64,000 nt of DNA, from contig NZ_NXLR01000002.1 of the NCBI RefSeq assembly GCF_003364255.1, positions 1 through 64,000 on the forward strand. The letters are read 5' to 3'. Of the stretch, positions 1 through 64,000 are shown piece by piece. Within the stretch, counting starts at the first letter, position 1; each line of letters starts with the position of its first letter. The translations under genes were made by a program, and so were the position numbers. The notes beneath the pieces are model-generated. The model saw nothing but the letters and a program-made list of their open reading frames with translations, had not been told where the DNA came from and made no database searches. This stretch comes from Helicobacter marmotae (GTDB lineage: Bacteria; Campylobacterota; Campylobacteria; Campylobacterales; Helicobacteraceae).

Positions 1-5
1 TCTCT

Positions 6-1832
6 ATGCTTGCTATTATCAATATATGCTTTATGATATGTGTTTTTACACCTTTTGCAGTGTATAGCAGTGATGTATCACAATTTGATGCTACTCAGAG
101 TCTAAATACCCTTTGTGCGCTTTTTGGGATATTTCTTCTCTCTTCATCTTTGCTGATATATCTTTCTAGCTTTTTATATAAGGCTTTTATATTTAAGTTT
201 TCTATGCTTAAGCTTATGAGTTATGGTTTAAGTGTGATTTTATGTATTGGGGTGGTATATACGTTTGTGCTTGATTATAATGTCCTAACGGGGGAGGCGT
301 ATTCACAAATTGATAATTTTATCTTTAAAAATCCTCACTCAATCGCTTCTGAGTTTAGCAAATATGTAGATTTGCTTATAGGAATACTCTCTTGTGTGTT
401 GATAGCTTGCTTATTTTATATAAAGAGATATTTTTTAGCGGGCTTAAAGGCTATGTTTGTGGGGTTATTTGTTGTGTGGATTCTAAGCTGTGTGAGTATT
501 TTTAGAGATACCATTAACTCCCTCCCTCCTCCTCTTTCATATAAGAGTAAGTCTTATGAAGAGTTGCTTCCAAGCTTTCATAATGAGCTAACAACCTTAA
601 GTAGCAAATCGCAAAATGTAATAGTTTTGCTTTTTGATGGGTTTAGCGGCTCGCATTTGAGAGTGATTTTAGAGCAATTCCCCGAGTTTAAGGAGAGTTT
701 GGAGGGCTTTGTGTATTATCCTAATACCCTATCCCTTGATGGGCATACTTCAAGGACAGCCCATACTATTCTCACCGGGCATAAGCTCTCTGCGTTTAAT
801 AATCAGCACTTAAGCCTGCAAGAATACGCCCTTGCCTCTGCTAAAGCCCTTAAAGAAAGTTATAGAGATTTTCAAAATGCTGGATTTCATATCGCTTCAT
901 TTGGTATGCCCTATTTGTCTGCAGCAGATTCTGCTCCCAATATCAGCATTTATGATGATAGAGAAAGTTATACCCCAGCTTATGAGGCTTTTAGCGGAGT
1001 AGAGGATATAATTAGCGCAAAAAGAGCGCATAATCGCCCCATAGGTGAAATGCTATCTATAGGCTTATTTTACTTTAGTCCTTATGTTTTTCGATTAAGA
1101 ATCTATAAAGACTTTGAATTTGGTAATTACTCATGGCTTTTTGGCTCTTCAGTGCAAATTGGCTCTTTTATTAATGGAGTGAAAAATGCCGCGCAACTCC
1201 CTATGATTGTGAGAGATTTTAAGGTATCTCCAACTCAAGGCAAAAGCTTTAAATATATCCACACTATGCATAGCCATTATCCATTTATGCTTGATGCGCA
1301 CACTTGCCTGCCTAAGCTAGATTATAGCAGCACCATTCCTAAGGGCTATCAAGCCTTTTTGCCCAATGCGCGCCATTATGATAATGAGCTATGCGCCATT
1401 AAAGAGAGTATATATATGCTTGAGTTACTAAAGCGTGAAGGTATTTATGATAATACGATGATAGTGCTTGTGAGCGATCATAGCTATAATGACATTATAG
1501 AGCATAATATGCCCTATAAGCCATCTATAGGCAATAACCCTAATCCGCTTTTGATGATTAAAAACTTTCACGCAAAGGGGGCGTTAAAGACAGATTGGCG
1601 TTTTATGAGTAATGCTGATGTGTATGGCATTCTGTGTGATGAGCTTAAAGCCTGCCAAGAGCCTAATATTTTAAAAACTTATCCACAAGGTGTGAGGAAG
1701 CTTATCCATACACTCAATGTGCATTGGACGCAAAGTGCGCAAAGAGCTAATCACTTGATTTTTGAAAAGATATGGGAAGTGGAGGGCGATGTATTGAATC
1801 CTTTGAAATTTAAGATATATACCCCAGATTAG
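6..1832 (+). CDS. Membrane-anchored sulfatase/alkaline-phosphatase-superfamily protein (5' end may be cut off)
   Basis: The N-terminal ~170 residues hold several hydrophobic membrane segments. From about residue 200 a soluble domain starts with VIVLLFDGFSGSHL, followed by TSRTAHTILTGH and, further on, IVLVSDHSYND. This order resembles the metal-binding core of the alkaline phosphatase/sulfatase superfamily, as in membrane phosphoethanolamine or phosphoglycerol transferases that act on the periplasmic face. The exact substrate cannot be read from the sequence. The ATG at 6 has no visible ribosome binding site and the frame is open to the window edge, so the true start may lie upstream. It converges with the DUF455 gene, with no gap between the two stops. 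Confidence 0.7.
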   Translation: MLAIINICFMICVFTPFAVYSSDVSQFDATQSLNTLCALFGIFLLSSSLLIYLSSFLYKAFIFKFSMLKLMSYGLSVILCIGVVYTFVLDYNVLTGEAYSQIDNFIFKNPHSIASEFSKYVDLLIGILSCVLIACLFYIKRYFLAGLKAMFVGLFVVWILSCVSIFRDTINSLPPPLSYKSKSYEELLPSFHNELTTLSSKSQNVIVLLFDGFSGSHLRVILEQFPEFKESLEGFVYYPNTLSLDGHTSRTAHTILTGHKLSAFNNQHLSLQEYALASAKALKESYRDFQNAGFHIASFGMPYLSAADSAPNISIYDDRESYTPAYEAFSGVEDIISAKRAHNRPIGEMLSIGLFYFSPYVFRLRIYKDFEFGNYSWLFGSSVQIGSFINGVKNAAQLPMIVRDFKVSPTQGKSFKYIHTMHSHYPFMLDAHTCLPKLDYSSTIPKGYQAFLPNARHYDNELCAIKESIYMLELLKREGIYDNTMIVLVSDHSYNDIIEHNMPYKPSIGNNPNPLLMIKNFHAKGALKTDWRFMSNADVYGILCDELKACQEPNILKTYPQGVRKLIHTLNVHWTQSAQRANHLIFEKIWEVEGDVLNPLKFKIYTPD

Positions 1833-2648
1833 CTAATGTTTGCTTGCCTGCTCTAGCATATCTAATTCTATTTGGGAGAATCCAGCCATCAATCGCGCCT
1901 TTATATTGAGTATCTTAGGCAAGGCATAGAGGGATTTGAAGCGCTCAAGTGTGGAGAGGAAGCTTTGGGCATTGGCGGAGTTATGTTTATAGCGCCACCA
2001 TTTATCGCCCTTTTTGACATGTGTAATTTCATCTTTAAGGATAAGTTCAAGCGTGTTTAGAATCTGCGGTGTGAGGCTATGCTCAAATTTTTGGATTTTG
2101 GCTACTAAAAACGGGTTGGCATCAAGCCCATTGGCTTCTGCTCCTCTATGGAGGAGTGCCATTCTCTCATGCAAGCTAAGCGTAGCCTTTTGTGCGTAAA
2201 AAAGCTGTGCATGCACAGGGAAGTCTCCATATTCATAGCCTAGCGCATTGAGAGATTCTCTTAAAAGGCTAAAATGGAGCTTTTCTTCTAGTGCGACTGC
2301 AAGCCAATCTGTATAAAAGCTTAAGGGCAAATCTCTAAAGCGATACATCGCATCAAGGGCTAAATCAATCGCGCTATATTCTATATGCACTATGGAATGG
2401 AGCACTTTAGCCAATGCTTGAGGGCTTTTTATCGCTTTTACTCTGCGGATTTTAGTGGGGTGAATAATAGAGCAAAATGTTTTATAAGAAGGCTCTGTAA
2501 GTGTGCGGGGAGGGTGAGATGAAGTAGGCGTAGAGAGCAGCAAAGATGTGCTTATTTGAGTAAATTCTTCAAGGAGTTGAAGCTTTTGGGTAATGCTTTT
2601 GGCGTTGATAATGTCAAAAAGCATATCAAAGAACATATTACAAGACAT
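1833..2648 (-). CDS. DUF455 family ferritin-like protein
   Basis: 271 aa. The residues HIEYSAIDLALD, EEKLHFSLL, GAEANGLD and LKDEITHVKKGDKWW give the alternating Glu/His helices of a ferritin-like four-helix bundle, matching the DUF455 family. The role is unknown; a di-iron oxidoreductase-like fold is inferred from the family. It lies last in a minus-strand run pgk - MFS transporter - DUF455, 38 bases after the transporter stop, so it may be cotranscribed. Nothing in it looks truncated. Confidence 0.8.
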   Translation of the reverse strand: MSCNMFFDMLFDIINAKSITQKLQLLEEFTQISTSLLLSTPTSSHPPRTLTEPSYKTFCSIIHPTKIRRVKAIKSPQALAKVLHSIVHIEYSAIDLALDAMYRFRDLPLSFYTDWLAVALEEKLHFSLLRESLNALGYEYGDFPVHAQLFYAQKATLSLHERMALLHRGAEANGLDANPFLVAKIQKFEHSLTPQILNTLELILKDEITHVKKGDKWWRYKHNSANAQSFLSTLERFKSLYALPKILNIKARLMAGFSQIELDMLEQASKH

Positions 2649-2686
2649 ATAAAGCCCCTCCCCTCATAAAGCCCCCATTGAAGCCC

Positions 2687-3826
2687 TCATTGAAGTTTTC
2701 TCATATGGGTGTAGAATAGCACTGAAGTGGTGCTTAATAAAAGGGCGAGAGCGCAGATAAGAGGTCGCCAACCTAGCATTTGATATATAAATGATGAGAG
2801 ATAAGAGCCCAATGCCCCACCCATATAATAAAAGCTAAGATACAAGCCACTTAGCACGGCTTTATGCTCAGCACTTAGGGCGTTATTAATCGCACTTAAG
2901 ACAGAATGAGCCAAAAATGAGCCAATACACATAGCAAACACACCTGCATATATCCACGGGAGGGAATCTATAAGGAATATACATAGGCTTAGGGCAAAGA
3001 GATTAAGGCTGATAAAAACGCATTTATATCGCCCGCCTAATAATTGAGTGAGCCAAGAAGCCCCAAGAGAAGTAAATATGCCTATGCTATATCCCCAATA
3101 AAGTGCCCCGATTTGATTTTGACTAATACTAGGGAATATGTCTTTTGCATGAAAGGGGAGGGTATTGAGCAGGGCTTGAAAGCTAAAAAACATAACAAAC
3201 ACACTAGAGAGAATAATAAGTGATGTTTTATTAGAGAGAAAGGGCAGCATTTGTTTAAAGGTAATTGGCTGCAAGCGAGTGTGAGTTGGGTTGATATAAA
3301 TAAACGCAAGCAATGCACTTAGAAGTAAGCTTACCCCGAGTGCAATAAAGCATATCTGCCATGAAAATATATCACTTAAACTTGCCCCACCTACTCTCCC
3401 TAGCAAGCCTCCTGCTATGGTTGAGGCGATATAGATACTGATATTTAGCTGTAAAGATTGGCTTTGCAAACGTGTGAGAATCGTTAAAAGTGCGGTGAGG
3501 ATAGCGGGGAAAAAGAGAGATTGCAAAAAGCGCAAACATAAAAAGAGCATGAAGTTTTCACACAATGCAAGGAGAAGCTGGAAAATCCCTACAAGCAATA
3601 ATGAAATGGTCAAAATGGCTTTAGATGGGTAGTTTTCTAAAAAATATCCATATAAAAGTGGTGCAAATGCCATAGGCAAAAGTGTAATAGAAGTAATGGC
3701 TGAAATATTATATATAGAGGTGTGAAACTCCCATGCAAGGAGTGGGAGAAGCGGCTGCGTGATATACACGCTTGATAACGTGATGATAGCTATATAAACA
3801 ATGCAAGCTATAGCTTTCGTGCTCAT
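2687..3826 (-). CDS. Major facilitator superfamily transporter
   Basis: 379 aa with about 12 hydrophobic segments across its length and an N-terminal membrane helix starting at residue 6. The segment LLYGYFLENYPSKAIL after helix 2 is the place of the MFS loop 2-3 motif. The overall length fits AraJ/Bcr-type drug or sugar-efflux carriers of the inner membrane. The substrate is not predictable. The start ATG follows the pgk stop by 5 bases, so translation is probably coupled to pgk. Confidence 0.8.
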   Translation of the reverse strand: MSTKAIACIVYIAIITLSSVYITQPLLPLLAWEFHTSIYNISAITSITLLPMAFAPLLYGYFLENYPSKAILTISLLLVGIFQLLLALCENFMLFLCLRFLQSLFFPAILTALLTILTRLQSQSLQLNISIYIASTIAGGLLGRVGGASLSDIFSWQICFIALGVSLLLSALLAFIYINPTHTRLQPITFKQMLPFLSNKTSLIILSSVFVMFFSFQALLNTLPFHAKDIFPSISQNQIGALYWGYSIGIFTSLGASWLTQLLGGRYKCVFISLNLFALSLCIFLIDSLPWIYAGVFAMCIGSFLAHSVLSAINNALSAEHKAVLSGLYLSFYYMGGALGSYLSSFIYQMLGWRPLICALALLLSTTSVLFYTHMRKLQ

Positions 3827-3831
3827 TATGC

Positions 3832-5043
3832 TTACTTGCGCTCAAGCACTTCAAACGCAGGGAGTATCTTCCCTTCAAGGAGCTCTAAGCTCGCCCCTCC
3901 GCCTGTTGAGATGAAGCTCATATTATCTCTCTCGCCTGCCTTATCAATGGCATCTGCGGTATCGCCTCCGCCTATAAGGCTAAAGGCATAGGTATCACTC
4001 ACCGCATGGGCTAAATTAAAAGTCCCGCGTGAAAACGCTTGAATCTCATAAATCCCAAGCGGTCCATTCCAAATAATCGTTTGAGAGTCTCGCACCACTT
4101 CGCTAAAAAGCTTGCTTGTCGCAGGACCCATATCTACTGCCATAAATCCCTCTGGTATGTCTTGTGCGGGAGTGATTTTAATATTGCGATGATCTTTAAT
4201 ATTATCTGTGCTGACTACATCAACGGGGAGATAGATTTTGACCTTTTTTTCTTTAGCATGGTTAAGTATATTGTAGGCTTCTGTAACTAAATCATCTTCT
4301 ACAAGAGACTTTTGCATATCAAAGCCTAATGCTTTAAGGAATGTATTGCTCATCGCCCCGCCAATGATGATTTTATCCACCACATCAAGGATATTATGCA
4401 AAAGGGCGAGTTTGGAGCTGACCTTGCTGCCTCCTACGATAAGTAAAACAGGTTTTAAGGGGTTTGCCATAGCTTTGGCAAATGAATCAATTTCTTTTTT
4501 AAGCAATAATCCGGCTACGCATTCTTTGGCGTATTTGGCTATGCCGCAAGTGCTTGAGTGTGCTCTATGGCTTGTGCCAAAGGCGTCATTGACATATATA
4601 TCACAGAGTGTAGCAAGCTTAGAGGAGAGCTCATCACTATTTTTTTCTTCCCCTTCATAGAATCTAATATTTTCAAGCAAAATCACATTATGTTCTCTTT
4701 TTGCTCCCTCTTGCAAGGCTTGGGCAGATTCTATATTTTCTGCAAAGGCAACATCCCGCCCTAAAAGCCTCTCTACGCGCTTAATGACATGCTTAAGTGA
4801 AAATTCTGGCATTTTCCCCTTAGGGCGTCCTAAATGGCTTACAAGCACTATGCTTTTAGCATGGTTATCAATGCAGTGATTGATAGTAGGCAGGGCTTCT
4901 CTTATACGCGTATCATCAGAAATATCAAAATCTTCATCCATAGGCACATTAAAATCCACGCGGATAAGCACTCTTTTATTCTTGACTTCAATATCTCGCA
5001 CGCTTTTTGTGTTTTTCATCAGTTCAATGCCTGCTTCTTTCAT
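3832..5043 (-). CDS. pgk: Phosphoglycerate kinase
   Basis: 403 aa, the usual length. It transfers phosphate between 1,3-bisphosphoglycerate and ADP in cytosolic glycolysis/gluconeogenesis. The N-terminal substrate site RVDFNVP is at residues 28-34, SHLGRPKG follows near residue 71, GGSKVSSK lies mid-protein and the C-terminal nucleotide loop is GGGASLELLEGK. The first ATG is preceded by GAGGAG at suitable spacing, so I keep it over the internal Met at residue 9. It is the first gene of a three-gene minus-strand run. Confidence 0.97.
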   Translation of the reverse strand: MKEAGIELMKNTKSVRDIEVKNKRVLIRVDFNVPMDEDFDISDDTRIREALPTINHCIDNHAKSIVLVSHLGRPKGKMPEFSLKHVIKRVERLLGRDVAFAENIESAQALQEGAKREHNVILLENIRFYEGEEKNSDELSSKLATLCDIYVNDAFGTSHRAHSSTCGIAKYAKECVAGLLLKKEIDSFAKAMANPLKPVLLIVGGSKVSSKLALLHNILDVVDKIIIGGAMSNTFLKALGFDMQKSLVEDDLVTEAYNILNHAKEKKVKIYLPVDVVSTDNIKDHRNIKITPAQDIPEGFMAVDMGPATSKLFSEVVRDSQTIIWNGPLGIYEIQAFSRGTFNLAHAVSDTYAFSLIGGGDTADAIDKAGERDNMSFISTGGGASLELLEGKILPAFEVLERK

Positions 5044-5167
5044 CTTCGCTCCTCTTTATAAAATGGGGCATTTTAGCATATTTGTGTGATTTATCTTTAT
5101 ACAGCTAAGCTAAACGCTCTAAAGTCCATAAATCATCAATTTGCAATCAAGGTGTTATACTACATCT

Positions 5168-7534
5168 ATGAAAACACAAGGCTATAGCATAGAACTTTTT
5201 GGCATTATACAGGGGGTGGGGTTTCGCCCATTTGTGTATCATCTTGCTTGTGAGATGGGCTTACATGGATATGTGCAAAATTGCTATGATAGGGTGGTTA
5301 TTTACCTTGAAGTAAGGCATAAAAGCCAGATAGAAAATTTCCTAGATACACTTTTAAAGACTATGCCTCCACATGCGTATGTGAGCTCTTATCATATCAC
5401 TCCAAGTAAAGAATCGATATATAAAGAATCTATCCCCCCGGGTTTTGAAATTAGAGAATCTCAAAGCCAAAGCACACTTAGCCCCTGCTTTTTACCCCCT
5501 GATATGCGCTTATGTGAAGAGTGCTTAAAAGATATGAGAACAAAAGGGAGATTCTATCAATACGCTTTTACTACCTGCACATATTGTGGGGCGCGTTATT
5601 CTATTATTAATGCCCTGCCTTATGATAGAATCCACACAACTATGCGTAATTTCCCCTTATGCAAAGACTGCCAGAGTGATTATAGTACTGCTTCTAATCG
5701 TAGATTCCACGCTCAACCTACCTCATGCCTAAGCTGTGCTATTAGGCTTTATCGTATCGATAAAAACGGCACTTTTAAGCCAGAATCTGCCACAGATGAC
5801 ATACTTTTAATCCAAGAAATAGCACAAGTAATTAAGGCGGGCAAAATCGTTGCTATTAAGGGCGTGGGCGGGTTTAATTTAATCGTTGATGCGAGTAATA
5901 AGCAAGCCCTCTCTACCTTGCGCCAGAGGAAAAACCGCCCTAAAAAGCCATTTGCCTTGATGTTTAAAGATATAGCACAGATTGAAAGCCTAGTCAAACT
6001 CTATGAGTGTGAAAAACAAGCCCTCCTCTCCCCACAAGCGCCTATTGTGCTTTGTGAGAGGCATTTTCAAAAAGGAGGGGTGTTAGATGAGGAGAGCTTA
6101 GCATTAATAGCCCCAAGATTGCACACTTTGGGAGTTATCTTGCCCTATAATGGCATTATGTCTTTGCTTTTTGACTATTTAGACAAGCCCATTGTTTTTA
6201 CGAGCGCTAATCTTGCCTCTGAACCCATTATCACTAAAACAGATGAGCTTGTAGAAAAGCTCTATACACTTAATCCTATAGCAGATGTAATCTTAAGCTA
6301 TAATCGAAGCATTAGTCATGGTGTTGATGATAGTATCGTGCGCTTTATGGCGGGGGCTATGCGCCCTTTGCGCTTAGCTAGAGGCTATGCGCCCCTCTAT
6401 CTTCCTCAAAAAGGCATAAAAGCAGGGTTGGTTATGGGTGTAGGCGCACAGCAAAAATCAAATCTTTGCTTCATTGATAGCAGCAATCAAGCGTGCATTA
6501 GCCCATATATTGGGGATTTGCAAAGTGTAGATTCTATAAAGCGATATGATGAGGTAAGCGCATTTTTTCGCGGGCTTTATAAGCAAGATATAGCTTTGAT
6601 TGTACATGATTTACACCCGCAATACATCTCTACGCAAAAAGCACAAGACTTAGCAGAGCAAAACACTCACCTCTATGCCCTCTCTCATCATAAGGCGCAT
6701 TTTTATGCTATCTTAGCAGAGCATAAAGGCTTAGATGAGCCCGGACTTGGCATTATATGGGATGGCACTGGACTTGGTGAAGATGCTTGTATTTGGGGTG
6801 GAGAGTGCTTTTTGTATCAGCCAGGTGCAAGCTTAGAGCAGCAAATGCAGAGAATTTATCATTTTGATTATTTCACACTTTTAGGAGGGGAGAGCGGGAT
6901 AAAGGATATTGGCAAATTAGCTTTGAGTATGATGTGGCATTATGATGTATTTTGTGAAGAGCTCTTTCATTTTAGCTCATTAGAAATGCAAGTACTGCAA
7001 AATGCCTACAAAAGTGGTGTATATAAGCAAACAAGCTCACTTGGAAGGATTATTGATGGGGCAGCTTATATCTTAGGCTTATTGCAAACGCAAAGCTATG
7101 AGGGGGAGAGCGGGGCGTTATTAGAATCGTATGCCTTGCAAGATATGCAAGAGCACCAAGAAGAAGGGGATTGTATCGAGCCTTATGGGTTTGAGATGCA
7201 AAATGGTGTGATTATTTTTAAAGACATACTTTTAGGCTTGCTCCAAGAGAGGGCTAAGCCTAAAAGGGCGGCGAGAAGATTCCTTGAAAGCCTTGCTTAT
7301 ATTGCCCTCTCTTTGGCTAAAGCTAGCCCGCAAGCACTACAAACCCAGCACACTTTAAGGGTATATTTTAGCGGGGGTGTGTTTCAAAATAAGTTTCTTT
7401 GTGATAAAATCCAAGATTTATTCACTAAGGAGTGCATTCCATTTTATATGCACCAAGTCTTGCCATGCAATGACGCAAACATTAGCTTTGGGCAAGCGGT
7501 TTTTGGAGCGCGTAATTTTAAGGCACAAGTATGA
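5168..7534 (+). CDS. hypF: [NiFe]-hydrogenase maturation carbamoyltransferase HypF
   Basis: 788 aa from ATG 5168; a TTG at 5141 is in frame but has no ribosome binding site. HypF makes the thiocarbamoyl group on HypE that becomes cyanide of the hydrogenase active site. Domains in order: acylphosphatase with GVGFRPFVY at residues 17-25; two zinc fingers with Cys pairs 116/119-137/140 and 165/168-187/190; a YrdC-like domain at about 215-400; and a Kae1-like C-terminal domain with HKAHFYA, WDGTGLGED and FSGGVFQNKFL. All key motifs are present. It heads the hyp operon. Confidence 0.97.
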   Translation: MKTQGYSIELFGIIQGVGFRPFVYHLACEMGLHGYVQNCYDRVVIYLEVRHKSQIENFLDTLLKTMPPHAYVSSYHITPSKESIYKESIPPGFEIRESQSQSTLSPCFLPPDMRLCEECLKDMRTKGRFYQYAFTTCTYCGARYSIINALPYDRIHTTMRNFPLCKDCQSDYSTASNRRFHAQPTSCLSCAIRLYRIDKNGTFKPESATDDILLIQEIAQVIKAGKIVAIKGVGGFNLIVDASNKQALSTLRQRKNRPKKPFALMFKDIAQIESLVKLYECEKQALLSPQAPIVLCERHFQKGGVLDEESLALIAPRLHTLGVILPYNGIMSLLFDYLDKPIVFTSANLASEPIITKTDELVEKLYTLNPIADVILSYNRSISHGVDDSIVRFMAGAMRPLRLARGYAPLYLPQKGIKAGLVMGVGAQQKSNLCFIDSSNQACISPYIGDLQSVDSIKRYDEVSAFFRGLYKQDIALIVHDLHPQYISTQKAQDLAEQNTHLYALSHHKAHFYAILAEHKGLDEPGLGIIWDGTGLGEDACIWGGECFLYQPGASLEQQMQRIYHFDYFTLLGGESGIKDIGKLALSMMWHYDVFCEELFHFSSLEMQVLQNAYKSGVYKQTSSLGRIIDGAAYILGLLQTQSYEGESGALLESYALQDMQEHQEEGDCIEPYGFEMQNGVIIFKDILLGLLQERAKPKRAARRFLESLAYIALSLAKASPQALQTQHTLRVYFSGGVFQNKFLCDKIQDLFTKECIPFYMHQVLPCNDANISFGQAVFGARNFKAQV

Positions 7535-7884
7535 GAGAAGTTTTAGGTAATAATTTTCTTTATTCTCCACACGATACAATTACCCAACAAGGGGAATTCA
7601 CAGATGAAATACTTAATCACCTACAAAGGCAGTTATTTTGTCATTCTGAGCCTCCTTTAGGAGGCGAAGAATCTCTTTTAAACTTACTGGAAAGCCCACA
7701 GCAATTCTTCGGGACTAAAGCCCCTCACAATCACAATAAGCCTACCCCCACAAAGGGAGCTCCCACTAGGACTGATAATACTTCTAACCCACAAGATAAC
7801 ATTACGAGCCATTTTAAAAGCAATGTTTTGCTAGTCTGCCAATATGACAAACTCAAACAAACACAATATGAAGAGGAGATGTGA
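7531..7884 (+). CDS. Doubtful small ORF containing a dispersed repeat, between hypF and hypB
   Basis: 117 codons starting in an ATGA overlap with the hypF stop and ending across the hypB start. Residues ~35-55 are the translated form of the dispersed repeat seen elsewhere in the window (LFCHSEPPLGGEESLL), and residues 91-97 (SNPQDNI) recur almost exactly inside the methyltransferase at 58.1-59.2 kb. The ends (about 35 residues at each side) could be a native small gene with a repeat inserted, or all of it could be repeat DNA that happens to be open. I recognise no domain. Its value may only be to keep ribosomes moving from hypF to hypB. Confidence 0.3.
   Translation: MREVLGNNFLYSPHDTITQQGEFTDEILNHLQRQLFCHSEPPLGGEESLLNLLESPQQFFGTKAPHNHNKPTPTKGAPTRTDNTSNPQDNITSHFKSNVLLVCQYDKLKQTQYEEEM
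7632..7735. repeat. Dispersed repeat copy (TTGTCATTCTGAG / GAAGAATCTC type)
   Basis: This copy has TTTGTCATTCTGAGCC, the small palindrome CCTCCTTTAGGAGG, GAAGAATCTC, and then an inverted GATTCTTCGG-like half. The same word pair recurs at 21.5-22.4, 25.8-26.5, 37.2, 38.1, 45.1, 47.6, 49.4-49.9, 53.9 and 58.8-59.0 kb. Confidence 0.75.
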
Positions 7885-8645
7885 TGCAAAAAAATGATAC
7901 ACAAATGCAAAATAAAGACTTCAAACGTCGCGATGAGCGATTAAAAAACAATCCAAATTTGAGTAAAAAATCTGTAGAGATTGTGCATAAAATACTCTCT
8001 AAAAATGATCTCAAAGCCCAAGAGCTTCGCACACAATATAAGGAGCTAGGGCTTTATGTAATTAACCTTATGAGCTCTCCGGGCAGTGGGAAAACAACTT
8101 TTTTAGAATCCTTATCTACTTCTACAGATATGCGTTTTTGCGTGTTAGAGGGGGATTTAGAGACAAATCGCGATGCCAAAAGACTTGAAGATAAGGGTGT
8201 GAGTGCGTATCAAATTACCACAGGGGAAGCCTGCCATTTAGAGGCAGCGATGATAGAATCTGGCTTTAAAGAGCTGCAAAAGCAGTGCGATATGGGGCAA
8301 ATGGATTATTTGTTTATTGAAAATGTGGGGAATTTAGTATGCCCAGCAAGTTATGATGTGGGGGCAAGCTTGAATATGGTCTTTCTCTCCACACCTGAGG
8401 GCGATGATAAGGTGTTGAAATATCCTACGATGTTTATGTGTGCTGATGCGGTGATTATCACTAAGGCAGATTTGATAGAGCATTTTGACTTCAGTGTAGA
8501 TAATGTGCGCCGCGATTTAGATACTTTGAGGGCGAATGTGCCTATTTTCCTAACAAGTAGTAAAGATGCTAAAAGCATTCAAGCGGTGTATGATTTTATC
8601 ACGCAAAAGTGTGCGCAAAATTACCATTCTACTCATCAATTTTAA
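7884..8645 (+). CDS. hypB: Hydrogenase nickel incorporation GTPase HypB
   Basis: 253 aa from ATG 7884, with AAGAGGAG directly upstream; a GTG at 7881 is the alternative. HypB hydrolyses GTP to drive nickel insertion into the hydrogenase large subunit (and, in Helicobacter, also supports urease). Walker A SSPGSGKTT is at residues 64-72, the Cys117-His118 metal-binding pair is in GEACHLE, and FIENVGNLVCP and ITKADLI carry the remaining G-protein motifs. There is no N-terminal His-rich or CXXCGC stretch, as usual for the short epsilonproteobacterial forms. hypC follows 9 bases later. Confidence 0.97.
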   Translation: MQKNDTQMQNKDFKRRDERLKNNPNLSKKSVEIVHKILSKNDLKAQELRTQYKELGLYVINLMSSPGSGKTTFLESLSTSTDMRFCVLEGDLETNRDAKRLEDKGVSAYQITTGEACHLEAAMIESGFKELQKQCDMGQMDYLFIENVGNLVCPASYDVGASLNMVFLSTPEGDDKVLKYPTMFMCADAVIITKADLIEHFDFSVDNVRRDLDTLRANVPIFLTSSKDAKSIQAVYDFITQKCAQNYHSTHQF

Positions 8646-8654
8646 GGAGAACGT

Positions 8655-8924
8655 ATGTGTTTAGCTATTCCTTCTAAGGTTACAGAGATAAAGGACAATA
8701 ATATAGCCATAGTAGATACGCTAGGAGTGAAGCGCGAGGCGAGCTTGGATTTACTTGATGAGGCAGTAGAAGTGGGGGATTGGGTGCTTTTGCATATTGG
8801 CTATGCGGTAAGTAAGATTGATGAGCAAAGTGCTAAGGAGAGTTTGGAGCTTTATGATGAGATACTCCAAAGTATGCAAGAAGAAGACCAAGAGCTGGCA
8901 ATGGCAAATGCAAGGCTGGAGTGA
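8655..8924 (+). CDS. hypC: Hydrogenase maturation chaperone HypC
   Basis: 89 aa beginning MCLAIPSKV, with the invariant Cys2 that binds the iron centre or the hydrogenase large subunit. HypC carries the Fe(CN)2CO unit together with HypD. TAAGGAGAA is a good ribosome binding site. Its stop overlaps the start of the next gene (GTGATG), so the glycosyltransferase/HypD fusion is translationally coupled to it. Confidence 0.97.
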   Translation: MCLAIPSKVTEIKDNNIAIVDTLGVKREASLDLLDEAVEVGDWVLLHIGYAVSKIDEQSAKESLELYDEILQSMQEEDQELAMANARLE

Positions 8925-10816
8925 TGAAGATATTTGTTGTGAATCTCCCCCGCATAAAGGAACGCAAAGATTCTATGCTAAGGCAGCTTGCTCGCATTAA
9001 AGAGGAGCAGGGGCATTATGAAATAGTATTTTTTAACGCTATTGATGCCTCAAAGGGCGAGCATTTGAGCTTTAAGCAATACTCCCCTTTGAAGAGTTTG
9101 TTATTTCGAGGTAAGCCTATGAGTGATGGAGAGAGGGCGTGCTTTGGGAGTCATTATCGCTTGTGGGAAAAGTGCATTGAGTTAAATGAGCCTATAGTGG
9201 TGCTTGAAGATGATGTGGAGATATTTAAGGGCTTTTATAAGAATTTGAATCATATCGCCAAAAGTGGGTATGTATATGTGCGCCTTATGTATACAAAGAT
9301 CAATGCCAAACTCTATATATTGCCAGATGATTTTTATATCGGCTTTGCTCCGCTTGCAGGCACGCAGGGTTATTACCTTACACCCACTGCGGCAAGGGCA
9401 TTTATCAATGGTGCTTCTTCGTGGTTTTGCCCGGTAGATGATTATATGGATATGTATTATATTCATCATATCCCTAATATTTGCATTAAGCCTATTTTGG
9501 CAGAAAAGTATATGCCTACAACCATAGAAGGGCGCTGGAGTAAGGTAGCATGGTATTTGAAGATTCCCCGAGAGTTCTCAAGATTGTATTTTCAACTCAG
9601 AAAGATGCTTTATTTGAGCTTTTTTAAGAAAACACTTCTTATGCCAAAAGATGCTCTAAATTCGCTGGGGGGGGGGGGGTATGCTATGCTAGATCGCAAA
9701 AAACCATTTCATTTAATTGAAAATTTCCGCGATAAAGATGTGATTTTAGCCTATAGCAAAAAGATAGAAAAGCTCTCTTTATCCCTCCCTAAGCCTCTTT
9801 ATATTATGGAGGTTTGTGGAGGGCATACGCATACGCTTATGCGCTATGGGCTTTTAAGCCTTTTGCCTAAAAATATCAACTTCATACATGGACCGGGCTG
9901 CCCTGTGTGCATTATGCCTAAAAATCGCATTAATCAAGCCTATGAAATTGCTATGCAAAAAGATGTGATTTTAATCACACTAGGAGATATGATAAAAATC
10001 CCCGGAACGCATGGGAGCTTAGCAGATGCTAGGGCAAAGGGAGCTGATGTGCGTTTTGTGTATTCACCTATGCAGGTGCTAGAGATAGCTAAAGCCAATA
10101 GAGATAAGCGTGTAGTGTTTTTTGCCATTGGGTTTGAGACAACTACACCTATGAGTGCAGCAATTATAGAGCATGTACTACAAGAGGGGCTTACCAATGT
10201 GCTTTTTCACATTAACCATGTGCTTGTCCCTCCGCCCTTACATGTGATTTTAAGCGATAAGATGTGTGCGATTAATGCCTTAATTGCACCTTCTCATGTT
10301 AGCGTGATTAGCGGGGCAAAGATTTATAAGGAAATTGTAGAGAGATATGCCTTGCCTGTGGTAGTAAGCGGATTTGAGCCTGTAGATATGATGGAGAGTA
10401 TTTATATGATTGTAAGCCAAGCCTTAAATGCTCAAAATAAGCTAGAGATTCAATACAAGCGCGTAGTGAGTATGGAGGGTAATCTCAAGGCTCAAGCCTT
10501 AATAGGACGTTATTTTGAGAAGCGAGATAGCTTTGAATGGAGGGGGTTAGGGGAAATTAGAGAATCTGCTTTGAAATTAAAGCCAGAATATGCCCATTTA
10601 GACGCAGAGCTAGCTTTTGATGGCATTTTAAGCAAGGCATATATCCCTGATAATAAAGCCTGTCGTTGCGGGGATATTTTACGCGGGCAGGCTAAGCCTA
10701 CTGATTGTAAGGTATTTGCTAAAGCTTGCACTCCAAGTAATCCTTTAGGAAGCTGTATGGTAAGCAGTGAGGGGGCTTGCGCGGCGTATTATAAATATGG
10801 CGGTATATTGCGCTAA
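8924..10816 (+). CDS. hypD: Family 25 glycosyltransferase fused in frame to HypD through a poly-G tract
   Basis: 630 aa from ATG 8924. Residues 1-248 form a GT25-type glycosyltransferase as in lipooligosaccharide synthesis: FVVNLPRIKERK at the start, SDGERACFGSHYRLW, and the acidic VVLEDDV at 92-98. Gly249-252 are encoded by 13 G. Residues 255-630 are a complete HypD: CGGHTH with Cys298, GPGCPVC with Cys326/329, and a C-terminal Cys-rich iron-sulfur region ending near PSNPLGSCMVSSEGAC. HypD builds the Fe(CN)2CO cofactor. HypD probably has its own start at ATG 9686. A tract of 12 G would end the transferase at a TAG (9690-9692) that overlaps this ATG; 14 G would stop a little later. The fusion therefore depends on tract length. 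Both halves look intact; that the fused protein works is unproven. Confidence 0.9.
   Translation: MKIFVVNLPRIKERKDSMLRQLARIKEEQGHYEIVFFNAIDASKGEHLSFKQYSPLKSLLFRGKPMSDGERACFGSHYRLWEKCIELNEPIVVLEDDVEIFKGFYKNLNHIAKSGYVYVRLMYTKINAKLYILPDDFYIGFAPLAGTQGYYLTPTAARAFINGASSWFCPVDDYMDMYYIHHIPNICIKPILAEKYMPTTIEGRWSKVAWYLKIPREFSRLYFQLRKMLYLSFFKKTLLMPKDALNSLGGGGYAMLDRKKPFHLIENFRDKDVILAYSKKIEKLSLSLPKPLYIMEVCGGHTHTLMRYGLLSLLPKNINFIHGPGCPVCIMPKNRINQAYEIAMQKDVILITLGDMIKIPGTHGSLADARAKGADVRFVYSPMQVLEIAKANRDKRVVFFAIGFETTTPMSAAIIEHVLQEGLTNVLFHINHVLVPPPLHVILSDKMCAINALIAPSHVSVISGAKIYKEIVERYALPVVVSGFEPVDMMESIYMIVSQALNAQNKLEIQYKRVVSMEGNLKAQALIGRYFEKRDSFEWRGLGEIRESALKLKPEYAHLDAELAFDGILSKAYIPDNKACRCGDILRGQAKPTDCKVFAKACTPSNPLGSCMVSSEGACAAYYKYGGILR
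9667..9679 (+). repeat. Poly-G tract, 13 G, GT25-hypD junction
   Basis: Counted as 13 consecutive G. The present length keeps the transferase and hypD in one frame. The last G lies 6 bases before ATG 9686, so the tract could also act as a purine-rich ribosome binding site for separate HypD synthesis, with spacing that does not change when the tract changes length. Confidence 0.9.
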
Positions 10817-12519
10817 TGGATATAAAACACACACTTTTAAATGCTGCCCATATTTATTATGACTATCTTTGTGAGCATAATTTGGGCTTGAGTGAGATTA
10901 GCATTAAACATTATCAATGTGCTAATGATGAGCTTATTGTTGCCTTTAAAAGCAGTGTTGGCGATATGGATTTGAAATTAAGTGCGACCTTGCTTTTAAA
11001 TATAGGCGATCAATTTTATAGCATTGCAGAAGAGGGTGAGTTTAAGCTCGCATTTTATGATGAAGAGAGAAAAATGCTCCATATCAAGCTAGAAGATACA
11101 AGTAAAGCCCTAATTGTAAAATCTATCAAAAAATCTCTGCCTTTAAGGCTTTTTAGCGATTTGAAGTTTTTAGTTCAAAATGTGATTGATTTTTTTGAAA
11201 ATTATGGTGATGAGGTAGCTCTGTGTGATGGCATTGCTCAAAAGCAAATTGCCTTTATTGATACTCTAAGCCAAGAGCAAAATCAAGCCCTTTTTTCAGT
11301 GCTAAATCACCCTCTAAGTTATGTATGGGGACCTCCGGGCACGGGTAAGACGCAAGCTGTGCTTTTCCAAGCGTTGTTGTATTATATTAAAGAGGGCAAG
11401 AGAGTGGCTATCATTGCAAGTACCAATAATGCCCTTGAGCAAGTGCTAAAAACCCTTATTGCGCAATTTGACACATTAGGGCTAGAGAGGAGTATGATAT
11501 TACGTTTAGGTATGCCTACACTGCAATATATCAATGCCTATCCGCAAACATGCGACCCAAGTTTGTTTAAGCAAAACAAGCAGACAGATTTATTTAGCTT
11601 CCAAGATACGCTTAAAACTCGACTAAAAGATGCGCTTGTTGTGGGCGTTACCTTAGATGGATTTATTAAACGATATGAGAGTTTGGAGCTAAGTTTTGCA
11701 CATATTTTTTTAGATGAATGCGCATATGCACCATTAATTAAAGCTTGTGCCTTATGCGTGGATAATACGCCCCTTGCATTCTTTGGGGATCATAAGCAGC
11801 TCTCCCCTGTGTGCGAAATGCCCCTAGAAGAGATGAACCAAGAGGGCAATCATAATGCCTTTATATGGAATCTCTCTTCACTTTTTTTAGAATCTTTTTG
11901 CAAAGGAGAAAAGCCCTATAAGCTTGCAGCCTTAGCGCAAAATAGCTCTGATATGCCGCCTTTAGATGATATGATTGTAAGCAAACTCTCTCAAACTCAT
12001 CGCTATGGAGATAATCTTGCAAAAATCTTAGATAAATATATTTATCATATAGGTTTAAGAGGGCTTGATAGCCACATGGAGCTTTTGGTTTATGATAGCG
12101 GTGCTAAAAGAGAGCAAGAGAAGCATATCAGCGAGAGTGAGGCTTTGATGTGCAAGCGATTATGTGAGCATTTAGCTAGAGATGATTATGCGGTGATTAC
12201 GCCTTTTGTCAAGCAGAGAAAGCGGCTTATGCAATATTTGGGACGTGATAGGGTTTTTACTATTCATGGTTCGCAGGGGCAGGAGTTTGATAATGTGATT
12301 CTCTCTCCTGTCTCTTTGCATTATCATTTGACAGATTCTAGGCAGTTGCATGCACTTTATGCACTCAATGTAGCTATATCACGTGCTAAAAAGCGGCTTT
12401 TTATCGTGTGTGATTATGCCTTTTGGAGTAAGCAAACAGATCAGCTCCTTTGGGCAATTTTACAAGAATCTAAGCTTATAGGCACTTCAAGGAGTCAAAA
12501 TGAAAAATACGCATATTAG
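10816..12519 (+). CDS. Superfamily 1 DNA/RNA helicase (UPF1/Dna2-like) inside the hyp operon
   Basis: 567 aa. Walker A GPPGTGKT is at 172-179; LDECAYAPL is the Walker B region; FFGDHKQLSPV (motif III), QTHRYGD (motif IV), HGSQGQEFDNVIL (motif V) and LNVAISRAKKRLFIV (motif VI) complete an SF1B-type helicase core. The first ~150 residues are a lineage-specific N-terminal region. It starts in a TAATG overlap with the hypD stop and its last 20 bases overlap hypE, so it sits fully inside the operon. No role in hydrogenase maturation is known to me; its task may be unrelated nucleic-acid metabolism. Confidence 0.85.
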   Translation: MDIKHTLLNAAHIYYDYLCEHNLGLSEISIKHYQCANDELIVAFKSSVGDMDLKLSATLLLNIGDQFYSIAEEGEFKLAFYDEERKMLHIKLEDTSKALIVKSIKKSLPLRLFSDLKFLVQNVIDFFENYGDEVALCDGIAQKQIAFIDTLSQEQNQALFSVLNHPLSYVWGPPGTGKTQAVLFQALLYYIKEGKRVAIIASTNNALEQVLKTLIAQFDTLGLERSMILRLGMPTLQYINAYPQTCDPSLFKQNKQTDLFSFQDTLKTRLKDALVVGVTLDGFIKRYESLELSFAHIFLDECAYAPLIKACALCVDNTPLAFFGDHKQLSPVCEMPLEEMNQEGNHNAFIWNLSSLFLESFCKGEKPYKLAALAQNSSDMPPLDDMIVSKLSQTHRYGDNLAKILDKYIYHIGLRGLDSHMELLVYDSGAKREQEKHISESEALMCKRLCEHLARDDYAVITPFVKQRKRLMQYLGRDRVFTIHGSQGQEFDNVILSPVSLHYHLTDSRQLHALYALNVAISRAKKRLFIVCDYAFWSKQTDQLLWAILQESKLIGTSRSQNEKYAY

Positions 12520-13507
12520 CCTCTCTCATGGGAGCGGAGGAGTGGAGTCTCATACTCTTATTTCAGAGCTTATATACAAAGAGCTTGGTGAGTTGATTAT
12601 TGATGGTGGGGAAGATGCAGGGGTGTTTAGCGGAGCGAAGAGCTATGCGATAAGCACAGATAGCTATGTGGTGAATCCTATCTTTTTCCCCGGGGGGGAT
12701 ATAGGGAAATTATGTGTGTGTGGCTCAAGTAATGATGTAGCTATGCGTGGGGCTAAGCCTTGCTATTTAACTTTGGGCTTGGTTTTAGAAGAGGGTTTTG
12801 AAATAGCAATGTTGAAAAAAATTTTACACTCTATTAGAATCGAGGCACTCCATGGGGAGCTAAAGATTCTCTCAGGGGATACAAAAGTCGTCCCAAAAGG
12901 TAATGCGGATAAAATTTATATTAACACTACTGCTATTGGCAAAATGCAAGCAAATTGGCATATAAGCAATATAGAGGTGGGTGATGAGATTATCCTAAGT
13001 GCGCCCATAGGCACGCATGGGGCTGCATTGTTTTGCTCAAGGAATGAGATTGCATTGGAGAGTGATTTAAAGAGTGATTGCGTACAACTCTATCCACTTA
13101 TCTCATCTTTATGTGACTATGAGATACACACTATGCGCGATGCCACAAGGGGAGGGCTTGCTGCGGTGCTGAATGAATGGTGCAGAGGGGCTTGCGTAGA
13201 AATGGAGATTATGCAAGAGCATATTCCTATATTAGAGCAAGTGCGGGGAGTATGTGAGATACTTGGTTTAGAGCCATTAAGTTTGGCTAATGAGGGCGTG
13301 TGCGTAATGGCTGTAAAAGCAAGTGAAAGTAAGAATATTTTAAAAGCTTTAAACAAGCATGAATTAGGGAAAAATGCTTGTGTGATTGGACGTGTGGTGG
13401 GTAAAGCAAAGGATATAAAGCACTCTAGGGCAATAATGCTAAATCCATGGGGTGGGAAATCATATATAGAATATCCACAGGGAGAGTTACTCCCTAGAAT
13501 CTGCTAG
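12500..13507 (+). CDS. hypE: Hydrogenase maturation protein HypE
   Basis: 335 aa. HypE dehydrates its C-terminal thiocarbamate to thiocyanate and donates cyanide to iron on HypC/HypD. The N-terminal LSHGSGG, the ATP-binding core of the PurM/ThiL fold (STDSYVVNP, LSGDTKVVPKG, RDATRGGLAAVLNE) and the C-terminal PRIC, whose terminal Cys accepts the carbamoyl group, are all present. It starts within the helicase gene, with AAGGAG upstream. Its end overlaps the converging RRM gene by 21 bases. Confidence 0.97.
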   Translation: MKNTHISLSHGSGGVESHTLISELIYKELGELIIDGGEDAGVFSGAKSYAISTDSYVVNPIFFPGGDIGKLCVCGSSNDVAMRGAKPCYLTLGLVLEEGFEIAMLKKILHSIRIEALHGELKILSGDTKVVPKGNADKIYINTTAIGKMQANWHISNIEVGDEIILSAPIGTHGAALFCSRNEIALESDLKSDCVQLYPLISSLCDYEIHTMRDATRGGLAAVLNEWCRGACVEMEIMQEHIPILEQVRGVCEILGLEPLSLANEGVCVMAVKASESKNILKALNKHELGKNACVIGRVVGKAKDIKHSRAIMLNPWGGKSYIEYPQGELLPRIC

Positions 13508-13756
13508 GGCAAACTTTCGTGCTCGCGCCTCATTTACATGTAAAGTTCGCCCTCTAAAGTCCTTTGAATCAAGTGCCTCTATGGCTTTTAGTGCATCTTC
13601 ATCTTGCATTTCTATAAAGCCAAAGCCCTTAGGCTTGCCGCTTTCTCTATCATTAATAAGCTTTACAGAAAAAACTTCACCAAATTGAGAGAAAAGCTCT
13701 TTTAGCTCCTCATTTGTAACCGCATATACTAAATTTCCTACATAAAGTGTTTTCAA
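13487..13756 (-). CDS. Single RRM RNA-binding protein
   Basis: 89 aa: one RNA recognition motif, with RNP2 LYVGNL at residues 3-8 and RNP1 KGFGFIEM at about 43-50. Such small RRM proteins are common in epsilonproteobacteria and bind single-stranded RNA; the target is unknown. I take TTG 13756 as the start because AGGAG lies 5 bases upstream and the family starts just before the RNP2 strand. No in-frame ATG fits. It converges on and overlaps hypE. Confidence 0.85.
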   Translation of the reverse strand: MKTLYVGNLVYAVTNEELKELFSQFGEVFSVKLINDRESGKPKGFGFIEMQDEDALKAIEALDSKDFRGRTLHVNEARARKFALADSRE

Positions 13757-13854
13757 AAGAACTCCTAAAAAGTAAATAACCCCTCCATTTATAGAGGCTT
13801 CATTAATGCTAAGATTTATTTACTTATAAGATTCTTAAAATGTATGTAATAATA

Positions 13855-15126
13855 CTACTCGTTGCGTAAAACTTGCAAGGTATCTATCAAAGCAGCCTTT
13901 TTGGCAGGGTAGTATGATGAGAGGCATACAATAAGACTAGCGCCTATGATAGTAAGGCTAAAGTCAAGCCAAGATAAATCAAGTGGTAGCTTAGAGCTGC
14001 CATATACATCTGCAGGAAGTGAGATAATAGGAAAGGTATCAAGCACATACATAGCAATGCCTGTAAGCACAATGCCTAGCATAATCCCGCTTAGCCCAAT
14101 GGTATTGCCTACCCAGAAAAAGGTTTTTCTAATCTCTTGTCTGCTTGCACCAAGTGAGAGAAGCAAAGCGATTTCTTTGCGGCGATTCATAACCACCATA
14201 AGAAGAGAACTGATGATATTGAGACTCGCCATAACAATAATCAGCATAAGCACGATAAAAAGTGCGCGCTTTTCAAGCTCTAAAGCTGAAAAAAAGTTCC
14301 CATTTTGCTGCCACCAGCCCTCAATGCCGGCTCGATTTGGAAAATGGAGTTTTAAAAATGCACTTATAGCGTGAATGTCTTGCATAGGATTTGGAGTGTA
14401 AATATGTATCCCATCATATACGCCATCAGGTATGCGGCGGATTTTTTGCAGGGCTTCTAGGTTTGTGTAAGTATAGGCTTCATCATATGCCCTAAGTCCC
14501 GATTCAAAAAATCCTGCGATAGCAAAACGTTTATTAATGGGTGTGTAGCTAAAGCCAGATGGCTCAAGCTGTGTAAAAAAGAAATCAAGCTTATCATCTA
14601 CTTGTAAGTTAAAATGCTCCTCAAGCCCTTTACCCACGAGGATAGAAAAAGTTTTATTCTTAAAGGTATTGATAGCTTGTGTTTTAAACGCTTCCCTTTC
14701 TTGCTCTGTTGGTATTTGGTGCGAGGGTTCAAAAGCCTTGCTTACTACTTCATTGATTTGAGATTCTGCATACATATCTACACCAAAGACCATAGCCGCA
14801 TTCATACTATTATTTACTTTTGCTACTGCTTGATAGCGTAAATATGGGCTAAAGAGAAAATCGGGGAATTGCTCTTTTAGGGCTTGTAAGATCATATCAT
14901 CTACGCCCGCATGGGTGGTAGAATACACGCTTAAAGGGTAGTTCATTACAAAAAGCTTGCGCTCAAATTCCTTTGACATACCATTCATAATAGCCATGGC
15001 TACACATAGCACCATAACCCCTATGCCCACACCAAAAAATGCCAATAAAGCTGTGATAGATATAAAAGGTTGTGTTTTATCAAAGCGCAAATATCGCGGC
15101 AGAAGGTAGAGTGTGAGGGCGTTCAT
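13855..15126 (-). CDS. LolC/LolE-type lipoprotein-releasing ABC transporter permease
   Basis: 423 aa. An N-terminal membrane helix (about 22-46), a large periplasmic domain and three C-terminal helices (about 285-410) give the FtsX/MacB topology. The start NALTLYLLPRYLRFDKTQPFISITALLAFFGV is split here by function: the FI-S-ITALLA-GV pattern is typical of LolC/E. The family extracts lipoproteins from the inner membrane and hands them to LolA, whose gene lies nearby at 17.8 kb. Its ATG overlaps the secA stop (TAATG). No ATPase (LolD) is seen here. Confidence 0.85.
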   Translation of the reverse strand: MNALTLYLLPRYLRFDKTQPFISITALLAFFGVGIGVMVLCVAMAIMNGMSKEFERKLFVMNYPLSVYSTTHAGVDDMILQALKEQFPDFLFSPYLRYQAVAKVNNSMNAAMVFGVDMYAESQINEVVSKAFEPSHQIPTEQEREAFKTQAINTFKNKTFSILVGKGLEEHFNLQVDDKLDFFFTQLEPSGFSYTPINKRFAIAGFFESGLRAYDEAYTYTNLEALQKIRRIPDGVYDGIHIYTPNPMQDIHAISAFLKLHFPNRAGIEGWWQQNGNFFSALELEKRALFIVLMLIIVMASLNIISSLLMVVMNRRKEIALLLSLGASRQEIRKTFFWVGNTIGLSGIMLGIVLTGIAMYVLDTFPIISLPADVYGSSKLPLDLSWLDFSLTIIGASLIVCLSSYYPAKKAALIDTLQVLRNE

Positions 15127-17672
15127 TAAGCGAGCAACCCCTTTTTGGGTCCGCTTTTACCATGGCAGAGTTTGTACTTTTTACCACTGCCACAGGGGCA
15201 TGGGTCATTACGAGAGATTTTGGGCTTTTGTGTAGCATTGTTTGTGCTAAAGGCTTGAAAATCTTCTTCCAAATCTTCTTGCATATTTTGAAGCATTTTG
15301 TTTGCTGCTTGCTCCTCTTTTTCTCGTAGTTGAATAATACTTAGCATTTTAGTCGTTTCTATTTTGAGATTCTCTACAAATTCTAAAAAAAGGTTGTAGC
15401 TTTCCTTTTTATATTCCACAAGGGGGTCTTTTTGATTATAACCGCGCAAGCCTATACCTGTTTTGAGATTATCCATTGTGTAGAGGTGCTCACGCCATGA
15501 GCTATCAAGCACTTGCAAATATATAATACGTTCAATCTCCTTTCTCTGCGCTGCCTCAAGCTTTGACATTTTGCCCTCATAGCTTTGCTCCATTTGTGTG
15601 ATGACTTGGGAGAGCAAATCATCATAATCCAAACCTTCGCTATTTTGTAGCTCTAGTCCTAACTCTTCTTTCAGTTGGGCTTTAAGCGTGGATAGGCTTA
15701 GGCTATCATAGCTATCACCGGGGAGGATTTGTGCTTTATAGAGGAGAGATTGGGCTGTAATCTCGCGATTAGTTTTAATACGTTCATCTAAAGAGCATTG
15801 CTCATCAAGGAGCTCATTGCGGAGTTTATATACAGCTTTGCGTTGTTCATTGGCTACATCATCATATTCAAGGAGGTGTTTGCGTGATTCAAAATGGAGA
15901 TTTTCTACCTTTTTTTGCGCACTCTCTACCGAGCGAGTTACTAGAGAAGATTCTATATGTTCGCCATCTTTTAGCCCGAGCTTTTCCATAATGGTTTTAA
16001 TTTTATCACTACCAAATATCCGCAAAAGCGAATCTTCTAAACTCAAGTAGAATTGGCTTACCCCCGGGTCGCCTTGTCGTCCGGCTCTCCCGCGAAGTTG
16101 ATTATCGATTCTACGGCTCTCATGCCTTTCTGTGCCGATGATATAGAGCCCGCCAAGGGAGCGGATTTCATCAGTGATTTTAATATCAACACCACGTCCT
16201 GCCATATTGGTAGCAATGGTTACCGCACCTTTCACTCCTGCGTCTTTAATAATCTCTGCTTCTTTGCTGTGTTGCTTAGCATTAAGCACGGTGTGGGGGA
16301 TTCTCTGCTTTTTTAGCAATTCATGTAAAATCTCACTTTTTTCAATACTTGCTGTCCCTACAAGCACAGGTTGCCCCTTTTTGTGGAGCTCAGTAATTTT
16401 ACTAATAAGGGCATTGAACTTTTCTTTCTCACTTTTGTAGATGAGGTCATTTAAATCTTTGCGCTGCACGGGGACGTTTGTGGGGATACTCACTACTTCG
16501 AGATTATAAATTTGTAAAAATTCGCTTGCTTCAGTTTGGGCTGTGCCTGTCATACCTGAGAGTTTTTCATAAAGGCGGAAGTAGTTTTGAAATGTAATAT
16601 CTGCTAAAGTTTGACTTTCTTCTTTAATATCTACTTTTTCTTTAGCTTCAATGGCTTGGTGCAAGCCCTCACTAAAGCGTCTCCCCTCGCTTAAGCGCCC
16701 TGTAAATTCATCAACAATCACCACTTCATTATCTTGGACTACATAGTCCTTATCTTTAATAAAAAGATAGTTTGCCTTAAGGGCTTGGTCAAGATGATGA
16801 GAGAGGGCGGCATTTTCTATGCTATAGAGATTATCTACTTTAAAAAGCAGCTCAGCCTTTTTGATACCCTCTTCGCTAAGTAAAATCACACGATTTTTTT
16901 CATCAATGCTAAAGTCTATTTCATTTTTCAGCTCTTGGGCGACACTATTGGCAAAATGATAATGCTCTAATGTGCGATTTACAGGTCCGGAGATAATAAG
17001 CGGGGTCCTTGCTTCATCAATTAAAATAGAATCTACTTCATCGATAATGGCAAAATAATGCTCCCTTTGTACCTTTTGTGCAAGGTCGTATTTCATATTA
17101 TCACGCAAGTAATCAAAGCCAAATTCATTATTAGTGCCATATACAATGTCGCTTGCATAGGCGTTTAAACGCAAGGTATCATCACGTAATTCGCTAGTAA
17201 TAACCCCAACGCTAAAGCCTAGAAAATTATAAAGTGGCTCTAGCTCTTTGGCGTCTCGATTGGCAAGATAGTCATTCACTGTGACCACATGCACGCCCCT
17301 GCCACAAAGTGCATTGAGGCATACAGCAAGTGTAGCTACAAGTGTTTTGCCCTCTCCTGTTTTCATCTCCGCAATGCGCCCGTCATTTAGCACCATACCA
17401 CCTATAAGCTGCACATCAAAATGCCGCATACCAAGCACGCGTTTGCTTGCTTCTCGTGTAATGGCAAAACTCTCATGAAGGACTGATTGCAAACTCTCTT
17501 GTGCATTTTGGACTTTGATTTTGAGCTCATTAAAGGCATTTTGGAGTTGCTCATCACTCATAGTTTGATAGAGAGATTCTAAGGCATTGATTTTTTGTAC
17601 TTCTTTTTGATATTGTTTAATGAGTTTAGTATTACGTGAGCCTAGAAATTTTGAGATGAGAGATTGCAACAT
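15126..17672 (-). CDS. secA: Preprotein translocase ATPase SecA
   Basis: 848 aa. It drives proteins through SecYEG. The frame is open for 67 more codons upstream, but ATG 17672 has AAAGGG ahead and starts [14 protein letters not shown] as expected; the longer form would run into the lolA promoter. Walker [28 protein letters not shown], the [10 protein letters not shown] motif and the C-terminal zinc-binding [14 protein letters not shown] are present. It is followed by the LolC/E permease in a coupled arrangement. Confidence 0.97.
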
Positions 17673-17774
17673 AGATACGCCCTTTAGGTAGAAAATTGGG
17701 CATAATTCTAACATACTTTTACAGAGTTTCGGTAAAATCTTTGTGTGCGTTAAGGAATACTTAAGGAATATAAA

Positions 17775-18311
17775 ATGTGGATAATAAAAGCAGGTATGGT
17801 CTTTGTGATTTGTTGCGGGAGGCTTTTTGCTTGGGGGGAAGATATTCAAAGCATACAAGCGGATTTTGAGCAATACATTTATAATGAAGATGGAGCAAAT
17901 GTATATTATAAGGGCAAGATTCTAGGCAAATCACCCAATAAAGTCAAATGGGACTATCAAATGCCCTTTAAAAAAGAAATTTATATGAATGATAATAAGG
18001 TAGCAATTTATGAGCCAAGTTTAGAGCAAGTGAGCCTCTCTACACTCAATAGCAAGAGTGATTTTATATCCATTATTAAATCTGCCAAAAAGTATGAAGA
18101 TGGCACATATCGCACGGCAGTTGATGGTATAGAATATACACTTGTTGTAGATAGAGAGAATAAGCCAAAAAGTATTTACTTTGTAGATACTATGGGGACT
18201 AAAAGTGAGCTTGTACTAAGCAATGTAAAGCTTAATGTTAAGATTGATGATGCCGTTTTTGTGTTTGTAGCTCCAAGTGATGTAGAGGTGCTAGAGCTTA
18301 AGGCGCGTTAG
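17775..18311 (+). CDS. lolA: Outer-membrane lipoprotein carrier LolA
   Basis: 178 aa. A signal peptide covers about residues 1-20, followed by [27 protein letters not shown] interrupted only by normal LolA strands, then YDVE-type C-terminal strands. LolA ferries lipoproteins across the periplasm. It is divergent from secA, with 103 bases between the starts, and ends 15 bases before trpE with an intervening AAGGAG, so it may share transcripts with trpEGD. The fold call rests on overall pattern and context (a LolC/E permease nearby). Confidence 0.8.
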
Positions 18312-18326
18312 TTTAAGGAGAGAGTG

Positions 18327-19826
18327 ATGTTTGATTTTAGCAATGCTAGGGGGGCGCTGATAGCCCATAAGGAAATATTATGCGATAATCTTACGCCATT
18401 AGGGGCGTTTGGGGCATTAAATGCAAAAGTACTTTTAGAATCTGCCTATAATGAAACAGGCAAGGATAGATATTCTCTTATGATTGTGCATGAGGCATTT
18501 TCTGTATATAAAGAAAATGGCGAGCATATACTCAAATATGGCAAGATAAAAAAGCCCTTAAAAGAGGCATTAGCCGATTATAAACCTGATGTGAATAGCA
18601 ATGCTTTAAGTGGAGATTTTTTAGAATCTCTTGCTTTTGTGCGCTCTCTTGCTCCTAATCCCATTGAAACCATCCCCCCTCATTTACCCCTCCCTCTTGG
18701 TGGGGCAGGGTATATAGGATATGAGTTTTTTGCTGAAATTGAAGAAGTGCATTTTAGCAATCCTCCGCTTTATGATGTGCCAGAATGTGGCTTTATCTTT
18801 GGGAGGGATTTTTTAGTCTTTGATCATTTATTTGATAGGCTACATATTGTAAGTGTAAGCTATGCTTATGAGAGAGAAGAGATTAACCCTACTCAAAGGG
18901 TCGATGAGATTATCTCCACTCTGCAGAATCAAAATCCCCATCAAGCTTCCCATCAAACTTTTATGGATGGGGCAGAGACCCAAGCATATATTATAGAGAA
19001 TGCCACAAGTCAAGATGAATATGAACAAATGGTAATGCAGATTAAAGAGGCGATTTATCAGGGGAGCTTGCTTCAATGTGTGCCAAGCCAATATATGAAT
19101 ATCATCTCTTCACTCCCGCCATTAGAAGCCTATAGGCATTTACGTCATCTCAATCCTAGCCCCTATATGTTTTACTATCAATTTGATAATTTTGTGCTTT
19201 TAGGCGCAAGCCCGGAGATTATGATACGACTTAAAACCATTAAAGATGAAAGCCTTTTCACACTTCGTCCTATTGCGGGTACGCGCCCTAGAGGCAAAAG
19301 TGTTGCCCAAGATTTAGAGTTGGAATCTGAGCTTTTATCTGATGTTAAAGAAAATGCCGAGCATTTAATGCTCCTTGACTTAGCGCGTAATGACGCGGGC
19401 AAGGTCAGTGTAGGCGGTGGTGTGAGTGTTGTCGCAAGAAATAAGATAGAGCGATATTCGCATGTTATGCACATTGTCTCAGAAGTGCAAGGCAAGCTTG
19501 ATAGAGAGCGTTTTGAGAAGCGAGACGCCTTTAAAGCAGTGTTTCCAGCAGGGACTTTAAGCGGTGCGCCCAAAATAGAAGCTATCAAAACTATAGAATC
19601 TTTAGAAACACACTCAAGGGGCATATATGGCGGAGCGGTGGGGTATTTCACCTATGATGAAGATATGGACTTTGCTATTGCTATTCGCACAGCAGTGTAT
19701 CAAAATGGCATTTATTATTTGCGCTCTGGGGCGGGCATTGTGCAAGATTCTATCCCGAGTGCAGAATATGTAGAGACACAAAATAAAGTCCGCTCTATGC
19801 TTGCTATGCTTACAAAGGAGAAATGA
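18327..19826 (+). CDS. trpE: Anthranilate synthase component I
   Basis: 499 aa from ATG 18327, chosen over GTG 18324 because AAGGAG lies 6 bases upstream. It converts chorismate to anthranilate with TrpG. The C-terminal chorismate-binding domain shows LRPIAGTRPRGK, LMLLDLARNDAGKV, HVMHIVSEV, FPAGTLSGAPK and RSGAGIVQDS. Residue Ala in LARNDAGK replaces the more common Val/Ile, which should be harmless. The stop overlaps the start of trpGD, giving 1:1 coupling of the two subunits. Confidence 0.96.
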   Translation: MFDFSNARGALIAHKEILCDNLTPLGAFGALNAKVLLESAYNETGKDRYSLMIVHEAFSVYKENGEHILKYGKIKKPLKEALADYKPDVNSNALSGDFLESLAFVRSLAPNPIETIPPHLPLPLGGAGYIGYEFFAEIEEVHFSNPPLYDVPECGFIFGRDFLVFDHLFDRLHIVSVSYAYEREEINPTQRVDEIISTLQNQNPHQASHQTFMDGAETQAYIIENATSQDEYEQMVMQIKEAIYQGSLLQCVPSQYMNIISSLPPLEAYRHLRHLNPSPYMFYYQFDNFVLLGASPEIMIRLKTIKDESLFTLRPIAGTRPRGKSVAQDLELESELLSDVKENAEHLMLLDLARNDAGKVSVGGGVSVVARNKIERYSHVMHIVSEVQGKLDRERFEKRDAFKAVFPAGTLSGAPKIEAIKTIESLETHSRGIYGGAVGYFTYDEDMDFAIAIRTAVYQNGIYYLRSGAGIVQDSIPSAEYVETQNKVRSMLAMLTKEK

Positions 19827-21427
19827 TGATTTTACTCATTGATAATTATGATTCCTTTACATATAACATCTATCAAGCATTTTATAAATTTGGCTTTCCC
19901 CTAAAGGTCGTGCGAAGCGATAAGATTAGTATTGAAGAGATACATGCCCTTTCCCCGCAATATATTATCATCGGTCCGGGTCCTAAAACCCCCAAAGAAG
20001 CGGGCATTTCTGTGCAAATTGTGCAAGAACTTCAAGGTATATATCCTATTTTAGGTATTTGCTTGGGGCATCAAGCCATTATGGCGGCTTTTGGTATGGA
20101 TATTGTCAATGCTAAGCACATCGTGCATGGTAAAGTGGAGCCATTACATCATAATCAAAAGGGGCTTTTCCGCAATGTTAATCCGCTTACCCCCATTGTG
20201 CGCTATCACTCACTTGTGGGGAAGGCTCATCAATTACCTGAATGCTTTGAAGTGAGTGCATGGAGTGAAGATGGCGAGATTATGGCGATTGAGCATAAAC
20301 ATCATCATCTTGTTGGCGTGCAATTCCACCCAGAATCTATTGGCACACTTGAGGGTGAGAAAATGCTTTTAAACTTCTTGCATTATAGGCGAGAGATGAT
20401 CCCCATTAAGCAATATCTTAAAAGCACTATGCAAGGGAAGAGTCTTAGCTTTAAAGAGGCTTATGATGTCATGGATGAGATTACAGAGGGGAATATGAGC
20501 GATGCACAAATTGGTAGCATACTTACAAGCCTTGAAATTAAGGGTGTGAATGCAGAGGAGTTAGCGGGGTTTGCAAGTGTGCTAAAGAAAAAGACTATCG
20601 CCTTTAGCCTGCCTAAAAGCGATGAGATAAGGCTAGATATAGTAGGCACAGGCGGTAGTCCTAATAAAACCTTTAATGTCTCTACTACCGCTGCTTTGCT
20701 GCTTGGGGCTGCTGGAGTAAAGGTAGTTAAACATGGCAATAGAGCGATTACTTCTAAATCTGGTTCGGCAGATTTGCTTCAAGCCCTTGGGGTGAATGTG
20801 AATATGGACGTGCAAACGTGCAGAAAGGTGTATGATGAGATAGGCATTACCTTTCTTTTTGCGCAAAAGTTTCATGCGGCTATGCGCTTTGCTGCGCCTG
20901 CTAGGGCTTCACTAGGATTTAAGACAGCTTTTAATCTTGTGGGTCCTCTCTCAAATCCAGCCAATGTTACCCATCAATTTATTGGCGTGTTTGATAAGGC
21001 TTATACGGAGATTATGGCTAAAGCCCTTGCTATTTTGGGGATTAAAAGGGCTATGGTTGTGAGTGGATTTGATGGCTATGATGAGATTTCACTTTGTGCG
21101 CCCACACAGATTACAGAGCTTGATAATGGCACTATAAAGACTTATGTTTTTAATCCCAATGAGATAGGGCTAGAGTTTGTGCCTTTTGCGGAGCTTTGCG
21201 GGGGTGATGTAGCAGAAAACAAGCGCATTAGCCTTGAGATTTTCCATGCCAAGTCTCTTCACTCTCCTAAAACCCAGCTTGTAGCTCTTAATACGGGTGG
21301 GGCACTTTACCTTGCGGGGAGGGCAGGCAGCATTAAAGAGGGTTATTTCCTTGCAAGAGATATTATAGAATCTAAGAAAGTTCTTAAGGTATTAGAAGAT
21401 TTTGCAAGATTAAGTCATAATAAATAG
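19826..21427 (+). CDS. trpD: Fused anthranilate synthase component II / anthranilate phosphoribosyltransferase
   Basis: 533 aa from ATG 19826 (ATG 19823 is one codon earlier). Residues 1-190 are a class I glutamine amidotransferase: DNYDSFTYN, GPGPKTPKEAG, the nucleophile Cys in GICLGHQ, and His-Glu in FHPES. Residues ~195-533 are TrpD: GTGGSPNKTFNVST, KHGNRAITSKSGSADLLQALG and the phosphoribosyl-diphosphate loop. The fusion gives the first two tryptophan steps with trpE. No other trp genes follow; the downstream DNA is repeat-rich. Confidence 0.96.
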   Translation: MILLIDNYDSFTYNIYQAFYKFGFPLKVVRSDKISIEEIHALSPQYIIIGPGPKTPKEAGISVQIVQELQGIYPILGICLGHQAIMAAFGMDIVNAKHIVHGKVEPLHHNQKGLFRNVNPLTPIVRYHSLVGKAHQLPECFEVSAWSEDGEIMAIEHKHHHLVGVQFHPESIGTLEGEKMLLNFLHYRREMIPIKQYLKSTMQGKSLSFKEAYDVMDEITEGNMSDAQIGSILTSLEIKGVNAEELAGFASVLKKKTIAFSLPKSDEIRLDIVGTGGSPNKTFNVSTTAALLLGAAGVKVVKHGNRAITSKSGSADLLQALGVNVNMDVQTCRKVYDEIGITFLFAQKFHAAMRFAAPARASLGFKTAFNLVGPLSNPANVTHQFIGVFDKAYTEIMAKALAILGIKRAMVVSGFDGYDEISLCAPTQITELDNGTIKTYVFNPNEIGLEFVPFAELCGGDVAENKRISLEIFHAKSLHSPKTQLVALNTGGALYLAGRAGSIKEGYFLARDIIESKKVLKVLEDFARLSHNK

Positions 21428-21578
21428 GGCAATTTCCCTCCATATCACTTGTGCAAACAATGCTTAGGATTATAGAATGAAACAACAAGGCAACCCCGAA
21501 GTATCTCTAAGCGAATCGCCAGTCGTGCTTTTTGGTGTTTTTGAAAGCGATTCTCTAGCAGATAAGAGAGATTCTTCG
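21428..21578. repeat. Left copy of a 151-bp inverted repeat, starting at the trpD stop
   Basis: By direct comparison this matches the reverse complement of 26416-26566 at 148 of 151 positions (differences near 21462, 21500 and 21517). Its first 48 bases encode the last 15 residues and stop of the radical SAM gene at 26.5-27.4 kb (ending HLCKQCLGL), so it is a duplicated 3' gene end. The rest is dispersed-repeat sequence. Confidence 0.95.
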
Positions 21579-21980
21579 CCTAAAGGCTCAGAATGACAAA
21601 GTAACGGAGGTTACTAGTAAATCCAACAGCAATTCTTCGTCCTTTATTGGGGGCTTAGAATGACAAAGTAACTGCCTTTCTGGTGTTTCCTCTAAAGAGT
21701 CTTTAGCGGATAAGAGAGATTCTTCGGTCAGGCTACGCCCTCCCTCAGAATGACAAACTTGGCCTACCCGCAAGGGAAATTATTTTGTCATTCTGAACCC
21801 CTGCAAGGGGTGAAGAATTGCTGTGGGCTTTCTGTGAATCATTGCTTTTTGGATTTCTAGTAGATTTTATCCCGTTGTCATTCTGAGCTTGAGAATCAAG
21901 CGAAGAATCTCTGTTAGAATTACTAGAAACTCTGCTACTATTGTCATGTCTTAGGGCTTGTAAGCCCGAAGAATTGCTTT

Positions 21981-22202
21981 TGGCGACTAGTGATTCCTTT
22001 AGAGATTCTTCGCAATGCTTGGAATGACAAACTTGGAGAGTCGTTAGTGATTCTCTTTTTTCTTTTTCTATAAGACCGATGGGCTTAAATGTGCAAAGTT
22101 TTATAAAATAATGAGGCTTATATACTTTACTTGTGCAGGCAAGCTCCAACCCCATAATAATGCTCCACAATAACACTCTTGCCCCCTTATATATCCCCCA
22201 GC
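21981..22202 (-). repeat. Long repeat module, copy A (minus orientation, diverged)
   Basis: On the minus strand this reads GGGGGATATATAAGGGGG, a diverged centre, TTTAAGCCC, CTTATAGAAAAAGAAAAAAG, then the TTGTCATTCCAAGCATTGCG form of the short repeat and GATTCCTTTAG region. Copies B (26064-26288) and C (49717-49890) share the same order. The inner inverted repeat is least conserved in this copy. Confidence 0.75.
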
Positions 22203-22475
22203 CATACTTGTATGTCGCTTTATAGATAGACTTCACTGCTAGGGGAAGTTTAGGACTTTTTGTCATATCTAGAGCGAAGCGAAGAAATTCTGTTGGAGTC
22301 TTGAGTGTTGTTTGAAAAGTCTCTAGTAGCCAAGAGAGATTCTTCAGGCATAAAGCCCACAAAAGGTATGACAAAACTTTACATTTGCGGAAGTCTCAAG
22401 TTGGGGGCTTTGCCCCAGATTTTGTGAATATGTGAAGATATGAAGAGTTTAAAAAAGCCCTTATGGCTAAAAATC

Positions 22476-24209
22476 TTAGAAGCTAAATTGCCCTCCTATA
22501 TGCACATTCATATAGTTTGATATATTTATACCCTCTATGGTGAAGTTTCTGCCTAAGCCATATTGTAATGCTACATCTAAGAATCCCAAGAGATTAATCC
22601 CGCCTGTGAGTATCATACCCTCTCTGGCATTTGATCTCATATCTTGCATAGCCCCTAATCTAAAATCTACCTTTTTAAAGTTAGCCATAACCCCTCCTCC
22701 TATGAATTGGCTTTTAGGGCTTTGGAGGGAGAGGGTGTTATTTGGCAGGAGGTCTGCATCAAAGGCAAAGGTAAGGAAGTCTTTAAGCACATAGCTTACC
22801 CCAGCGCGTAATTGCCGATTAAGCGTAACATCATCTACATTTGTGCGCTTAATCACAGGGGCGTTGATGTTTTTTAGCACAAGCCCGATATGGAGATTTT
22901 CAAGTAAGTTTGGGCTATAAAGCACGCCCAAATCTACCCCAAAGGTTTGAGACATATCTACATCATTTTTATCAAAAGAAATGCTAGGAAACTTCCCTAC
23001 GCTAAAGTTAAGCTTTTGCCCATAGCCCATGGCTTGTATGAATTTAAGGGCTATACCTATATTTACATCACCTGCGGGAGTAAAGAGCGTATGCCCATAG
23101 CCTATAGGGACTTCTATTAGGGCTAAGGCATTGGCATAAAGTAGGTGATTGGCATTTTCATTCATTATAGAGCCATCTAAGTTAGTTTTACTCGCATTGT
23201 ATTTTAATGTAATGGCATTCCCATTTACGCTTACATCATAATACTTACCACCAAGGTCAAAAATCAATTGGTTATTGTTTGGGTCAATTTGTGCTGAAGC
23301 ATTGCTAAAGGCTGAGGCAAAGACACCAACGCCTATTGCACCGCGCCCAGAATCTATATCTTGTATATCAATGCTGCCTATTTCATCACTTTCTATGCGG
23401 CGAGATGTCTTACTTCCGGGAATTTGTATCACAAAGCCATTTTGGCTAACGACATTGAGATCATTGGCTTTTAGGGCGTTATTGATTGTCTCAAAATCAT
23501 TCAAAAGCCTATCTATAGAAGAATCTGATCCCTTAGCAAGGGTGATTTCTCCTACTTTTTCAAATAATGTTTCAGCATCAAAATTCCCTCCTGTAGCCTC
23601 TTTAGCAAGCTCAGTGATTTTATTTGGATCGATACCAGAAATAACCGCCCCCACAAGTGGCGAACCTCCCTCTGCAGCGGCTGAAGTAAGTTTGTCTTTT
23701 AATTTATTTTGTGCTTGGGGGTCTTTAATAAAGTCCCAACAAGTGCTTATATCTGTACACGTTTGACTTGAGCCTGTGATTTCTGTAACAAGGGTTTGTA
23801 CATTATCTTTAGTGATATTCCCTCCGCTATCAGGAAAAAGTGCGTCGAGCATACCACCCAATGCACCATTGACTGACTTTCCATCTATAGTTACGCTCTT
23901 ACCCCCCACATTTGGGCTTGTGAGCTGGTTTGTAAGCGTTTGGGGGAGGTTTTTTAAATTATCTACATCAATGCTTGCAAGCTCTAGGAGGTTTTGCTCT
24001 TTGATTTGTACTCCAAAGCTATAGCCAAACTTCCCTCTTCTATCAGCACCAAGCAAAGCAGGGTTGTAATAAAGCCCCCATGCAGAATCTTTAAGGGCTA
24101 CACCTGCCCCGCCCATACCCATAGAGACTTGCCCCATAGAGCCAAATTCTAAACCATAGCCATTAAGTGCTAACATCAATAATACAATCATTTTATTTTT
24201 GATAAACAT
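22476..24209 (-). CDS. Outer-membrane beta-barrel protein (TraF_2 / OmpP1-FadL-like)
   Basis: 577 aa with a signal peptide ending near Gly-Tyr-Gly at about residue 19-20. After it comes MGQVSMGMGGAGVALKDSAWGLYYNPALL split by normal strands, a hallmark of TraF-like and FadL-like barrels. Alternating amphipathic strands dominate residues ~330-577, ending in a terminal aromatic (HIGGQFSF). A Ser/Asn/Asp-rich middle of about 200 residues may be a surface or periplasmic insertion. The start has AAAAGG upstream. It lies inside the segment bounded by the 151-bp inverted repeats. The function is unknown; the conjugation name is historical. Confidence 0.7.
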   Translation of the reverse strand: MFIKNKMIVLLMLALNGYGLEFGSMGQVSMGMGGAGVALKDSAWGLYYNPALLGADRRGKFGYSFGVQIKEQNLLELASIDVDNLKNLPQTLTNQLTSPNVGGKSVTIDGKSVNGALGGMLDALFPDSGGNITKDNVQTLVTEITGSSQTCTDISTCWDFIKDPQAQNKLKDKLTSAAAEGGSPLVGAVISGIDPNKITELAKEATGGNFDAETLFEKVGEITLAKGSDSSIDRLLNDFETINNALKANDLNVVSQNGFVIQIPGSKTSRRIESDEIGSIDIQDIDSGRGAIGVGVFASAFSNASAQIDPNNNQLIFDLGGKYYDVSVNGNAITLKYNASKTNLDGSIMNENANHLLYANALALIEVPIGYGHTLFTPAGDVNIGIALKFIQAMGYGQKLNFSVGKFPSISFDKNDVDMSQTFGVDLGVLYSPNLLENLHIGLVLKNINAPVIKRTNVDDVTLNRQLRAGVSYVLKDFLTFAFDADLLPNNTLSLQSPKSQFIGGGVMANFKKVDFRLGAMQDMRSNAREGMILTGGINLLGFLDVALQYGLGRNFTIEGINISNYMNVHIGGQFSF

Positions 24210-24437
24210 TTTTAAACCTTTTATATTGAGGTAAGACGAAACTTTCTTAAGAGAAAAATCATTGTGATTTGTTGGGGTATTGTAACAAAGTTTTTTGCAA
24301 TAGTTTTTAAACCTGTATTTTTTATTTTACCATTAATAAACCTCGCCAATAAACGCAAAATAAACTTGAATAAAAGGAACACTTTTAGCATAGGGAAGCG
24401 TAGAGGGAAAATATATAAGGATATAGGGTGCAAGATA

Positions 24438-25067
24438 ATGAGAAAGATTCTGTGGTTATGCTCATTGTGCTTTGTGTTAGCTCATTTGGTGGCGAGTGAG
24501 GCAGATTTGCAAGATGCTTATAGTGCATGGCGTAATGGAGAGATAGAGGAGGCAGTCTTTTTATACGCGAAAGCATGTAATGCCCAAAATGCAGCTGCAT
24601 GTTATGGGCTTGGGAGATTGTATGCTCAAGGTAGTGGTGTAGGGCAGGATTATTTTGTGAGTGAGCTCTATTATAAAATGGCTTGTGAGTTAGGGCATTA
24701 CCCAGCTTGTAATTCACTTGGAGTTTTGTATCATTTAGGGCTTGTAAAAGCCCAAGATTCTACAGAAATATTACATTTATATACGTATGCATGTCAGGGT
24801 GGCTATGGCAGGGCGTGCAATAATGTAGGTGTGATGTTTGAGGAGGGTATAGGGCTTAAAAGGGACTATAAGCAAGCTGCCTTGTATTATAGTGATGCGT
24901 GTTTAGCCCAAGATGACAAGGCGTGCTTTAACCTTGCTGAACTTTTTCATAAAGGTAAGGGCGTGAAAAGAAATAAACTCAAAGCAAAAGAATTTTATGG
25001 GCTTGCATGTGATTTTGGATTCCAAAATGGTTGTGAGTTATACAAAAACCTTGAAGAGCGAAAATGA
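24438..25067 (+). CDS. Sel1-repeat cysteine-rich secreted protein (Hcp-like), first copy
   Basis: 209 aa from ATG 24438 (MRKILWLC); the open frame upstream is AT-rich and not protein-like. A signal peptide ends near residue 20 (LVASEA). Five Cys-X7-Cys pairs, one per 36-residue Sel1 helix pair (for example ACNAQNAAAC and ACELGHYPAC), match the Helicobacter cysteine-rich protein family, exported disulfide-stapled solenoids. Enzymatic or host-directed roles have been reported for family members; none can be assigned here. It overlaps the second copy in ATGA. Confidence 0.88.
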   Translation: MRKILWLCSLCFVLAHLVASEADLQDAYSAWRNGEIEEAVFLYAKACNAQNAAACYGLGRLYAQGSGVGQDYFVSELYYKMACELGHYPACNSLGVLYHLGLVKAQDSTEILHLYTYACQGGYGRACNNVGVMFEEGIGLKRDYKQAALYYSDACLAQDDKACFNLAELFHKGKGVKRNKLKAKEFYGLACDFGFQNGCELYKNLEERK

Positions 25068-25675
25068 GAGTATTAGCAATACTTAGCATAGTCATAGCCC
25101 TTGCATTAGGTGCACAACTCTCTGATGAAGCTATGGAAAATCAACAAAGCATAGAGATGTTAGAGCACATTGCCCCTTATGTGAGGGGCTGTGATAGTGG
25201 CATTATGGAGGATTGCTACTTGGCAGGAGAGGAGTATAGCAATGGTTGGAATGATGTGCATTGGTATCCTAAGGCGGCGTATTATTACAAAATGGCTTGC
25301 GATAATGAGGTTTTTAAGGCATGTAGCAAGCTTGGGGTTTTGTATCAAAATGGGCTTGGTGTGAAGCAAAATATAAGTGTGAGTGTGCAGCTTTATAAAC
25401 TTGCTTGTTCAATGCAAGAGCCCGATGGCTGCAATAATCTGGGTGCGTTAAGTCAAGAGGGGAAGTTTGTGAGTAGAAGCTATATAGATGCTTCAAAGCT
25501 CTATCGCCGTGCTTGTCAGCACGGCTCTGTGGCTGGTTGTATGAATCTTGCTTCGCTCTATCTTAAGGGCAAAGGTGTCAAAAAGGATAAACAAGCTGCA
25601 CTTCATTTATATGAGCAGAGTTGCTATATGGGGTATTTGGAGGCTTGCGAGCTTTATAGTAAGTATTATCAGTAG
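25064..25675 (+). CDS. Sel1-repeat cysteine-rich secreted protein (Hcp-like), second copy
   Basis: 203 aa with a signal peptide (RVLAILSIVIALALGAQ). Five Cys-X7-Cys pairs again (ACDNEVFKAC, ACSMQEPDGC, ACQHGSVAGC and so on), each in a Sel1 repeat with the G-x-GV loop. It is a tandem paralogue of the gene before it; the 4-base overlap suggests one transcript. The first pair is CDSGIMEDC, in a degenerate repeat. A strong hairpin lies about 40 bases after the stop. Confidence 0.88.
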   Translation: MRVLAILSIVIALALGAQLSDEAMENQQSIEMLEHIAPYVRGCDSGIMEDCYLAGEEYSNGWNDVHWYPKAAYYYKMACDNEVFKACSKLGVLYQNGLGVKQNISVSVQLYKLACSMQEPDGCNNLGALSQEGKFVSRSYIDASKLYRRACQHGSVAGCMNLASLYLKGKGVKKDKQAALHLYEQSCYMGYLEACELYSKYYQ

Positions 25676-25713
25676 GAGTAATTTCTTTATTAATTCTATT
25701 AATTTAATATCTT

Positions 25714-25742
25714 GGTTTGTGTGAAATGAATTCACACAAACC
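25714..25742 (+). terminator. Hairpin after the Sel1 gene pair
   Basis: Perfect 12-bp stem GGTTTGTGTGAA / TTCACACAAACC with a 5-base loop. It is not followed directly by a T run (T-rich sequence comes about 30 bases later), so termination is likely but not certain. Confidence 0.55.
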
Positions 25743-26063
25743 GCCTAAAGCCCTGCGGGGGGCGCTATTTTTGACTTTTTTACCTTTTTGGGTGGTTTGG
25801 GTTTCTCCTACAAAAGGTAGTTCGTTTGTCATTCTGAGCCTTTAGGCGAAGAATCTCTAAAGGAATCACTAGTCGCCAAAAGAGATTCTTCGGTCGGGCT
25901 TGCGCCTTCCCTCAGAATGACAACTTAAGAGAGTCTCTAGTGAATCAAAAAGCAATTCTTCACCCCTTATCAGGGGCTCGTGATGCCAAACTCATTACCC
26001 TTATGGAGCAAGTCCCCAACCTCTCCCAGCAATGAAGCAAGTCTTCACTGCGATGAGAAACAA

Positions 26064-26288
26064 TCGCACGAAGTGCCACCTCTTAAGGCGACGCCCTTGT
26101 GGGGGATATATAAGGGGGTAAGGGCATTAGTTGTATGTTGGACTTCGCGCTTGTGCATAGCACCAGCCCATACTTGCACATTTAAGCCCCTCCCTCTTAT
26201 AGAAAAAGAAAAAAGAGATTCGCTAACGACTCTCCAAGTTTGTCATTCCAAGCATTGCGAAGAATCTCTAAAGGAATCACTAGTCGCC
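26064..26288 (+). repeat. Long repeat module, copy B
   Basis: Begins with CGCACGAAGTGCCACCTCTT, then GGGGGATATATAAGGGGG, a centre of about 50 bases, CCCCTCCCTCTTATAGAA, a purine run, and the short repeat TTGTCATTCC...GAAGAATCTC. Its first 35 bases are nearly identical to copy C. TATAAGGGGG and CCCTCTTATA can pair to form a stem around the centre. Confidence 0.8.
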
Positions 26289-26415
26289 CACAGAGATTCT
26301 TCGGGGCTGAAGCCCCTCAGAATGACAAACTTTGCTACCCGCAAGGGAAACCCACACATAATAAACACCTGCAAGGAAATTTACTTTGTCATTCTGAGGG
26401 AGCACGAAGTGCGAC

Positions 26416-26566
26416 CGAAGAATCTCTCTTATCTGCTAGAGAATCGCTTTCAAAAACACCAAAAAGCACGACTGGTGATTCGCTTAGAGATATTTCGGGG
26501 TTGCCTTGTTGTTTCATTCTATAATCCTAAACATTGTTTGCACAAGTGATATGGAGGGAAATTGCC
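26416..26566. repeat. Right copy of the 151-bp inverted repeat
   Basis: Reverse complement of 21428-21578 with three mismatches; 4.8 kb lie between the copies. It includes the last 15 codons and the stop of the radical SAM gene. The single difference within that coding part (TGT here, TGC in the left copy) is silent for Cys. Confidence 0.95.
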
Positions 26567-27405
26567 TGTTTTTTGCATATATCTAATATCTTCAAAAGCC
26601 TTGCAGGTATAGAGCTCTAAAAAATCATGGGTAAGTAAAGAGCCAAAATTAATACTATTAAAATAGTCTTTGCAACACAGAATGAGAGAGCAATCAGCGT
26701 TAATGTAAATTTCATCAAATGGGGTATGACAGAGGGGTTTGTGATAGGTTTTTAGAGTAGCGATATGAGAGGGATTATGCGATGTTTGCTTTATCCCCCC
26801 CCCGTTAAATGCTCTTTATGTGTGATTACGCGCTTATAGGGCAATATCGCATTAATCAAATATGCCCTCTTACCAAAGATTTTTAAAAACGCATTTTTAG
26901 GATCTTGTGTATTATAGGGGGTGAGCACGGAGCTTATAAAGAGCTTCAAATGCGGGAATTCCTGCTCTTTTAATGTTAAAAGTGCGTAAAAATTATCAAT
27001 CACTTTTTGAAAATCATCTCTGCCATGTATGGCTTTATAATGCAGTGGGTCTATGGCATTAATAGAGAATTTTATAGAATCTAAGCCACTTTGCAGCAGG
27101 GCTTTGGCTCGCGCTGGATTCATAAGCGCGCCATTAGAGCTTATATACACATAAGGGATTTTATAGATATGTTTGCAATGCCAAATAATGGCTTCTAAAT
27201 CTTCATTTAAGCATACCTCACCCTTAGCAGATAGCCCTAGCTCATCAGTTGATACATAGGTTAAAACATTATCCATAGCTTGCATAAAATCTTTATAGCT
27301 TGTTTTGGCTTTTTTAGTGCGTTTATCCGGATTTGAGCAGAAATCGCACGCATGGTTGCAAAAAGTGCAAACATCAAAATTGATTTTTTTCTTGTATTTT
27401 TTCAT
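26519..27405 (-). CDS. Radical SAM/SPASM-like protein, phase-OFF at a poly-G tract
   Basis: As it stands translation stops at 26791 after 204 aa (ending HLTGGG), just behind a 9-G tract. In the next frame the coding continues without a gap, from IKQTSHNPSHIATLK through INADCSLILCCKDYF to the end HLCKQCLGL, stopping at 26519; 10 or 7 G would give about 295 aa. The N-terminus holds the iron-sulfur motif CNHACDFC (CX3CX2C) and ISSNGA. The C-terminal cysteines fit a SPASM/Twitch-type auxiliary cluster region. The substrate is unknown; relatives modify peptides or sugars. murI is 33 bases upstream. Its 3' end is duplicated after trpD. Confidence 0.85.
26795..26803 (-). repeat. Poly-C tract, 9 C (G on the coding strand), radical SAM gene
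   Basis: Coding strand reads TTAAC-G9-ATAAAG. It puts the gene out of frame; 10 G would restore it. The flanks match those at 51.2, 57.7 and 59.4 kb. Confidence 0.9.
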
Positions 27406-27438
27406 TATCGCTCCTTATTTGAGTATTAGCATTTAGCG

Positions 27439-28182
27439 TTAGCTTAGCCACTTTTGGGCGATTTGTGTAAGCATGGCAGGATTATCGCTGGCATAGAATT
27501 GTAGCGATTCAAGTCCATAACGTGATGAGAGATGTAAATGCCGCTCTAAATACTCCACAATCGCCTCGCCTGAATGAATAAGAATGCTCTGATTCTTAAA
27601 ATATGAGCTAAGGGCAGGGGCGATAAGCGGGAAATGCGTGCAGCCTAAAATAATAGCCTTAGGCGGTGTGGCAAGAGAGCTAAAGTAGTAATCAAAGGCA
27701 CTCTCTAACACTGCACCCTCTAGCAATCCCTCCTCCACAATGGGGACAAAAAGCCCTGTGGCTAGGCTTGTGAGATTCCAAAATCCAATATTGCGCAATC
27801 TTGTTTCATATTGGCTTGAGGCGATAGTCGCACGTGTGGCAATGATTAAAATTTGAGAATCTGTATCTGTGAGTTTGTTTTGCACAGCTAGGACTCCGGG
27901 CTCTATCACACCCACAATAGGAATAGAGCATTTTGCTTGCATTTCTTCTAGGGCGTATGCACTCACGGTATTACACGCTACGATTAAAATATCAATATGA
28001 TGTGGGGCGAAAAAGTCAAGGGCTTCAAGGGAGAATTGCACGATGGTTTGTTTATCTTTCACACCATAAGGGACGCGTGCGGTATCACCATAATAGATGA
28101 TTTCTTTAAAAAGCTTGGCGTTGATTAGGCTTTTAAGGACACTTAGCCCACCCACACCGCTATCAAATACGCCAGCTCGCAT
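27439..28182 (-). CDS. murI: Glutamate racemase
   Basis: 247 aa. It makes D-glutamate for peptidoglycan. The two catalytic cysteines sit in ACNTVSAYAL (about residue 70) and GCTHFPLI (about 181); DSGVGGLSVL is at the N-terminus and YGDTARVPYG follows. It lies 9 bases downstream of rho on the minus strand and is likely cotranscribed with it. Confidence 0.96.
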   Translation of the reverse strand: MRAGVFDSGVGGLSVLKSLINAKLFKEIIYYGDTARVPYGVKDKQTIVQFSLEALDFFAPHHIDILIVACNTVSAYALEEMQAKCSIPIVGVIEPGVLAVQNKLTDTDSQILIIATRATIASSQYETRLRNIGFWNLTSLATGLFVPIVEEGLLEGAVLESAFDYYFSSLATPPKAIILGCTHFPLIAPALSSYFKNQSILIHSGEAIVEYLERHLHLSSRYGLESLQFYASDNPAMLTQIAQKWLS

Positions 28183-28191
28183 AAATAATCC

Positions 28192-29484
28192 TTATTCTTG
28201 AGTGTTCATCATATTTAAAAACTCTTCATTATCACGCGTTTGCTTCATTTTTGAGTAAATAAAGCTAAGGGCTTCGACATCATCCATTGTGTGCATAACA
28301 TTGCGAAGCATCCATATTTTTGTGAGATTGTCCTTGCCAAGGAGGAGGTCGTCTTTGCGCGTACCGCTTTTAAGGACATCAAATGCGGGGTAGATTCTCC
28401 TATCAGCAATGGAGCGGGCCAGGACGATTTCACTATTACCTGTGCCTTTGAATTCTTCAAATATCACTTCATCCATACGTGAGCCTGTCTCTATGAGTGC
28501 TGTAGCAATGATCGTAAGACTCCCACCTTGCTCGATATTACGCGCTGCACCAAAAAATCGTTTGGGCTTATGCAGTGCGTTTGCATCTACACCACCACTT
28601 AGGACTTTCCCACTTGATGGGGTCGCAGCATTATATGCTCGAGCAAGCCGCGTGATAGAATCTAAAAGTATCACCACATCTTTGCCCATTTCAACCTTGC
28701 GTTTAGCGCTCTCAATAACCAAATCTGCTACGCGGATATGATTGGTAGCTGGCATATCAAATGTAGAGCTAAATACCTGCCCCTGCACACTTCGCTCCAT
28801 ATCTGTAACTTCTTCAGGACGCTCATCGACTAAAAGCACCATAAGCTCGACTTCGGAGTGGTTTTTAGCAATGCCATGGGCTAATTCTTTCATAAGCTCT
28901 GTTTTACCTGTACGTGGCGGGGCTACGATAAGGGCGCGCTGCCCCTTACCAATGGGGCTAAAGAGATCAAGCATTCTGCCTGTAACTTTGCTTTGCTCAT
29001 ATTCAAGCTTTAGCTGCTCGTGGGGAAAAAGTGGAGTGAGATTATCAAAGAGGGGGCGGTTTTTAATTTCTTCAAGCGACATATAGTTGATGGCTTCAAT
29101 TTTCAGCAAGGCATAATAGCGCTCTTGGTCTTTTGGAGGGCGCACTTGCCCTGTAACAATATCACCATTACGTAAGGCAAAGCGGCGAATCTGGGATTGA
29201 GAGACATATGTGTCATTTTGGCTATCAGCAAGGCTTTCTGTAAGCGCACGTAAAAAGCCATAGCCTTCATTGGTGATTTCTAAAATACCTGAAAAAAGGA
29301 TATATCCCCCCTGATTGACTTGGGCTTTGAGAATCTCAAAAATTAAATCTTGCCTGCGATAATCGCTTGGATTCTCTACACCTACTTCTTCGGCGATACT
29401 AATGAGGTATTTGATACTCTTAGTTCGGAGTTCTTCAAGCTGGTAGCCTTCTACAGGCGTGTGAGTTCGTTTATTATCTGCCAT
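28192..29484 (-). CDS. rho: Transcription termination factor Rho
   Basis: 430 aa. N-terminal Rho domain ([20 protein letters not shown] split by length, then the cold-shock RNA-binding fold with GILEI and GYGFLR), then the RecA-like ATPase with Walker [21 protein letters not shown] and [15 protein letters not shown]. The Q-loop/R-loop region [20 protein letters not shown] is conserved. A -10 element lies about 118 bases upstream. Confidence 0.97.
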
Positions 29485-29601
29485 AAAATTCCCTTAGTTC
29501 AAGCGAAGATTAAGAAGTTTAAAGTATTTATAGAATCTTTGGTGTGAATGGTATAAATGACTTTAAAGGAGTTCTTTTGGTGCTATACACAAAAAAGTGC
29601 G

Positions 29602-29607
29602 ATTATA
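29602..29607 (-). promoter_or_regulatory. Candidate -10 box for rho-murI
   Basis: TATAAT on the minus strand within TTATATATAATCG, 118 bases before the rho start. It leaves a ~110-base leader, which would fit autoregulation of rho, but this is inference. Confidence 0.5.
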
Positions 29608-29644
29608 TATAAAGCTTTTTTGTGTGTCAAGAGATGAGCCCCTT

Positions 29645-30319
29645 TTAGGGGATATTATCTTTGATATTTTTGTTTAAATCAGGGTGGATTTTATAGACTT
29701 TATTTTTAATTTTAATCAATATGCCCGTATCGATGAGTTGTTTAAATGTTTTTACAATAGTGGGCTTGCTGACATTGAGATGAGAGATGATATTTTCATA
29801 AGAGCCATAAAAAATATTATCTTCGTCACAATTTGCGAGTAAAAACTGGATAATGGCGATCTTCTTACCCCCTACAAAGGTAGAGATGGCATTAATCAAA
29901 AGATTTTTTGAAGCAATTTCATCAGCTTGCAAAAATGGCAATATGGCTTTGTTGAGCACGTGTAGCAATTCTTCAATATTTATAGGTTTTAAGATATAGC
30001 CATCTACGCGTAAGCGGATCGCATCAAGGAGGTATTTTGTCTCGGTGTGCGCGGTAGTGATAACAACAGGCACATCCGGATGCGTGGTTGAGTGACGTAT
30101 GGCATTGATGAGTTCAATTCCATTCATTTTAGGCATTAAAATATCAGTAAGGACTAAATCAACCTTATGAAGTTTAAAAAGACTTAGGGCTTCTTGCCCA
30201 TTTTTGGCTATTAAAAGACGTCCTACATAGTCTTCAAGCACCATACTTGTTAGATTTGCGGTGTCAATATCATCTTCTGCATAAAGAATAGTCAGTTTGC
30301 TTAGTGCGTCAAGTTTCAT
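29645..30319 (-). CDS. Response regulator with a winged-helix (RepL-like) output domain
   Basis: 224 aa from ATG 30319 with AAAGGAC upstream; the open frame extends further but runs inside the kinase gene. Receiver domain: Asp16-Asp17, phosphoacceptor Asp59 in LVLTDILMPKMNG, and the Lys in LKPIN. The C-terminal ~90 residues contain FYGSYENIISHLNVSKPTIV and KTFKQLIDTGILIKI, a winged helix resembling the RepL/MarR type and not OmpR or NarL. Likely DNA binding. It overlaps the kinase by 11 bases. Confidence 0.8.
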   Translation of the reverse strand: MKLDALSKLTILYAEDDIDTANLTSMVLEDYVGRLLIAKNGQEALSLFKLHKVDLVLTDILMPKMNGIELINAIRHSTTHPDVPVVITTAHTETKYLLDAIRLRVDGYILKPINIEELLHVLNKAILPFLQADEIASKNLLINAISTFVGGKKIAIIQFLLANCDEDNIFYGSYENIISHLNVSKPTIVKTFKQLIDTGILIKIKNKVYKIHPDLNKNIKDNIP

Positions 30320-31769
30320 TAATGTCCTTTTGTGCTGGTATGTTGATAGTAAATTCTGCTCCAAAATAGTTTGTATTCCATTGTGTATTTGATACATTGA
30401 TACTGCCATTGAACTGCCGCTCAATGATTTGCTTTGCCATATAGAGACCAACACCTGTGCCTGCGGATTTATGCTTAGTGGTAAAATAAGGCTCAAACAC
30501 CTTTGAATTATCTTCTAGGTGGATACCTCCGGCATTATCTTTCACGCAAAGAGTGATATTATATCCTACCTTATATAATAAAATTTCTATACATGGTGTG
30601 TCAAAATTATCTTCGTTTTGAATCTTTAATTTAAGTGCGTCAATGGCATTATTAATAAGGATTAAAATGACCTGCATAAAGGAATTTTGATAGCCTTTAA
30701 TGCTGATATGCTTTTCAGGCTCGCTCACATGGATAGAGATGAGATTCTCCCTTAATTGCTCCTTTAATAACTCTATTGCGTCATGGATACTTGCATAAGG
30801 CTCAAAGAGCTCAGTATTGGTCTCTGGGCGGAAAAAATTGCGAAAGTTTTCAATCGTATTTGACATTTCTGTGGCGATTTTCATACCATATTGGGTTTGT
30901 TGCAAGACAAAATCTACTTCAAGTTTATTTTGCATAGCTTTGCTTTTAAAGCTCTGTATAAGCACCATAAGGGAGTTAAGGGGCTGCCTCCATTGATGGG
31001 CGATGTTTTGTATCATTTCACCCATAGAAGCAAGGCGCGCTTGTTGATACATAATCAAATCTTTTTTACGACTTTGCTCTACTTCATGATCGATAGATTT
31101 TTGCAAATTTGCATTAAGGATTTGGAGTTCTTTTGTCTTAGAATGCACCAGTTGCTCTAAAAGAAGATGATTGGTATTAATCGAGCGTCGTATGGAGAGT
31201 GAGAGGATAATAATAGTTGCAAAGACAATGCACATAAAAATTGCCAACACAATAAAGGTATTGTGATAGAGTGAATCAGTGATTTGCTTACCATAAAACG
31301 CCATATCAAAAGAGAGCAAAATCTGCTCTTTAAGTAATGCAGGCAAAGCAGCTATATTTTGCTGGATAAAGGCTTTATCAATAGATTCTATAAGCATATA
31401 TTTTTGAGAGACAATATCTTGGATTTGCTGATATTCATCTGGCATAAAGGTTTGTGCATACCATTTGCGTAAATGAATACTCGCACTATCTAGTCGTGTG
31501 TTGGTATTTTGGAGTTTGTATTGCTCCCATACATGGAGTAAATGCGGCAGGTGCTGTTTATCTTGGGTATCACTCTGTATAAGCAGCATAAGGGTGTGGA
31601 TATTGTGATTTTGAGATGAGTTTATATCAAACTCACTTTTTAGCCCTATGAGTGCAAGCACTCCTACACTCACTATAAGCCCAAAACCTACAACAATAAT
31701 CCATACTAAAATAGTAGTTTTAGCTTCAAATGAGATTCTATTTAAAATGGAATGCAAAAGTGTTTTCAT
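30309..31769 (-). CDS. Sensor histidine kinase
   Basis: 486 aa. Transmembrane segments at about 19-43 and 171-194 frame a ~125-residue periplasmic helical sensor. A coiled stretch is followed by the phosphoacceptor His258 in IAHQWRQPLNSL (the H-x-W-R-Q-P class common in epsilonproteobacteria). The N box (LINNAIDALK), G1 (VKDNAGGI) and G2 (GTGVGLYMAK) complete the ATPase. The signal is unknown. It is coupled on both sides: 4-base overlap with the coiled-coil gene before it, 11-base overlap with the regulator after it. Confidence 0.92.
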   Translation of the reverse strand: MKTLLHSILNRISFEAKTTILVWIIVVGFGLIVSVGVLALIGLKSEFDINSSQNHNIHTLMLLIQSDTQDKQHLPHLLHVWEQYKLQNTNTRLDSASIHLRKWYAQTFMPDEYQQIQDIVSQKYMLIESIDKAFIQQNIAALPALLKEQILLSFDMAFYGKQITDSLYHNTFIVLAIFMCIVFATIIILSLSIRRSINTNHLLLEQLVHSKTKELQILNANLQKSIDHEVEQSRKKDLIMYQQARLASMGEMIQNIAHQWRQPLNSLMVLIQSFKSKAMQNKLEVDFVLQQTQYGMKIATEMSNTIENFRNFFRPETNTELFEPYASIHDAIELLKEQLRENLISIHVSEPEKHISIKGYQNSFMQVILILINNAIDALKLKIQNEDNFDTPCIEILLYKVGYNITLCVKDNAGGIHLEDNSKVFEPYFTTKHKSAGTGVGLYMAKQIIERQFNGSINVSNTQWNTNYFGAEFTINIPAQKDINET

Positions 31770-33220
31770 ACAATTTCCTTCCCACGTTCTAGGGCATTGC
31801 CTAATGCACGTAAAAGCAAGTCATATTGCAAGAATTGTTGTTTATGGGTTTTAAGCGCGTAGCTAATTTTAGTTTGCACTTCTTGTTGAGAAAGCAGCAA
31901 GCTCATATGCTGTTTATCAAGGCTGGCTTGGTTTTTTTGTATTTTTTCTTCATCTGTGATAAGTTGAGATTTCTCTACGATAAGGGCATTAATTTTCTTA
32001 CTTAAGCTATCCACTTCCTTTTTTGGGGATTTTTTATCCACAAGCAGGCGCAATTCCTTATTTTTTGCTTCTAGCTCTTCTTTATATGCTTGGATTTTAT
32101 GCTCATAGTCTTTTAATTTTAGCTCATCTTGTTTGAGTTGATTTGTGAGTGTGTAGATTTGCTCTTCAAGCGTATCTACTTGCGTTTGCATGGTTTGAAT
32201 ATCAACCTCTACAATGCTTTTATTATGCAGAATTTCTTGGATAAGCCCTAAAGTGTAGAGATTGCCATTTTTATCAATAATAGGCGGCTTGGTATAGACC
32301 CTCTCGCCTAATGCGATAGACCCGCCATTATAAAATTCAAGAAAAGCAATGGCATGGGCATTATTTTTAGCACATAATTCTAAAAGCTCTTTAGCCACAA
32401 TTTCAAACATCACCCATGCATATTGCTGGGCTAATCCCATGCAATACATACTCTTAGCAAGCGAATCTACCCCACCCAAAGGCAGTTCTTCAAGGAATAA
32501 ACGGAGCTTTTGTATAGAGAAAAAGAGAAATCGTTGATTAAAAAGGACATTATCAATACTTCCTAAATCAATATCATGCTCTAGGATTTGAATGGTATTT
32601 TGCATAATAATACTTTGGATATTCACTGATTGGAGCGCCTTTTCAATCAGGTGAATATCTTCATTATTGAGTACATTAATGTGCATTTTGGCGCTAATTT
32701 GGCGGATTTCACTATTAATTTGCACGATTTTTTGATCAAATTTTTTTAATGTAACATTCCCATTTTTGAAAAACAATCCATCACGTGCTTTTATGCCAAA
32801 TACACTTCTTAGAGCAGTTTTAATCATATCTCGCTTTGTGCTTTGGGTTTGTGAATCAAATGTGCTATCTATAAATGCAAAAAGCTCGTCAAAATCGCTT
32901 TTTTGGGGCTGTTGGATATAAAGCGTGCTTTTATGCTTTCTTAAAAACTCACAAATTTTTTGTATATAAATATTATGTGTGTGGTTTTTAATGCGCGTGA
33001 TAATTTGCAGTTGGTGTTTATCATAGCGCACAAAGGAGCTTAGCCCCTTTTGATGATAAAAATGCAAAATAGCTAAGCGAATGTCATTTTCTGAATCTGG
33101 ATTGTCTTGTAAAAGTTTTAAAAGCTCATCTTGGCTAGCTTGCTTGGCTTCTATGATGGTTTGGCATTGGCTAAAATGTTTTGATAGAATGCCTAAAGTC
33201 GTGTCATATATGCTATTCAT
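31766..33220 (-). CDS. Coiled-coil protein of unknown function, coupled to a two-component system
   Basis: 484 aa, no signal peptide or membrane helix. Residues ~330-455 are a strong coiled coil rich in Lys, Glu, Gln and Leu (TQVDTLEEQIYTLTNQLKQ). The N-terminal ~320 residues are mixed helical with no domain I recognise. It starts 4 bases before the uvrC stop and its end overlaps the histidine kinase start by 4 bases, so uvrC, this gene, kinase and regulator form one transcription unit. A role as partner or scaffold of the kinase is inference from position only. Confidence 0.75.
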   Translation of the reverse strand: MNSIYDTTLGILSKHFSQCQTIIEAKQASQDELLKLLQDNPDSENDIRLAILHFYHQKGLSSFVRYDKHQLQIITRIKNHTHNIYIQKICEFLRKHKSTLYIQQPQKSDFDELFAFIDSTFDSQTQSTKRDMIKTALRSVFGIKARDGLFFKNGNVTLKKFDQKIVQINSEIRQISAKMHINVLNNEDIHLIEKALQSVNIQSIIMQNTIQILEHDIDLGSIDNVLFNQRFLFFSIQKLRLFLEELPLGGVDSLAKSMYCMGLAQQYAWVMFEIVAKELLELCAKNNAHAIAFLEFYNGGSIALGERVYTKPPIIDKNGNLYTLGLIQEILHNKSIVEVDIQTMQTQVDTLEEQIYTLTNQLKQDELKLKDYEHKIQAYKEELEAKNKELRLLVDKKSPKKEVDSLSKKINALIVEKSQLITDEEKIQKNQASLDKQHMSLLLSQQEVQTKISYALKTHKQQFLQYDLLLRALGNALERGKEIV

Positions 33221-35055
33221 AGGGATTCTTTATTGTGATTTTGTCGTTTTTTCAGCACAGATTCAATCTCTGTTTTTGTCGCATTTTGCAACCCTTCAAA
33301 AGAGCCAAAATACTCTAAAAGCCTTTTTATTTGTGCTTTGCTATATTGGTTTGCCCCCATAATTTGCACCTTATTACTTGCCTTGACTTTCTTATAGCGA
33401 TGATAACTTATAGCATATCGATGAGCCTCATCACGTAGCTTTTGGCACAATTGTAGTCTCTTATCATTTGCTTTTAGTTTAAATTCCCCATCTTGTGTGC
33501 GTAATATATCAAGCACATTCCCCTTAGCGCGGTAGGCTTTGGCATTGTGTTTAAATTTTGCAATAGCCATTACATCAACATTTGCTCCCACACTTTGCAA
33601 GACTTCAAGGGCTATATTAATTTGTGCCTTGCCTCCATCAAGCAGCCATAAATCTGGTGGGGGAGAAGATTCAAACTTCGCACATCGGCGACTTAACATT
33701 TCTCTCATTTGTGAGTATTCATCACTTGCGCTAAGCTCATATCTGCGGTATTTTGCGCTTATAAAACGCATATCTTCATATACAACCATTGCCCCGACAT
33801 TATGTGTGCCGCTATGATGAGAGGTATCAAAGACTTCGATTCTATAAGGAGTGGAGTGAAGCTTGCATAATGCTTGCAAACTGGAGAGAATCTCATGCTC
33901 ATTATGCTCCTTTTTATGGAGGGAGAGTATTTCAAGGGCGTTTTTTAATCCTAAAGAGAGAATCTCCTTTTTCTTGCCTTTTTTGGGCTGGAGTATTTTC
34001 ACTTTACTTTGTGTTTGGGCTTGTAATACCTGCTGTAAGGATAATAAGTCTTTAAAGTCAAAATCAGGTATTAAAATTTCTTTAGGCATAAGGGGCATAG
34101 GGGCTTTATAGGCATTTAAAAGGGCTTGAGTGTAGAGCTCTTGGAGATTCTCTTCAAATATATCTTGGTGCAAAATGGAGAAATCGCTAGAGATAATGCG
34201 TCCATTGCGGATAAAAAGTCTTAGCAAAATATGGCTAGCAATATCTGAATCTTGTCTATCATCTTTAGCCAAGATAAATACATCATAATCTCCGCTTAAT
34301 ATATCAATAATCGATTGGTTTTTCATTTGAGCGATTTTGTGGATTCTATCGCGTATTTTGGCAGCTTCTTCAAACTGCAAAGATTCTGAGAGGGTGTGCA
34401 TTTTGCTTTCTAAAATTGCTAAAAGGGCTTTTTTGTTTTCAATTAAATGTATGCCCTTTGTGATGAGATTGGCATATGCTTGTGGTGAGATTTTCCCCTC
34501 ACAAGGGGCTAGGCATTTTTGTATTTCAAAGAACATACAGGCTTTTTTACCTCTTATGCAGGAACGTTTTTGCACAAGGGGTAAGATGTCATAGAGGCTA
34601 TCAAGGAGATCCCTAGCCCCACTTACAAAAGGTCCAAAGTAGCGAATCTTAGGCTTATTGAGTATGCAGCGTGTGATGTCAAATCGAGGGTAGGGCAGGG
34701 ATTTATCAATATAAATATAGGGGTAGGTTTTATCATCGCGTAAAAGGATATTATATTTAGGTTTGAGGCTTTTAATAAGGGAGTTTTCAAGGATAAGTGC
34801 GTCTTGCTCATTATTGGTTAAAAGCGTGTGAATGGAAGCGATTTGAGATACCATAAGGGTGATTCTAGGGCTTAAGTTTGGCTTAGGGCTAATATGTGTT
34901 TTATCAATGCTAAAGTAGCTTTTAATGCGATTTTTGAGATTTTTTGCTTTGCCTATATAAAGGAGGTTGCCTTGCTTATCAAAGTATTGGTAAATGCCAG
35001 ATTGTGCAGGCAAGTTCGCAAGGCTAAAAAGCAAATGCGACGTTTCACTTTCCAT
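33217..35055 (-). CDS. uvrC: UvrABC system endonuclease subunit C
   Basis: 612 aa. It makes both incisions in nucleotide excision repair. N-terminal GIY-YIG nuclease (SGIYQYFDKQGNLLYIGKAK; residues ~19-38), UVR motif (LQFEEAAKIRDRI), RNase H-like nuclease (EVFDTSHHSGTHNVGAMVV) and a C-terminal helix-hairpin-helix tail are all there. The start overlaps the end of the DciA-like gene by 11 bases. Confidence 0.96.
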   Translation of the reverse strand: MESETSHLLFSLANLPAQSGIYQYFDKQGNLLYIGKAKNLKNRIKSYFSIDKTHISPKPNLSPRITLMVSQIASIHTLLTNNEQDALILENSLIKSLKPKYNILLRDDKTYPYIYIDKSLPYPRFDITRCILNKPKIRYFGPFVSGARDLLDSLYDILPLVQKRSCIRGKKACMFFEIQKCLAPCEGKISPQAYANLITKGIHLIENKKALLAILESKMHTLSESLQFEEAAKIRDRIHKIAQMKNQSIIDILSGDYDVFILAKDDRQDSDIASHILLRLFIRNGRIISSDFSILHQDIFEENLQELYTQALLNAYKAPMPLMPKEILIPDFDFKDLLSLQQVLQAQTQSKVKILQPKKGKKKEILSLGLKNALEILSLHKKEHNEHEILSSLQALCKLHSTPYRIEVFDTSHHSGTHNVGAMVVYEDMRFISAKYRRYELSASDEYSQMREMLSRRCAKFESSPPPDLWLLDGGKAQINIALEVLQSVGANVDVMAIAKFKHNAKAYRAKGNVLDILRTQDGEFKLKANDKRLQLCQKLRDEAHRYAISYHRYKKVKASNKVQIMGANQYSKAQIKRLLEYFGSFEGLQNATKTEIESVLKKRQNHNKESL

Positions 35056-35515
35056 TTTGTGCTTCCCATCGTCGTTTTATGCTTAAGCGCAACGCCTCTA
35101 TTTTTTTATGAATCTGCTCATTTTGTGCGAGATTCTTAAAGCTCCCATCAGAATGCTCATAGAATGTAAGCAAGTATTGAGGTTTAGGCGGAGGGCAGAG
35201 AATATGGCTTGGCACATAGGCGTGTATTTTTTGGATAGCACTTAGGATAGGAAAGTGCTCTTTGTGCTGTTTTAAACTCTCTATTATTTGTTTGTGCTTA
35301 TAATGATTAAATTCTACACACAAAGCCTTATGTTTAAAAGCAAAAAGCAATGTATTATTTTTGAGTGTGATAAAAAGGAGCTGCTCTCTTTGAATAGGCG
35401 TAAGAAAGGTATTTTTAAAATGTGTGATTTCGCTTTGTTCTTTAAGCTTATATCCTAGAGTTGGATAGTCCTTTGTAATATTGGAGAGTATATGAGCCAT
35501 AGTCGTTGTTTTCAT
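35045..35515 (-). CDS. DciA-like (DUF721) protein
   Basis: 156 aa. The pattern LLFITLKNNTLLFAFKHKALCVEFNHYK followed by a predicted short strand-helix resembles the DUF721/DciA fold, the helicase operator found in bacteria without DnaC. The similarity is weak and read by eye. The start could be the Met at residue 1 or residue 6. The 5' end overlaps the divergent lipoprotein gene by 24 (or 9) bases, so the two promoters must lie within each other's coding DNA. Confidence 0.5.
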   Translation of the reverse strand: MKTTTMAHILSNITKDYPTLGYKLKEQSEITHFKNTFLTPIQREQLLFITLKNNTLLFAFKHKALCVEFNHYKHKQIIESLKQHKEHFPILSAIQKIHAYVPSHILCPPPKPQYLLTFYEHSDGSFKNLAQNEQIHKKIEALRLSIKRRWEAQNGK

Positions 35516-35722
35516 AAAGTGATTTTAGCATATTTGGCGTTTATTTTTGCCTTTCTTAGCGGAGGCTGTGGCTATAAGGCAGCTCCATTTTATCAGCAAA
35601 CCCCTCTTGGGGAAACTTCCCTAGATTCACAAGCAGAACTCCCGGAGAGAAAAGAGCAGAAAATCTTATTCCAAGAGATAGATTCTAAACCAGCCCCAAG
35701 CCATGCACAAAGCGAGGAGTAA
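35492..35722 (+). CDS. Small LptM-like lipoprotein
   Basis: 76 aa. Membrane helix ILAYLAFIFAFL, then a lipobox ending in Cys (LSGGC) and GYKAAPFYQQ, which resembles the short LptM-type motif (G-x-K-x-P-x-Y) behind the lipid-modified Cys. LptM helps assemble the lipopolysaccharide export barrel in other proteobacteria. The rest is a Glu/Ser/Pro-rich tail. nadB follows two bases after the stop. Confidence 0.6.
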   Translation: MSHSRCFHKVILAYLAFIFAFLSGGCGYKAAPFYQQTPLGETSLDSQAELPERKEQKILFQEIDSKPAPSHAQSEE

Positions 35723-35724
35723 AT

Positions 35725-37164
35725 ATGGGAGAATATGATGTGATTATTATCGGTGCGGGCGTAGCGGGCTTGTATTGTGCCGCTGCCTTGCCTCCTCATT
35801 TAAAGGTGCTTATTTTGTGTAAAGCCCAACCTTGGGAGTGTAATACCTTTTACGCACAAGGGGGTATTAGCATAGCAAGAGATGCAAAAGATATAGCCTC
35901 ACATAGCAAAGATACACTGCTAGCGGGCTCTAATCTCAATGACAAAGCATGCGTAGAAATACTTACCCATAATAGCCTTGAAGTGCTAAAAGGGCTTATA
36001 GAGAGCGGATTTGAGCTTGATAGAGATAGACATAATCGCTTGCTTTATGCTAAAGAGGGTGGGCATAGCAAGGCGCGTATAGTCCATGCAGGAGGTGATG
36101 CTACAGGGAGAAATCTCCATACTCATCTTATTAATTCCCTCAAAGCCACTTTGTGGAAAAACGCAGAGGTCGTGGATTTGCTCATTGAAGAGGATAAATG
36201 CTATGGCGTATGCGTGCAGACAAAATTAGGCGTCCATAATCTCTATGCTAATCATATAGTGATCGCAAGTGGAGGGGTTGGAGGGTTATTTAAATACCAT
36301 ACCAATGCCTATACCATTAGCAGCGATTTGCATGGGATTATTTTAGAGCATAATCTTGCCTTGCAAGATATGGAAATGCTGCAGTTTCACCCTACAGCTT
36401 ATGTCTCAAACCCTCAAGCAAGGAAATATCTCATCTCTGAAGCTGTGCGCGGGGAGGGGGGAGTCATTGTTAGTGAAGATGGAGTGCGCTTTTTGTTTGA
36501 TTATGATAGTCGTGGGGAGCTTGCACCCCGAGATATAGTCGCACGCGGGATTATGGATTATTGCACTAAGCACAAAAAAAGAGCGTTTTTAGATGTAAGT
36601 GTGTTTTCTAAGGCGGGCTTTAAAAGCCGCTTTCCTAATATTTATCGCGATTTAAGCACATATTTAGATGTTCCACAAGAGCGCATTCCTATTGCTCCTG
36701 CGTTTCATTATTCAATGGGGGGCATAGCTGTGGAAAAAAATGGGCTTGTTAAGGGTATGAGTAATCTCTATGCCGTGGGAGAATGCGCGTGTAATGGCGT
36801 GCATGGGGCTAATCGTTTGGCTTCTAATTCTTTACTTGAGGGGCTTGTCTTTGGCAAGATTGTAGCCCAGCATATTGTGGATAACCCCATTCGCACACGC
36901 GTTGCACATTTTCCATTGTGCCAAGAGGAGCTAGAGAAAGAGGGCGATGTGAAGCTAAAGAATGTTTTGCGTGAAATTATGTGGGATAAGGTGGGCATAA
37001 TCCGCTCTCAAAGTAGCTTAGATTCGGCATTAGGTGGGATTGAAGTAATGCTTGAATCAAACATCGGGCGTATGCTACGATTAAGACTTCTTGTAGCAAA
37101 AAAGATCGTTAGCTCCGCCTTAGCACGTAAAGAAAGCAAAGGTGCGCATTTCCGCATAGATTAA
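35725..37164 (+). CDS. nadB: L-aspartate oxidase
   Basis: 479 aa. It oxidises aspartate to iminoaspartate, the first step of NAD synthesis. N-terminal FAD site IIIGAGVAGLYCAAA, then NTFYAQGGI, HAGGDATGRNLHTHLI, the substrate region HPTAY with SEAVRGEGG, and SMGGIAV. The C-terminal helical domain ends within the succinate dehydrogenase/fumarate reductase family pattern. No neighbour nadA is seen. Confidence 0.95.
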   Translation: MGEYDVIIIGAGVAGLYCAAALPPHLKVLILCKAQPWECNTFYAQGGISIARDAKDIASHSKDTLLAGSNLNDKACVEILTHNSLEVLKGLIESGFELDRDRHNRLLYAKEGGHSKARIVHAGGDATGRNLHTHLINSLKATLWKNAEVVDLLIEEDKCYGVCVQTKLGVHNLYANHIVIASGGVGGLFKYHTNAYTISSDLHGIILEHNLALQDMEMLQFHPTAYVSNPQARKYLISEAVRGEGGVIVSEDGVRFLFDYDSRGELAPRDIVARGIMDYCTKHKKRAFLDVSVFSKAGFKSRFPNIYRDLSTYLDVPQERIPIAPAFHYSMGGIAVEKNGLVKGMSNLYAVGECACNGVHGANRLASNSLLEGLVFGKIVAQHIVDNPIRTRVAHFPLCQEELEKEGDVKLKNVLREIMWDKVGIIRSQSSLDSALGGIEVMLESNIGRMLRLRLLVAKKIVSSALARKESKGAHFRID

Positions 37165-37457
37165 GGGGTGCTTGCAAAAGGTTCATTTGTCTTGCAGGTT
37201 AGATTTATTCTCATATCTTTAGCCTTGCGAGAGCTGGGCTAAAGAATCTCTTTTAAACCTACTAGAAAGCCCAAATTCTCCCCCCTTTTGCGGGGGTGAA
37301 GACATGACAAACTCATTTCCCTCGAGGGTAGGTTTAGCCTCATTACCATATCTAGTGCGAAGAACTAACGCACACCCAAAAAGCATATTTCCCATAAATT
37401 CACAAAGCTTTAAGGCTAAATTTAAGCAAAAATTGCAAGGTTTGAAAAATCTAATAA
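37165..37457. repeat. Repeat fragments downstream of nadB
   Basis: About 290 bases with broken copies of the dispersed repeat (GAATCTCTTTTAAACCTACT near 37230, GGGTGAAGACATGACAAACT near 37300). No gene is supported here. Confidence 0.6.
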
Positions 37458-37460
37458 TGC

Positions 37461-37466
37461 TATAAT
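37461..37466 (+). promoter_or_regulatory. Extended -10 box of the toxin-antitoxin operon
   Basis: TGCTATAAT (extended -10) 30 bases before the antitoxin ATG; AAGGGAGAGG serves as ribosome binding site. Confidence 0.7.
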
Positions 37467-37495
37467 GGATTATCTTAAGTTTTAAGGGAGAGGCT

Positions 37496-37714
37496 ATGAG
37501 TATTACGCTTGATTTACCTAACAACATAGAAAAGCTTTACAAAAAGTTTGCTAAAGAGCAGAACACCACACAAAAGGAGCTTATGCAAAAGGCACTTTTA
37601 GCCTATATAGAGGAGTTAGAAGACCTTAGCATAGCCTATGAGGGGCGCAAGGAGCGCATAAATGGGGAGAGCGGCAAGGCAGCTAATGAATTTTATAAAG
37701 AGTTGGGTATTTAA
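37496..37714 (+). CDS. Type II antitoxin (small, ribbon-helix-helix-like)
   Basis: 72 aa. N-terminal SITLDLPNNIEKLYKKFAKE is a typical beta strand plus helix of a RHH/RelB-type DNA-binding antitoxin; the C-terminal part is charged and likely wraps the toxin. Its stop overlaps the toxin start (TAATG), the usual arrangement. It presumably represses its own promoter. Confidence 0.75.
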   Translation: MSITLDLPNNIEKLYKKFAKEQNTTQKELMQKALLAYIEELEDLSIAYEGRKERINGESGKAANEFYKELGI

Positions 37715-37968
37715 TGCAGTTTGTGTATTCCAAGAAAGCCCAAAAGCAATTCAAAAAGCTTGACATAATCACGCAAAAGCGTATAAAAGACTTTACACAA
37801 GAGCTAGAAACCCTAGAAAATCCACGATGTAAAGGTAAGCCCTTAATTGGGAATTTGGGAGGGTTTTGGCGTTATCGCGTGGGAGATTACCGCATTATTT
37901 GTGAAATACTTGATAGAGAACTTATTATCTATGCCTTTAGCATAAGCCACAGAAAAGAATCGTATTAA
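37714..37968 (+). CDS. RelE/ParE-family toxin
   Basis: 84 aa. YSKKAQKQFKKLD at the start, GKPLIGNLGGFWRYRVGDYRII in the core strands and a C-terminal ISHRKESY are the RelE/ParE signature, with the Arg of YRVGDYR and the His-Arg near the end as expected for a ribosome-dependent RNase or gyrase poison. Which of these it is cannot be told. It stands at the border of the glycan locus. Confidence 0.85.
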   Translation: MQFVYSKKAQKQFKKLDIITQKRIKDFTQELETLENPRCKGKPLIGNLGGFWRYRVGDYRIICEILDRELIIYAFSISHRKESY

Positions 37969-37984
37969 TTCGTACCATTCACTT

Positions 37985-38180
37985 TCAATAAAAGAATGAC
38001 TAAAAGATATGCAAGAAGTGCGACTAGTGATTTGAGCAGAGATGTTTCGCATTTTGCAAATGCTCAACATGACAAACTTAGTTACCCGCAAGGTAAATTA
38101 TTTTGTCATGTTTAGAGCGTGAGCCGAAGAATCTCCCTTATCTACTATAGAATCCCACAGAGATTCTCCACCTCTATTTT
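37985..38180. repeat. Dispersed repeat copies upstream of rmlB
   Basis: Holds TTACCCGCAAGGTAAATTA followed by TTTTGTCATG and GAAGAATCTC, then an inverted GAGATTCTCC half. No gene fits in the 317 bases between the toxin and rmlB. Confidence 0.7.
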
Positions 38181-38248
38181 ATGCTCCCCCAATGGCTGGT
38201 AACGACATTTCATCATTTAAGCTAAGCCCATAAGCAAAGATATTAGAG

Positions 38249-38254
38249 TATAAT
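38249..38254 (+). promoter_or_regulatory. -10 box for the rmlB-led glycan operon
   Basis: GAGTATAATGC contains a perfect TATAAT 32 bases before the rmlB ATG; AAAAAGAGGG follows as ribosome binding site. Confidence 0.65.
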
Positions 38255-38285
38255 GCAAAAAGAGTAAAAGCAAAAAGAGGGTTGT

Positions 38286-39305
38286 ATGAAAAATATTTTA
38301 ATCACAGGGGGAGCGGGGTTTATAGGGAGTAATTTTATCCTCTATTTTTTAGCAAAATATCCCAATTACCACATAATCAATATTGACTTACTGACTTATG
38401 CTGGGAATCTTGCTAATCTCCACGGGGTAGAGAAACATCAAAACTATACCTTTATACGGGGTGATATTTGTGATGAAGCATTGATAAAAGAGCTTTTTGC
38501 AAAGTTTGAGATTGAGTATGTGATACATTTTGCTGCGTGCTCGCATGTGGATAACTCTATTAGTAATCCTGCTAGCTTTGTGCAAACAAACATCAATGGC
38601 ACTTTTAATCTCTTGCATAATGCCTATTTGGCTTGGTTTAGCGCACCCCATAAACCTAAAGCAAATAAAGCCCATTGTGTTTTCCACCATATCAGTACTG
38701 ATGAGGTCTTTGGCTCTTTGGGGGTTAGCGGCTTATTTAGTGAATCTTCTCCCTATGCGCCAAACTCGCCATATTCTGCCTCTAAGGCAAGTAGCGATAT
38801 GCTTGTGAGAAGCTATTTTCACACTTATGGGCTTAAAAGCTTTGTTACTAATTGCTCTAATAATTATGGACCAAAGCAGCATAATGAAAAGCTTATCCCT
38901 ACTATTATCCGTAACGCCCTCATGCAGAGGGATATTCCTATCTATGGAGATGGTAAAAATGTGCGCGATTGGCTCTATGTGGAGGATCATTGCAGGGCTA
39001 TTGATATGGTGTTTCATTCCTCATATTTTGGGGAGAGCTTTTGCATAGGAGGGAATTGCGAGAAGCAAAATATAGAGATTGCACATTATATTTGCACACA
39101 GCTTGATAGATTAGCTCCTAAAAAGGCAGGGTCGTATCGCGAGCAAATAAGCTTTGTGCAGGATAGGGCTGGGCATGATAGGCGATATGGCATAGATTCT
39201 ACTAAGATTGCAAAAGCCCTTACTTGGCAGCCACAAGAGAGTTTTGAATCTGGTATGGAAAAGACTTTAGCCTATTATCTTAATTTATATAAGGACTTAA
39301 GATGA
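38286..39305 (+). CDS. rmlB: dTDP-glucose 4,6-dehydratase
   Basis: 339 aa. It makes dTDP-4-keto-6-deoxyglucose, the precursor of many deoxysugars. NAD-binding GGAGFIG at residues 8-14, catalytic STDEVFG, YSASKAS (Tyr/Lys pair) and NNYGPKQHNEKLIP are conserved. ATGA overlap with fdtA. rmlA is not in the window and must be elsewhere. Confidence 0.95.
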   Translation: MKNILITGGAGFIGSNFILYFLAKYPNYHIINIDLLTYAGNLANLHGVEKHQNYTFIRGDICDEALIKELFAKFEIEYVIHFAACSHVDNSISNPASFVQTNINGTFNLLHNAYLAWFSAPHKPKANKAHCVFHHISTDEVFGSLGVSGLFSESSPYAPNSPYSASKASSDMLVRSYFHTYGLKSFVTNCSNNYGPKQHNEKLIPTIIRNALMQRDIPIYGDGKNVRDWLYVEDHCRAIDMVFHSSYFGESFCIGGNCEKQNIEIAHYICTQLDRLAPKKAGSYREQISFVQDRAGHDRRYGIDSTKIAKALTWQPQESFESGMEKTLAYYLNLYKDLR

Positions 39306-39697
39306 ATTATCGCTTGTTAGACTTAGCCCCTAAGGCTGATAGCAGGGGGAAGCTTGTAGCCTTAGAGGGAGAGAGGAATATACCATTTAGTATCAAAAGG
39401 GTATATTATATTTATGACACCACTCCCAATGAAGTGCGGGGCAAGCACGCTCACAAGCATTTAGAACAGGTTGTGATAGCTATTTGCGGGGCGTGTGAGT
39501 TTGTACTTGATAATGGCAAAAAGAGGGAATCTATATGGCTAAATCGCCCTGATATAGGGCTATACATTGGCACAAATATATGGCGAGAGATGAGAAATTT
39601 CTCATACGGGGCAAAGCTTATGATTTTAGCAAGTGATTATTATGATGAGGGCGAATATATAAGAGACTATGAGCAGTTTTTAAAGGAGGTGAGATGA
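39302..39697 (+). CDS. fdtA: dTDP-4-keto-6-deoxyglucose 3,4-ketoisomerase (FdtA/QdtA type)
   Basis: 131 aa cupin. [11 protein letters not shown] carries the catalytic/metal-like His pair, then [19 protein letters not shown] and [21 protein letters not shown], all typical of FdtA/QdtA. FdtA leads to Fuc3N and QdtA to Qui3N; the two cannot be separated by eye. Overlaps its neighbours on both sides (ATGA). Confidence 0.85.
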
Positions 39698-40161
39698 TAC
39701 ACCCACTTTCAGACGTGCAAAGCCCTCATATAGGGGCAAATACGCGTATTTGGCAATTTTGCGTGGTGTTAGCAAATGCACGCATAGGGGAGAATTGCAA
39801 TATCTGCGCGCATTGCTTTATTGAGAATGATGTGTGCATTGGTGATAATGTAACCATTAAATGCGGTGTGCAACTCTGGGATGGCACAAGGATTGAAGAT
39901 AATGTATTTATTGGTCCTAATGTGAGCTTTAGTAATGACAAATACCCACGCTCTAAAATCTATCCTCAAGCTTTTTCAAAGACTATTATCAAAAAGGGCG
40001 CGAGCATTGGGGCGGGGGCGGTGATTTTACCCGGGGTGAGCATAGGGGAGAATGCCCTAATAGGTGCGGGGGCGGTAATTACTAAAGATGTGCCAGCAAA
40101 TACTTTGGTTATATGCAAGATTCAGATGTTAAGCACTCCCCTGCGGGGGGGGGGGCATTAA
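39694..40161 (+). CDS. fdtC: Hexapeptide-repeat sugar N-acetyltransferase (FdtC/QdtC type) with phase-variable C-terminus
   Basis: 155 aa in the present phase. Left-handed beta-helix repeats ([37 protein letters not shown]) run from residue 10 to ~135, then [10 protein letters not shown]. It should acetylate the 3-amino group made by FdtB. A tract of 11 G near the end gives the tail GGGH and a stop; 12 G would add only a few residues, and 10 G would run on to 40246, about 183 aa, stopping in a TAATG overlap with the next gene. The part after TLV differs from the usual GNPAK ending. Confidence 0.85.
40145..40155 (+). repeat. Poly-G tract, 11 G, acetyltransferase 3' end
   Basis: Coding strand CTGC-G11-CATTAATG. 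It decides the C-terminus of the acetyltransferase and, through the stop at 40244-40246, possible coupling to the GNAT gene. Confidence 0.9.
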
Positions 40162-40245
40162 TGCCTTAAGGTGTTATTTTCTTCTCTCTATTTTGCCTTC
40201 TTTGTTCTTTATTTCTTCATATACGATGAGAGGCAAACAAGTCTA

Positions 40246-40896
40246 ATGAGGGAGTTTAAAGGCGTAGAATATGGGGATAAAAGCAAAAATAAGGAAAAGA
40301 GAAAGGGTAAAATTGAATCTACATTGCAAAAAGAGGGAAATGCGTACAATAGTGATAAATGCACAAGGTATGCCATTACTCGACATAAAATAGAGGGGAG
40401 AAGTATTAATTTGCGACTTATTGAGTTAGATGATGCGGAGTTTATCGTCTCTTTAAGGGGAGATTCTAAAAAAGCTCAATATCTCTCTAGTATAGATTGT
40501 GCTAGCCAGCGGCGCTGGATAAGTGAGTATAAGCACAGAGAGCAGGAGGGGAGAGAGTTTTATTTTGTTATAGAATCTAAGTCTTTAGAACCCTTTGGTT
40601 TGGTGAGAATGTATGACTTTAGAGGGGATAGCTTTTGCTGGGGGAGTTGGATTATTAGAGAGGGTGCGCCAAAGGTATGCGCGATAGAATCTGCCCTTTG
40701 CATATATGAATTTGCGTTTTTTACATTAGCATTTGCAAAAGCACATTTTGATGTGAGAAAAGACAATCAAAGAGTGGTAGCATTCCATAAACGTTTTGGG
40801 GCTAAGGTAGTGGGAGAAGATGAGATAAATTATTATTTTAATTTCTCTTGCGATGATTTTAAGCAAGCCAAAAAGCGATATGCAAAATATCTCTAA
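40246..40896 (+). CDS. GNAT-family N-acetyltransferase
   Basis: 216 aa from ATG 40246; the reading frame begins earlier at a GTG but that part is not protein-like. The acetyltransferase core starts near residue 50 (INLRLIELDDAEFIVSLR) and ends with KDNQRVVAFHKRFGAKVVGE, as in RimJ/RimL/PseH-like enzymes. In this context an acetyl transfer to an amino sugar is likely (PseH-like). No own strong ribosome binding site is seen; coupling to the gene before depends on the poly-G phase. Confidence 0.75.
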   Translation: MREFKGVEYGDKSKNKEKRKGKIESTLQKEGNAYNSDKCTRYAITRHKIEGRSINLRLIELDDAEFIVSLRGDSKKAQYLSSIDCASQRRWISEYKHREQEGREFYFVIESKSLEPFGLVRMYDFRGDSFCWGSWIIREGAPKVCAIESALCIYEFAFFTLAFAKAHFDVRKDNQRVVAFHKRFGAKVVGEDEINYYFNFSCDDFKQAKKRYAKYL

Positions 40897-40920
40897 AATA
40901 CAAAACCAAGGAGAAACGTG

Positions 40921-41598
40921 ATGTTAAAATTTTACGAAGCACATAAAAAGCAAAAGGCTTTACAAAAGGCTTTGAAAGAAGATTGGCAAAGAAGCGAGCC
41001 GACACTTTATCCCATACAACTCTCAAATAATGAAAGGGCGTATTTGACTGCGAAATTTAAGAAAATGACCGCGGGGGGGGGGCGTGTATGCTATTTAGAA
41101 TTTGGCTCTGGAGGCTCTACATTTTTGGCTACTTTATATTCAGATTTAGACATTACAAGTGTGGAGTCTAGTATGCAATGGATAGAGCACATTACACAAT
41201 GGGAGATTCTTAAAAATGCCATTGCTTTAGGAAGGCTGCATATAGAGCATATTGATATTGGTGAGGTGGGGGATTGGGGCATACCGATAAATGATGAGAA
41301 AAGGGCATTTTATCCGGAATATTCACAAAGGGCTTTTAGTTTCAATAAAGATTTTAAGCTCGTATTTATTGATGGGAGATTTCGTGTGGCTTGTGTGCTA
41401 GCAACCTTGTATCATTGTGTGAAAGACACAACAATTCTCGTGCATGATTTTAACAACCGCCCACAATATCATAGAATCTTAGAGTTTGTGGATATTGTAG
41501 ATACTTGCGATACATTGGCGGAATTTAAGATAAAAGATCATTTAGACAAGCAAAGAGTGCAGCAGGTGTATGAGGAGTTTAAGTATGATTGCTACTAA
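40921..41598 (+). CDS. SAM-dependent methyltransferase-like protein, phase-ON
   Basis: 225 aa from ATG 40921, with AAGGAGA upstream. Gly53-55 come from a 10-G tract directly ahead of YLEFGSGGSTFL, the SAM-binding motif I region; FIDGRFRVACVLATL and HDFNNRPQYH follow, as in TylF-like or class I methyltransferases tied to glycan loci. The substrate is unknown. The tract is in frame in this copy; a one-base change would truncate the protein before motif I. Ends 14 bases inside the next gene. Confidence 0.7.
   Translation: MLKFYEAHKKQKALQKALKEDWQRSEPTLYPIQLSNNERAYLTAKFKKMTAGGGRVCYLEFGSGGSTFLATLYSDLDITSVESSMQWIEHITQWEILKNAIALGRLHIEHIDIGEVGDWGIPINDEKRAFYPEYSQRAFSFNKDFKLVFIDGRFRVACVLATLYHCVKDTTILVHDFNNRPQYHRILEFVDIVDTCDTLAEFKIKDHLDKQRVQQVYEEFKYDCY
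41073..41082 (+). repeat. Poly-G tract, 10 G, methyltransferase (ON)
   Basis: Coding strand GACCGC-G10-CGTGTATG. The current length keeps the frame open. Confidence 0.9.
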
Positions 41599-42608
41599 TG
41601 AAGCGGATATAAGCATTATTGTCCCTAGCTATAATCGCGCAAGCTTTATCACTCAATGCCTAGATTCTATCTTGGCACAAAAGTGTAGCTATAGCTATTG
41701 TGTGATTATCGCTGATGACTGCAGCTCTGATGGGAGCTTAGAGATTATTAAAGCTTATATGAAAGCCCATAGTAATATCTATCTTTTGCCATCAAAAACA
41801 AACCAAAAACTCTATAAAAATATTTTGCGCGCTTATGAGATGATAAAGAGTAATTACTTTTGCGTGCTAGACCCAGATGATTATTGGCTAAGTACTGATA
41901 AATTGCAAAAGGCTTTAGATTTTTTAGAGCAGCATAGAAGCTATAGCATTTACACGGGCAATACACAGATTCTAAAGCAAGATGGAGCGTTGGCTTTATA
42001 TATTAAAGGAGAGGCAAGGAGCTGTAGTTTTAGCGATTTTTTAGCACAAAGGGCATTTATGGGGCATACTTCAAGTGCAGTGTATAGAAATGTGGTTTTT
42101 AAAAATGGCGTGCCTAAAAAAATGCGCACATTAGAGAGTGAGAGTTGCGAGGTTTCATATCGTGGGGATAGCTTTAGAAATCTCCTTGCCCTCCATGAGG
42201 GGGAGAGCTATTTTAGCGCGGAAGTGGATAGTGTGTATCGTATCACTAGCAATGGGATTTTTCAAAGTCTGAGTACGCAGAGGCAGAGACTATTAAATGC
42301 GATGTTTTATAAAGATATGTATTTGTATTTTGAGGCGCGTTATGTGGAGCTTTTATACTTTGCTTATAGGAATTATAGGCTTTTAACCTCTGTGCCATTG
42401 CATGAAGTCTTAGAAAATGAGCATATAGATATGGCATATTTAGAGGAGTTAAGAAAGCTTGGTAAATTCTTTATCTCTTCCCCCCCCCCCCCCAGCAAAA
42501 AATGCACTCATAGCCATGCGTAGTAAGAATACAAAGCTAAAGTATAAAATGCTCCAAGCAATGGATAGATATATTCAACATTTTTTAGCAAAAAAGGGAG
42601 CATGCTAA
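41585..42608 (+). CDS. GT2 glycosyltransferase with a phase-variable C-terminal tail
   Basis: ATG 41585 is chosen for its GAGGAG 7 bases upstream; ATG 41570 is also in frame. GT-A fold: SIIVPSYNRASFITQCLDSIL, ADDCSSDGS, and LDPDDYW as the DxD metal site. At 14 C the protein ends at 42523 after 312 aa (SPPPPSKKCTHSHA). At 13 C it would read on through AKNALIAMRSKNTKLKYKML to 42608, about 340 aa, which looks more natural and ends near the next gene. It may transfer a sugar of this locus. Confidence 0.85.
42480..42493 (+). repeat. Poly-C tract, 14 C, GT2 gene 3' end
   Basis: C on the coding strand (Pro codons), one of two such cases. Longest tract in the window. It selects between a short and an extended C-terminus. 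Confidence 0.9.
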
Positions 42609-42639
42609 TGCTACAAGCTTGCAAAAGGAGCATAACAAT

Positions 42640-43707
42640 ATGACTTTATTTTCTATCCTCACACCCAGCTTTAATCACCAAGACTATGTAGGGTATTTTA
42701 TAGAATCTTTACTTGCTCAAAGTTTTGGTGATTTTGAGCTTCTTATTGTAGATGATTGCTCAAGTGATGAGAATGTAGAGCGGATTTTAGCCTATAAGGA
42801 TAGTCGCATTAAATTAATAAGACATGAGTTTAATCAAGGCATAAATGCTGCTTTAAATACGGCTTTTATGCACGCGAGCGGGGAGTATTTAGTCTTTTGC
42901 GCGAGTGATGATGCGCTAGAACCTCACGCCCTAGAGGTTTTCAAGCAAGCTTGGGAGGCAAACCCAAATGCAGCGGCGATTTACCCAACGCTTAGAGAAA
43001 TGGATATAAATAATCACAAAAGCTCAAAACAAGTGCGGCTAAAGCACAAAAGCAGGGAGGAGTATTTAGCTCATCTTTTCCTTAAAGGCACGCCCCTTGC
43101 CTCCCCGGGTATGTCTATAAGACGTGAGGTATTTCAACATATCCTCTATCCGCTTGATAGGGCAATGTGCAATCAGCAAGATACGCAAATGCATATTAAG
43201 CTTTTGCTTCATGGGGAGATTGTGCGATTAGATGAGGCGATTGTCTGCTATCGCGTGGGAGGAGGGAGTAATATCTCTCATAGGGTAGAAGCCACCACCA
43301 ATAGAGAAAATATGGAAATCCCTAAACTTTTAGATTGCTATCTCTCTATGCCCTCTACTTTAGTGCAAAATGTATTTGCTAAAGAGTTAGGCGAGCTGGG
43401 TTTAGGCTACAAAGAAGAGCATAAGGGCTTTATTTTAGGGCAAATCGCTCTAACCTCACCTATTTTAATGCGCAAAATGTGGGGGTATTGGCAAATTATG
43501 GAATCTTGTGCTACTCAAAAGGGAAGCCAAGAGCTTTATAAAACATATGGGTTTGACTTTAAGGCATTTTTAGCCCTAGCCCATAAGCTAAATGCAAACC
43601 TAGATTTACACTATCAAAAATATAAAAAGTATAAAAAGCGATGTATTATAAGCTCGATTTTTGCTCTTGTGTTCTTGCTTTTTGCACTATGTTTGCTTGT
43701 ACTATAG
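42640..43707 (+). CDS. GT2 glycosyltransferase with a C-terminal membrane anchor
   Basis: 355 aa from ATG 42640 with AAAAGGAG 9 bases upstream. SILTPSFNHQDYVGYFIESLL, VDDCSSDENV and FCASDDALEP (acidic metal site) define GT2. The last 20 residues (SIFALVFLLFALCLLVL) form a single membrane helix, preceded by a very basic stretch, so it is probably tethered to the cytoplasmic membrane. Confidence 0.88.
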   Translation: MTLFSILTPSFNHQDYVGYFIESLLAQSFGDFELLIVDDCSSDENVERILAYKDSRIKLIRHEFNQGINAALNTAFMHASGEYLVFCASDDALEPHALEVFKQAWEANPNAAAIYPTLREMDINNHKSSKQVRLKHKSREEYLAHLFLKGTPLASPGMSIRREVFQHILYPLDRAMCNQQDTQMHIKLLLHGEIVRLDEAIVCYRVGGGSNISHRVEATTNRENMEIPKLLDCYLSMPSTLVQNVFAKELGELGLGYKEEHKGFILGQIALTSPILMRKMWGYWQIMESCATQKGSQELYKTYGFDFKAFLALAHKLNANLDLHYQKYKKYKKRCIISSIFALVFLLFALCLLVL

Positions 43708-43743
43708 GCTTTGGGTGTGGATATATGAAATATATAGCAAGTT

Positions 43744-43749
43744 TATAAT
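43744..43749 (+). promoter_or_regulatory. Possible -10 box before fdtB
   Basis: TATAAT only 19 bases before ATG 43768, leaving a very short leader; tentative. Confidence 0.3.
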
Positions 43750-43767
43750 AAATCAAAGGTGAGAGAA

Positions 43768-44859
43768 ATGGTAGCATTTTTAGATTTAGTCAAAATTAAT
43801 AAACGATTTCAAGCAGAGTTTGAGTCTGCCACAAAAGCGGTGCTAGAGAGTGGCTGGTATGTACGCGGAGAGCAAAATAAGGCTTTTGGGCGGGAGTTTG
43901 GGGCATATTGTGGGGTAAAGCATAGCATAGGCTGTGCCAATGGCTTAGATGCACTGCGTCTAGCTATTAAAGCCCTTGATTTAGGGGCGGGAGATGAGAT
44001 TATCGTAGGGGCAAATACTTATATCGCCTCTATTTTGGCTATTAGTGATAGTGGCTGCACACCTGTATTTGTAGAGCCAAGTTTGGAGGATTATAATATT
44101 GATGTCAATGCTATTGAATCTCATATCACTCCGCGCACAAAGGCGATTATGGTCGTGCATCTCTATGGGCAAGTAGCTCAAATGCAAAAGATTTGGGATA
44201 TTGCACAAAAATATAAACTCTCTATTATAGAGGATTGCGCTCAAGCTCATGGGGCGGTGTATCAGGGCAAAATGGCAGGGGCATTAGGTGATGTGGGTGG
44301 ATTCTCATTTTATCCGGGGAAAAATCTAGGGGCATTAGGCGATGGTGGGGCGGTAGTTACACAAGATGAAGCTTTAGCTAAAAAGCTTGAAGCCTTAGGG
44401 AATTATGGCTCACATATCAAATATGAGAATATATATAAAGGCTTAAATTCAAGGCTTGATGAGCTCCAAGCGGCGTTTCTACGCATAAAGCTTAGAATGC
44501 TAGAGAGTGATAATAAAAGACGAAAAGAGATTGCACGCTTATATCGAAACCATATCCATAATACACATATTATCCTCCCTCAATGTGCAAGTGAGGAGGG
44601 GCATGTGTGGCATCTCTTTGTGGTACGTTGTACTCAAAGGGAGCAATTACAAAGCTATTTAGCGCAAAAGGGGATAGAAACACTTATTCACTACCCTATC
44701 CCTCCGCATAAGCAAGCAGCCTATAAGGAATACAATCATCTTCATTTACCCATTACAGAGCAGCTCCATAAAGAAGTGCTCTCTCTCCCTATAAGCCCTG
44801 TGATGAGCACTAAAGAAGTGCAAATAGTCATTGAAGCTATCAATGGCTTTAAGCCTTAA
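43768..44859 (+). CDS. fdtB: DegT/DnrJ/EryC1 sugar aminotransferase (FdtB/QdtB type)
   Basis: 363 aa from ATG 43768, AAAGGTGAG upstream. It would add the 3-amino group to the dTDP-3-keto sugar made by FdtA. The PLP lysine is Lys185 in [25 protein letters not shown] is the cofactor loop; [15 protein letters not shown] is near-invariant in 3-aminotransferases. With rmlB, fdtA and fdtC it completes a route to dTDP-Fuc3NAc or dTDP-Qui3NAc. Confidence 0.88.
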
Positions 44860-45155
44860 GTGTTATAGGGCGTTATATTTGAAAGAATCTCACATTACTT
44901 TTAGGGAATCTTGAGAGTTTTAATACTTCATTGTGCAGATTAAAGATTTTTAGGGTATCGCAGACTCTTACTCACCCCCAATTTTGCTAAAAGCCCATAA
45001 AGTGTAGAGGTATCTTTAAGGCTTTTGAAGCAAAGAGGCTGAACTTCAACAAAGGCAAATTAGTTTGTCATTGAACCCTTTAGTGTGGAGAATTGCTTTT
45101 TGAAATTACTAGTAAATGCTTTGTCATGCCTAGAGCCTGTGAAACAAGCGAAGAA
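44860..45155. repeat. Gene-free spacer with a dispersed repeat copy
   Basis: First ~180 bases show nothing I recognise. From 45045 it holds GCAAATTAGTTTGTCATTG, GAATTGCTTTTTG and TTTGTCATGCC...GCGAAGAACC, a variant of the dispersed repeat that runs straight into the poly-C tract. Confidence 0.6.
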
Positions 45156-45164
45156 CCCCCCCCC
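45156..45164 (-). repeat. Poly-C tract, 9 C, touching the ptmE-like stop codon
   Basis: On the minus strand the nine G follow the TAA stop directly, so no frame change in this gene results. It may be a relic or lie at a repeat junction. Confidence 0.85.
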
Positions 45165-46226
45165 TTAAAATCTAAATTCATTTTTTGCCCTTTCATATTC
45201 TTCATGTGCACCAATATCGATCCAATAATCTGTGAGGAGATATGAGAGTGTTGTGTAGCCTCCACGTTGAAGCAAGGCATTAAAGAGGCTAGGCATATCA
45301 AAAAATGTATCTTTGGGTATGAGTGGTAGGACTTCGCTATCAAGGCAGTAAATACCCGCATTGACTAAAACATTTTGTATGGGCTTTTCTACCAAAGAGG
45401 TGATTTTATCTCCCTCACATTCTACCACGCCATAAGGCACTTGCACGCTAAACTCCCTAACCCCCATAGTCGCGTGGGCATTCTTTTGATTATGGAAAGA
45501 GAGCATTTTTGTAAAGTCAATATCGCTTAATATATCCCCATTCATCACAAAGAAGCTTTTATCCCTCCCTTGGTCTAGCACCTCTTTATCAATCAAGCTT
45601 AAAGCCCCCGCAGTCCCTAAGCGCTTTTGCTCCTTAATGTAGATGATATTTAGCCCAAAGCGCCCTCCATCGCCAAAATAATCTTCAATAATATGAGATT
45701 TGTAATTCACGCAAAGGACAATATTACTAAAGCCTTGAGCCTTGAAACGCTCTAAAATAATCTGCAAGATAGGCTTTGAACCCACCTTAAGCATGGGTTT
45801 AGGGAGAGATTCTGTAAGTGGACGCAAGCGCATACCTAGCCCTCCAGCCATAATGACAATCGTATTATCAAATCGGGTATCTCTAAGGAGCGAAGAGATA
45901 GATTCTATAGCGACAATACGCCCATTCTGGTCTCTTATGGGTATTTCATAGATATTATGTTTGGCAGATAAGCTAATAAGCTTTTGCTTACTATCATTAA
46001 TTGAAGCAGTAATTGGAGATTTTTGGATTATAGATTCTACGGGGCTTTGCAGATTTAAGCCCTTGGTAAGCCCGCGGCGAATGTCTGGGTCTGTGATAAT
46101 GCCTAAAAAATTATCATCTTTATCAACGACCACAAGCAAGCGCACTCCATCATAAATGCCCAATATCTTTAAGGCTTCTTGGAGGGTGGTAGTTGGGAGA
46201 ATGGAGAGTTTTTTAATATCTTGCAT
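45165..46226 (-). CDS. ptmE: CBS-domain nucleotidyltransferase, PtmE-like
   Basis: 353 aa. Residues ~1-118 hold two CBS motifs; residues ~120-353 are a nucleotidyltransferase with IVIMAGGLGMRLRPLTESLPKPMLKVGSKP separated into the usual signature and lysine parts, and NGDILSDIDF as the metal site. This architecture matches PtmE, the glucosamine-1-phosphate guanylyltransferase that starts the legionaminic acid route in Campylobacter. It could also be another CBS-linked sugar-1-phosphate enzyme. Divergent from the amidotransferase gene. Confidence 0.75.
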   Translation of the reverse strand: MQDIKKLSILPTTTLQEALKILGIYDGVRLLVVVDKDDNFLGIITDPDIRRGLTKGLNLQSPVESIIQKSPITASINDSKQKLISLSAKHNIYEIPIRDQNGRIVAIESISSLLRDTRFDNTIVIMAGGLGMRLRPLTESLPKPMLKVGSKPILQIILERFKAQGFSNIVLCVNYKSHIIEDYFGDGGRFGLNIIYIKEQKRLGTAGALSLIDKEVLDQGRDKSFFVMNGDILSDIDFTKMLSFHNQKNAHATMGVREFSVQVPYGVVECEGDKITSLVEKPIQNVLVNAGIYCLDSEVLPLIPKDTFFDMPSLFNALLQRGGYTTLSYLLTDYWIDIGAHEEYERAKNEFRF

Positions 46227-46275
46227 ATATTGCCTTTAATGCTAAAAGTGCTTATTTTGGGGATTTTGAGCGGGG

Positions 46276-46281
46276 ATTATA
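46276..46281 (-). promoter_or_regulatory. -10 box for the ptmE-like gene
   Basis: GTTATAATCC on the minus strand, 50 bases before the start. Confidence 0.5.
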
Positions 46282-46394
46282 ACACATAAATTTAAATTAA
46301 TGCGCTGATAAAGCCCTTAGCTTTAAGGTATCTTTAAGAATTATTGAAGCAAGCCAGAAAGGCGTAAAGAACACTCAAATTAATTTTTTCAAGC

Positions 46395-46400
46395 TAGAAT
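46395..46400 (+). promoter_or_regulatory. Possible -10 box for the amidotransferase gene
   Basis: TAGAAT 31 bases before ATG 46431; AAAAGGAG follows as ribosome binding site. One mismatch to the consensus. Confidence 0.35.
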
Positions 46401-46430
46401 TTAGCCTCATTTTCACTAAAAGGAGTAGTA

Positions 46431-47544
46431 ATGAAATATTGTAAAAAGTGCGTTATGCCCGATACGCGTCCGGGTATTAGCTTTGATAAAGATGGCGTGT
46501 GTATGCCATGTAAGAATCACGAGCGTAAAAAGCAAGTGAATTATGAAGCGAGATTTGAGGAGTTCAAAACGCTTTGTGATAAATATCGCGGGAGCAATGG
46601 TAACTCTTGGGATTGTGCTATTGCTGTAAGTGGCGGGAAAGATTCACATTTTCAAACATATATGATGAAGGAAGTTATGGGTATGAATCCTATTTTATTC
46701 TCTGTGGAGGATAATTTCTCAATGACTGAGGCAGGCAAGCATAATTTGCGTAATATTTCTAGGGAATTTGGCTGTCATCTTATCACCCTAAAGCCCGATA
46801 TTCGCACGCAAAAGGCATTAATGCGCAAAACGTTTGAAAAATATGGCAAGCCCACTTGGTTTATTGATAGACTGATTTATACTTACCCTATTCATATGGC
46901 TTTGAAGTTTAATACACCTTTGCTTGTTTATGGCGAGAATGTCAGCTATGAATACGGCGGCGGCGATAGTGAGGAAACATATAGCGCGAGAGAAATTTTA
47001 AGTAATGGCGTAGCAAGTGATATAGCTTTAGAAGAACTTGTTGATGAAAATATTTCAATTAAAGACTTAGACTTAACTATAGCCCCCCCCCCCGTTAGCT
47101 TTTAAGCAAATCGATCCTATTTATCTTTCATATTTCGTCCCTTGGAATTCATATTCAAACTACATTTTTGCCAAAAGTCGCGGCTTCCATGATTTGGTTG
47201 GAGAATGGGATAGAACGATGTGCGCTGAGCAATTTGACCAAGTAGATTCTATGGGGTATCTTGTGCATGCGTGGATGAAGTATCCTAAATTTGGGCATGC
47301 GTGTGCTACAGACTATGCTGCGCGCTTTATCCGCTATGGTATGATAGATAGGGAGCAAGCCATAGAGTTAGTAAGGCTTAGAGACCATAATCTTGACCCA
47401 AAGGCAGTGCAAGATTTTTGCCAATTTGCGGGCTATAAGGAGAGTGAATTCTGGGCAATTATCGATAAATTCTATAATCGTGATATTTTCACAAAAGATA
47501 GTTTTGGCAAATGGGTGCTTAAAAACCCTGTATGGGAGAAATAA
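46431..47544 (+). CDS. N-acetyl sugar amidotransferase (PtmG/PseA/WbuX type), phase-OFF
   Basis: Translation now stops at 47105 after 224 aa, behind an 11-C tract. With 10 or 13 C the frame continues (LAFKQIDPIYLSYFVPW) into the second part, which ends at 47544, giving about 370 aa, the family length. Zinc-like cysteines (YCKKCVMPDTRP, CMPCKNHERKK) and the ATP-binding SGGKDSHFQTY identify the ATP-pyrophosphatase amidotransferases that turn N-acetyl into acetamidino groups on pseudaminic or legionaminic acid. Beside the PtmE-like gene, a PtmG role is most likely. Confidence 0.85.
47083..47093 (+). repeat. Poly-C tract, 11 C, amidotransferase (OFF)
   Basis: ACTATAG-C11-GTTAGC; the reverse reads GCTAAC-G11-CTATAG, close to the TTAAC-G(n)-ATA flank group. 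10 C would switch the gene on. Confidence 0.9.
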
Positions 47545-47559
47545 GGCTTTATGAGTCTT

Positions 47560-47720
47560 TAGAATGACAATCCAATTAGCATTGCGGGTAGCAAAGTTTG
47601 TCATATTGATGGAGCGTAGTGAGCCAAACATCTATACCCAAATATGCCTAAATCACTAGCCGCACCTTTTGGATTCCATTAGAGATTCTTCGCCATCTTG
47701 TGTAAGCAAAGAGCCGACAA
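47560..47720. repeat. Dispersed repeat fragments between amidotransferase and methyltransferase
   Basis: GCGGGTAGCAAAGTTTGTCA and GAGATTCTTCGCC are recognisable pieces; 47720-47790 shows nothing else. Confidence 0.55.
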
Positions 47721-47804
47721 TAAGCTAAAAACCAAAAAGCAATGCTAAAAATCATTGCAAGGCACAAGCCAAGCAAATATACAAGCAAATATAAAGGAGA
47801 ACAA

Positions 47805-48571
47805 ATGAAAAACAACACTTTAACCCCGCTAAGCCGCGGGGGGGGGGGCATACACCTTCTCTTAGCAGTAAAACTCTAGAGATTTCAAGTAAGAATGCTT
47901 ATGTAGATAAATACGCCAAAGGCTATGGGATATGCTATCCTGAGGGGCATGTGATTAGATTCTATCAAAGAATTTGTCTCTATAGTTTAGGTTTAAAGGG
48001 CGGGAGGATACTTGATTTTGGTTGTGGTAATGGAGTACATGCGCAGTATTTCCAAGAGAGGGGCTTTGAGGTCTATGGTGTGGATATTATTAGCCAAGCT
48101 ATAGATTTAGCTAAAGCTCAAATAGGAGATAGAGCGCGCTTAATTAGCCCCAATCAAAGTCTAAAGAATCTTTTCATAGACAAAAATAGTGCCCCCTTAA
48201 GCTTTGATATGATTTTTGCTAATCAGAGTTTGTATTATCTTAACAATACGCATTTAAGAAGGCAGGTAGATGAATTTTATGAGATGAGCTCTAAGGGTGG
48301 TATATGCTTTTTTACCATGATGAGCAGGCAAAATGGCTATAACAAATGTATCACAAAGGTATTAGATAATGGCTTGAGTGAAGTAAGTCTAAAGGGTAGG
48401 CTTGAAGAAGTGAGTTATATACGCTTTGTTGATAGCACAGATGAGCTTAAAGAGATTTTTGCGCCATTTAAGCCGCTCTATATAGGTGAGTATAACAGCT
48501 TTGAGCTCTATGAACCCTATAGTTGTGAGGGAAGCTCACATCATTATATTTTTATTGGACAAAAGGAGTAA
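47805..48571 (+). CDS. SAM-dependent methyltransferase (PtmH-like position), phase-OFF
   Basis: ATG 47805 has AAAGGAGA upstream. With 11 G the frame stops at 47877 after 24 codons; 12 or 9 G would join it to the rest, giving about 255 aa. The methyltransferase core shows GGRILDFGCGNGVHAQYF (motif I), YGVDIISQAIDLAK and FDMIFANQSLYYL. A GTG at 47951, preceded by GAGGGG, could start a shorter form that still holds motif I. Its place after the amidotransferase parallels ptmG-ptmH in Campylobacter; that equivalence is inference. Confidence 0.8.
47838..47848 (+). repeat. Poly-G tract, 11 G, methyltransferase 5' end (OFF)
   Basis: AAGCCGC-G11-CATACACC, only 33 bases after the start codon, so slippage gives an all-or-nothing switch. 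Confidence 0.9.
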
Positions 48572-48572
48572 T

Positions 48573-49310
48573 ATGCAAATTAAGCGCACACATGATGAAT
48601 TTTACGCAAATGAGAGTTATAAAAGTAGCCCAAAAGAGAGCTTTAAATACATCGCCCACAAGCTAAGGCAAAGCCTGCAAGCCGCGGGGGGGGGGGGGTA
48701 TAGCCCTCATAGTATCTTAGATATAGGTTGCTCTAATGGTGATTTTTTGTATTTTTTAGGTGATATATTTCCTGCGGCTAAGCTTTTTGGTATGGATATT
48801 TTACCAAGCTTATTGCAAAAATGCACTGATGATTTTAAGGCTTTAGGTAGAGAGGTGCCTACATTATGGGTGGGGGATATAAATACCGGGGAGAATCTCG
48901 GGCAAGAACGTTTTGATGTGGTGTTTTTAAATGGTGTGATTGGGATTTTTGATGATTTAAGATTGCCACTCAAGCACTTCTCTAGCCTTATTGGGCAAAA
49001 TGGCGTGGGCTATATCTGGGCGTGCTTTAATCCTTATGATATTGATGTATTGATAAAGGCACGTCCTGTAGGTGCTACACATTTAGAATCAGGCTGGAAT
49101 CTCCACAGCAAGCAGAGTGTAAGAAATATTTTCAAGGATTTAGGCTTTGCTTGTAAATTTTATGATGATTTTAGCATCGGCATTGATATTGCTAAAACTG
49201 CCGATCCCCTGCGTACTTGGACGTTTAAATTAGAAAATGGCAAACGTGCTATTATCAATGGTCTAGGGCTTTTGCATGAGTTTTCTTTGGCTGAAATCCG
49301 CGCGATTTAA
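48573..49310 (+). CDS. SAM-dependent methyltransferase, phase-ON
   Basis: 245 aa from ATG 48573 with AAAAGGAG upstream, one base after the previous stop. Gly39-42 come from 13 G, ahead of ILDIGCSNGDFLYFLGD (motif I). MDILPSLLQKC, DVVFLNGVIGIFDDL and VGYIWACFNPYD follow the class I order. The substrate is probably a glycan sugar. Downstream of it is repeat DNA. Confidence 0.82.
   Translation: MQIKRTHDEFYANESYKSSPKESFKYIAHKLRQSLQAAGGGGYSPHSILDIGCSNGDFLYFLGDIFPAAKLFGMDILPSLLQKCTDDFKALGREVPTLWVGDINTGENLGQERFDVVFLNGVIGIFDDLRLPLKHFSSLIGQNGVGYIWACFNPYDIDVLIKARPVGATHLESGWNLHSKQSVRNIFKDLGFACKFYDDFSIGIDIAKTADPLRTWTFKLENGKRAIINGLGLLHEFSLAEIRAI
48686..48698 (+). repeat. Poly-G tract, 13 G, methyltransferase (ON)
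   Basis: AAGCCGC-G13-TATAGCCC. The left flank is the same as that of the tract at 47838 in the neighbouring methyltransferase. Confidence 0.9.
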
Positions 49311-49983
49311 TGTATTTTGATTGAATATGTGCTTTATTGCTAGAATAAGATAAGGACTTATTGTCGCCTCTTGCGGGGCTTTGAGCGTGAGGAATTTCCC
49401 TTAGAATTGCTAGAAGTTTTATTAGAGATTCTTCGGTTATTACCACTCCCGCTAGAGGAGATAAACTTGGCTACCCGCAAGGTAAATTATTTTTTGGCAT
49501 CACGAACCCCTGCAAGGGGTGAAGAATTGCTTTTTGGATTTCTAGTAAATGCTATTATTTTGTCATTCTGAGGGAGTGAAACGACCGAAGAATCTCTGTG
49601 GGCTTTCTAGTAGGTTTGAAAGAGATTCTTCGGTCGCACTTCGTGCTCCCTCAGAATGACAACAAGTCCCAAATGTCTTTCAGCAGTGAGATATATTCTC
49701 GTCTAGGATAAAATTAAATCGCACGAAGTGCCACCTCTTAAGGCGTCGTCGGGGTGGGGGATATATAAGGGGGAGGGAGCGACTTCGCGCACGAGCGAAG
49801 CTCTTGCCCATACTTGCACATTCAAGCCCCTCCCCCTTATAGAAAAAGAAAAAAGAGAATCACTAGCGACTTTGCCTCCTTGTCATTCTAAACCCCCGCT
49901 AAGGGGTGAAGACTTGTTGTGGGTGACTAGTGATTTGCTTAGAGATTTTCGGCTGTGTGTTAGGGCAATAAAATAAAGCATTT
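49311..49983. repeat. Repeat-rich gap between the two arms of the glycan locus
   Basis: About 670 bases with at least four short repeat copies (around 49425, 49485, 49560 and 49630) and one copy of the long module. GGTCGCACTTCGTGCTCCCTC-type inverted halves lie at 49580 and 49640. No gene is supported. Confidence 0.75.
49717..49890 (+). repeat. Long repeat module, copy C (with perfect stem)
   Basis: TATAAGGGGGAGGG and CCCTCCCCCTTATA form a perfect 14-bp inverted repeat around a ~50-base centre. It begins with CGCACGAAGTGCCACCTCTT and ends in GAAAAAGAAAAAAGAGA like copy B. Confidence 0.85.
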
Positions 49984-51219
49984 CTAATGTATATCATAAA
50001 ATGCCTTTTGGAGGTTGATTTCTCCATATTGAAATGTATCTTCTAGCACTTTTGTAATCTTCTCTGCGCTCTTGCCCTCCCCAAAGGGGTGCGGGTGGCT
50101 AAGAGTGCTTTGATAGCTTGGGCTTTGGAGCGTGGCGATAGCATCAAGCACTTCTTGCATATAGCGCTTTTTATCGTGTAAATTTGGATTTATACAGAGC
50201 ACAGAATCTGGCATATAGCGCCCCTTTTGGCGATTGCCAATGTTAATAGTTGGAACTTTAAGTATAGGGGCTTCACTTAAGCCACTTGAGCTATTGCCAA
50301 TCACAAAACTTGCACATTTTAGAGCGGAGAGATACATCACTCTACCCAAACTCGCGCATAATACAAGCCTTTTGCTATATGTTTTAGCATATAAGCTAAG
50401 CAAGTCATTGATAGCCCATCCCCCGGCGTCTGCATTTGCCTTTGTGGCGAGTATGTTGTAATCGCTTTGAAGAAGTGCTTGGATTAAAAGGGTAATTTCT
50501 TTAGCGGGGTTTGTGGATTCTAAAGTCGTGGGGTGAAATGTAAGAACGCAAAATTTATCTAAAAATGCTTCATTTATATGTAGCTTTTTGGCTAAAGTGG
50601 GCTTAGGTAGGAGGGGTGTATTATGGATATTTTCTACCGCTAGAGAGCCTACATTAAACACCCTTTTTGGGTCTTCGCCAAGTTGGATTATACGTTTGGC
50701 ATAAAGCTCTGTACTAGGGAAATGCAGATAACTCATTTTACTTATGCAATGGCGCATATATTCATCATTTGCCCCTTGCGTGCTCTCCCCTCCATTAATA
50801 TGAGCTATGGGGATATTTAAGTTAGCTGCAGCTATGGCTACCCCGAAAGCCTCATATCTATCCCCCAAAAGCACAACCATATCGGGCGTATTTTGTGCGA
50901 AGTACTCACTAAAGGCGACAATCGCATTTGCTATACTTTGAGCGCTATTTAGGGCATTTGTGCCTAAATCATCTAAAATAGGGATTTTATGCGTGATATG
51001 AAAGCCATCAGATTGGATTTCTTTATACGTATCGCCTAGGGCTTTGCATAAATGCGCCCCTGTAACGATGAGATTTAATGTGAAAATAGCAGATGTATCT
51101 AAGGCTTTTGCAAGGGGGTAGAGTAGCCCCCATTCTGCGCGGGTGCCCGTGATTAGGGCGATTGTTTTAGGACTTTTCTTTGAGGAGCATAAAGGCTTCG
51201 GCGTAGAGAGGAGTTTCAT
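49984..51219 (-). CDS. UDP/GDP-N-acetylglucosamine-type 2-epimerase, hydrolysing (NeuC/LegG-like)
   Basis: 411 aa. ITGTRAEWGLLYPLAKAL at residues 24-41, LGDRYEAFGVAIAAANLNIP, HINGGESTQGANDEYMRHCISKMS and GNSSSGLSEAP are the NeuC/LegG core. LegG frees the 2-epimerised sugar that feeds legionaminic acid synthase. The N-terminal 20 residues overlap the end of the deacetylase gene, and the poly-G tract lies just before its start, so its translation may depend on ribosomes finishing the deacetylase. No neuB or neuA is in the window. Confidence 0.85.
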   Translation of the reverse strand: MKLLSTPKPLCSSKKSPKTIALITGTRAEWGLLYPLAKALDTSAIFTLNLIVTGAHLCKALGDTYKEIQSDGFHITHKIPILDDLGTNALNSAQSIANAIVAFSEYFAQNTPDMVVLLGDRYEAFGVAIAAANLNIPIAHINGGESTQGANDEYMRHCISKMSYLHFPSTELYAKRIIQLGEDPKRVFNVGSLAVENIHNTPLLPKPTLAKKLHINEAFLDKFCVLTFHPTTLESTNPAKEITLLIQALLQSDYNILATKANADAGGWAINDLLSLYAKTYSKRLVLCASLGRVMYLSALKCASFVIGNSSSGLSEAPILKVPTINIGNRQKGRYMPDSVLCINPNLHDKKRYMQEVLDAIATLQSPSYQSTLSHPHPFGEGKSAEKITKVLEDTFQYGEINLQKAFYDIH

Positions 51220-51919
51220 CTATTCCCCCCCCCCCGTTAAAATAAATACCTTTTTGTTGTGAATGTCTGAAATCTCCGCCCCGGCTGCTTCCGCGGAGGG
51301 TGGCTAGGGCTTGTATGTTTTTTAGCGCGCGCGGAAACGGCAGGGGTGCGACTTCGCTTTCATAAAGTGCCATAATGGCGCATTTTTGCTCAAAATATGG
51401 ACTTATATCTACAAAAACATTAGGGATAAAGCTTTGTGCCGCTAAAGCAGGGGCGAACTCACTCTCGCTTAAGGTCTCCATCATCAGCACGCGCTCAATG
51501 CTAGGATAGCGAAATGACTTTGTGCAAGCAAAAGCACATTCAAATATCACTCTATGATCACTATGCACATCATAGGCAAAGGGCAGATATACCACTTGAG
51601 GGCAGATAGAGCGAAATATAATAGATAGCTTTTCAATAATCATACCTTTTGGGTAGGTATCACATTTGGCAGTCTTAAGCCCTAATCTATGCACACTCTC
51701 AAAGCTATATGCCTTACTCACAGCTTGTATCTCTGCCTCCCTTTTAGCGATAGTCTCTTGGGAGAAACCATCTTCTTTAAAAATATCTGTGCAAAAAATG
51801 CAGTGGATTCTATCTCCATTTGCCCTATGTTTTAAAAGTGTCCCCCCAGCCCCTAGTGTTTCATCATCGGGGTGAGTGGAGATAACAAGAATATCTTTAG
51901 CAAAGTTGTGTTTTGACAT
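51167..51919 (-). CDS. PIG-L/LmbE family deacetylase, phase-ON
   Basis: 250 aa from ATG 51919 with AAAGGA upstream. STHPDDETLGAGG (zinc-binding AHPDDE-type motif) near residue 13, and YDVHSDHRVIFE with the third metal His. It should remove an N-acetyl group from a sugar. The last 20 residues follow a Gly stretch coded by 11 G, in frame here. It overlaps both NeuC-like neighbours. Confidence 0.85.
   Translation of the reverse strand: MSKHNFAKDILVISTHPDDETLGAGGTLLKHRANGDRIHCIFCTDIFKEDGFSQETIAKREAEIQAVSKAYSFESVHRLGLKTAKCDTYPKGMIIEKLSIIFRSICPQVVYLPFAYDVHSDHRVIFECAFACTKSFRYPSIERVLMMETLSESEFAPALAAQSFIPNVFVDISPYFEQKCAIMALYESEVAPLPFPRALKNIQALATLRGSSRGGDFRHSQQKGIYFNGGGGIDETPLYAEAFMLLKEKS
51225..51235 (-). 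repeat. Poly-C tract, 11 C (G on coding strand), deacetylase 3' end
   Basis: Coding strand TTTTAAC-G11-AATAGATG. The ATG 6 bases after the run is the NeuC-like start, so the tract could also serve as its ribosome binding site. Confidence 0.9.
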
Positions 51920-53066
51920 ACCATTTCCTTTGAGTGCTATCAATGCTTTTTATGAAATCTACGATTTTCTCCGCAGCATGCTCATCGCCATAAGGGTTAG
52001 GGAGGCTTGCTACATCTGCCCTATAGTCTTTATCAAAGCAAGCTTTCTCTAAGGCTTGCATAATATCTTGCTTTTTGTGAGGGACAAAATGCACATTCCC
52101 TGCGTTTAATCGCCCCTTTTGGCGATTGCCAATATTTACCACAGGGAGTTTATAAAAGGGCGCTTCTAGGATACCCATACTTGAGTTACCCGCTAAAGTG
52201 AGGGTATTACGGATAAGATTAATAAACACCTCTCTAGGCAAAGTTTTATAGAATCTCACTTCCTTATAAGCCGCCTCTGCCTCCTTAATAGCCTCCATAA
52301 TTTGATAACTGCCCGGGTCAGTATTAGGATATATGCCAACTACAAGCAGATTATGCTCCCTAGCAAAATTCGCACAAGATTCTATAGCGATTTGCATTTG
52401 GGCTTTGGCGTCATTTACTTCTGAGCTTAAAGGGTGCTTAAGCAGCACGATATAGTCTTTATTTGCTATATCAAAATCTAGGGCTTTGCTTAATTGCTCG
52501 CGTGAGAGTTGCGGAGTGTTGGCGATATTGGCATAAGAGGGATTCCCACTACATATAATCCTCCAAGGTTCTTCCCCAATTTTAATGAGATTTTGAGCGT
52601 ATTCTTGGGCTGTGGTGCAGTGAATATGAGCAAGCTTAGAGCAAGCAAAGCGAATGGGATCATCAGCATTACCATATACAGGGTCGCCGCCTCCGCAATG
52701 AATGGTTAAAATATCCATATAATTTCCCACTACACAAGTGGCAATACTCTCTTCTCTATCGCCTAGCACAAGTAAAAAGTCTGGCTTTATGCGCTCTACA
52801 CATTGCGTAAGTCCCGCTATGAGTAGTCCCACACCCTTGCTTCTTTGTGTAAGTCTATCAGTGCTTAAGAGGCAGTCGATTTTATCAGCTATTTTAAAGC
52901 CATCAGATTCTATTTTTTGATACGTGTTGCCATGTATGTCGCTTAGGTGGGCGTTTGCTATAGCTACATGCACTTCAAAGCCCGCCCTCTCAAAGGCTTT
53001 GAGAATGGGATATAAAATATCATATTCGCTTCGTATGCCACTTAGGGCTAGAATTTTTTTTGTCAT
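51897..53066 (-). CDS. Second, divergent NeuC-like 2-epimerase
   Basis: 389 aa. LSGIRSEYDILYPILKAF and GNSSMGILEAP are as in NeuC, but the central segment reads HCGGGDPVYGNADDPIRFACSKL where NeuC has HxxGGE-T-G-xDE-xRH. The catalytic-region acids are thus changed, suggesting another nucleotide sugar or another reaction. Four-base overlap with the HAD gene, 23-base overlap with the deacetylase. Confidence 0.8.
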   Translation of the reverse strand: MTKKILALSGIRSEYDILYPILKAFERAGFEVHVAIANAHLSDIHGNTYQKIESDGFKIADKIDCLLSTDRLTQRSKGVGLLIAGLTQCVERIKPDFLLVLGDREESIATCVVGNYMDILTIHCGGGDPVYGNADDPIRFACSKLAHIHCTTAQEYAQNLIKIGEEPWRIICSGNPSYANIANTPQLSREQLSKALDFDIANKDYIVLLKHPLSSEVNDAKAQMQIAIESCANFAREHNLLVVGIYPNTDPGSYQIMEAIKEAEAAYKEVRFYKTLPREVFINLIRNTLTLAGNSSMGILEAPFYKLPVVNIGNRQKGRLNAGNVHFVPHKKQDIMQALEKACFDKDYRADVASLPNPYGDEHAAEKIVDFIKSIDSTQRKWYVKTQLC

Positions 53067-53710
53067 ATAACCTCCATTAATTGGTGTAATTGGCTAAAAT
53101 GCGTGATTTCTGCCTTTGCATAAGAGCAAGGGAGGAGGCGATTGTAGCCACGTTTAAGCCATATACTATATATGCCCGCATTATTTGCACCTGCTATATC
53201 AGTGAGTGGATTATCTCCCACAAAGGCACAATCTTTAGCTGTAAGCTGGAGTTTGTCTAAGATTCTCTCAAAGGCACTAATATGGGGCTTTTCATACTCT
53301 TTGCCAAGGATTCTAGCATATTCTATAGGAAATGCCTCTAGTTGCAGCAGGGCTATTTTATGAGTTTGGGCTTGAATATTGCCATTAGTGAGAATCCCCA
53401 CTTTTATACCACCCTCTTGCATAGCCTCTAAAAATGCTTTGGCATCTTCATAGAGGCTAAGGGCAGTAGGCATACTTGCATAGAGGCTAAAAAGCTCCTC
53501 TTGCCTACTTGGTGTATAAAAGTCAAAGCCCTTAAGCCAATCGCCAAAAATATCCTTTGAATGCAGGCGGAAGTGCGAATCAGTGATATTTGTAGCTAAG
53601 GCTGTGTTTATTGCATGTTTTTCACAAAAATGCGAACAGACTGCTTGCAGTAATATATTTTCATCATAGAGGGTATTATCTAAGTCACAAATGATAGCCT
53701 TAAAGCGCAT
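53063..53710 (-). CDS. HAD-family phosphatase
   Basis: 215 aa. Nucleophile Asp in CDLDNTLYDE (residues 9-18), ILTNGN (motif II), the Lys in GKEYEKPH and FVGDNPLTDIAGA (motif IV). The helical cap resembles pyrimidine nucleotidase or Neu5Ac-9-phosphatase (NANP) members. In this operon it may dephosphorylate a sugar phosphate; this is inference. Confidence 0.85.
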   Translation of the reverse strand: MRFKAIICDLDNTLYDENILLQAVCSHFCEKHAINTALATNITDSHFRLHSKDIFGDWLKGFDFYTPSRQEELFSLYASMPTALSLYEDAKAFLEAMQEGGIKVGILTNGNIQAQTHKIALLQLEAFPIEYARILGKEYEKPHISAFERILDKLQLTAKDCAFVGDNPLTDIAGANNAGIYSIWLKRGYNRLLPCSYAKAEITHFSQLHQLMEVI

Positions 53711-54033
53711 TTTTATCCTTTTTGTGAATTTTGGTAGATTCTAGCAGAATTCCTTACTGATTGCATTAAGCTAAGGCTAGTAGCCATTAAGGAAATGCGT
53801 TTGTCAATTCTTACGAAAAGCTGAAAAGTCTCTTTTGAGTCCTAGTGATTCAGGGAGAGATTCTTCGGTCGCTATGCTCCCTCAGAATGACAAGTTAATT
53901 TCCTTTACAAGAGGGTTAGCCTACTCTATAGGGGCACGAAGTTTGCCATCACGCCCGCCTGCAAGAGCTGACAAACTCATTTCCCCTGCAAGGTAGGCTT
54001 ATTTCTCCCTCCTTATTTTCCTCCTTACTCCCC
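53711..54033. repeat. Dispersed repeats between the HAD gene and the ATP-grasp gene
   Basis: GGGAGAGATTCTTCGGTCGC and CCCTCAGAATGACAAGTTAA near 53850-53900, then TTTCCCCTGCAAGGTAGGCT near 53985. No gene; it splits the minus-strand operon into two blocks. Confidence 0.7.
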
Positions 54034-55086
54034 TTATGGCACATTTTCCCACCATTGCGTAAAATAGCGATAGAATCGAAAACTTTTATGCTTTAAGGCA
54101 GATTTATCAATGGCTATAGGCTCGCCTAAGGCAAGCTTTAGCGCAAGGTAGGGGAAGTTTAGCCCTAAGTATGTATCCACTCCGCTGCTTGCCCCTAATC
54201 TTGGATTTAAGTCAAAAAGCACAAGGCGATTATCTGTGCTATAGGCAAGCTCCATATTATTGGTATAATCAAGCTTAAACTCTCTAATAACCGCCCCGCA
54301 GAGCTCCTCTAGGCTTTGGTTATAGCGCACAAGCCCCCGATATGTTTGAGAGGCATTCCCCCATTCACGTATATGCTCCATTGTAAGGAGATTTTCCCCC
54401 TTAAGGCAGAGGGAATACGCAGATACAAAAGGCTCATGGAGATACTCCATGACAATAAGTTCTTCAAGTGCTTCAAAGCCCTCTTTTGCTTGAAGTGCTT
54501 CTTTAAAAAAGCTAAGAGGCACTTCATTATTAGGCTTTATGCTAAAAAGCTCCAAATGGGGAGAAGAGAGGATATACACGCCTCTGCCACCCCTGCCAAA
54601 TCGCGGCTTAATCACGCATTTTTTCTGCGGGTAGCCCAGCGTGTGGATAGCTTGCATAAGCCCATCAAAGCTAGAGATAGCAAAAAATTTAGGGGCATAT
54701 TGAGGGAGGGTGGAGGAGAGCCTTTCATAGACAGCAAGCTTATCATACGCGATGAGTAAATCCTTATAATCCCCAACCATAATAGGAATGTCAAAATGAC
54801 TTTTATACTCACTTAGAGCTAGGTTATCATCATTCCCACAAGGGATAATAATATCTATGTGATACTTTTTGCTCACTTGCATAATGAATTCACAGAATTT
54901 TTCTTTTGATTCTGCGCTATTTGGGGATTGTATAAAAACATCTACAAACTCCCTCCCGCACGCTCCGCTAAAGCTATCACACCCGCAGAGAAATACCTCT
55001 CTCTCGCCATTATTTGCAAGAGCAAAGAGGCAATCAGGGCTTGTAAGCCCGCCTATAGTGGTAACTAAGATTCTAAGCTTTTGCAT
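54034..55086 (-). CDS. ATP-grasp ligase (carbamoyl-phosphate-synthase-like), upstream copy
   Basis: 350 aa. N-terminal Rossmann-like part (LRILVTTIGGLTSPDCLFAL), then the ATP-grasp core with CVIKPRFGRGGRGVYIL, LIVMEYLHEPF and the metal site LVLFDLNPRLGASSGVD. Such enzymes join a carboxylate to an amine with ATP. Next to a sugar aminotransferase it may attach an amino acid or other acid to an amino sugar; the substrate cannot be told. Overlaps the aminotransferase by 14 bases. Confidence 0.8.
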   Translation of the reverse strand: MQKLRILVTTIGGLTSPDCLFALANNGEREVFLCGCDSFSGACGREFVDVFIQSPNSAESKEKFCEFIMQVSKKYHIDIIIPCGNDDNLALSEYKSHFDIPIMVGDYKDLLIAYDKLAVYERLSSTLPQYAPKFFAISSFDGLMQAIHTLGYPQKKCVIKPRFGRGGRGVYILSSPHLELFSIKPNNEVPLSFFKEALQAKEGFEALEELIVMEYLHEPFVSAYSLCLKGENLLTMEHIREWGNASQTYRGLVRYNQSLEELCGAVIREFKLDYTNNMELAYSTDNRLVLFDLNPRLGASSGVDTYLGLNFPYLALKLALGEPIAIDKSALKHKSFRFYRYFTQWWENVP

Positions 55087-56221
55087 GGAGCACCTCTTTG
55101 AGTGTATTTGAGATAAAGGCTATATCTTTGAGTGTGAGTCCCTCATGCAAGGGGAGGGAGATATGGTTTTGCTCTACTTCTTCACAAGATGGGGTAGCAC
55201 AAACCAAAGGATGGTGTTGCAAAAAGGGTTGTTTATGTAAAAGTGGCTTATATGGGGCGTCTGCGTGGATTTGCTTAGATTTAAGGGCTGTGAGAATAGC
55301 ACTTGCTTTATGTTTATGCAAAAATACAATACATCTCCAAAAGCTATGCCTAAAGCCCTTAGGGATAGCTTGAAAGCGAAGTGTGCCATTATCTATAAGT
55401 GCCCTTAAATGCCTTTTATATGCAAGGGTTAGCCTCTCGCGTTTGTCTAGGGCTTTTTCTAAATGCTCTAACCCCGCTAGCCCTAAAATAGCGCTAAAAC
55501 TTGGCATTCTGTAGTTATTCCCTAAGGTAGTAAAGTCTTCTATTACACTTTGTGGTTTTAGCCCGCGATTAGCTATAGCTCGGCACGTATTAATAAAGGT
55601 TTTGTGATTACTCATAATCATACCTCCCTCGCCTGTGGTGAGAATCTTTGTGCTATAGAAGCTAAATACCCCCACATCGCCAATGCTCCCTGCCTTATGC
55701 GCTACTCCTTTTGTATCAATGGCGATTGCACCATGTGCATGGGAGCAGTCTTCAATAAGCGTAATCTGCCGTTGTTTGGCGAGGTTGGCAATATGGAAAA
55801 TATCAGGGCTTATAAGCCCGGCAAAATGCACTATAACTATGGCTTTGACTTGTGGGGTAAGGGCAGATTCTATGAGTTCTTGGGTTAGCATAAAGTCTTT
55901 ATTTACGCCTACAAGCCTTAGTGTTATGCCATTAAGGAGCACCGAGCTTGCGTTGGCAAAGAATGTTTGTGTAGGCACAATCACTTCATCGCCTGCTTGA
56001 AGCTTTAGGGCTTTAAATACCACATCAAGCGCACAAGAGCACGAACTTGTGGCAATCCCTTGCCTCACCCCGCAATAAAGCGCAAAAGCCTCTTCAAATG
56101 CCCTTACGTGCTCCCCCATAGAGAGCTTATCTGCGCCTTTTAGCATAGCGCGCGTTTGGGATAGAATCTGCATAATCTGCCTTTGGCTAAAATAAGGCAT
56201 AGCACTTACATAGCGTTTCAT
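55073..56221 (-). CDS. DegT/DnrJ/EryC1 sugar aminotransferase
   Basis: 382 aa. PLP lysine Lys192 in FSFYSTKILTTGEGG, IEDCSHAHGA, NRGLKPQSV and NNYRMPSFSAILGLAGLEHLEK. The STK-L-TGEGG form points to a C4-type aminotransferase group (PseC/PglE/ArnB-like) more than to FdtB. It overlaps its neighbours on both sides, so it is made with the epimerase and the ATP-grasp ligase. Confidence 0.88.
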   Translation of the reverse strand: MKRYVSAMPYFSQRQIMQILSQTRAMLKGADKLSMGEHVRAFEEAFALYCGVRQGIATSSCSCALDVVFKALKLQAGDEVIVPTQTFFANASSVLLNGITLRLVGVNKDFMLTQELIESALTPQVKAIVIVHFAGLISPDIFHIANLAKQRQITLIEDCSHAHGAIAIDTKGVAHKAGSIGDVGVFSFYSTKILTTGEGGMIMSNHKTFINTCRAIANRGLKPQSVIEDFTTLGNNYRMPSFSAILGLAGLEHLEKALDKRERLTLAYKRHLRALIDNGTLRFQAIPKGFRHSFWRCIVFLHKHKASAILTALKSKQIHADAPYKPLLHKQPFLQHHPLVCATPSCEEVEQNHISLPLHEGLTLKDIAFISNTLKEVLHAKA

Positions 56222-57189
56222 ACTAAGCCTCCTTGTATAAAAATGGCTTTAGCATAGGATTTGAGGGTAGATTCTATGCTTGGGGGCTCAAAGCCTAGCT
56301 GGGCTTTGGCTTTGGTTAAATCAAATTGCGCATTAAAGGGGTTAGGGGAGGGTTTAGGGCTTAGCATAAGCTTGGAGCGAGAATGTAGCGCATCAATAAG
56401 TGTGCTTGCTATAAAGGCGGTGCTTTGAGAGTTAGCACTACCTATGCAAAAGCATTCATAGCCCTTGATTTCTGCCCTTGCAGCGAGTAATAGAGCTTGT
56501 ATCGCATAATCTATATAAAGCACATTGCGCAGGACTTCTCCATTGCTAAAAAGCTCAATATTGCTATTTTCCCACGCACTTTTAGCAAACTCATAAATAA
56601 CCCCGCCTAAGTGGTTTAGCCCAAAAAGCGCAGGAAAGCGCAAGGTAGCTACATTTAGGGTTTTATGCTTTAAAGTGGCTATTTCTAGGAGTTTCTCACA
56701 CGTGTATTTGGCTAAGCCATAATAGCTAGATGGTGAAATAGGAGAACTTTCATTAATAATATAGGGTGCAAGGCTTAAAGCCGGCGGGGGTGCATACACA
56801 GAGGCAGTTGAAGTAAAGATGATTTTGGGAATCTTAGCTTGAAGTGCAAAGTCAATGAGCTTAAGCGTAGGCGTAATCGTATATTCAGTATATTCAGTAT
56901 ATTCAAGACTCGCGTATTCTACCATAGAAGCCAGATGAAATGCAAGAGAAAACTCATATTTTCTAAGCATAGAATCATCAAGATTCTTTAGCTCAAGTCG
57001 CTCATATTTGAAGTTATGATGATTTAATGTTTCAGGGCTTAAAAAGCCCCTCTCTTTGGGGTGGAGGTGAGTGTTATAAGCGTCTTTACGCCCGATACCC
57101 AATACTTTATGCCCTTGGGCTAGGAGGCTTTGGCATAAGCTTGCGCCTACAAATCCGCTAGCCCCTGTGACTAAAATATAATTCTGCAT
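56218..57189 (-). CDS. NAD-dependent sugar epimerase/dehydratase
   Basis: 323 aa extended SDR. GASGFVGASL at residues 8-17, STASVYAPP and YYGLAKYTCE (Tyr/Lys pair). A three-fold repeat YTEYTEYT near residue 100 is unusual. The reaction is unknown; by position it supplies the keto or epimerised sugar for the aminotransferase. Confidence 0.85.
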   Translation of the reverse strand: MQNYILVTGASGFVGASLCQSLLAQGHKVLGIGRKDAYNTHLHPKERGFLSPETLNHHNFKYERLELKNLDDSMLRKYEFSLAFHLASMVEYASLEYTEYTEYTITPTLKLIDFALQAKIPKIIFTSTASVYAPPPALSLAPYIINESSPISPSSYYGLAKYTCEKLLEIATLKHKTLNVATLRFPALFGLNHLGGVIYEFAKSAWENSNIELFSNGEVLRNVLYIDYAIQALLLAARAEIKGYECFCIGSANSQSTAFIASTLIDALHSRSKLMLSPKPSPNPFNAQFDLTKAKAQLGFEPPSIESTLKSYAKAIFIQGGLV

Positions 57190-57220
57190 ATATTCTCCTT
57201 GTGTGTAGCAAGGAGAAATA

Positions 57221-58143
57221 TTAGAAATATACTTCCTTATAACTCCTTGCCATTTTTAGCCCGTATGAAATAGGCTTTGGCGTGTGTGGTTGATGATAAA
57301 TAAACATCTCTATCATCGCTTCTACCCAATTCTCACTCGCTGCAAAGCTAAGGGCAGAGCCTCCACCTAATCGGGGGTTGATTTCTATAAAATAAACTTC
57401 TCCTGCTTGTGTGATAAATGCTTGTGCATTAATAGCCCCTACAAATGAAATATGTTTGGCTATTTTTAAAATATATTCATTTAGGGACTTGACATAGCAC
57501 ACCTCACCTTTAGTGGATTTGCCATCGCGCACCACAATGCGTGCTCTAGGGATAATATATAGAGGCTCTCCCTTGGGGTCAAAAAGGCAGTCGATTGTGT
57601 ATTCTTGCCCTGTGATTTCCTCTTGGGTAAGGTAGGAATCTTTTTCATTTATCCCCCCCCCCCCGTTAAAAAATCACTCCCTTTAGCTATGCCGACTCCT
57701 CCTCTCCCAAAACGGGGCTTTACAATGCCATAGTGCTTATAGAGCGCGCTTTTTGGCGTGGGGATATGGATTTTTTTAAAAAATTTATAGCTTTGCCATT
57801 TGTCTATAAAGGTTGCAATGGTGTGCGGAGGGGAGAGGAGCACAGAGATATGGTGTTTGGCAAACATCTCTATGCGCTCACTCCAGCCTAAAAGGCTCTC
57901 ATCAAGTGTGGGGAGGACTACATCAATATGATGCTTTAAGCAGAGATTGAGCGTTTTCTCCCATAAGTTTGGGTCATTTGCCTTGGGCATAAGGATAAAC
58001 TCATCAGCCTCTATTTTTGCGGCATTAAAGCTATCAATATCACTCGCACACGCAATATGCCCTGCTTGCTTGATAGCTTCAATGATATAAGAGCTGGTGA
58101 GGCAGCCACTGGCTTCGGTAAGGATTTTTAGAGGTTTTTTCAT
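57221..58143 (-). CDS. ATP-grasp ligase, second copy, phase-OFF
   Basis: The first 164 codons stop at 57649, behind a 12-G tract. In the next frame the coding continues (INEKDSYLTQEEITGQEYTI) and ends at 57221; 13 or 10 G would give about 307 aa. GIVKPRFGRGGVGIAKG is the ATP site and VYFIEINPRLGGGSALSF the metal site, now separated by the frameshift. It is related to the ligase at 54.0 kb. Overlaps the methyltransferase stop. Confidence 0.85.
57653..57664 (-). repeat. Poly-C tract, 12 C (G on coding strand), ATP-grasp (OFF)
   Basis: Coding strand TTTTTAAC-G12-ATAAATG, another member of the TTAAC-G(n)-ATA group. Confidence 0.9.
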
Positions 58144-59249
58144 ATATTTGCCTTTTTACATACGATGTAGTAGCGACTTTGTGTGGTATTTTTGAGTATG
58201 TCTAAATATGATTTCAGCTCTAAGGAGATAATCTCAAAAGACGTGTTGGAAAAAAGTTTTAGAATCTTTTCATAATCAAAAAAGCTTTGTATAGTGCCCC
58301 TCTCATGGGCTTCTTGCACTTCTATTTCGCCATTAAAGCTTTGCGTGTGGATATTTGAAAAGCCACTTGTGCTTTGCTCTCCAATAAGCGAGCAGAAAAA
58401 GTAAGTCTTGCTTACTCTTGCGATTTCTTTCATTAGGCTTTGAGCTAGGCTAAAAGGGAGGGAATCTAACACCCCATAGCTCAAAGTGAAGTCAAAAAAC
58501 TCATCTTCAAAAGGTATATGCTGCCCATCATAGAGCCTAAAATCCACATTGGCATTATGCTTTTTGGCAAGGGCTTTGGCTTGAGTTAGCGCATTTTGAG
58601 CAATGTCTATCCCAAAACTTTGAATCTTAAACTCACTCATTAAAATACTCTGCCTTCCAATTCCGCAGCCAAAGTCAAGCCCCCGCAAAGGAAGAAGTTC
58701 ATTATATCCCCCCCCCCCGCTGCTTTTAGAAGCTTGGGTGATTTGGTATGCTTGGGTGAAGGGGGATTCTTTTAAGGGGTTGGGTGTTTTTGGTTTATTA
58801 TGGGAATCTTTATTGGTCGCTAGTGATTCACTTAGAGAGTCTCTGGTAGATAAGAGAGATTCTTCGGGCATAAAGCCCTCGTGATGCCAAACTAATTTCC
58901 TTTGTGAGGTAATTTTGTCTTGCGGGTTGGACTTGTTGTCATGTCTTAGAGCTTGAGAATCAAGCGAAGAATTCACGCAGGCTTTGTGCGAATCATTATG
59001 ATATAGGGGGCTTTTAGAATCTGTTGTGTTGGTATTAGGGGCAGATTCAATAATTTCTCCATTTTTGCTAATGCCTATACCGGAGTGATAAAAGTCCCCG
59101 CGGTAGATAATATCGCTAAAATGCGTTTCATCTATCCTTTTTCGAATAAAGCGATTTAAAAAGCGCACGACTTCTTCATGCGGGTAGAAAATCGCATTTT
59201 CTCCCCTTGCATAACTTTCATTCCATTGTTTTGCTTTTATATCTTGCAT
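58140..59249 (-). CDS. SAM-dependent methyltransferase with an in-frame dispersed-repeat insertion, phase-ON
   Basis: 369 aa. Residues 1-70 and 182-369 read as a normal class I methyltransferase: YARGENAIFYPHEEVVRFLN, then GLDFGCGIGRQSIL (motif I, 190-203) and FDFTLSYGVLDSLPF. Between them, residues ~78-155 are polar, low-complexity translated repeat (SLDSQALRHDNKSNPQDK, PEESLLSTRDSLSES), absent from a standard fold. Gly178-181 come from 11 G, in frame here. The insertion probably forms a disordered loop; whether activity survives is unknown. Confidence 0.85.
   Translation of the reverse strand: MQDIKAKQWNESYARGENAIFYPHEEVVRFLNRFIRKRIDETHFSDIIYRGDFYHSGIGISKNGEIIESAPNTNTTDSKSPLYHNDSHKACVNSSLDSQALRHDNKSNPQDKITSQRKLVWHHEGFMPEESLLSTRDSLSESLATNKDSHNKPKTPNPLKESPFTQAYQITQASKSSGGGGYNELLPLRGLDFGCGIGRQSILMSEFKIQSFGIDIAQNALTQAKALAKKHNANVDFRLYDGQHIPFEDEFFDFTLSYGVLDSLPFSLAQSLMKEIARVSKTYFFCSLIGEQSTSGFSNIHTQSFNGEIEVQEAHERGTIQSFFDYEKILKLFSNTSFEIISLELKSYLDILKNTTQSRYYIVCKKANI
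58708..58718 (-). repeat. Poly-C tract, 11 C (G on coding strand), methyltransferase (ON)
   Basis: Coding strand AGCAGC-G11-ATATAATG. It lies nine residues ahead of motif I. Confidence 0.9.
58785..59012. repeat. Dispersed repeat inside the methyltransferase coding sequence
   Basis: Contains TAGAGCTTGAGAATCAAGCG (as at 21.9 kb), AAGAGAGATTCTTCGGGCAT and AGTGATTCACTTAGAGAG, the same words as the intergenic copies, yet stays open in the methyltransferase frame for about 76 codons. Confidence 0.85.
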
Positions 59250-59252
59250 GTT

Positions 59253-60108
59253 TTACTCCTTTTTATGAAACATAATGCTCAAGCTATCCCCAATAGGTAG
59301 GGGCGTGAGATTGTGGGCTTTGGCAAATTCATCAACTGCCTTTTTTGTCCCCTCATATGTGGGGTTAAAATAATCATCAATTAAGATTATCCCCCCCCCC
59401 CGTTAATCGCGGATAGAAGAACTCACACCCGGCTAGAATAGGCTGATATAAATCTACATCAAGATTCACAAAGGCAAATTTCTCATCTTTTGGAATGATT
59501 TTTGCGCTCTCTGGGAAATAGCCTTTCACAAAGCGCACATTTTCTAAATGGGGCATTTTGCTTTGTACAAGGGAGAGTGAGGTATCTCCAAACTCGCCTA
59601 CTTTGGCATTTGATAAACAAGCGGCATTATCATATTCACAATCTCTGCTATCAAAGCCCTCAAAGGTATCGCATAAATACAGCAATCGCTTATTAAAAGC
59701 GCGATTAATATGTCTCGCACTATCCCCTCTATGCACGCCAAGCTCTGCACAAGCTCCTTGCACTTTTCTTTGATTTAAAAGCCAAGAGAGATTGTAGATA
59801 AAGGCTATGCGCGCGTGGATATAGGTATCTGCTAGTTGGGTGTTAATTTTATGTGCGGGAATGTTGAGAGTTGAGAGAGTTTGCTTCACTCCATTAATAT
59901 CATAAGTGCCAATAAAAAGCATATCAAATTTAAGCCCATTTATCTCTTGTGGGCTAATGATAGGATAGGTTTTGTCTTGGATTTGAATGGACATTCCCAC
60001 TTTGGCTGGATTGCTATCCACAAAAGCAAGAATGTGGTAGTCTAAAAGTATATGCAGGGCTACTTGTTTGCCACGAGTGCCTGCTCCGTAGATAATGGCT
60101 TTTTGCAT
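59253..60108 (-). CDS. TylF-like O-methyltransferase, phase-OFF
   Basis: The open frame now ends at 59377 after 243 aa (RLTGGGDNLN). In the next frame IILIDDYFNPTYEGTKKAVDEF leads to a stop at 59253; 10 or 13 G would give about 284 aa. N-terminus IIYGAGTRGKQVALHIL is a nucleotide-binding (PglD/CoA-binding-like) part; GACAELGVHRGDSARHI and LDVDLYQPILAGCEFFYPRL are TylF-type. The tract has grown in the natural Gly turn before IIL-DDY, and its OFF state removes the last ~40 residues including those Asp residues. Confidence 0.85.
59391..59401 (-). repeat. Poly-C tract, 11 C (G on coding strand), TylF-like gene (OFF)
   Basis: Coding strand CGATTAAC-G11-ATAATC. 10 G would restore the full gene. 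Confidence 0.9.
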
Positions 60109-60151
60109 TTCACGCTCCTTTTACTTGAGGGCTTAGGAGCGTGAGGGGAAG

Positions 60152-61148
60152 TTAGAAGTAATCTCCCTCCTTTGGCAGGGGTGCTATCTCATGATGAGTT
60201 AGCAAAATGCCTTTATCATAGGCTTTGGCTAAGATACCTTGAGAATCCACTTTTAAAACCTTGCCCGGTTCGATATGAGGTAAATTGACTTCTACAATCT
60301 TTGCTTCCCATACTTTATAATATGAATCATTATAGAGTACCTCCGCTCCGACATATGGCTTACTTAAGGCGCGGATAAGGTTGTAAATACCCTCCGCACT
60401 CATTCTAAAATCAACTATGCCATCACGCACCCCTCGCTTTCGCCAGAGATTGGCAAGAGAATGATCTTGCGGGGAGCAGAGGGAATGTAGGACTTGAGCA
60501 AATGTTGTATTGCCCCCCCCCCCGCTTAATAGAATCTACTCTTTGAGTGATGGCTCTAGTGAAAGAGCAAATTTGTTTTTGGGCTAGGGATTCTATTTTT
60601 TCACAAAGGCTCTGGGCGTTATCTTCCGGAGTTATTTTAAAAGGCTCTTGGGAGAGAATTTCCCCACTATCCGCACCGCTATCCATTACAAAAAAGCTCG
60701 AAGCACTCTCTTTAAGCCCTAAAAATAAAGCCCAAATGACCGGGTGGCGTCCGCGATTAAAAGGGAGATGTGAGGGGTGGTAGCCTATGATTGGATAAGC
60801 TTGCAAGAGCGGGGGCTTGATAAGCTCACTCCAACCAAAGCAGTAGATAATATCTGGCTTGCAATTATGAATAAAGGCTAATATCTCTGCAGCATTGATA
60901 TTTTTAGCATAAATAAAGGGGATATTATATTCAAGGCAAAGGGGTGAAAGATTACAAAAGTCTGCATTAAAGCTTGAATGCTCTTTAGTCGCTACGCCCA
61001 CAAGCTCTATATCAATGTCCTTTGATAGCTTAAGGAGCGTTTGGAGTGAAGTATAAGAAAATGCCACACAACCTATAAAAAAGATTTTCAACAAGCAGTC
61101 CTTTATGTGGAATTGATTTAGGGAGTATAGCATTAAGGATTTAACCAC
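60152..61148 (-). CDS. Sugar N-formyltransferase, phase-OFF
   Basis: The open frame stops at 60423 after 241 aa. In the next frame the C-terminal domain continues (FAQVLHSLCSPQDHSLANLW, then VRDGIVDFRMSAEGIYNLIR) to 60152; 10 or 13 G would give about 331 aa. YHPSHLPFNRGRHPVIWAL with the catalytic His and DSGADSGEIL with the Asp mark a formyl-THF-dependent transferase, as in ArnA, VioF or WbkC. The tract sits in the linker between the catalytic and C-terminal domains, so the OFF form could still fold as the catalytic part. Confidence 0.85.
60513..60523 (-). repeat. Poly-C tract, 11 C (G on coding strand), formyltransferase (OFF)
   Basis: Coding strand CTATTAAGC-G11-CAATAC. 10 or 13 G restores the frame. 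Confidence 0.9.
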
Positions 61149-61257
61149 GCATTTAAAGGCTTTAATAAAGGTTTAAAAAAGTAAAGAATAGCGGGTGAGA
61201 TAGCAAGGAATGTTAGCTAAAAGTGCAAGTTGTTTATGGTTTAAGGAATTGTTAGAA

Positions 61258-61335
61258 TGGTCGGAGTAGCGGGATTCAAACCCACGACCTCACCCACCCC
61301 AAGGGTGCGCGCTAATCAGGCTGCGCTATACTCCG
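61258..61335 (-). tRNA. tRNA-Pro (anticodon GGG)
   Basis: Acceptor stem CGGAGTA/TACTCCG, D stem GCGC/GCGC, anticodon stem CACCC/GGGTG with loop TTGGGGT (anticodon GGG), T arm GTGGG-TTCAAAT-CCCGC (one G-G opposition by eye), discriminator A and an encoded CCA. 78 bases including CCA. It marks the end of the glycan locus. Confidence 0.93.
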
Positions 61336-61479
61336 ATGTGCCTATAAGCAATATGCTAGGCTATGTAAGCTTGGCATTATAGCAAATTTTATTAATCTGT
61401 CTAGCTTGAGGAGCATAAGCCTATGGAATGTAATTTGCTTAAACTTAAGAGATAATCACGCAGGAAGCAAGGAATGATT

Positions 61480-62520
61480 ATGCACAAAATAAAATTTATA
61501 TTCTATGGAATCTTAAGTTTGGCTTTTTTCTGCTCTTGCCTCTATGGGCAGAAAATCTCACAAATAGCCCAAATTGTGGGCATTAGAGAAAATAGCCTTG
61601 TGGGCTATGGTTTGGTGATAGGGCTTAATGGCACGGGTGATAAAAGTGGCTCAAAATTTACGATGCAGAGTGTGGCAAATATGCTGGAGAGCGTTAATGT
61701 AAAGCTTTCAGCCAATGATATTAAGTCTAAAAATGTCGCAGCCGTTATGGTAACGGCTAATTTGCCGCCATTTGCGAGGCAGGGCGATAAGCTTGATATA
61801 CTTGTATCTTCCATTGGTGATGCAAAGTCCATTAATGGAGGCACACTGATTATGACGCCTTTAAGCGGGGTTGATGGCAATATCTACGCCCTAGCACAAG
61901 GGAATCTTCTCTTAGGTGATAGCACAAGTGCGCTATCAGGCAGTATCATAGGCGGGGCAAGTGTGGAGCGTGAGATAGGCTATAGTCTGTATAATCAGCA
62001 AAATGCGACCTTAAGCCTTAAGAATTCAGATTTGCAAAATGCCATTAAGATTCAGCAGACTTTAAATAGCGTGTTTTCAGACGCCGTTGCGCTCGCTGTC
62101 GATGCACGCACGATTAAACTTACTAAGCCAGAGCATTTAAGTATGGTGGAATTTTTGGCATTAGTAGAAGAAGTAGAGATAGATTATTCACATAAAGAGC
62201 GCATCGTTATTGATGAACGATCAGGCACGATTATCGCGGGAGTGGGGATTGTAGTAGAGCCTGTGGTGATTACTCATGGGGATATTACTATTAAAATCTC
62301 TGATCAGGCATTAGAAGATAAAGATGCCCTATTGCTTGAAGATGGGGCGGTATTAAGCAAAGCCCAAGGCACTATTTCTAGTACTAATGGCACAAAACCC
62401 ACGGTTTCAAATGTTGTCAAAGCATTGCAAAAAATGGGTGCGAGCCCACGTAATGTGATTTCAATCCTTGAGAGTATGAAAAAATCAGGGGCGTTGCGTG
62501 CAGAAATTGAAGTGATGTAG
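61480..62520 (+). CDS. flgI: Flagellar P-ring protein
   Basis: 346 aa from ATG 61480 (AAGGA 6 bases upstream); ATG 61474 is two codons earlier. Signal peptide KIKFIFYGILSLAFFCSC with cleavage near QKIS. The mature start ISQIAQIVGIRENSLVGYGL and GLNGTGDKS are near-invariant in FlgI. It forms the periplasmic P ring around the flagellar rod. The order flgI - flgJ-like - flgS is as in other Helicobacter. Confidence 0.95.
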   Translation: MHKIKFIFYGILSLAFFCSCLYGQKISQIAQIVGIRENSLVGYGLVIGLNGTGDKSGSKFTMQSVANMLESVNVKLSANDIKSKNVAAVMVTANLPPFARQGDKLDILVSSIGDAKSINGGTLIMTPLSGVDGNIYALAQGNLLLGDSTSALSGSIIGGASVEREIGYSLYNQQNATLSLKNSDLQNAIKIQQTLNSVFSDAVALAVDARTIKLTKPEHLSMVEFLALVEEVEIDYSHKERIVIDERSGTIIAGVGIVVEPVVITHGDITIKISDQALEDKDALLLEDGAVLSKAQGTISSTNGTKPTVSNVVKALQKMGASPRNVISILESMKKSGALRAEIEVM

Positions 62521-62549
62521 ATACTTAAGATTCCATCAAAGGAGAAGTA

Positions 62550-62888
62550 ATGCGTATTGATAATTCTATGGCGATTATGAACTATAACAAAGCCTTAAAT
62601 GAGGGGCATTTAGCAAAAGAAGATAAAGCCCTAAGAGAGCAGACAGATAATTTTGAATCTATTTTGCTTAAATTTATGCTTGAGAATGCTATTAAAAATG
62701 ACAATCCGCTCTATCCTAAAGAGCCTGGCAGCGATATATACCATTCTATGTATATTGACCAATTAAGCCAAGAGCTAAGCGGGAGCTTTGGCTATAGTGA
62801 GCTTTTATTTAACTTCCTTAAAGAGCAAGAAAGGGAGGGCAAAGCCACATCAAGCAAGTTTGCAAGTAAAAATCCGTATGGAAAATAG
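62550..62888 (+). CDS. FlgJ-like rod-binding protein (no muramidase domain)
   Basis: 112 aa. [21 protein letters not shown], then a gap of nine, [17 protein letters not shown] matches the FlgJ N-terminal rod-capping domain (E-x-x-F-x-x-x-L). The peptidoglycan hydrolase half of enterobacterial FlgJ is absent, as usual in epsilonproteobacteria. GGAGAAGTA precedes the start. Its end overlaps flgS by 11 bases. Confidence 0.85.
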
Positions 62889-63930
62889 CCTTATTAACCC
62901 TGAGATTCTAAAACATCTTAGCAGCAGTGATAAGAGTGTTTTATTAGAATCTCTCGCTACATTAATACAAAGCACCTATGGCACAGAAGAGGAATTTAAA
63001 AGGCTACAGAATGAATTTAATAGCCTAAAGGCACTCTATGAGTGGGTGCTAGAGCTGCTCCCGCAGGCTATTTGTGTGTTGGAATCTGATGGAAGTGTTT
63101 TTTATCAAAATGCCGCTTCAAGGGAGATTGCAGATATATTTGAGGGGGTTGGGCATTTATGCGAGGGTGAGAGAGAAGTAGCTTATGGGGATCAGTTCTA
63201 TCTCTTGCAAGTGAATACCAAAAATGACAAAAAGCTTATAAGTGCTACCAATATTACTAATCAAAAACGTCAAGAGCGCCTTGCTTCTATGGGGCAAATC
63301 TCTGCACATCTTGCCCATGAGATTCGTAATCCTATAGGCTCTATCTCACTGCTTACCTCTACACTTTTGAAACGAACTCAAGTAGAAGCCAAACCGCTTG
63401 TGATAGAGATTAAAAAGGCTATATGGCGTGTAGAGCGGCTGATTAATACGACTTTACTTTGGGCAAAGGGCGTAAAGGCAAATCGTGCGTTATATGCTTT
63501 GAGTGATTTTGAAAATGAGCTTAGCCAAAGTGTGGGGTATTATACATATTCTAAGCCTATTGATTTTATCTTTGAGTTAGAGAAGCATAGGGATTTAGCA
63601 ATATTAGCAGATTTTGATTTATTAAATATTGTGCTGCAAAACTTCCTATCTAACGCCATTGACGCGATTGAAGAGGGGGAATGTGAGAGTGGAGTAGTGC
63701 ATGTGAGTTTTGTTGAAGAAGAAGATTTTTGGTGTTTTGTCTTTTATGATAATGGAGTTGGCATTATGGATAAAAATATGCTTTTTGAGCCATTTAAGAC
63801 AACCAAACTCAAAGGGAATGGCTTAGGCTTAGCGCTCTCTTGGCAAATTATCCAAGCACATAATGGTGTTATCTTGCTTGAAGATGAGAGGGAGCATAAA
63901 TCTTTTTATGTCAAAATTGCTAAAAGCTAA
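62878..63930 (+). CDS. flgS: Flagellar sensor histidine kinase FlgS
   Basis: 350 aa from ATG 62878; an upstream open stretch in this frame lies inside flgJ. No membrane helix, so cytosolic. A PAS-like region (about 55-125) is followed by His147 in [13 protein letters not shown], the N box [19 protein letters not shown] and [10 protein letters not shown]. FlgS phosphorylates FlgR to activate sigma-54 flagellar genes in response to the export apparatus. The start [19 protein letters not shown] resembles the H. pylori protein. Confidence 0.92.
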
Positions 63931-63941
63931 AAGCGTGCTGT

Positions 63942-63947
63942 TATAAT
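63942..63947 (+). promoter_or_regulatory. -10 box before the last gene
   Basis: TATAAT within GCTGTTATAATATAGCAGC, an imperfect palindrome, 27 bases before ATG 63974. Confidence 0.5.
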
Positions 63948-63973
63948 ATAGCAGCTTATGCAAGGAGAGGAAA

Positions 63974-64000
63974 TGCGGATTACAAAGATAAAGCCTGCAA
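63974..64000 (+). CDS. Start of an unidentified gene, cut by the window edge
   Basis: ATG with AAGGAGAGG upstream; only MRITKIKPA is visible. It has its own promoter candidate. No function can be given. Confidence 0.55.

Follow-up and report, generated by a model that had tools for sequence, protein, structure and literature searches.

Repetitive extragenic palindromic (REP) sequences with a CGTC tag were defined by Di Nocera, De Gregorio and Rocco in 2013 (PMC3733652), who also noted TGTC variants. Members of this superfamily, which includes RPE-4 and RPE-6 of Rickettsia and dRS3 of Neisseria, carry an unpaired 5′ tag (CGTC, or the variants TGTC and CCTC) and have A-T at positions 1 and 2 of the stem. 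In the published families the stem is 8–9 bp and the loop 4–5 nt, and there is an unpaired CCA tail in most, though not all. REP inserts are commonly 20–30 residues long, reaching 82 at most, and these repeats apparently have no dedicated transposase. Neither GIY-YIG nor Helicobacter is mentioned in the text of that paper, and the words nuclease and transposase are absent from the main text of a 2025 REP survey (PMC12306157).

The repeat described here comes from a Helicobacter genome, and was found in a window (the whole stretch of DNA that was analysed) of 64 kb. Like CGTC-tagged REPs, it has a tag (TGTC) and a stem starting with A-T pairs, is present in high copy, forms pairs in opposite orientation, has intragenic in-frame copies and lacks a RAYT. 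Unlike those published, its units combine an outer stem of only 5 bp with opposed GA mismatches and a variable inner stem, and the tail is mostly CTC rather than CCA. The tag and the first stem bases place it in the CGTC/TGTC-tagged superfamily, where it is treated as a branch separate from the four published families, by tag and stem start only and without comparison with the family sequences. It shares with the Rickettsia palindromic elements (especially RPE-4 and RPE-6, themselves CGTC REPs according to PMC3733652) a palindromic structure, in-frame positions in unrelated proteins and absence from orthologues, while differing in lineage and sequence and in the length of the additions, its arrays contributing from about 100 to 616 residues. 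In REP-RAYT systems and REPINs (PMC3116915, PMC2817692), palindromic repeats also flank the gene for a DNA-cleaving enzyme (cleavage being inferred for the GIY-YIG proteins below), but there the tag is GTAG and the enzyme a Y1 tyrosine transposase, against TGTC/CGTC and a GIY-YIG nuclease here. Intragenic MITEs (ERIC, BOX and QMITE1; reviewed in PMC10969869) are likewise short mobile repeats able to give in-frame fusions; they have terminal inverted repeats, whereas for the arrays studied here neither a target duplication nor an outer terminal repeat could be clearly established.

The hairpin repeat and its distribution

The unit is a hairpin of the form TGTC-ATTCT-GA-(variable stem)-GA-AGAAT-CTC, and can be written as TTGTCATTCTGAG-(6 to 19 nt)-GAAGAATCTC. 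There are 56 distinct inner parts among 236 units, mostly inner palindromes. In DNA folding, the 5-bp ATTCT/AGAAT stem is followed by an internal loop, where GA residues are opposed, and then by another stem. Folding energies of single sequences are unremarkable for the shorter forms, so the case for a hairpin rests on covariation: 76 of 90 units with arms other than ATTCT/AGAAT still pair, compared with a mean of 9.0 and a maximum of 18 after shuffling. This test required the constant letters alone and not pairing, and the 90 units lie outside the window's genome. The arms are ATTCT/AGAAT in 331 of the 336 hairpins found, the tag is TGTC at every strict unit of the window, and across phyla the vast majority of covarying hairpins have a gtc flank. 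Units end in an unpaired tail, mostly CTC, and the commonest spacing class of neighbouring hairpins is +/- at 30 nt. One tRNA was the sole Rfam match in the window at the gathering threshold, and the hairpin fits no curated RNA family. The exact repeat DNA and its peptide words were absent from the openly licensed literature searched.

Exact units number 357 in this genome, compared with at most one in any of the ten congeners, and GTCATTCTGAG-like words occur 253 times in 333 kb against once in a Markov-1 shuffle. The exact repeat is present in 18 of 298 Campylobacterota genomes, the runner-up carrying 23 units. A scan of 85,000 genomes, for which about two chance matches would be expected by our own estimate, found the unit in Acidobacteria, Chloroflexi, Omnitrophota, Bacteroidales, Clostridia, Deltaproteobacteria, Planctomycetota, Cyanobacteria, Rickettsiales, candidate phyla and Campylobacter troglodytis, among others. 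While the copy number is a plain observation, an explosive amplification in this one Helicobacter species is part of the explanation preferred below, and is favoured by no great margin.

Neighbouring hairpins outside the listed ORFs keep phase in 102 of 147 cases, and stops amount to 2.7–2.8% in the array phase, compared with 5.7–8.3% in the other phases and a Markov expectation of 4.5%. Selection for frame in intergenic arrays is not claimed, because the copies are related and some arrays may be coding.

In-frame arrays in the methyltransferase, RNase R and other proteins

The class I SAM-dependent methyltransferase gene near the end of the window (Table 1) has its Pfam domain (PF08241) at residues 191–281. 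A search of eleven genomes of the genus provided three orthologues (in G007, G001 and G003). Those of G007 and G001 align to residues 1–69/71 and 177/178–368 with almost no DNA between, leaving a single clean gap that spans residues 71 (or 77) to 177 and closes at a poly-G tract. As both flanks match and almost nothing lies between them, these residues (about 101–107 codons) represent an insertion. The repeat is missing in all three congeners; G003 has an extension of its own at the site, unrelated to the repeat, which indicates that the insertion point is a tolerant linker joining the N-terminal part to the Rossmann domain. A G-run is found at the same place in congeners (L032, L033). The middle of the methyltransferase matches 130 places in its own genome, the best at 87% over 126 bp (E 2e-37), and contains two degenerate hairpin units. 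A structure prediction from an input of three sequences had a mean pLDDT of 35 and was left out of the argument.

Table 1. Positions of the repeat arrays, hairpins and associated genes
Feature	Position	Strand	Remarks
TGTC-tagged hairpin inside orphan ORF 7531–7884	7639..7672	+	
Intergenic hairpin-repeat array	21428..22100	.	Both orientations
Intergenic hairpin-repeat array	25800..26570	.	Partly inverted copy of 21428–22100
Variant hairpin, TGTC-ATGTT-GA...GA-AACAT-CTC	38042..38074	-	Compensated arms
Intergenic hairpin-repeat array	49400..49960	.	
Intergenic hairpin repeats	53821..53995	.	
Class I SAM-dependent methyltransferase gene with insertion	58140..59249	-	369 aa, frame open throughout
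Poly-G tract	58708..58718	-	11 nt in gene sense; downstream edge of insertion
In-frame insertion in methyltransferase	58719..59039	-	Up to 321 bp, residues 71–177; missing from G007 and G001 orthologues
Degenerate hairpin unit TTGGCATCACGAG-GGCTTTATGCCC-GAAGAATCTCT	58855..58890	-	B arm exact, A arm 4 mismatches
Degenerate hairpin unit TTGTCATGTCTTAG-AGCTTGAGAATCAAG-CGAAGAATTCA	58936..58975	+	
RNase R frame, GIY-YIG domain between two in-frame repeat arrays	L086:3998-7969 (G000:C17)		1324 aa

An earlier, sequence-only reading had proposed that this segment is built of the repeat words dispersed between genes, that the frame stays open through it and that the fold resumes at motif I. All three claims held, given the 130 genomic matches and the excess of such words, the uninterrupted ORF, and the LDFGCG motif that follows. 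Its estimate of about 76 codons (58785–59012) held only in part, as the real insert is wider. Conservation of the segment in orthologues, which would have refuted the proposal, was searched for and not found; alignment with the repeat-free orthologues of G007 and G001, the check it had suggested, showed the clean gap described above. The likeness it drew to the Rickettsia palindromic elements, in another lineage and with another sequence, also held, and is sharpened here to membership of the CGTC/TGTC-tagged superfamily. The behaviour of the segment supports this likeness; membership of an RPE family is not claimed, no sequence comparison having been made. The short ORF at 7531–7884, suggested as a possible second case, is confirmed only in part. 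It encodes 117 aa, lies between genes that read as hypF and hypB with overlaps of 4 bp, and has one hairpin pair, but it is an orphan with no known host protein: nine of ten congeners have no homologue, and the tenth gives one weak match (E=0.003).

Poly-C/G tracts occur in consecutive genes of surface-glycan type at 42477, 47083, 51225, 57654, 58708, 59391 and 60513 of the window. Several share a TAAC flank beside the G run, and some are at the same mid-gene position in congeners. The ATP-grasp type gene at 57221–58143 (-) is broken into two ORFs at its poly-G tract, and is likely phase-off in this assembly.

A search for the translated repeat elsewhere, also suggested by that reading, showed in-frame arrays in about twenty proteins. 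The 51 stretches that surround hits (478 kb) contain 22 frames, each 200 aa or longer, that hold arrays together with at least 300 bp of other sequence; the count is given as about twenty because one or two overlap the repeat solely at an end. It is a lower bound, the survey being built on searches and on the stretches around hits and not on the whole genome. Most of these ORFs have recognisable domains, and they include PurN, a radical-SAM HemN/HemW-like protein, a DNA modification methylase, several Eco57I-like methylases, glycosyltransferases, a sulfatase and RNase R. An M99 peptidase, with 4wcm and 4q6m as best solved relatives (which we take to be of the Helicobacter Csd4 type), carries its arrays in a linker that varies in congeners too. 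Phase is kept by all 73 consecutive hairpin pairs inside the array-bearing ORFs, which is partly a selection effect, since the ORFs were chosen for being open.

Three other frames have unusual arrangements. Two glycosyltransferase genes are joined in one frame via a repeat array, with part of the first gene recurring at the end (L072:2-2134; G000:C52). A 721-aa frame (L066:9056-11218; G000:C12) joins oxidoreductase (GFO/IDH/MocA) and cytidylyltransferase domains and has a repeat array as its C-terminal tail. Another (L076; G000:C24:6097-6762) has a tandem INQS repeat at its start and a hairpin array after it.

The RNase R frame has 1324 aa in this genome and 648–698 aa in ten congeners, all ten of which lack residues ~105–720, an in-frame insertion of ~616 residues. 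A second RNase R copy was searched for in this genome and not found. The insertion consists of an array, a GIY-YIG domain (PF01541, 41.7 bits against a cut-off of 22.6) and another array, after which the RNase R sequence resumes correctly. The sole start codon near the beginning of the GIY-YIG domain is the Met of YIMANK, and the domain is therefore probably read as part of RNase R. It is the only GIY-YIG copy found in this genome, and it led to the stand-alone loci and their flanking repeats.

Stand-alone GIY-YIG genes flanked by C-REPs

Stand-alone homologues of the GIY-YIG domain occur in 18 of 298 Campylobacterota genomes (a count that includes the window's genome). They are also present in 35 of the 115 Alphaproteobacteria searched, and in a set of 50 repeat-bearing genomes from many phyla 32 have them. 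R and E are among the residues that never vary (100%) in 119 GIY proteins. Tagged palindromic repeats of the kind described above (C-REPs, defined strictly by the tag plus either a stem that starts with A and has 7 bp or more, or the 5+GA form) lie within 200 bp on both sides of 39 of 120 GIY loci, 33 of them in opposite orientation, compared with 0.24 such cases expected from random windows of the same loci (summed mean). By group, both sides are occupied in 6/20 loci of Campylobacterota, 19/50 of many phyla and 14/50 of Alphaproteobacteria; the many-phyla genomes were picked for carrying the repeat, whereas the other two samples were not. Two of the 120 loci, L278 and L331, are the same place. 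No strict C-REP is found within 200 bp on either side of 55 loci, many of which carry variants that the strict finder misses.

The pattern is also seen without a motif. Inverted repeats scoring at least 16 flank 42 of 119 GIY genes, compared with 3 of 595 random windows; one of the 42 cases (L258) is an artefact of an N run. Both arms carry a [CT]GTCA tag in 28 of the 42, and the arms are mostly C-REPs, some of them overlooked by the strict finder. Uninterrupted and interrupted stem forms both flank GIY genes. At several loci no inverted repeat spanning the gene exceeds the C-REP pair in length, and this pair comes within 3–20 bp of the GIY match on one side or both. Among repeat-bearing contigs not selected for GIY, the one ORF with opposite REPs on both sides was a GIY-YIG gene (n=1). 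Across the 298 Campylobacterota genomes, 5 have both GIY and the exact repeat, 13 only GIY and 13 only the repeat (odds ratio 7.9, p=0.002), so the overlap is only partial.

The two REPs of a locus are matched: their similarity is 0.93 within a locus and 0.23 between loci (p=1.6e-20), and in genomes with several GIY copies 0.85 within and 0.36 between (p=1.9e-5). GIY protein identity correlates with REP similarity across loci (rho 0.29, 0 of 2000 permutations), and shared ancestry contributes to this correlation. Stand-alone GIY-YIG genes between matched, inverted C-REPs recur in many lineages.

A deltaproteobacterial MAG (G328) carries four homologous TIR-REP-GIY-REP-TIR copies at unrelated sites (L272, L349, L350 and L351). 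The unit is roughly 0.7 kb, homology among the copies stops at both ends, and short CATAAGCGCTAAC-type terminal inverted repeats bound it. As these lie outside the REPs, another transposase could move the unit; among the GIY loci searched, no GIY gene outside G328 is flanked by a repeat of this type.

The openly licensed literature searched contained no joint report of GIY-YIG and repetitive extragenic palindromic sequences, and nothing relevant on GIY-YIG and RAYT, judged from titles and abstracts. No earlier report of the link was therefore found there, and reports elsewhere are possible.

A candidate mobiliser and alternative explanations

The account that we prefer, by a modest margin, has two parts. 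In the first, TGTC-tagged C-REPs are a non-autonomous mobile element and make up the methyltransferase insert as a small array; in the second, the GIY-YIG nuclease is the first concrete candidate for the mobiliser of C-REPs. The association is shown; cleavage and mobilisation are inferred. The GIY-YIG protein would recognise the tag and hairpin of its cognate C-REP, nick there, and move or amplify REPs in trans, a role parallel to that thought for RAYT tyrosine transposases with GTAG REPs. Arrays would then grow by repeated insertion or recombination. In-frame insertions at linkers and loops are proposed to survive because the array is largely stop-free in one phase and encodes a hydrophilic segment of polar residues. 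For the extra methyltransferase residues, toleration is the simplest view, and is offered as no more than a possibility. A RAYT/Y1 transposase as mobiliser was rejected, as none occurs in the genus (a Y1_Tnp match in 0 of 11 genomes).

A bolder reading, which could as easily prove wrong as right, is that C-REP and GIY-YIG gene together form a widespread minimal mobile element (REP, nuclease, inverted REP), the stop-poor non-autonomous copies of which act as portable linkers that lengthen proteins, the methyltransferase and RNase R being examples. On this reading the tag and hairpin are recognised and spread by a GIY-YIG enzyme in place of a tyrosine transposase.

Of the alternatives, the one that survives best is that the GIY-YIG gene rides along as a selfish passenger of the homing type, cutting C-REPs and settling among them, and that something else moves the C-REPs. 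This remains possible. GIY-YIG nucleases are classic homing endonucleases, and 13 of the 298 Campylobacterota genomes have C-REPs without a detected GIY homologue. Against it, the REPs around GIY genes are whole, not split, and inverted; GIY copies of one genome carry different, internally matched REP pairs; and both REPs travelled with each of the four G328 copies.

It is less probable that REP-GIY-REP is cargo, with a trans-acting transposase working on outer terminal inverted repeats and the nuclease serving an unrelated role. The terminal repeats of G328 fit this explanation, but they were found flanking no GIY gene of another genome, whereas C-REPs recur across lineages, and at several loci no inverted repeat across the gene is longer than the C-REP pair.

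The in-frame arrays could be assembly artefacts of a repeat-rich draft genome (61 contigs, with several contig ends falling in repeats), which we consider very improbable. The frame is open through the array in about 20 genes, and the hairpin pairs are all in phase (73/73, in ORFs chosen for being open). RNase R and similar genes resume correctly past the insert, and the units in the methyltransferase insert are degenerate rather than fresh, collapsed copies.

An ordinary fast-evolving linker, repeat-like only by base composition, would fit a variable site with an unrelated extension in G003, but is practically ruled out by the orthologue gap and by genomic matches that are, at best, 87–90% identical over about 90–126 bp, with two hairpin units and their arms inside the segment.

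CGTC REPs, known since 2013 without a mobilising enzyme, include the Rickettsia elements that lengthen proteins. With the GIY-YIG candidate, paired with the repeat in many lineages, the question of their mobiliser becomes testable at the bench. This Helicobacter genome is an extreme natural case of a repeat rewriting proteins, with about twenty genes affected and a single-copy RNase R extended to almost twice its length, and it can show how much addition proteins tolerate.
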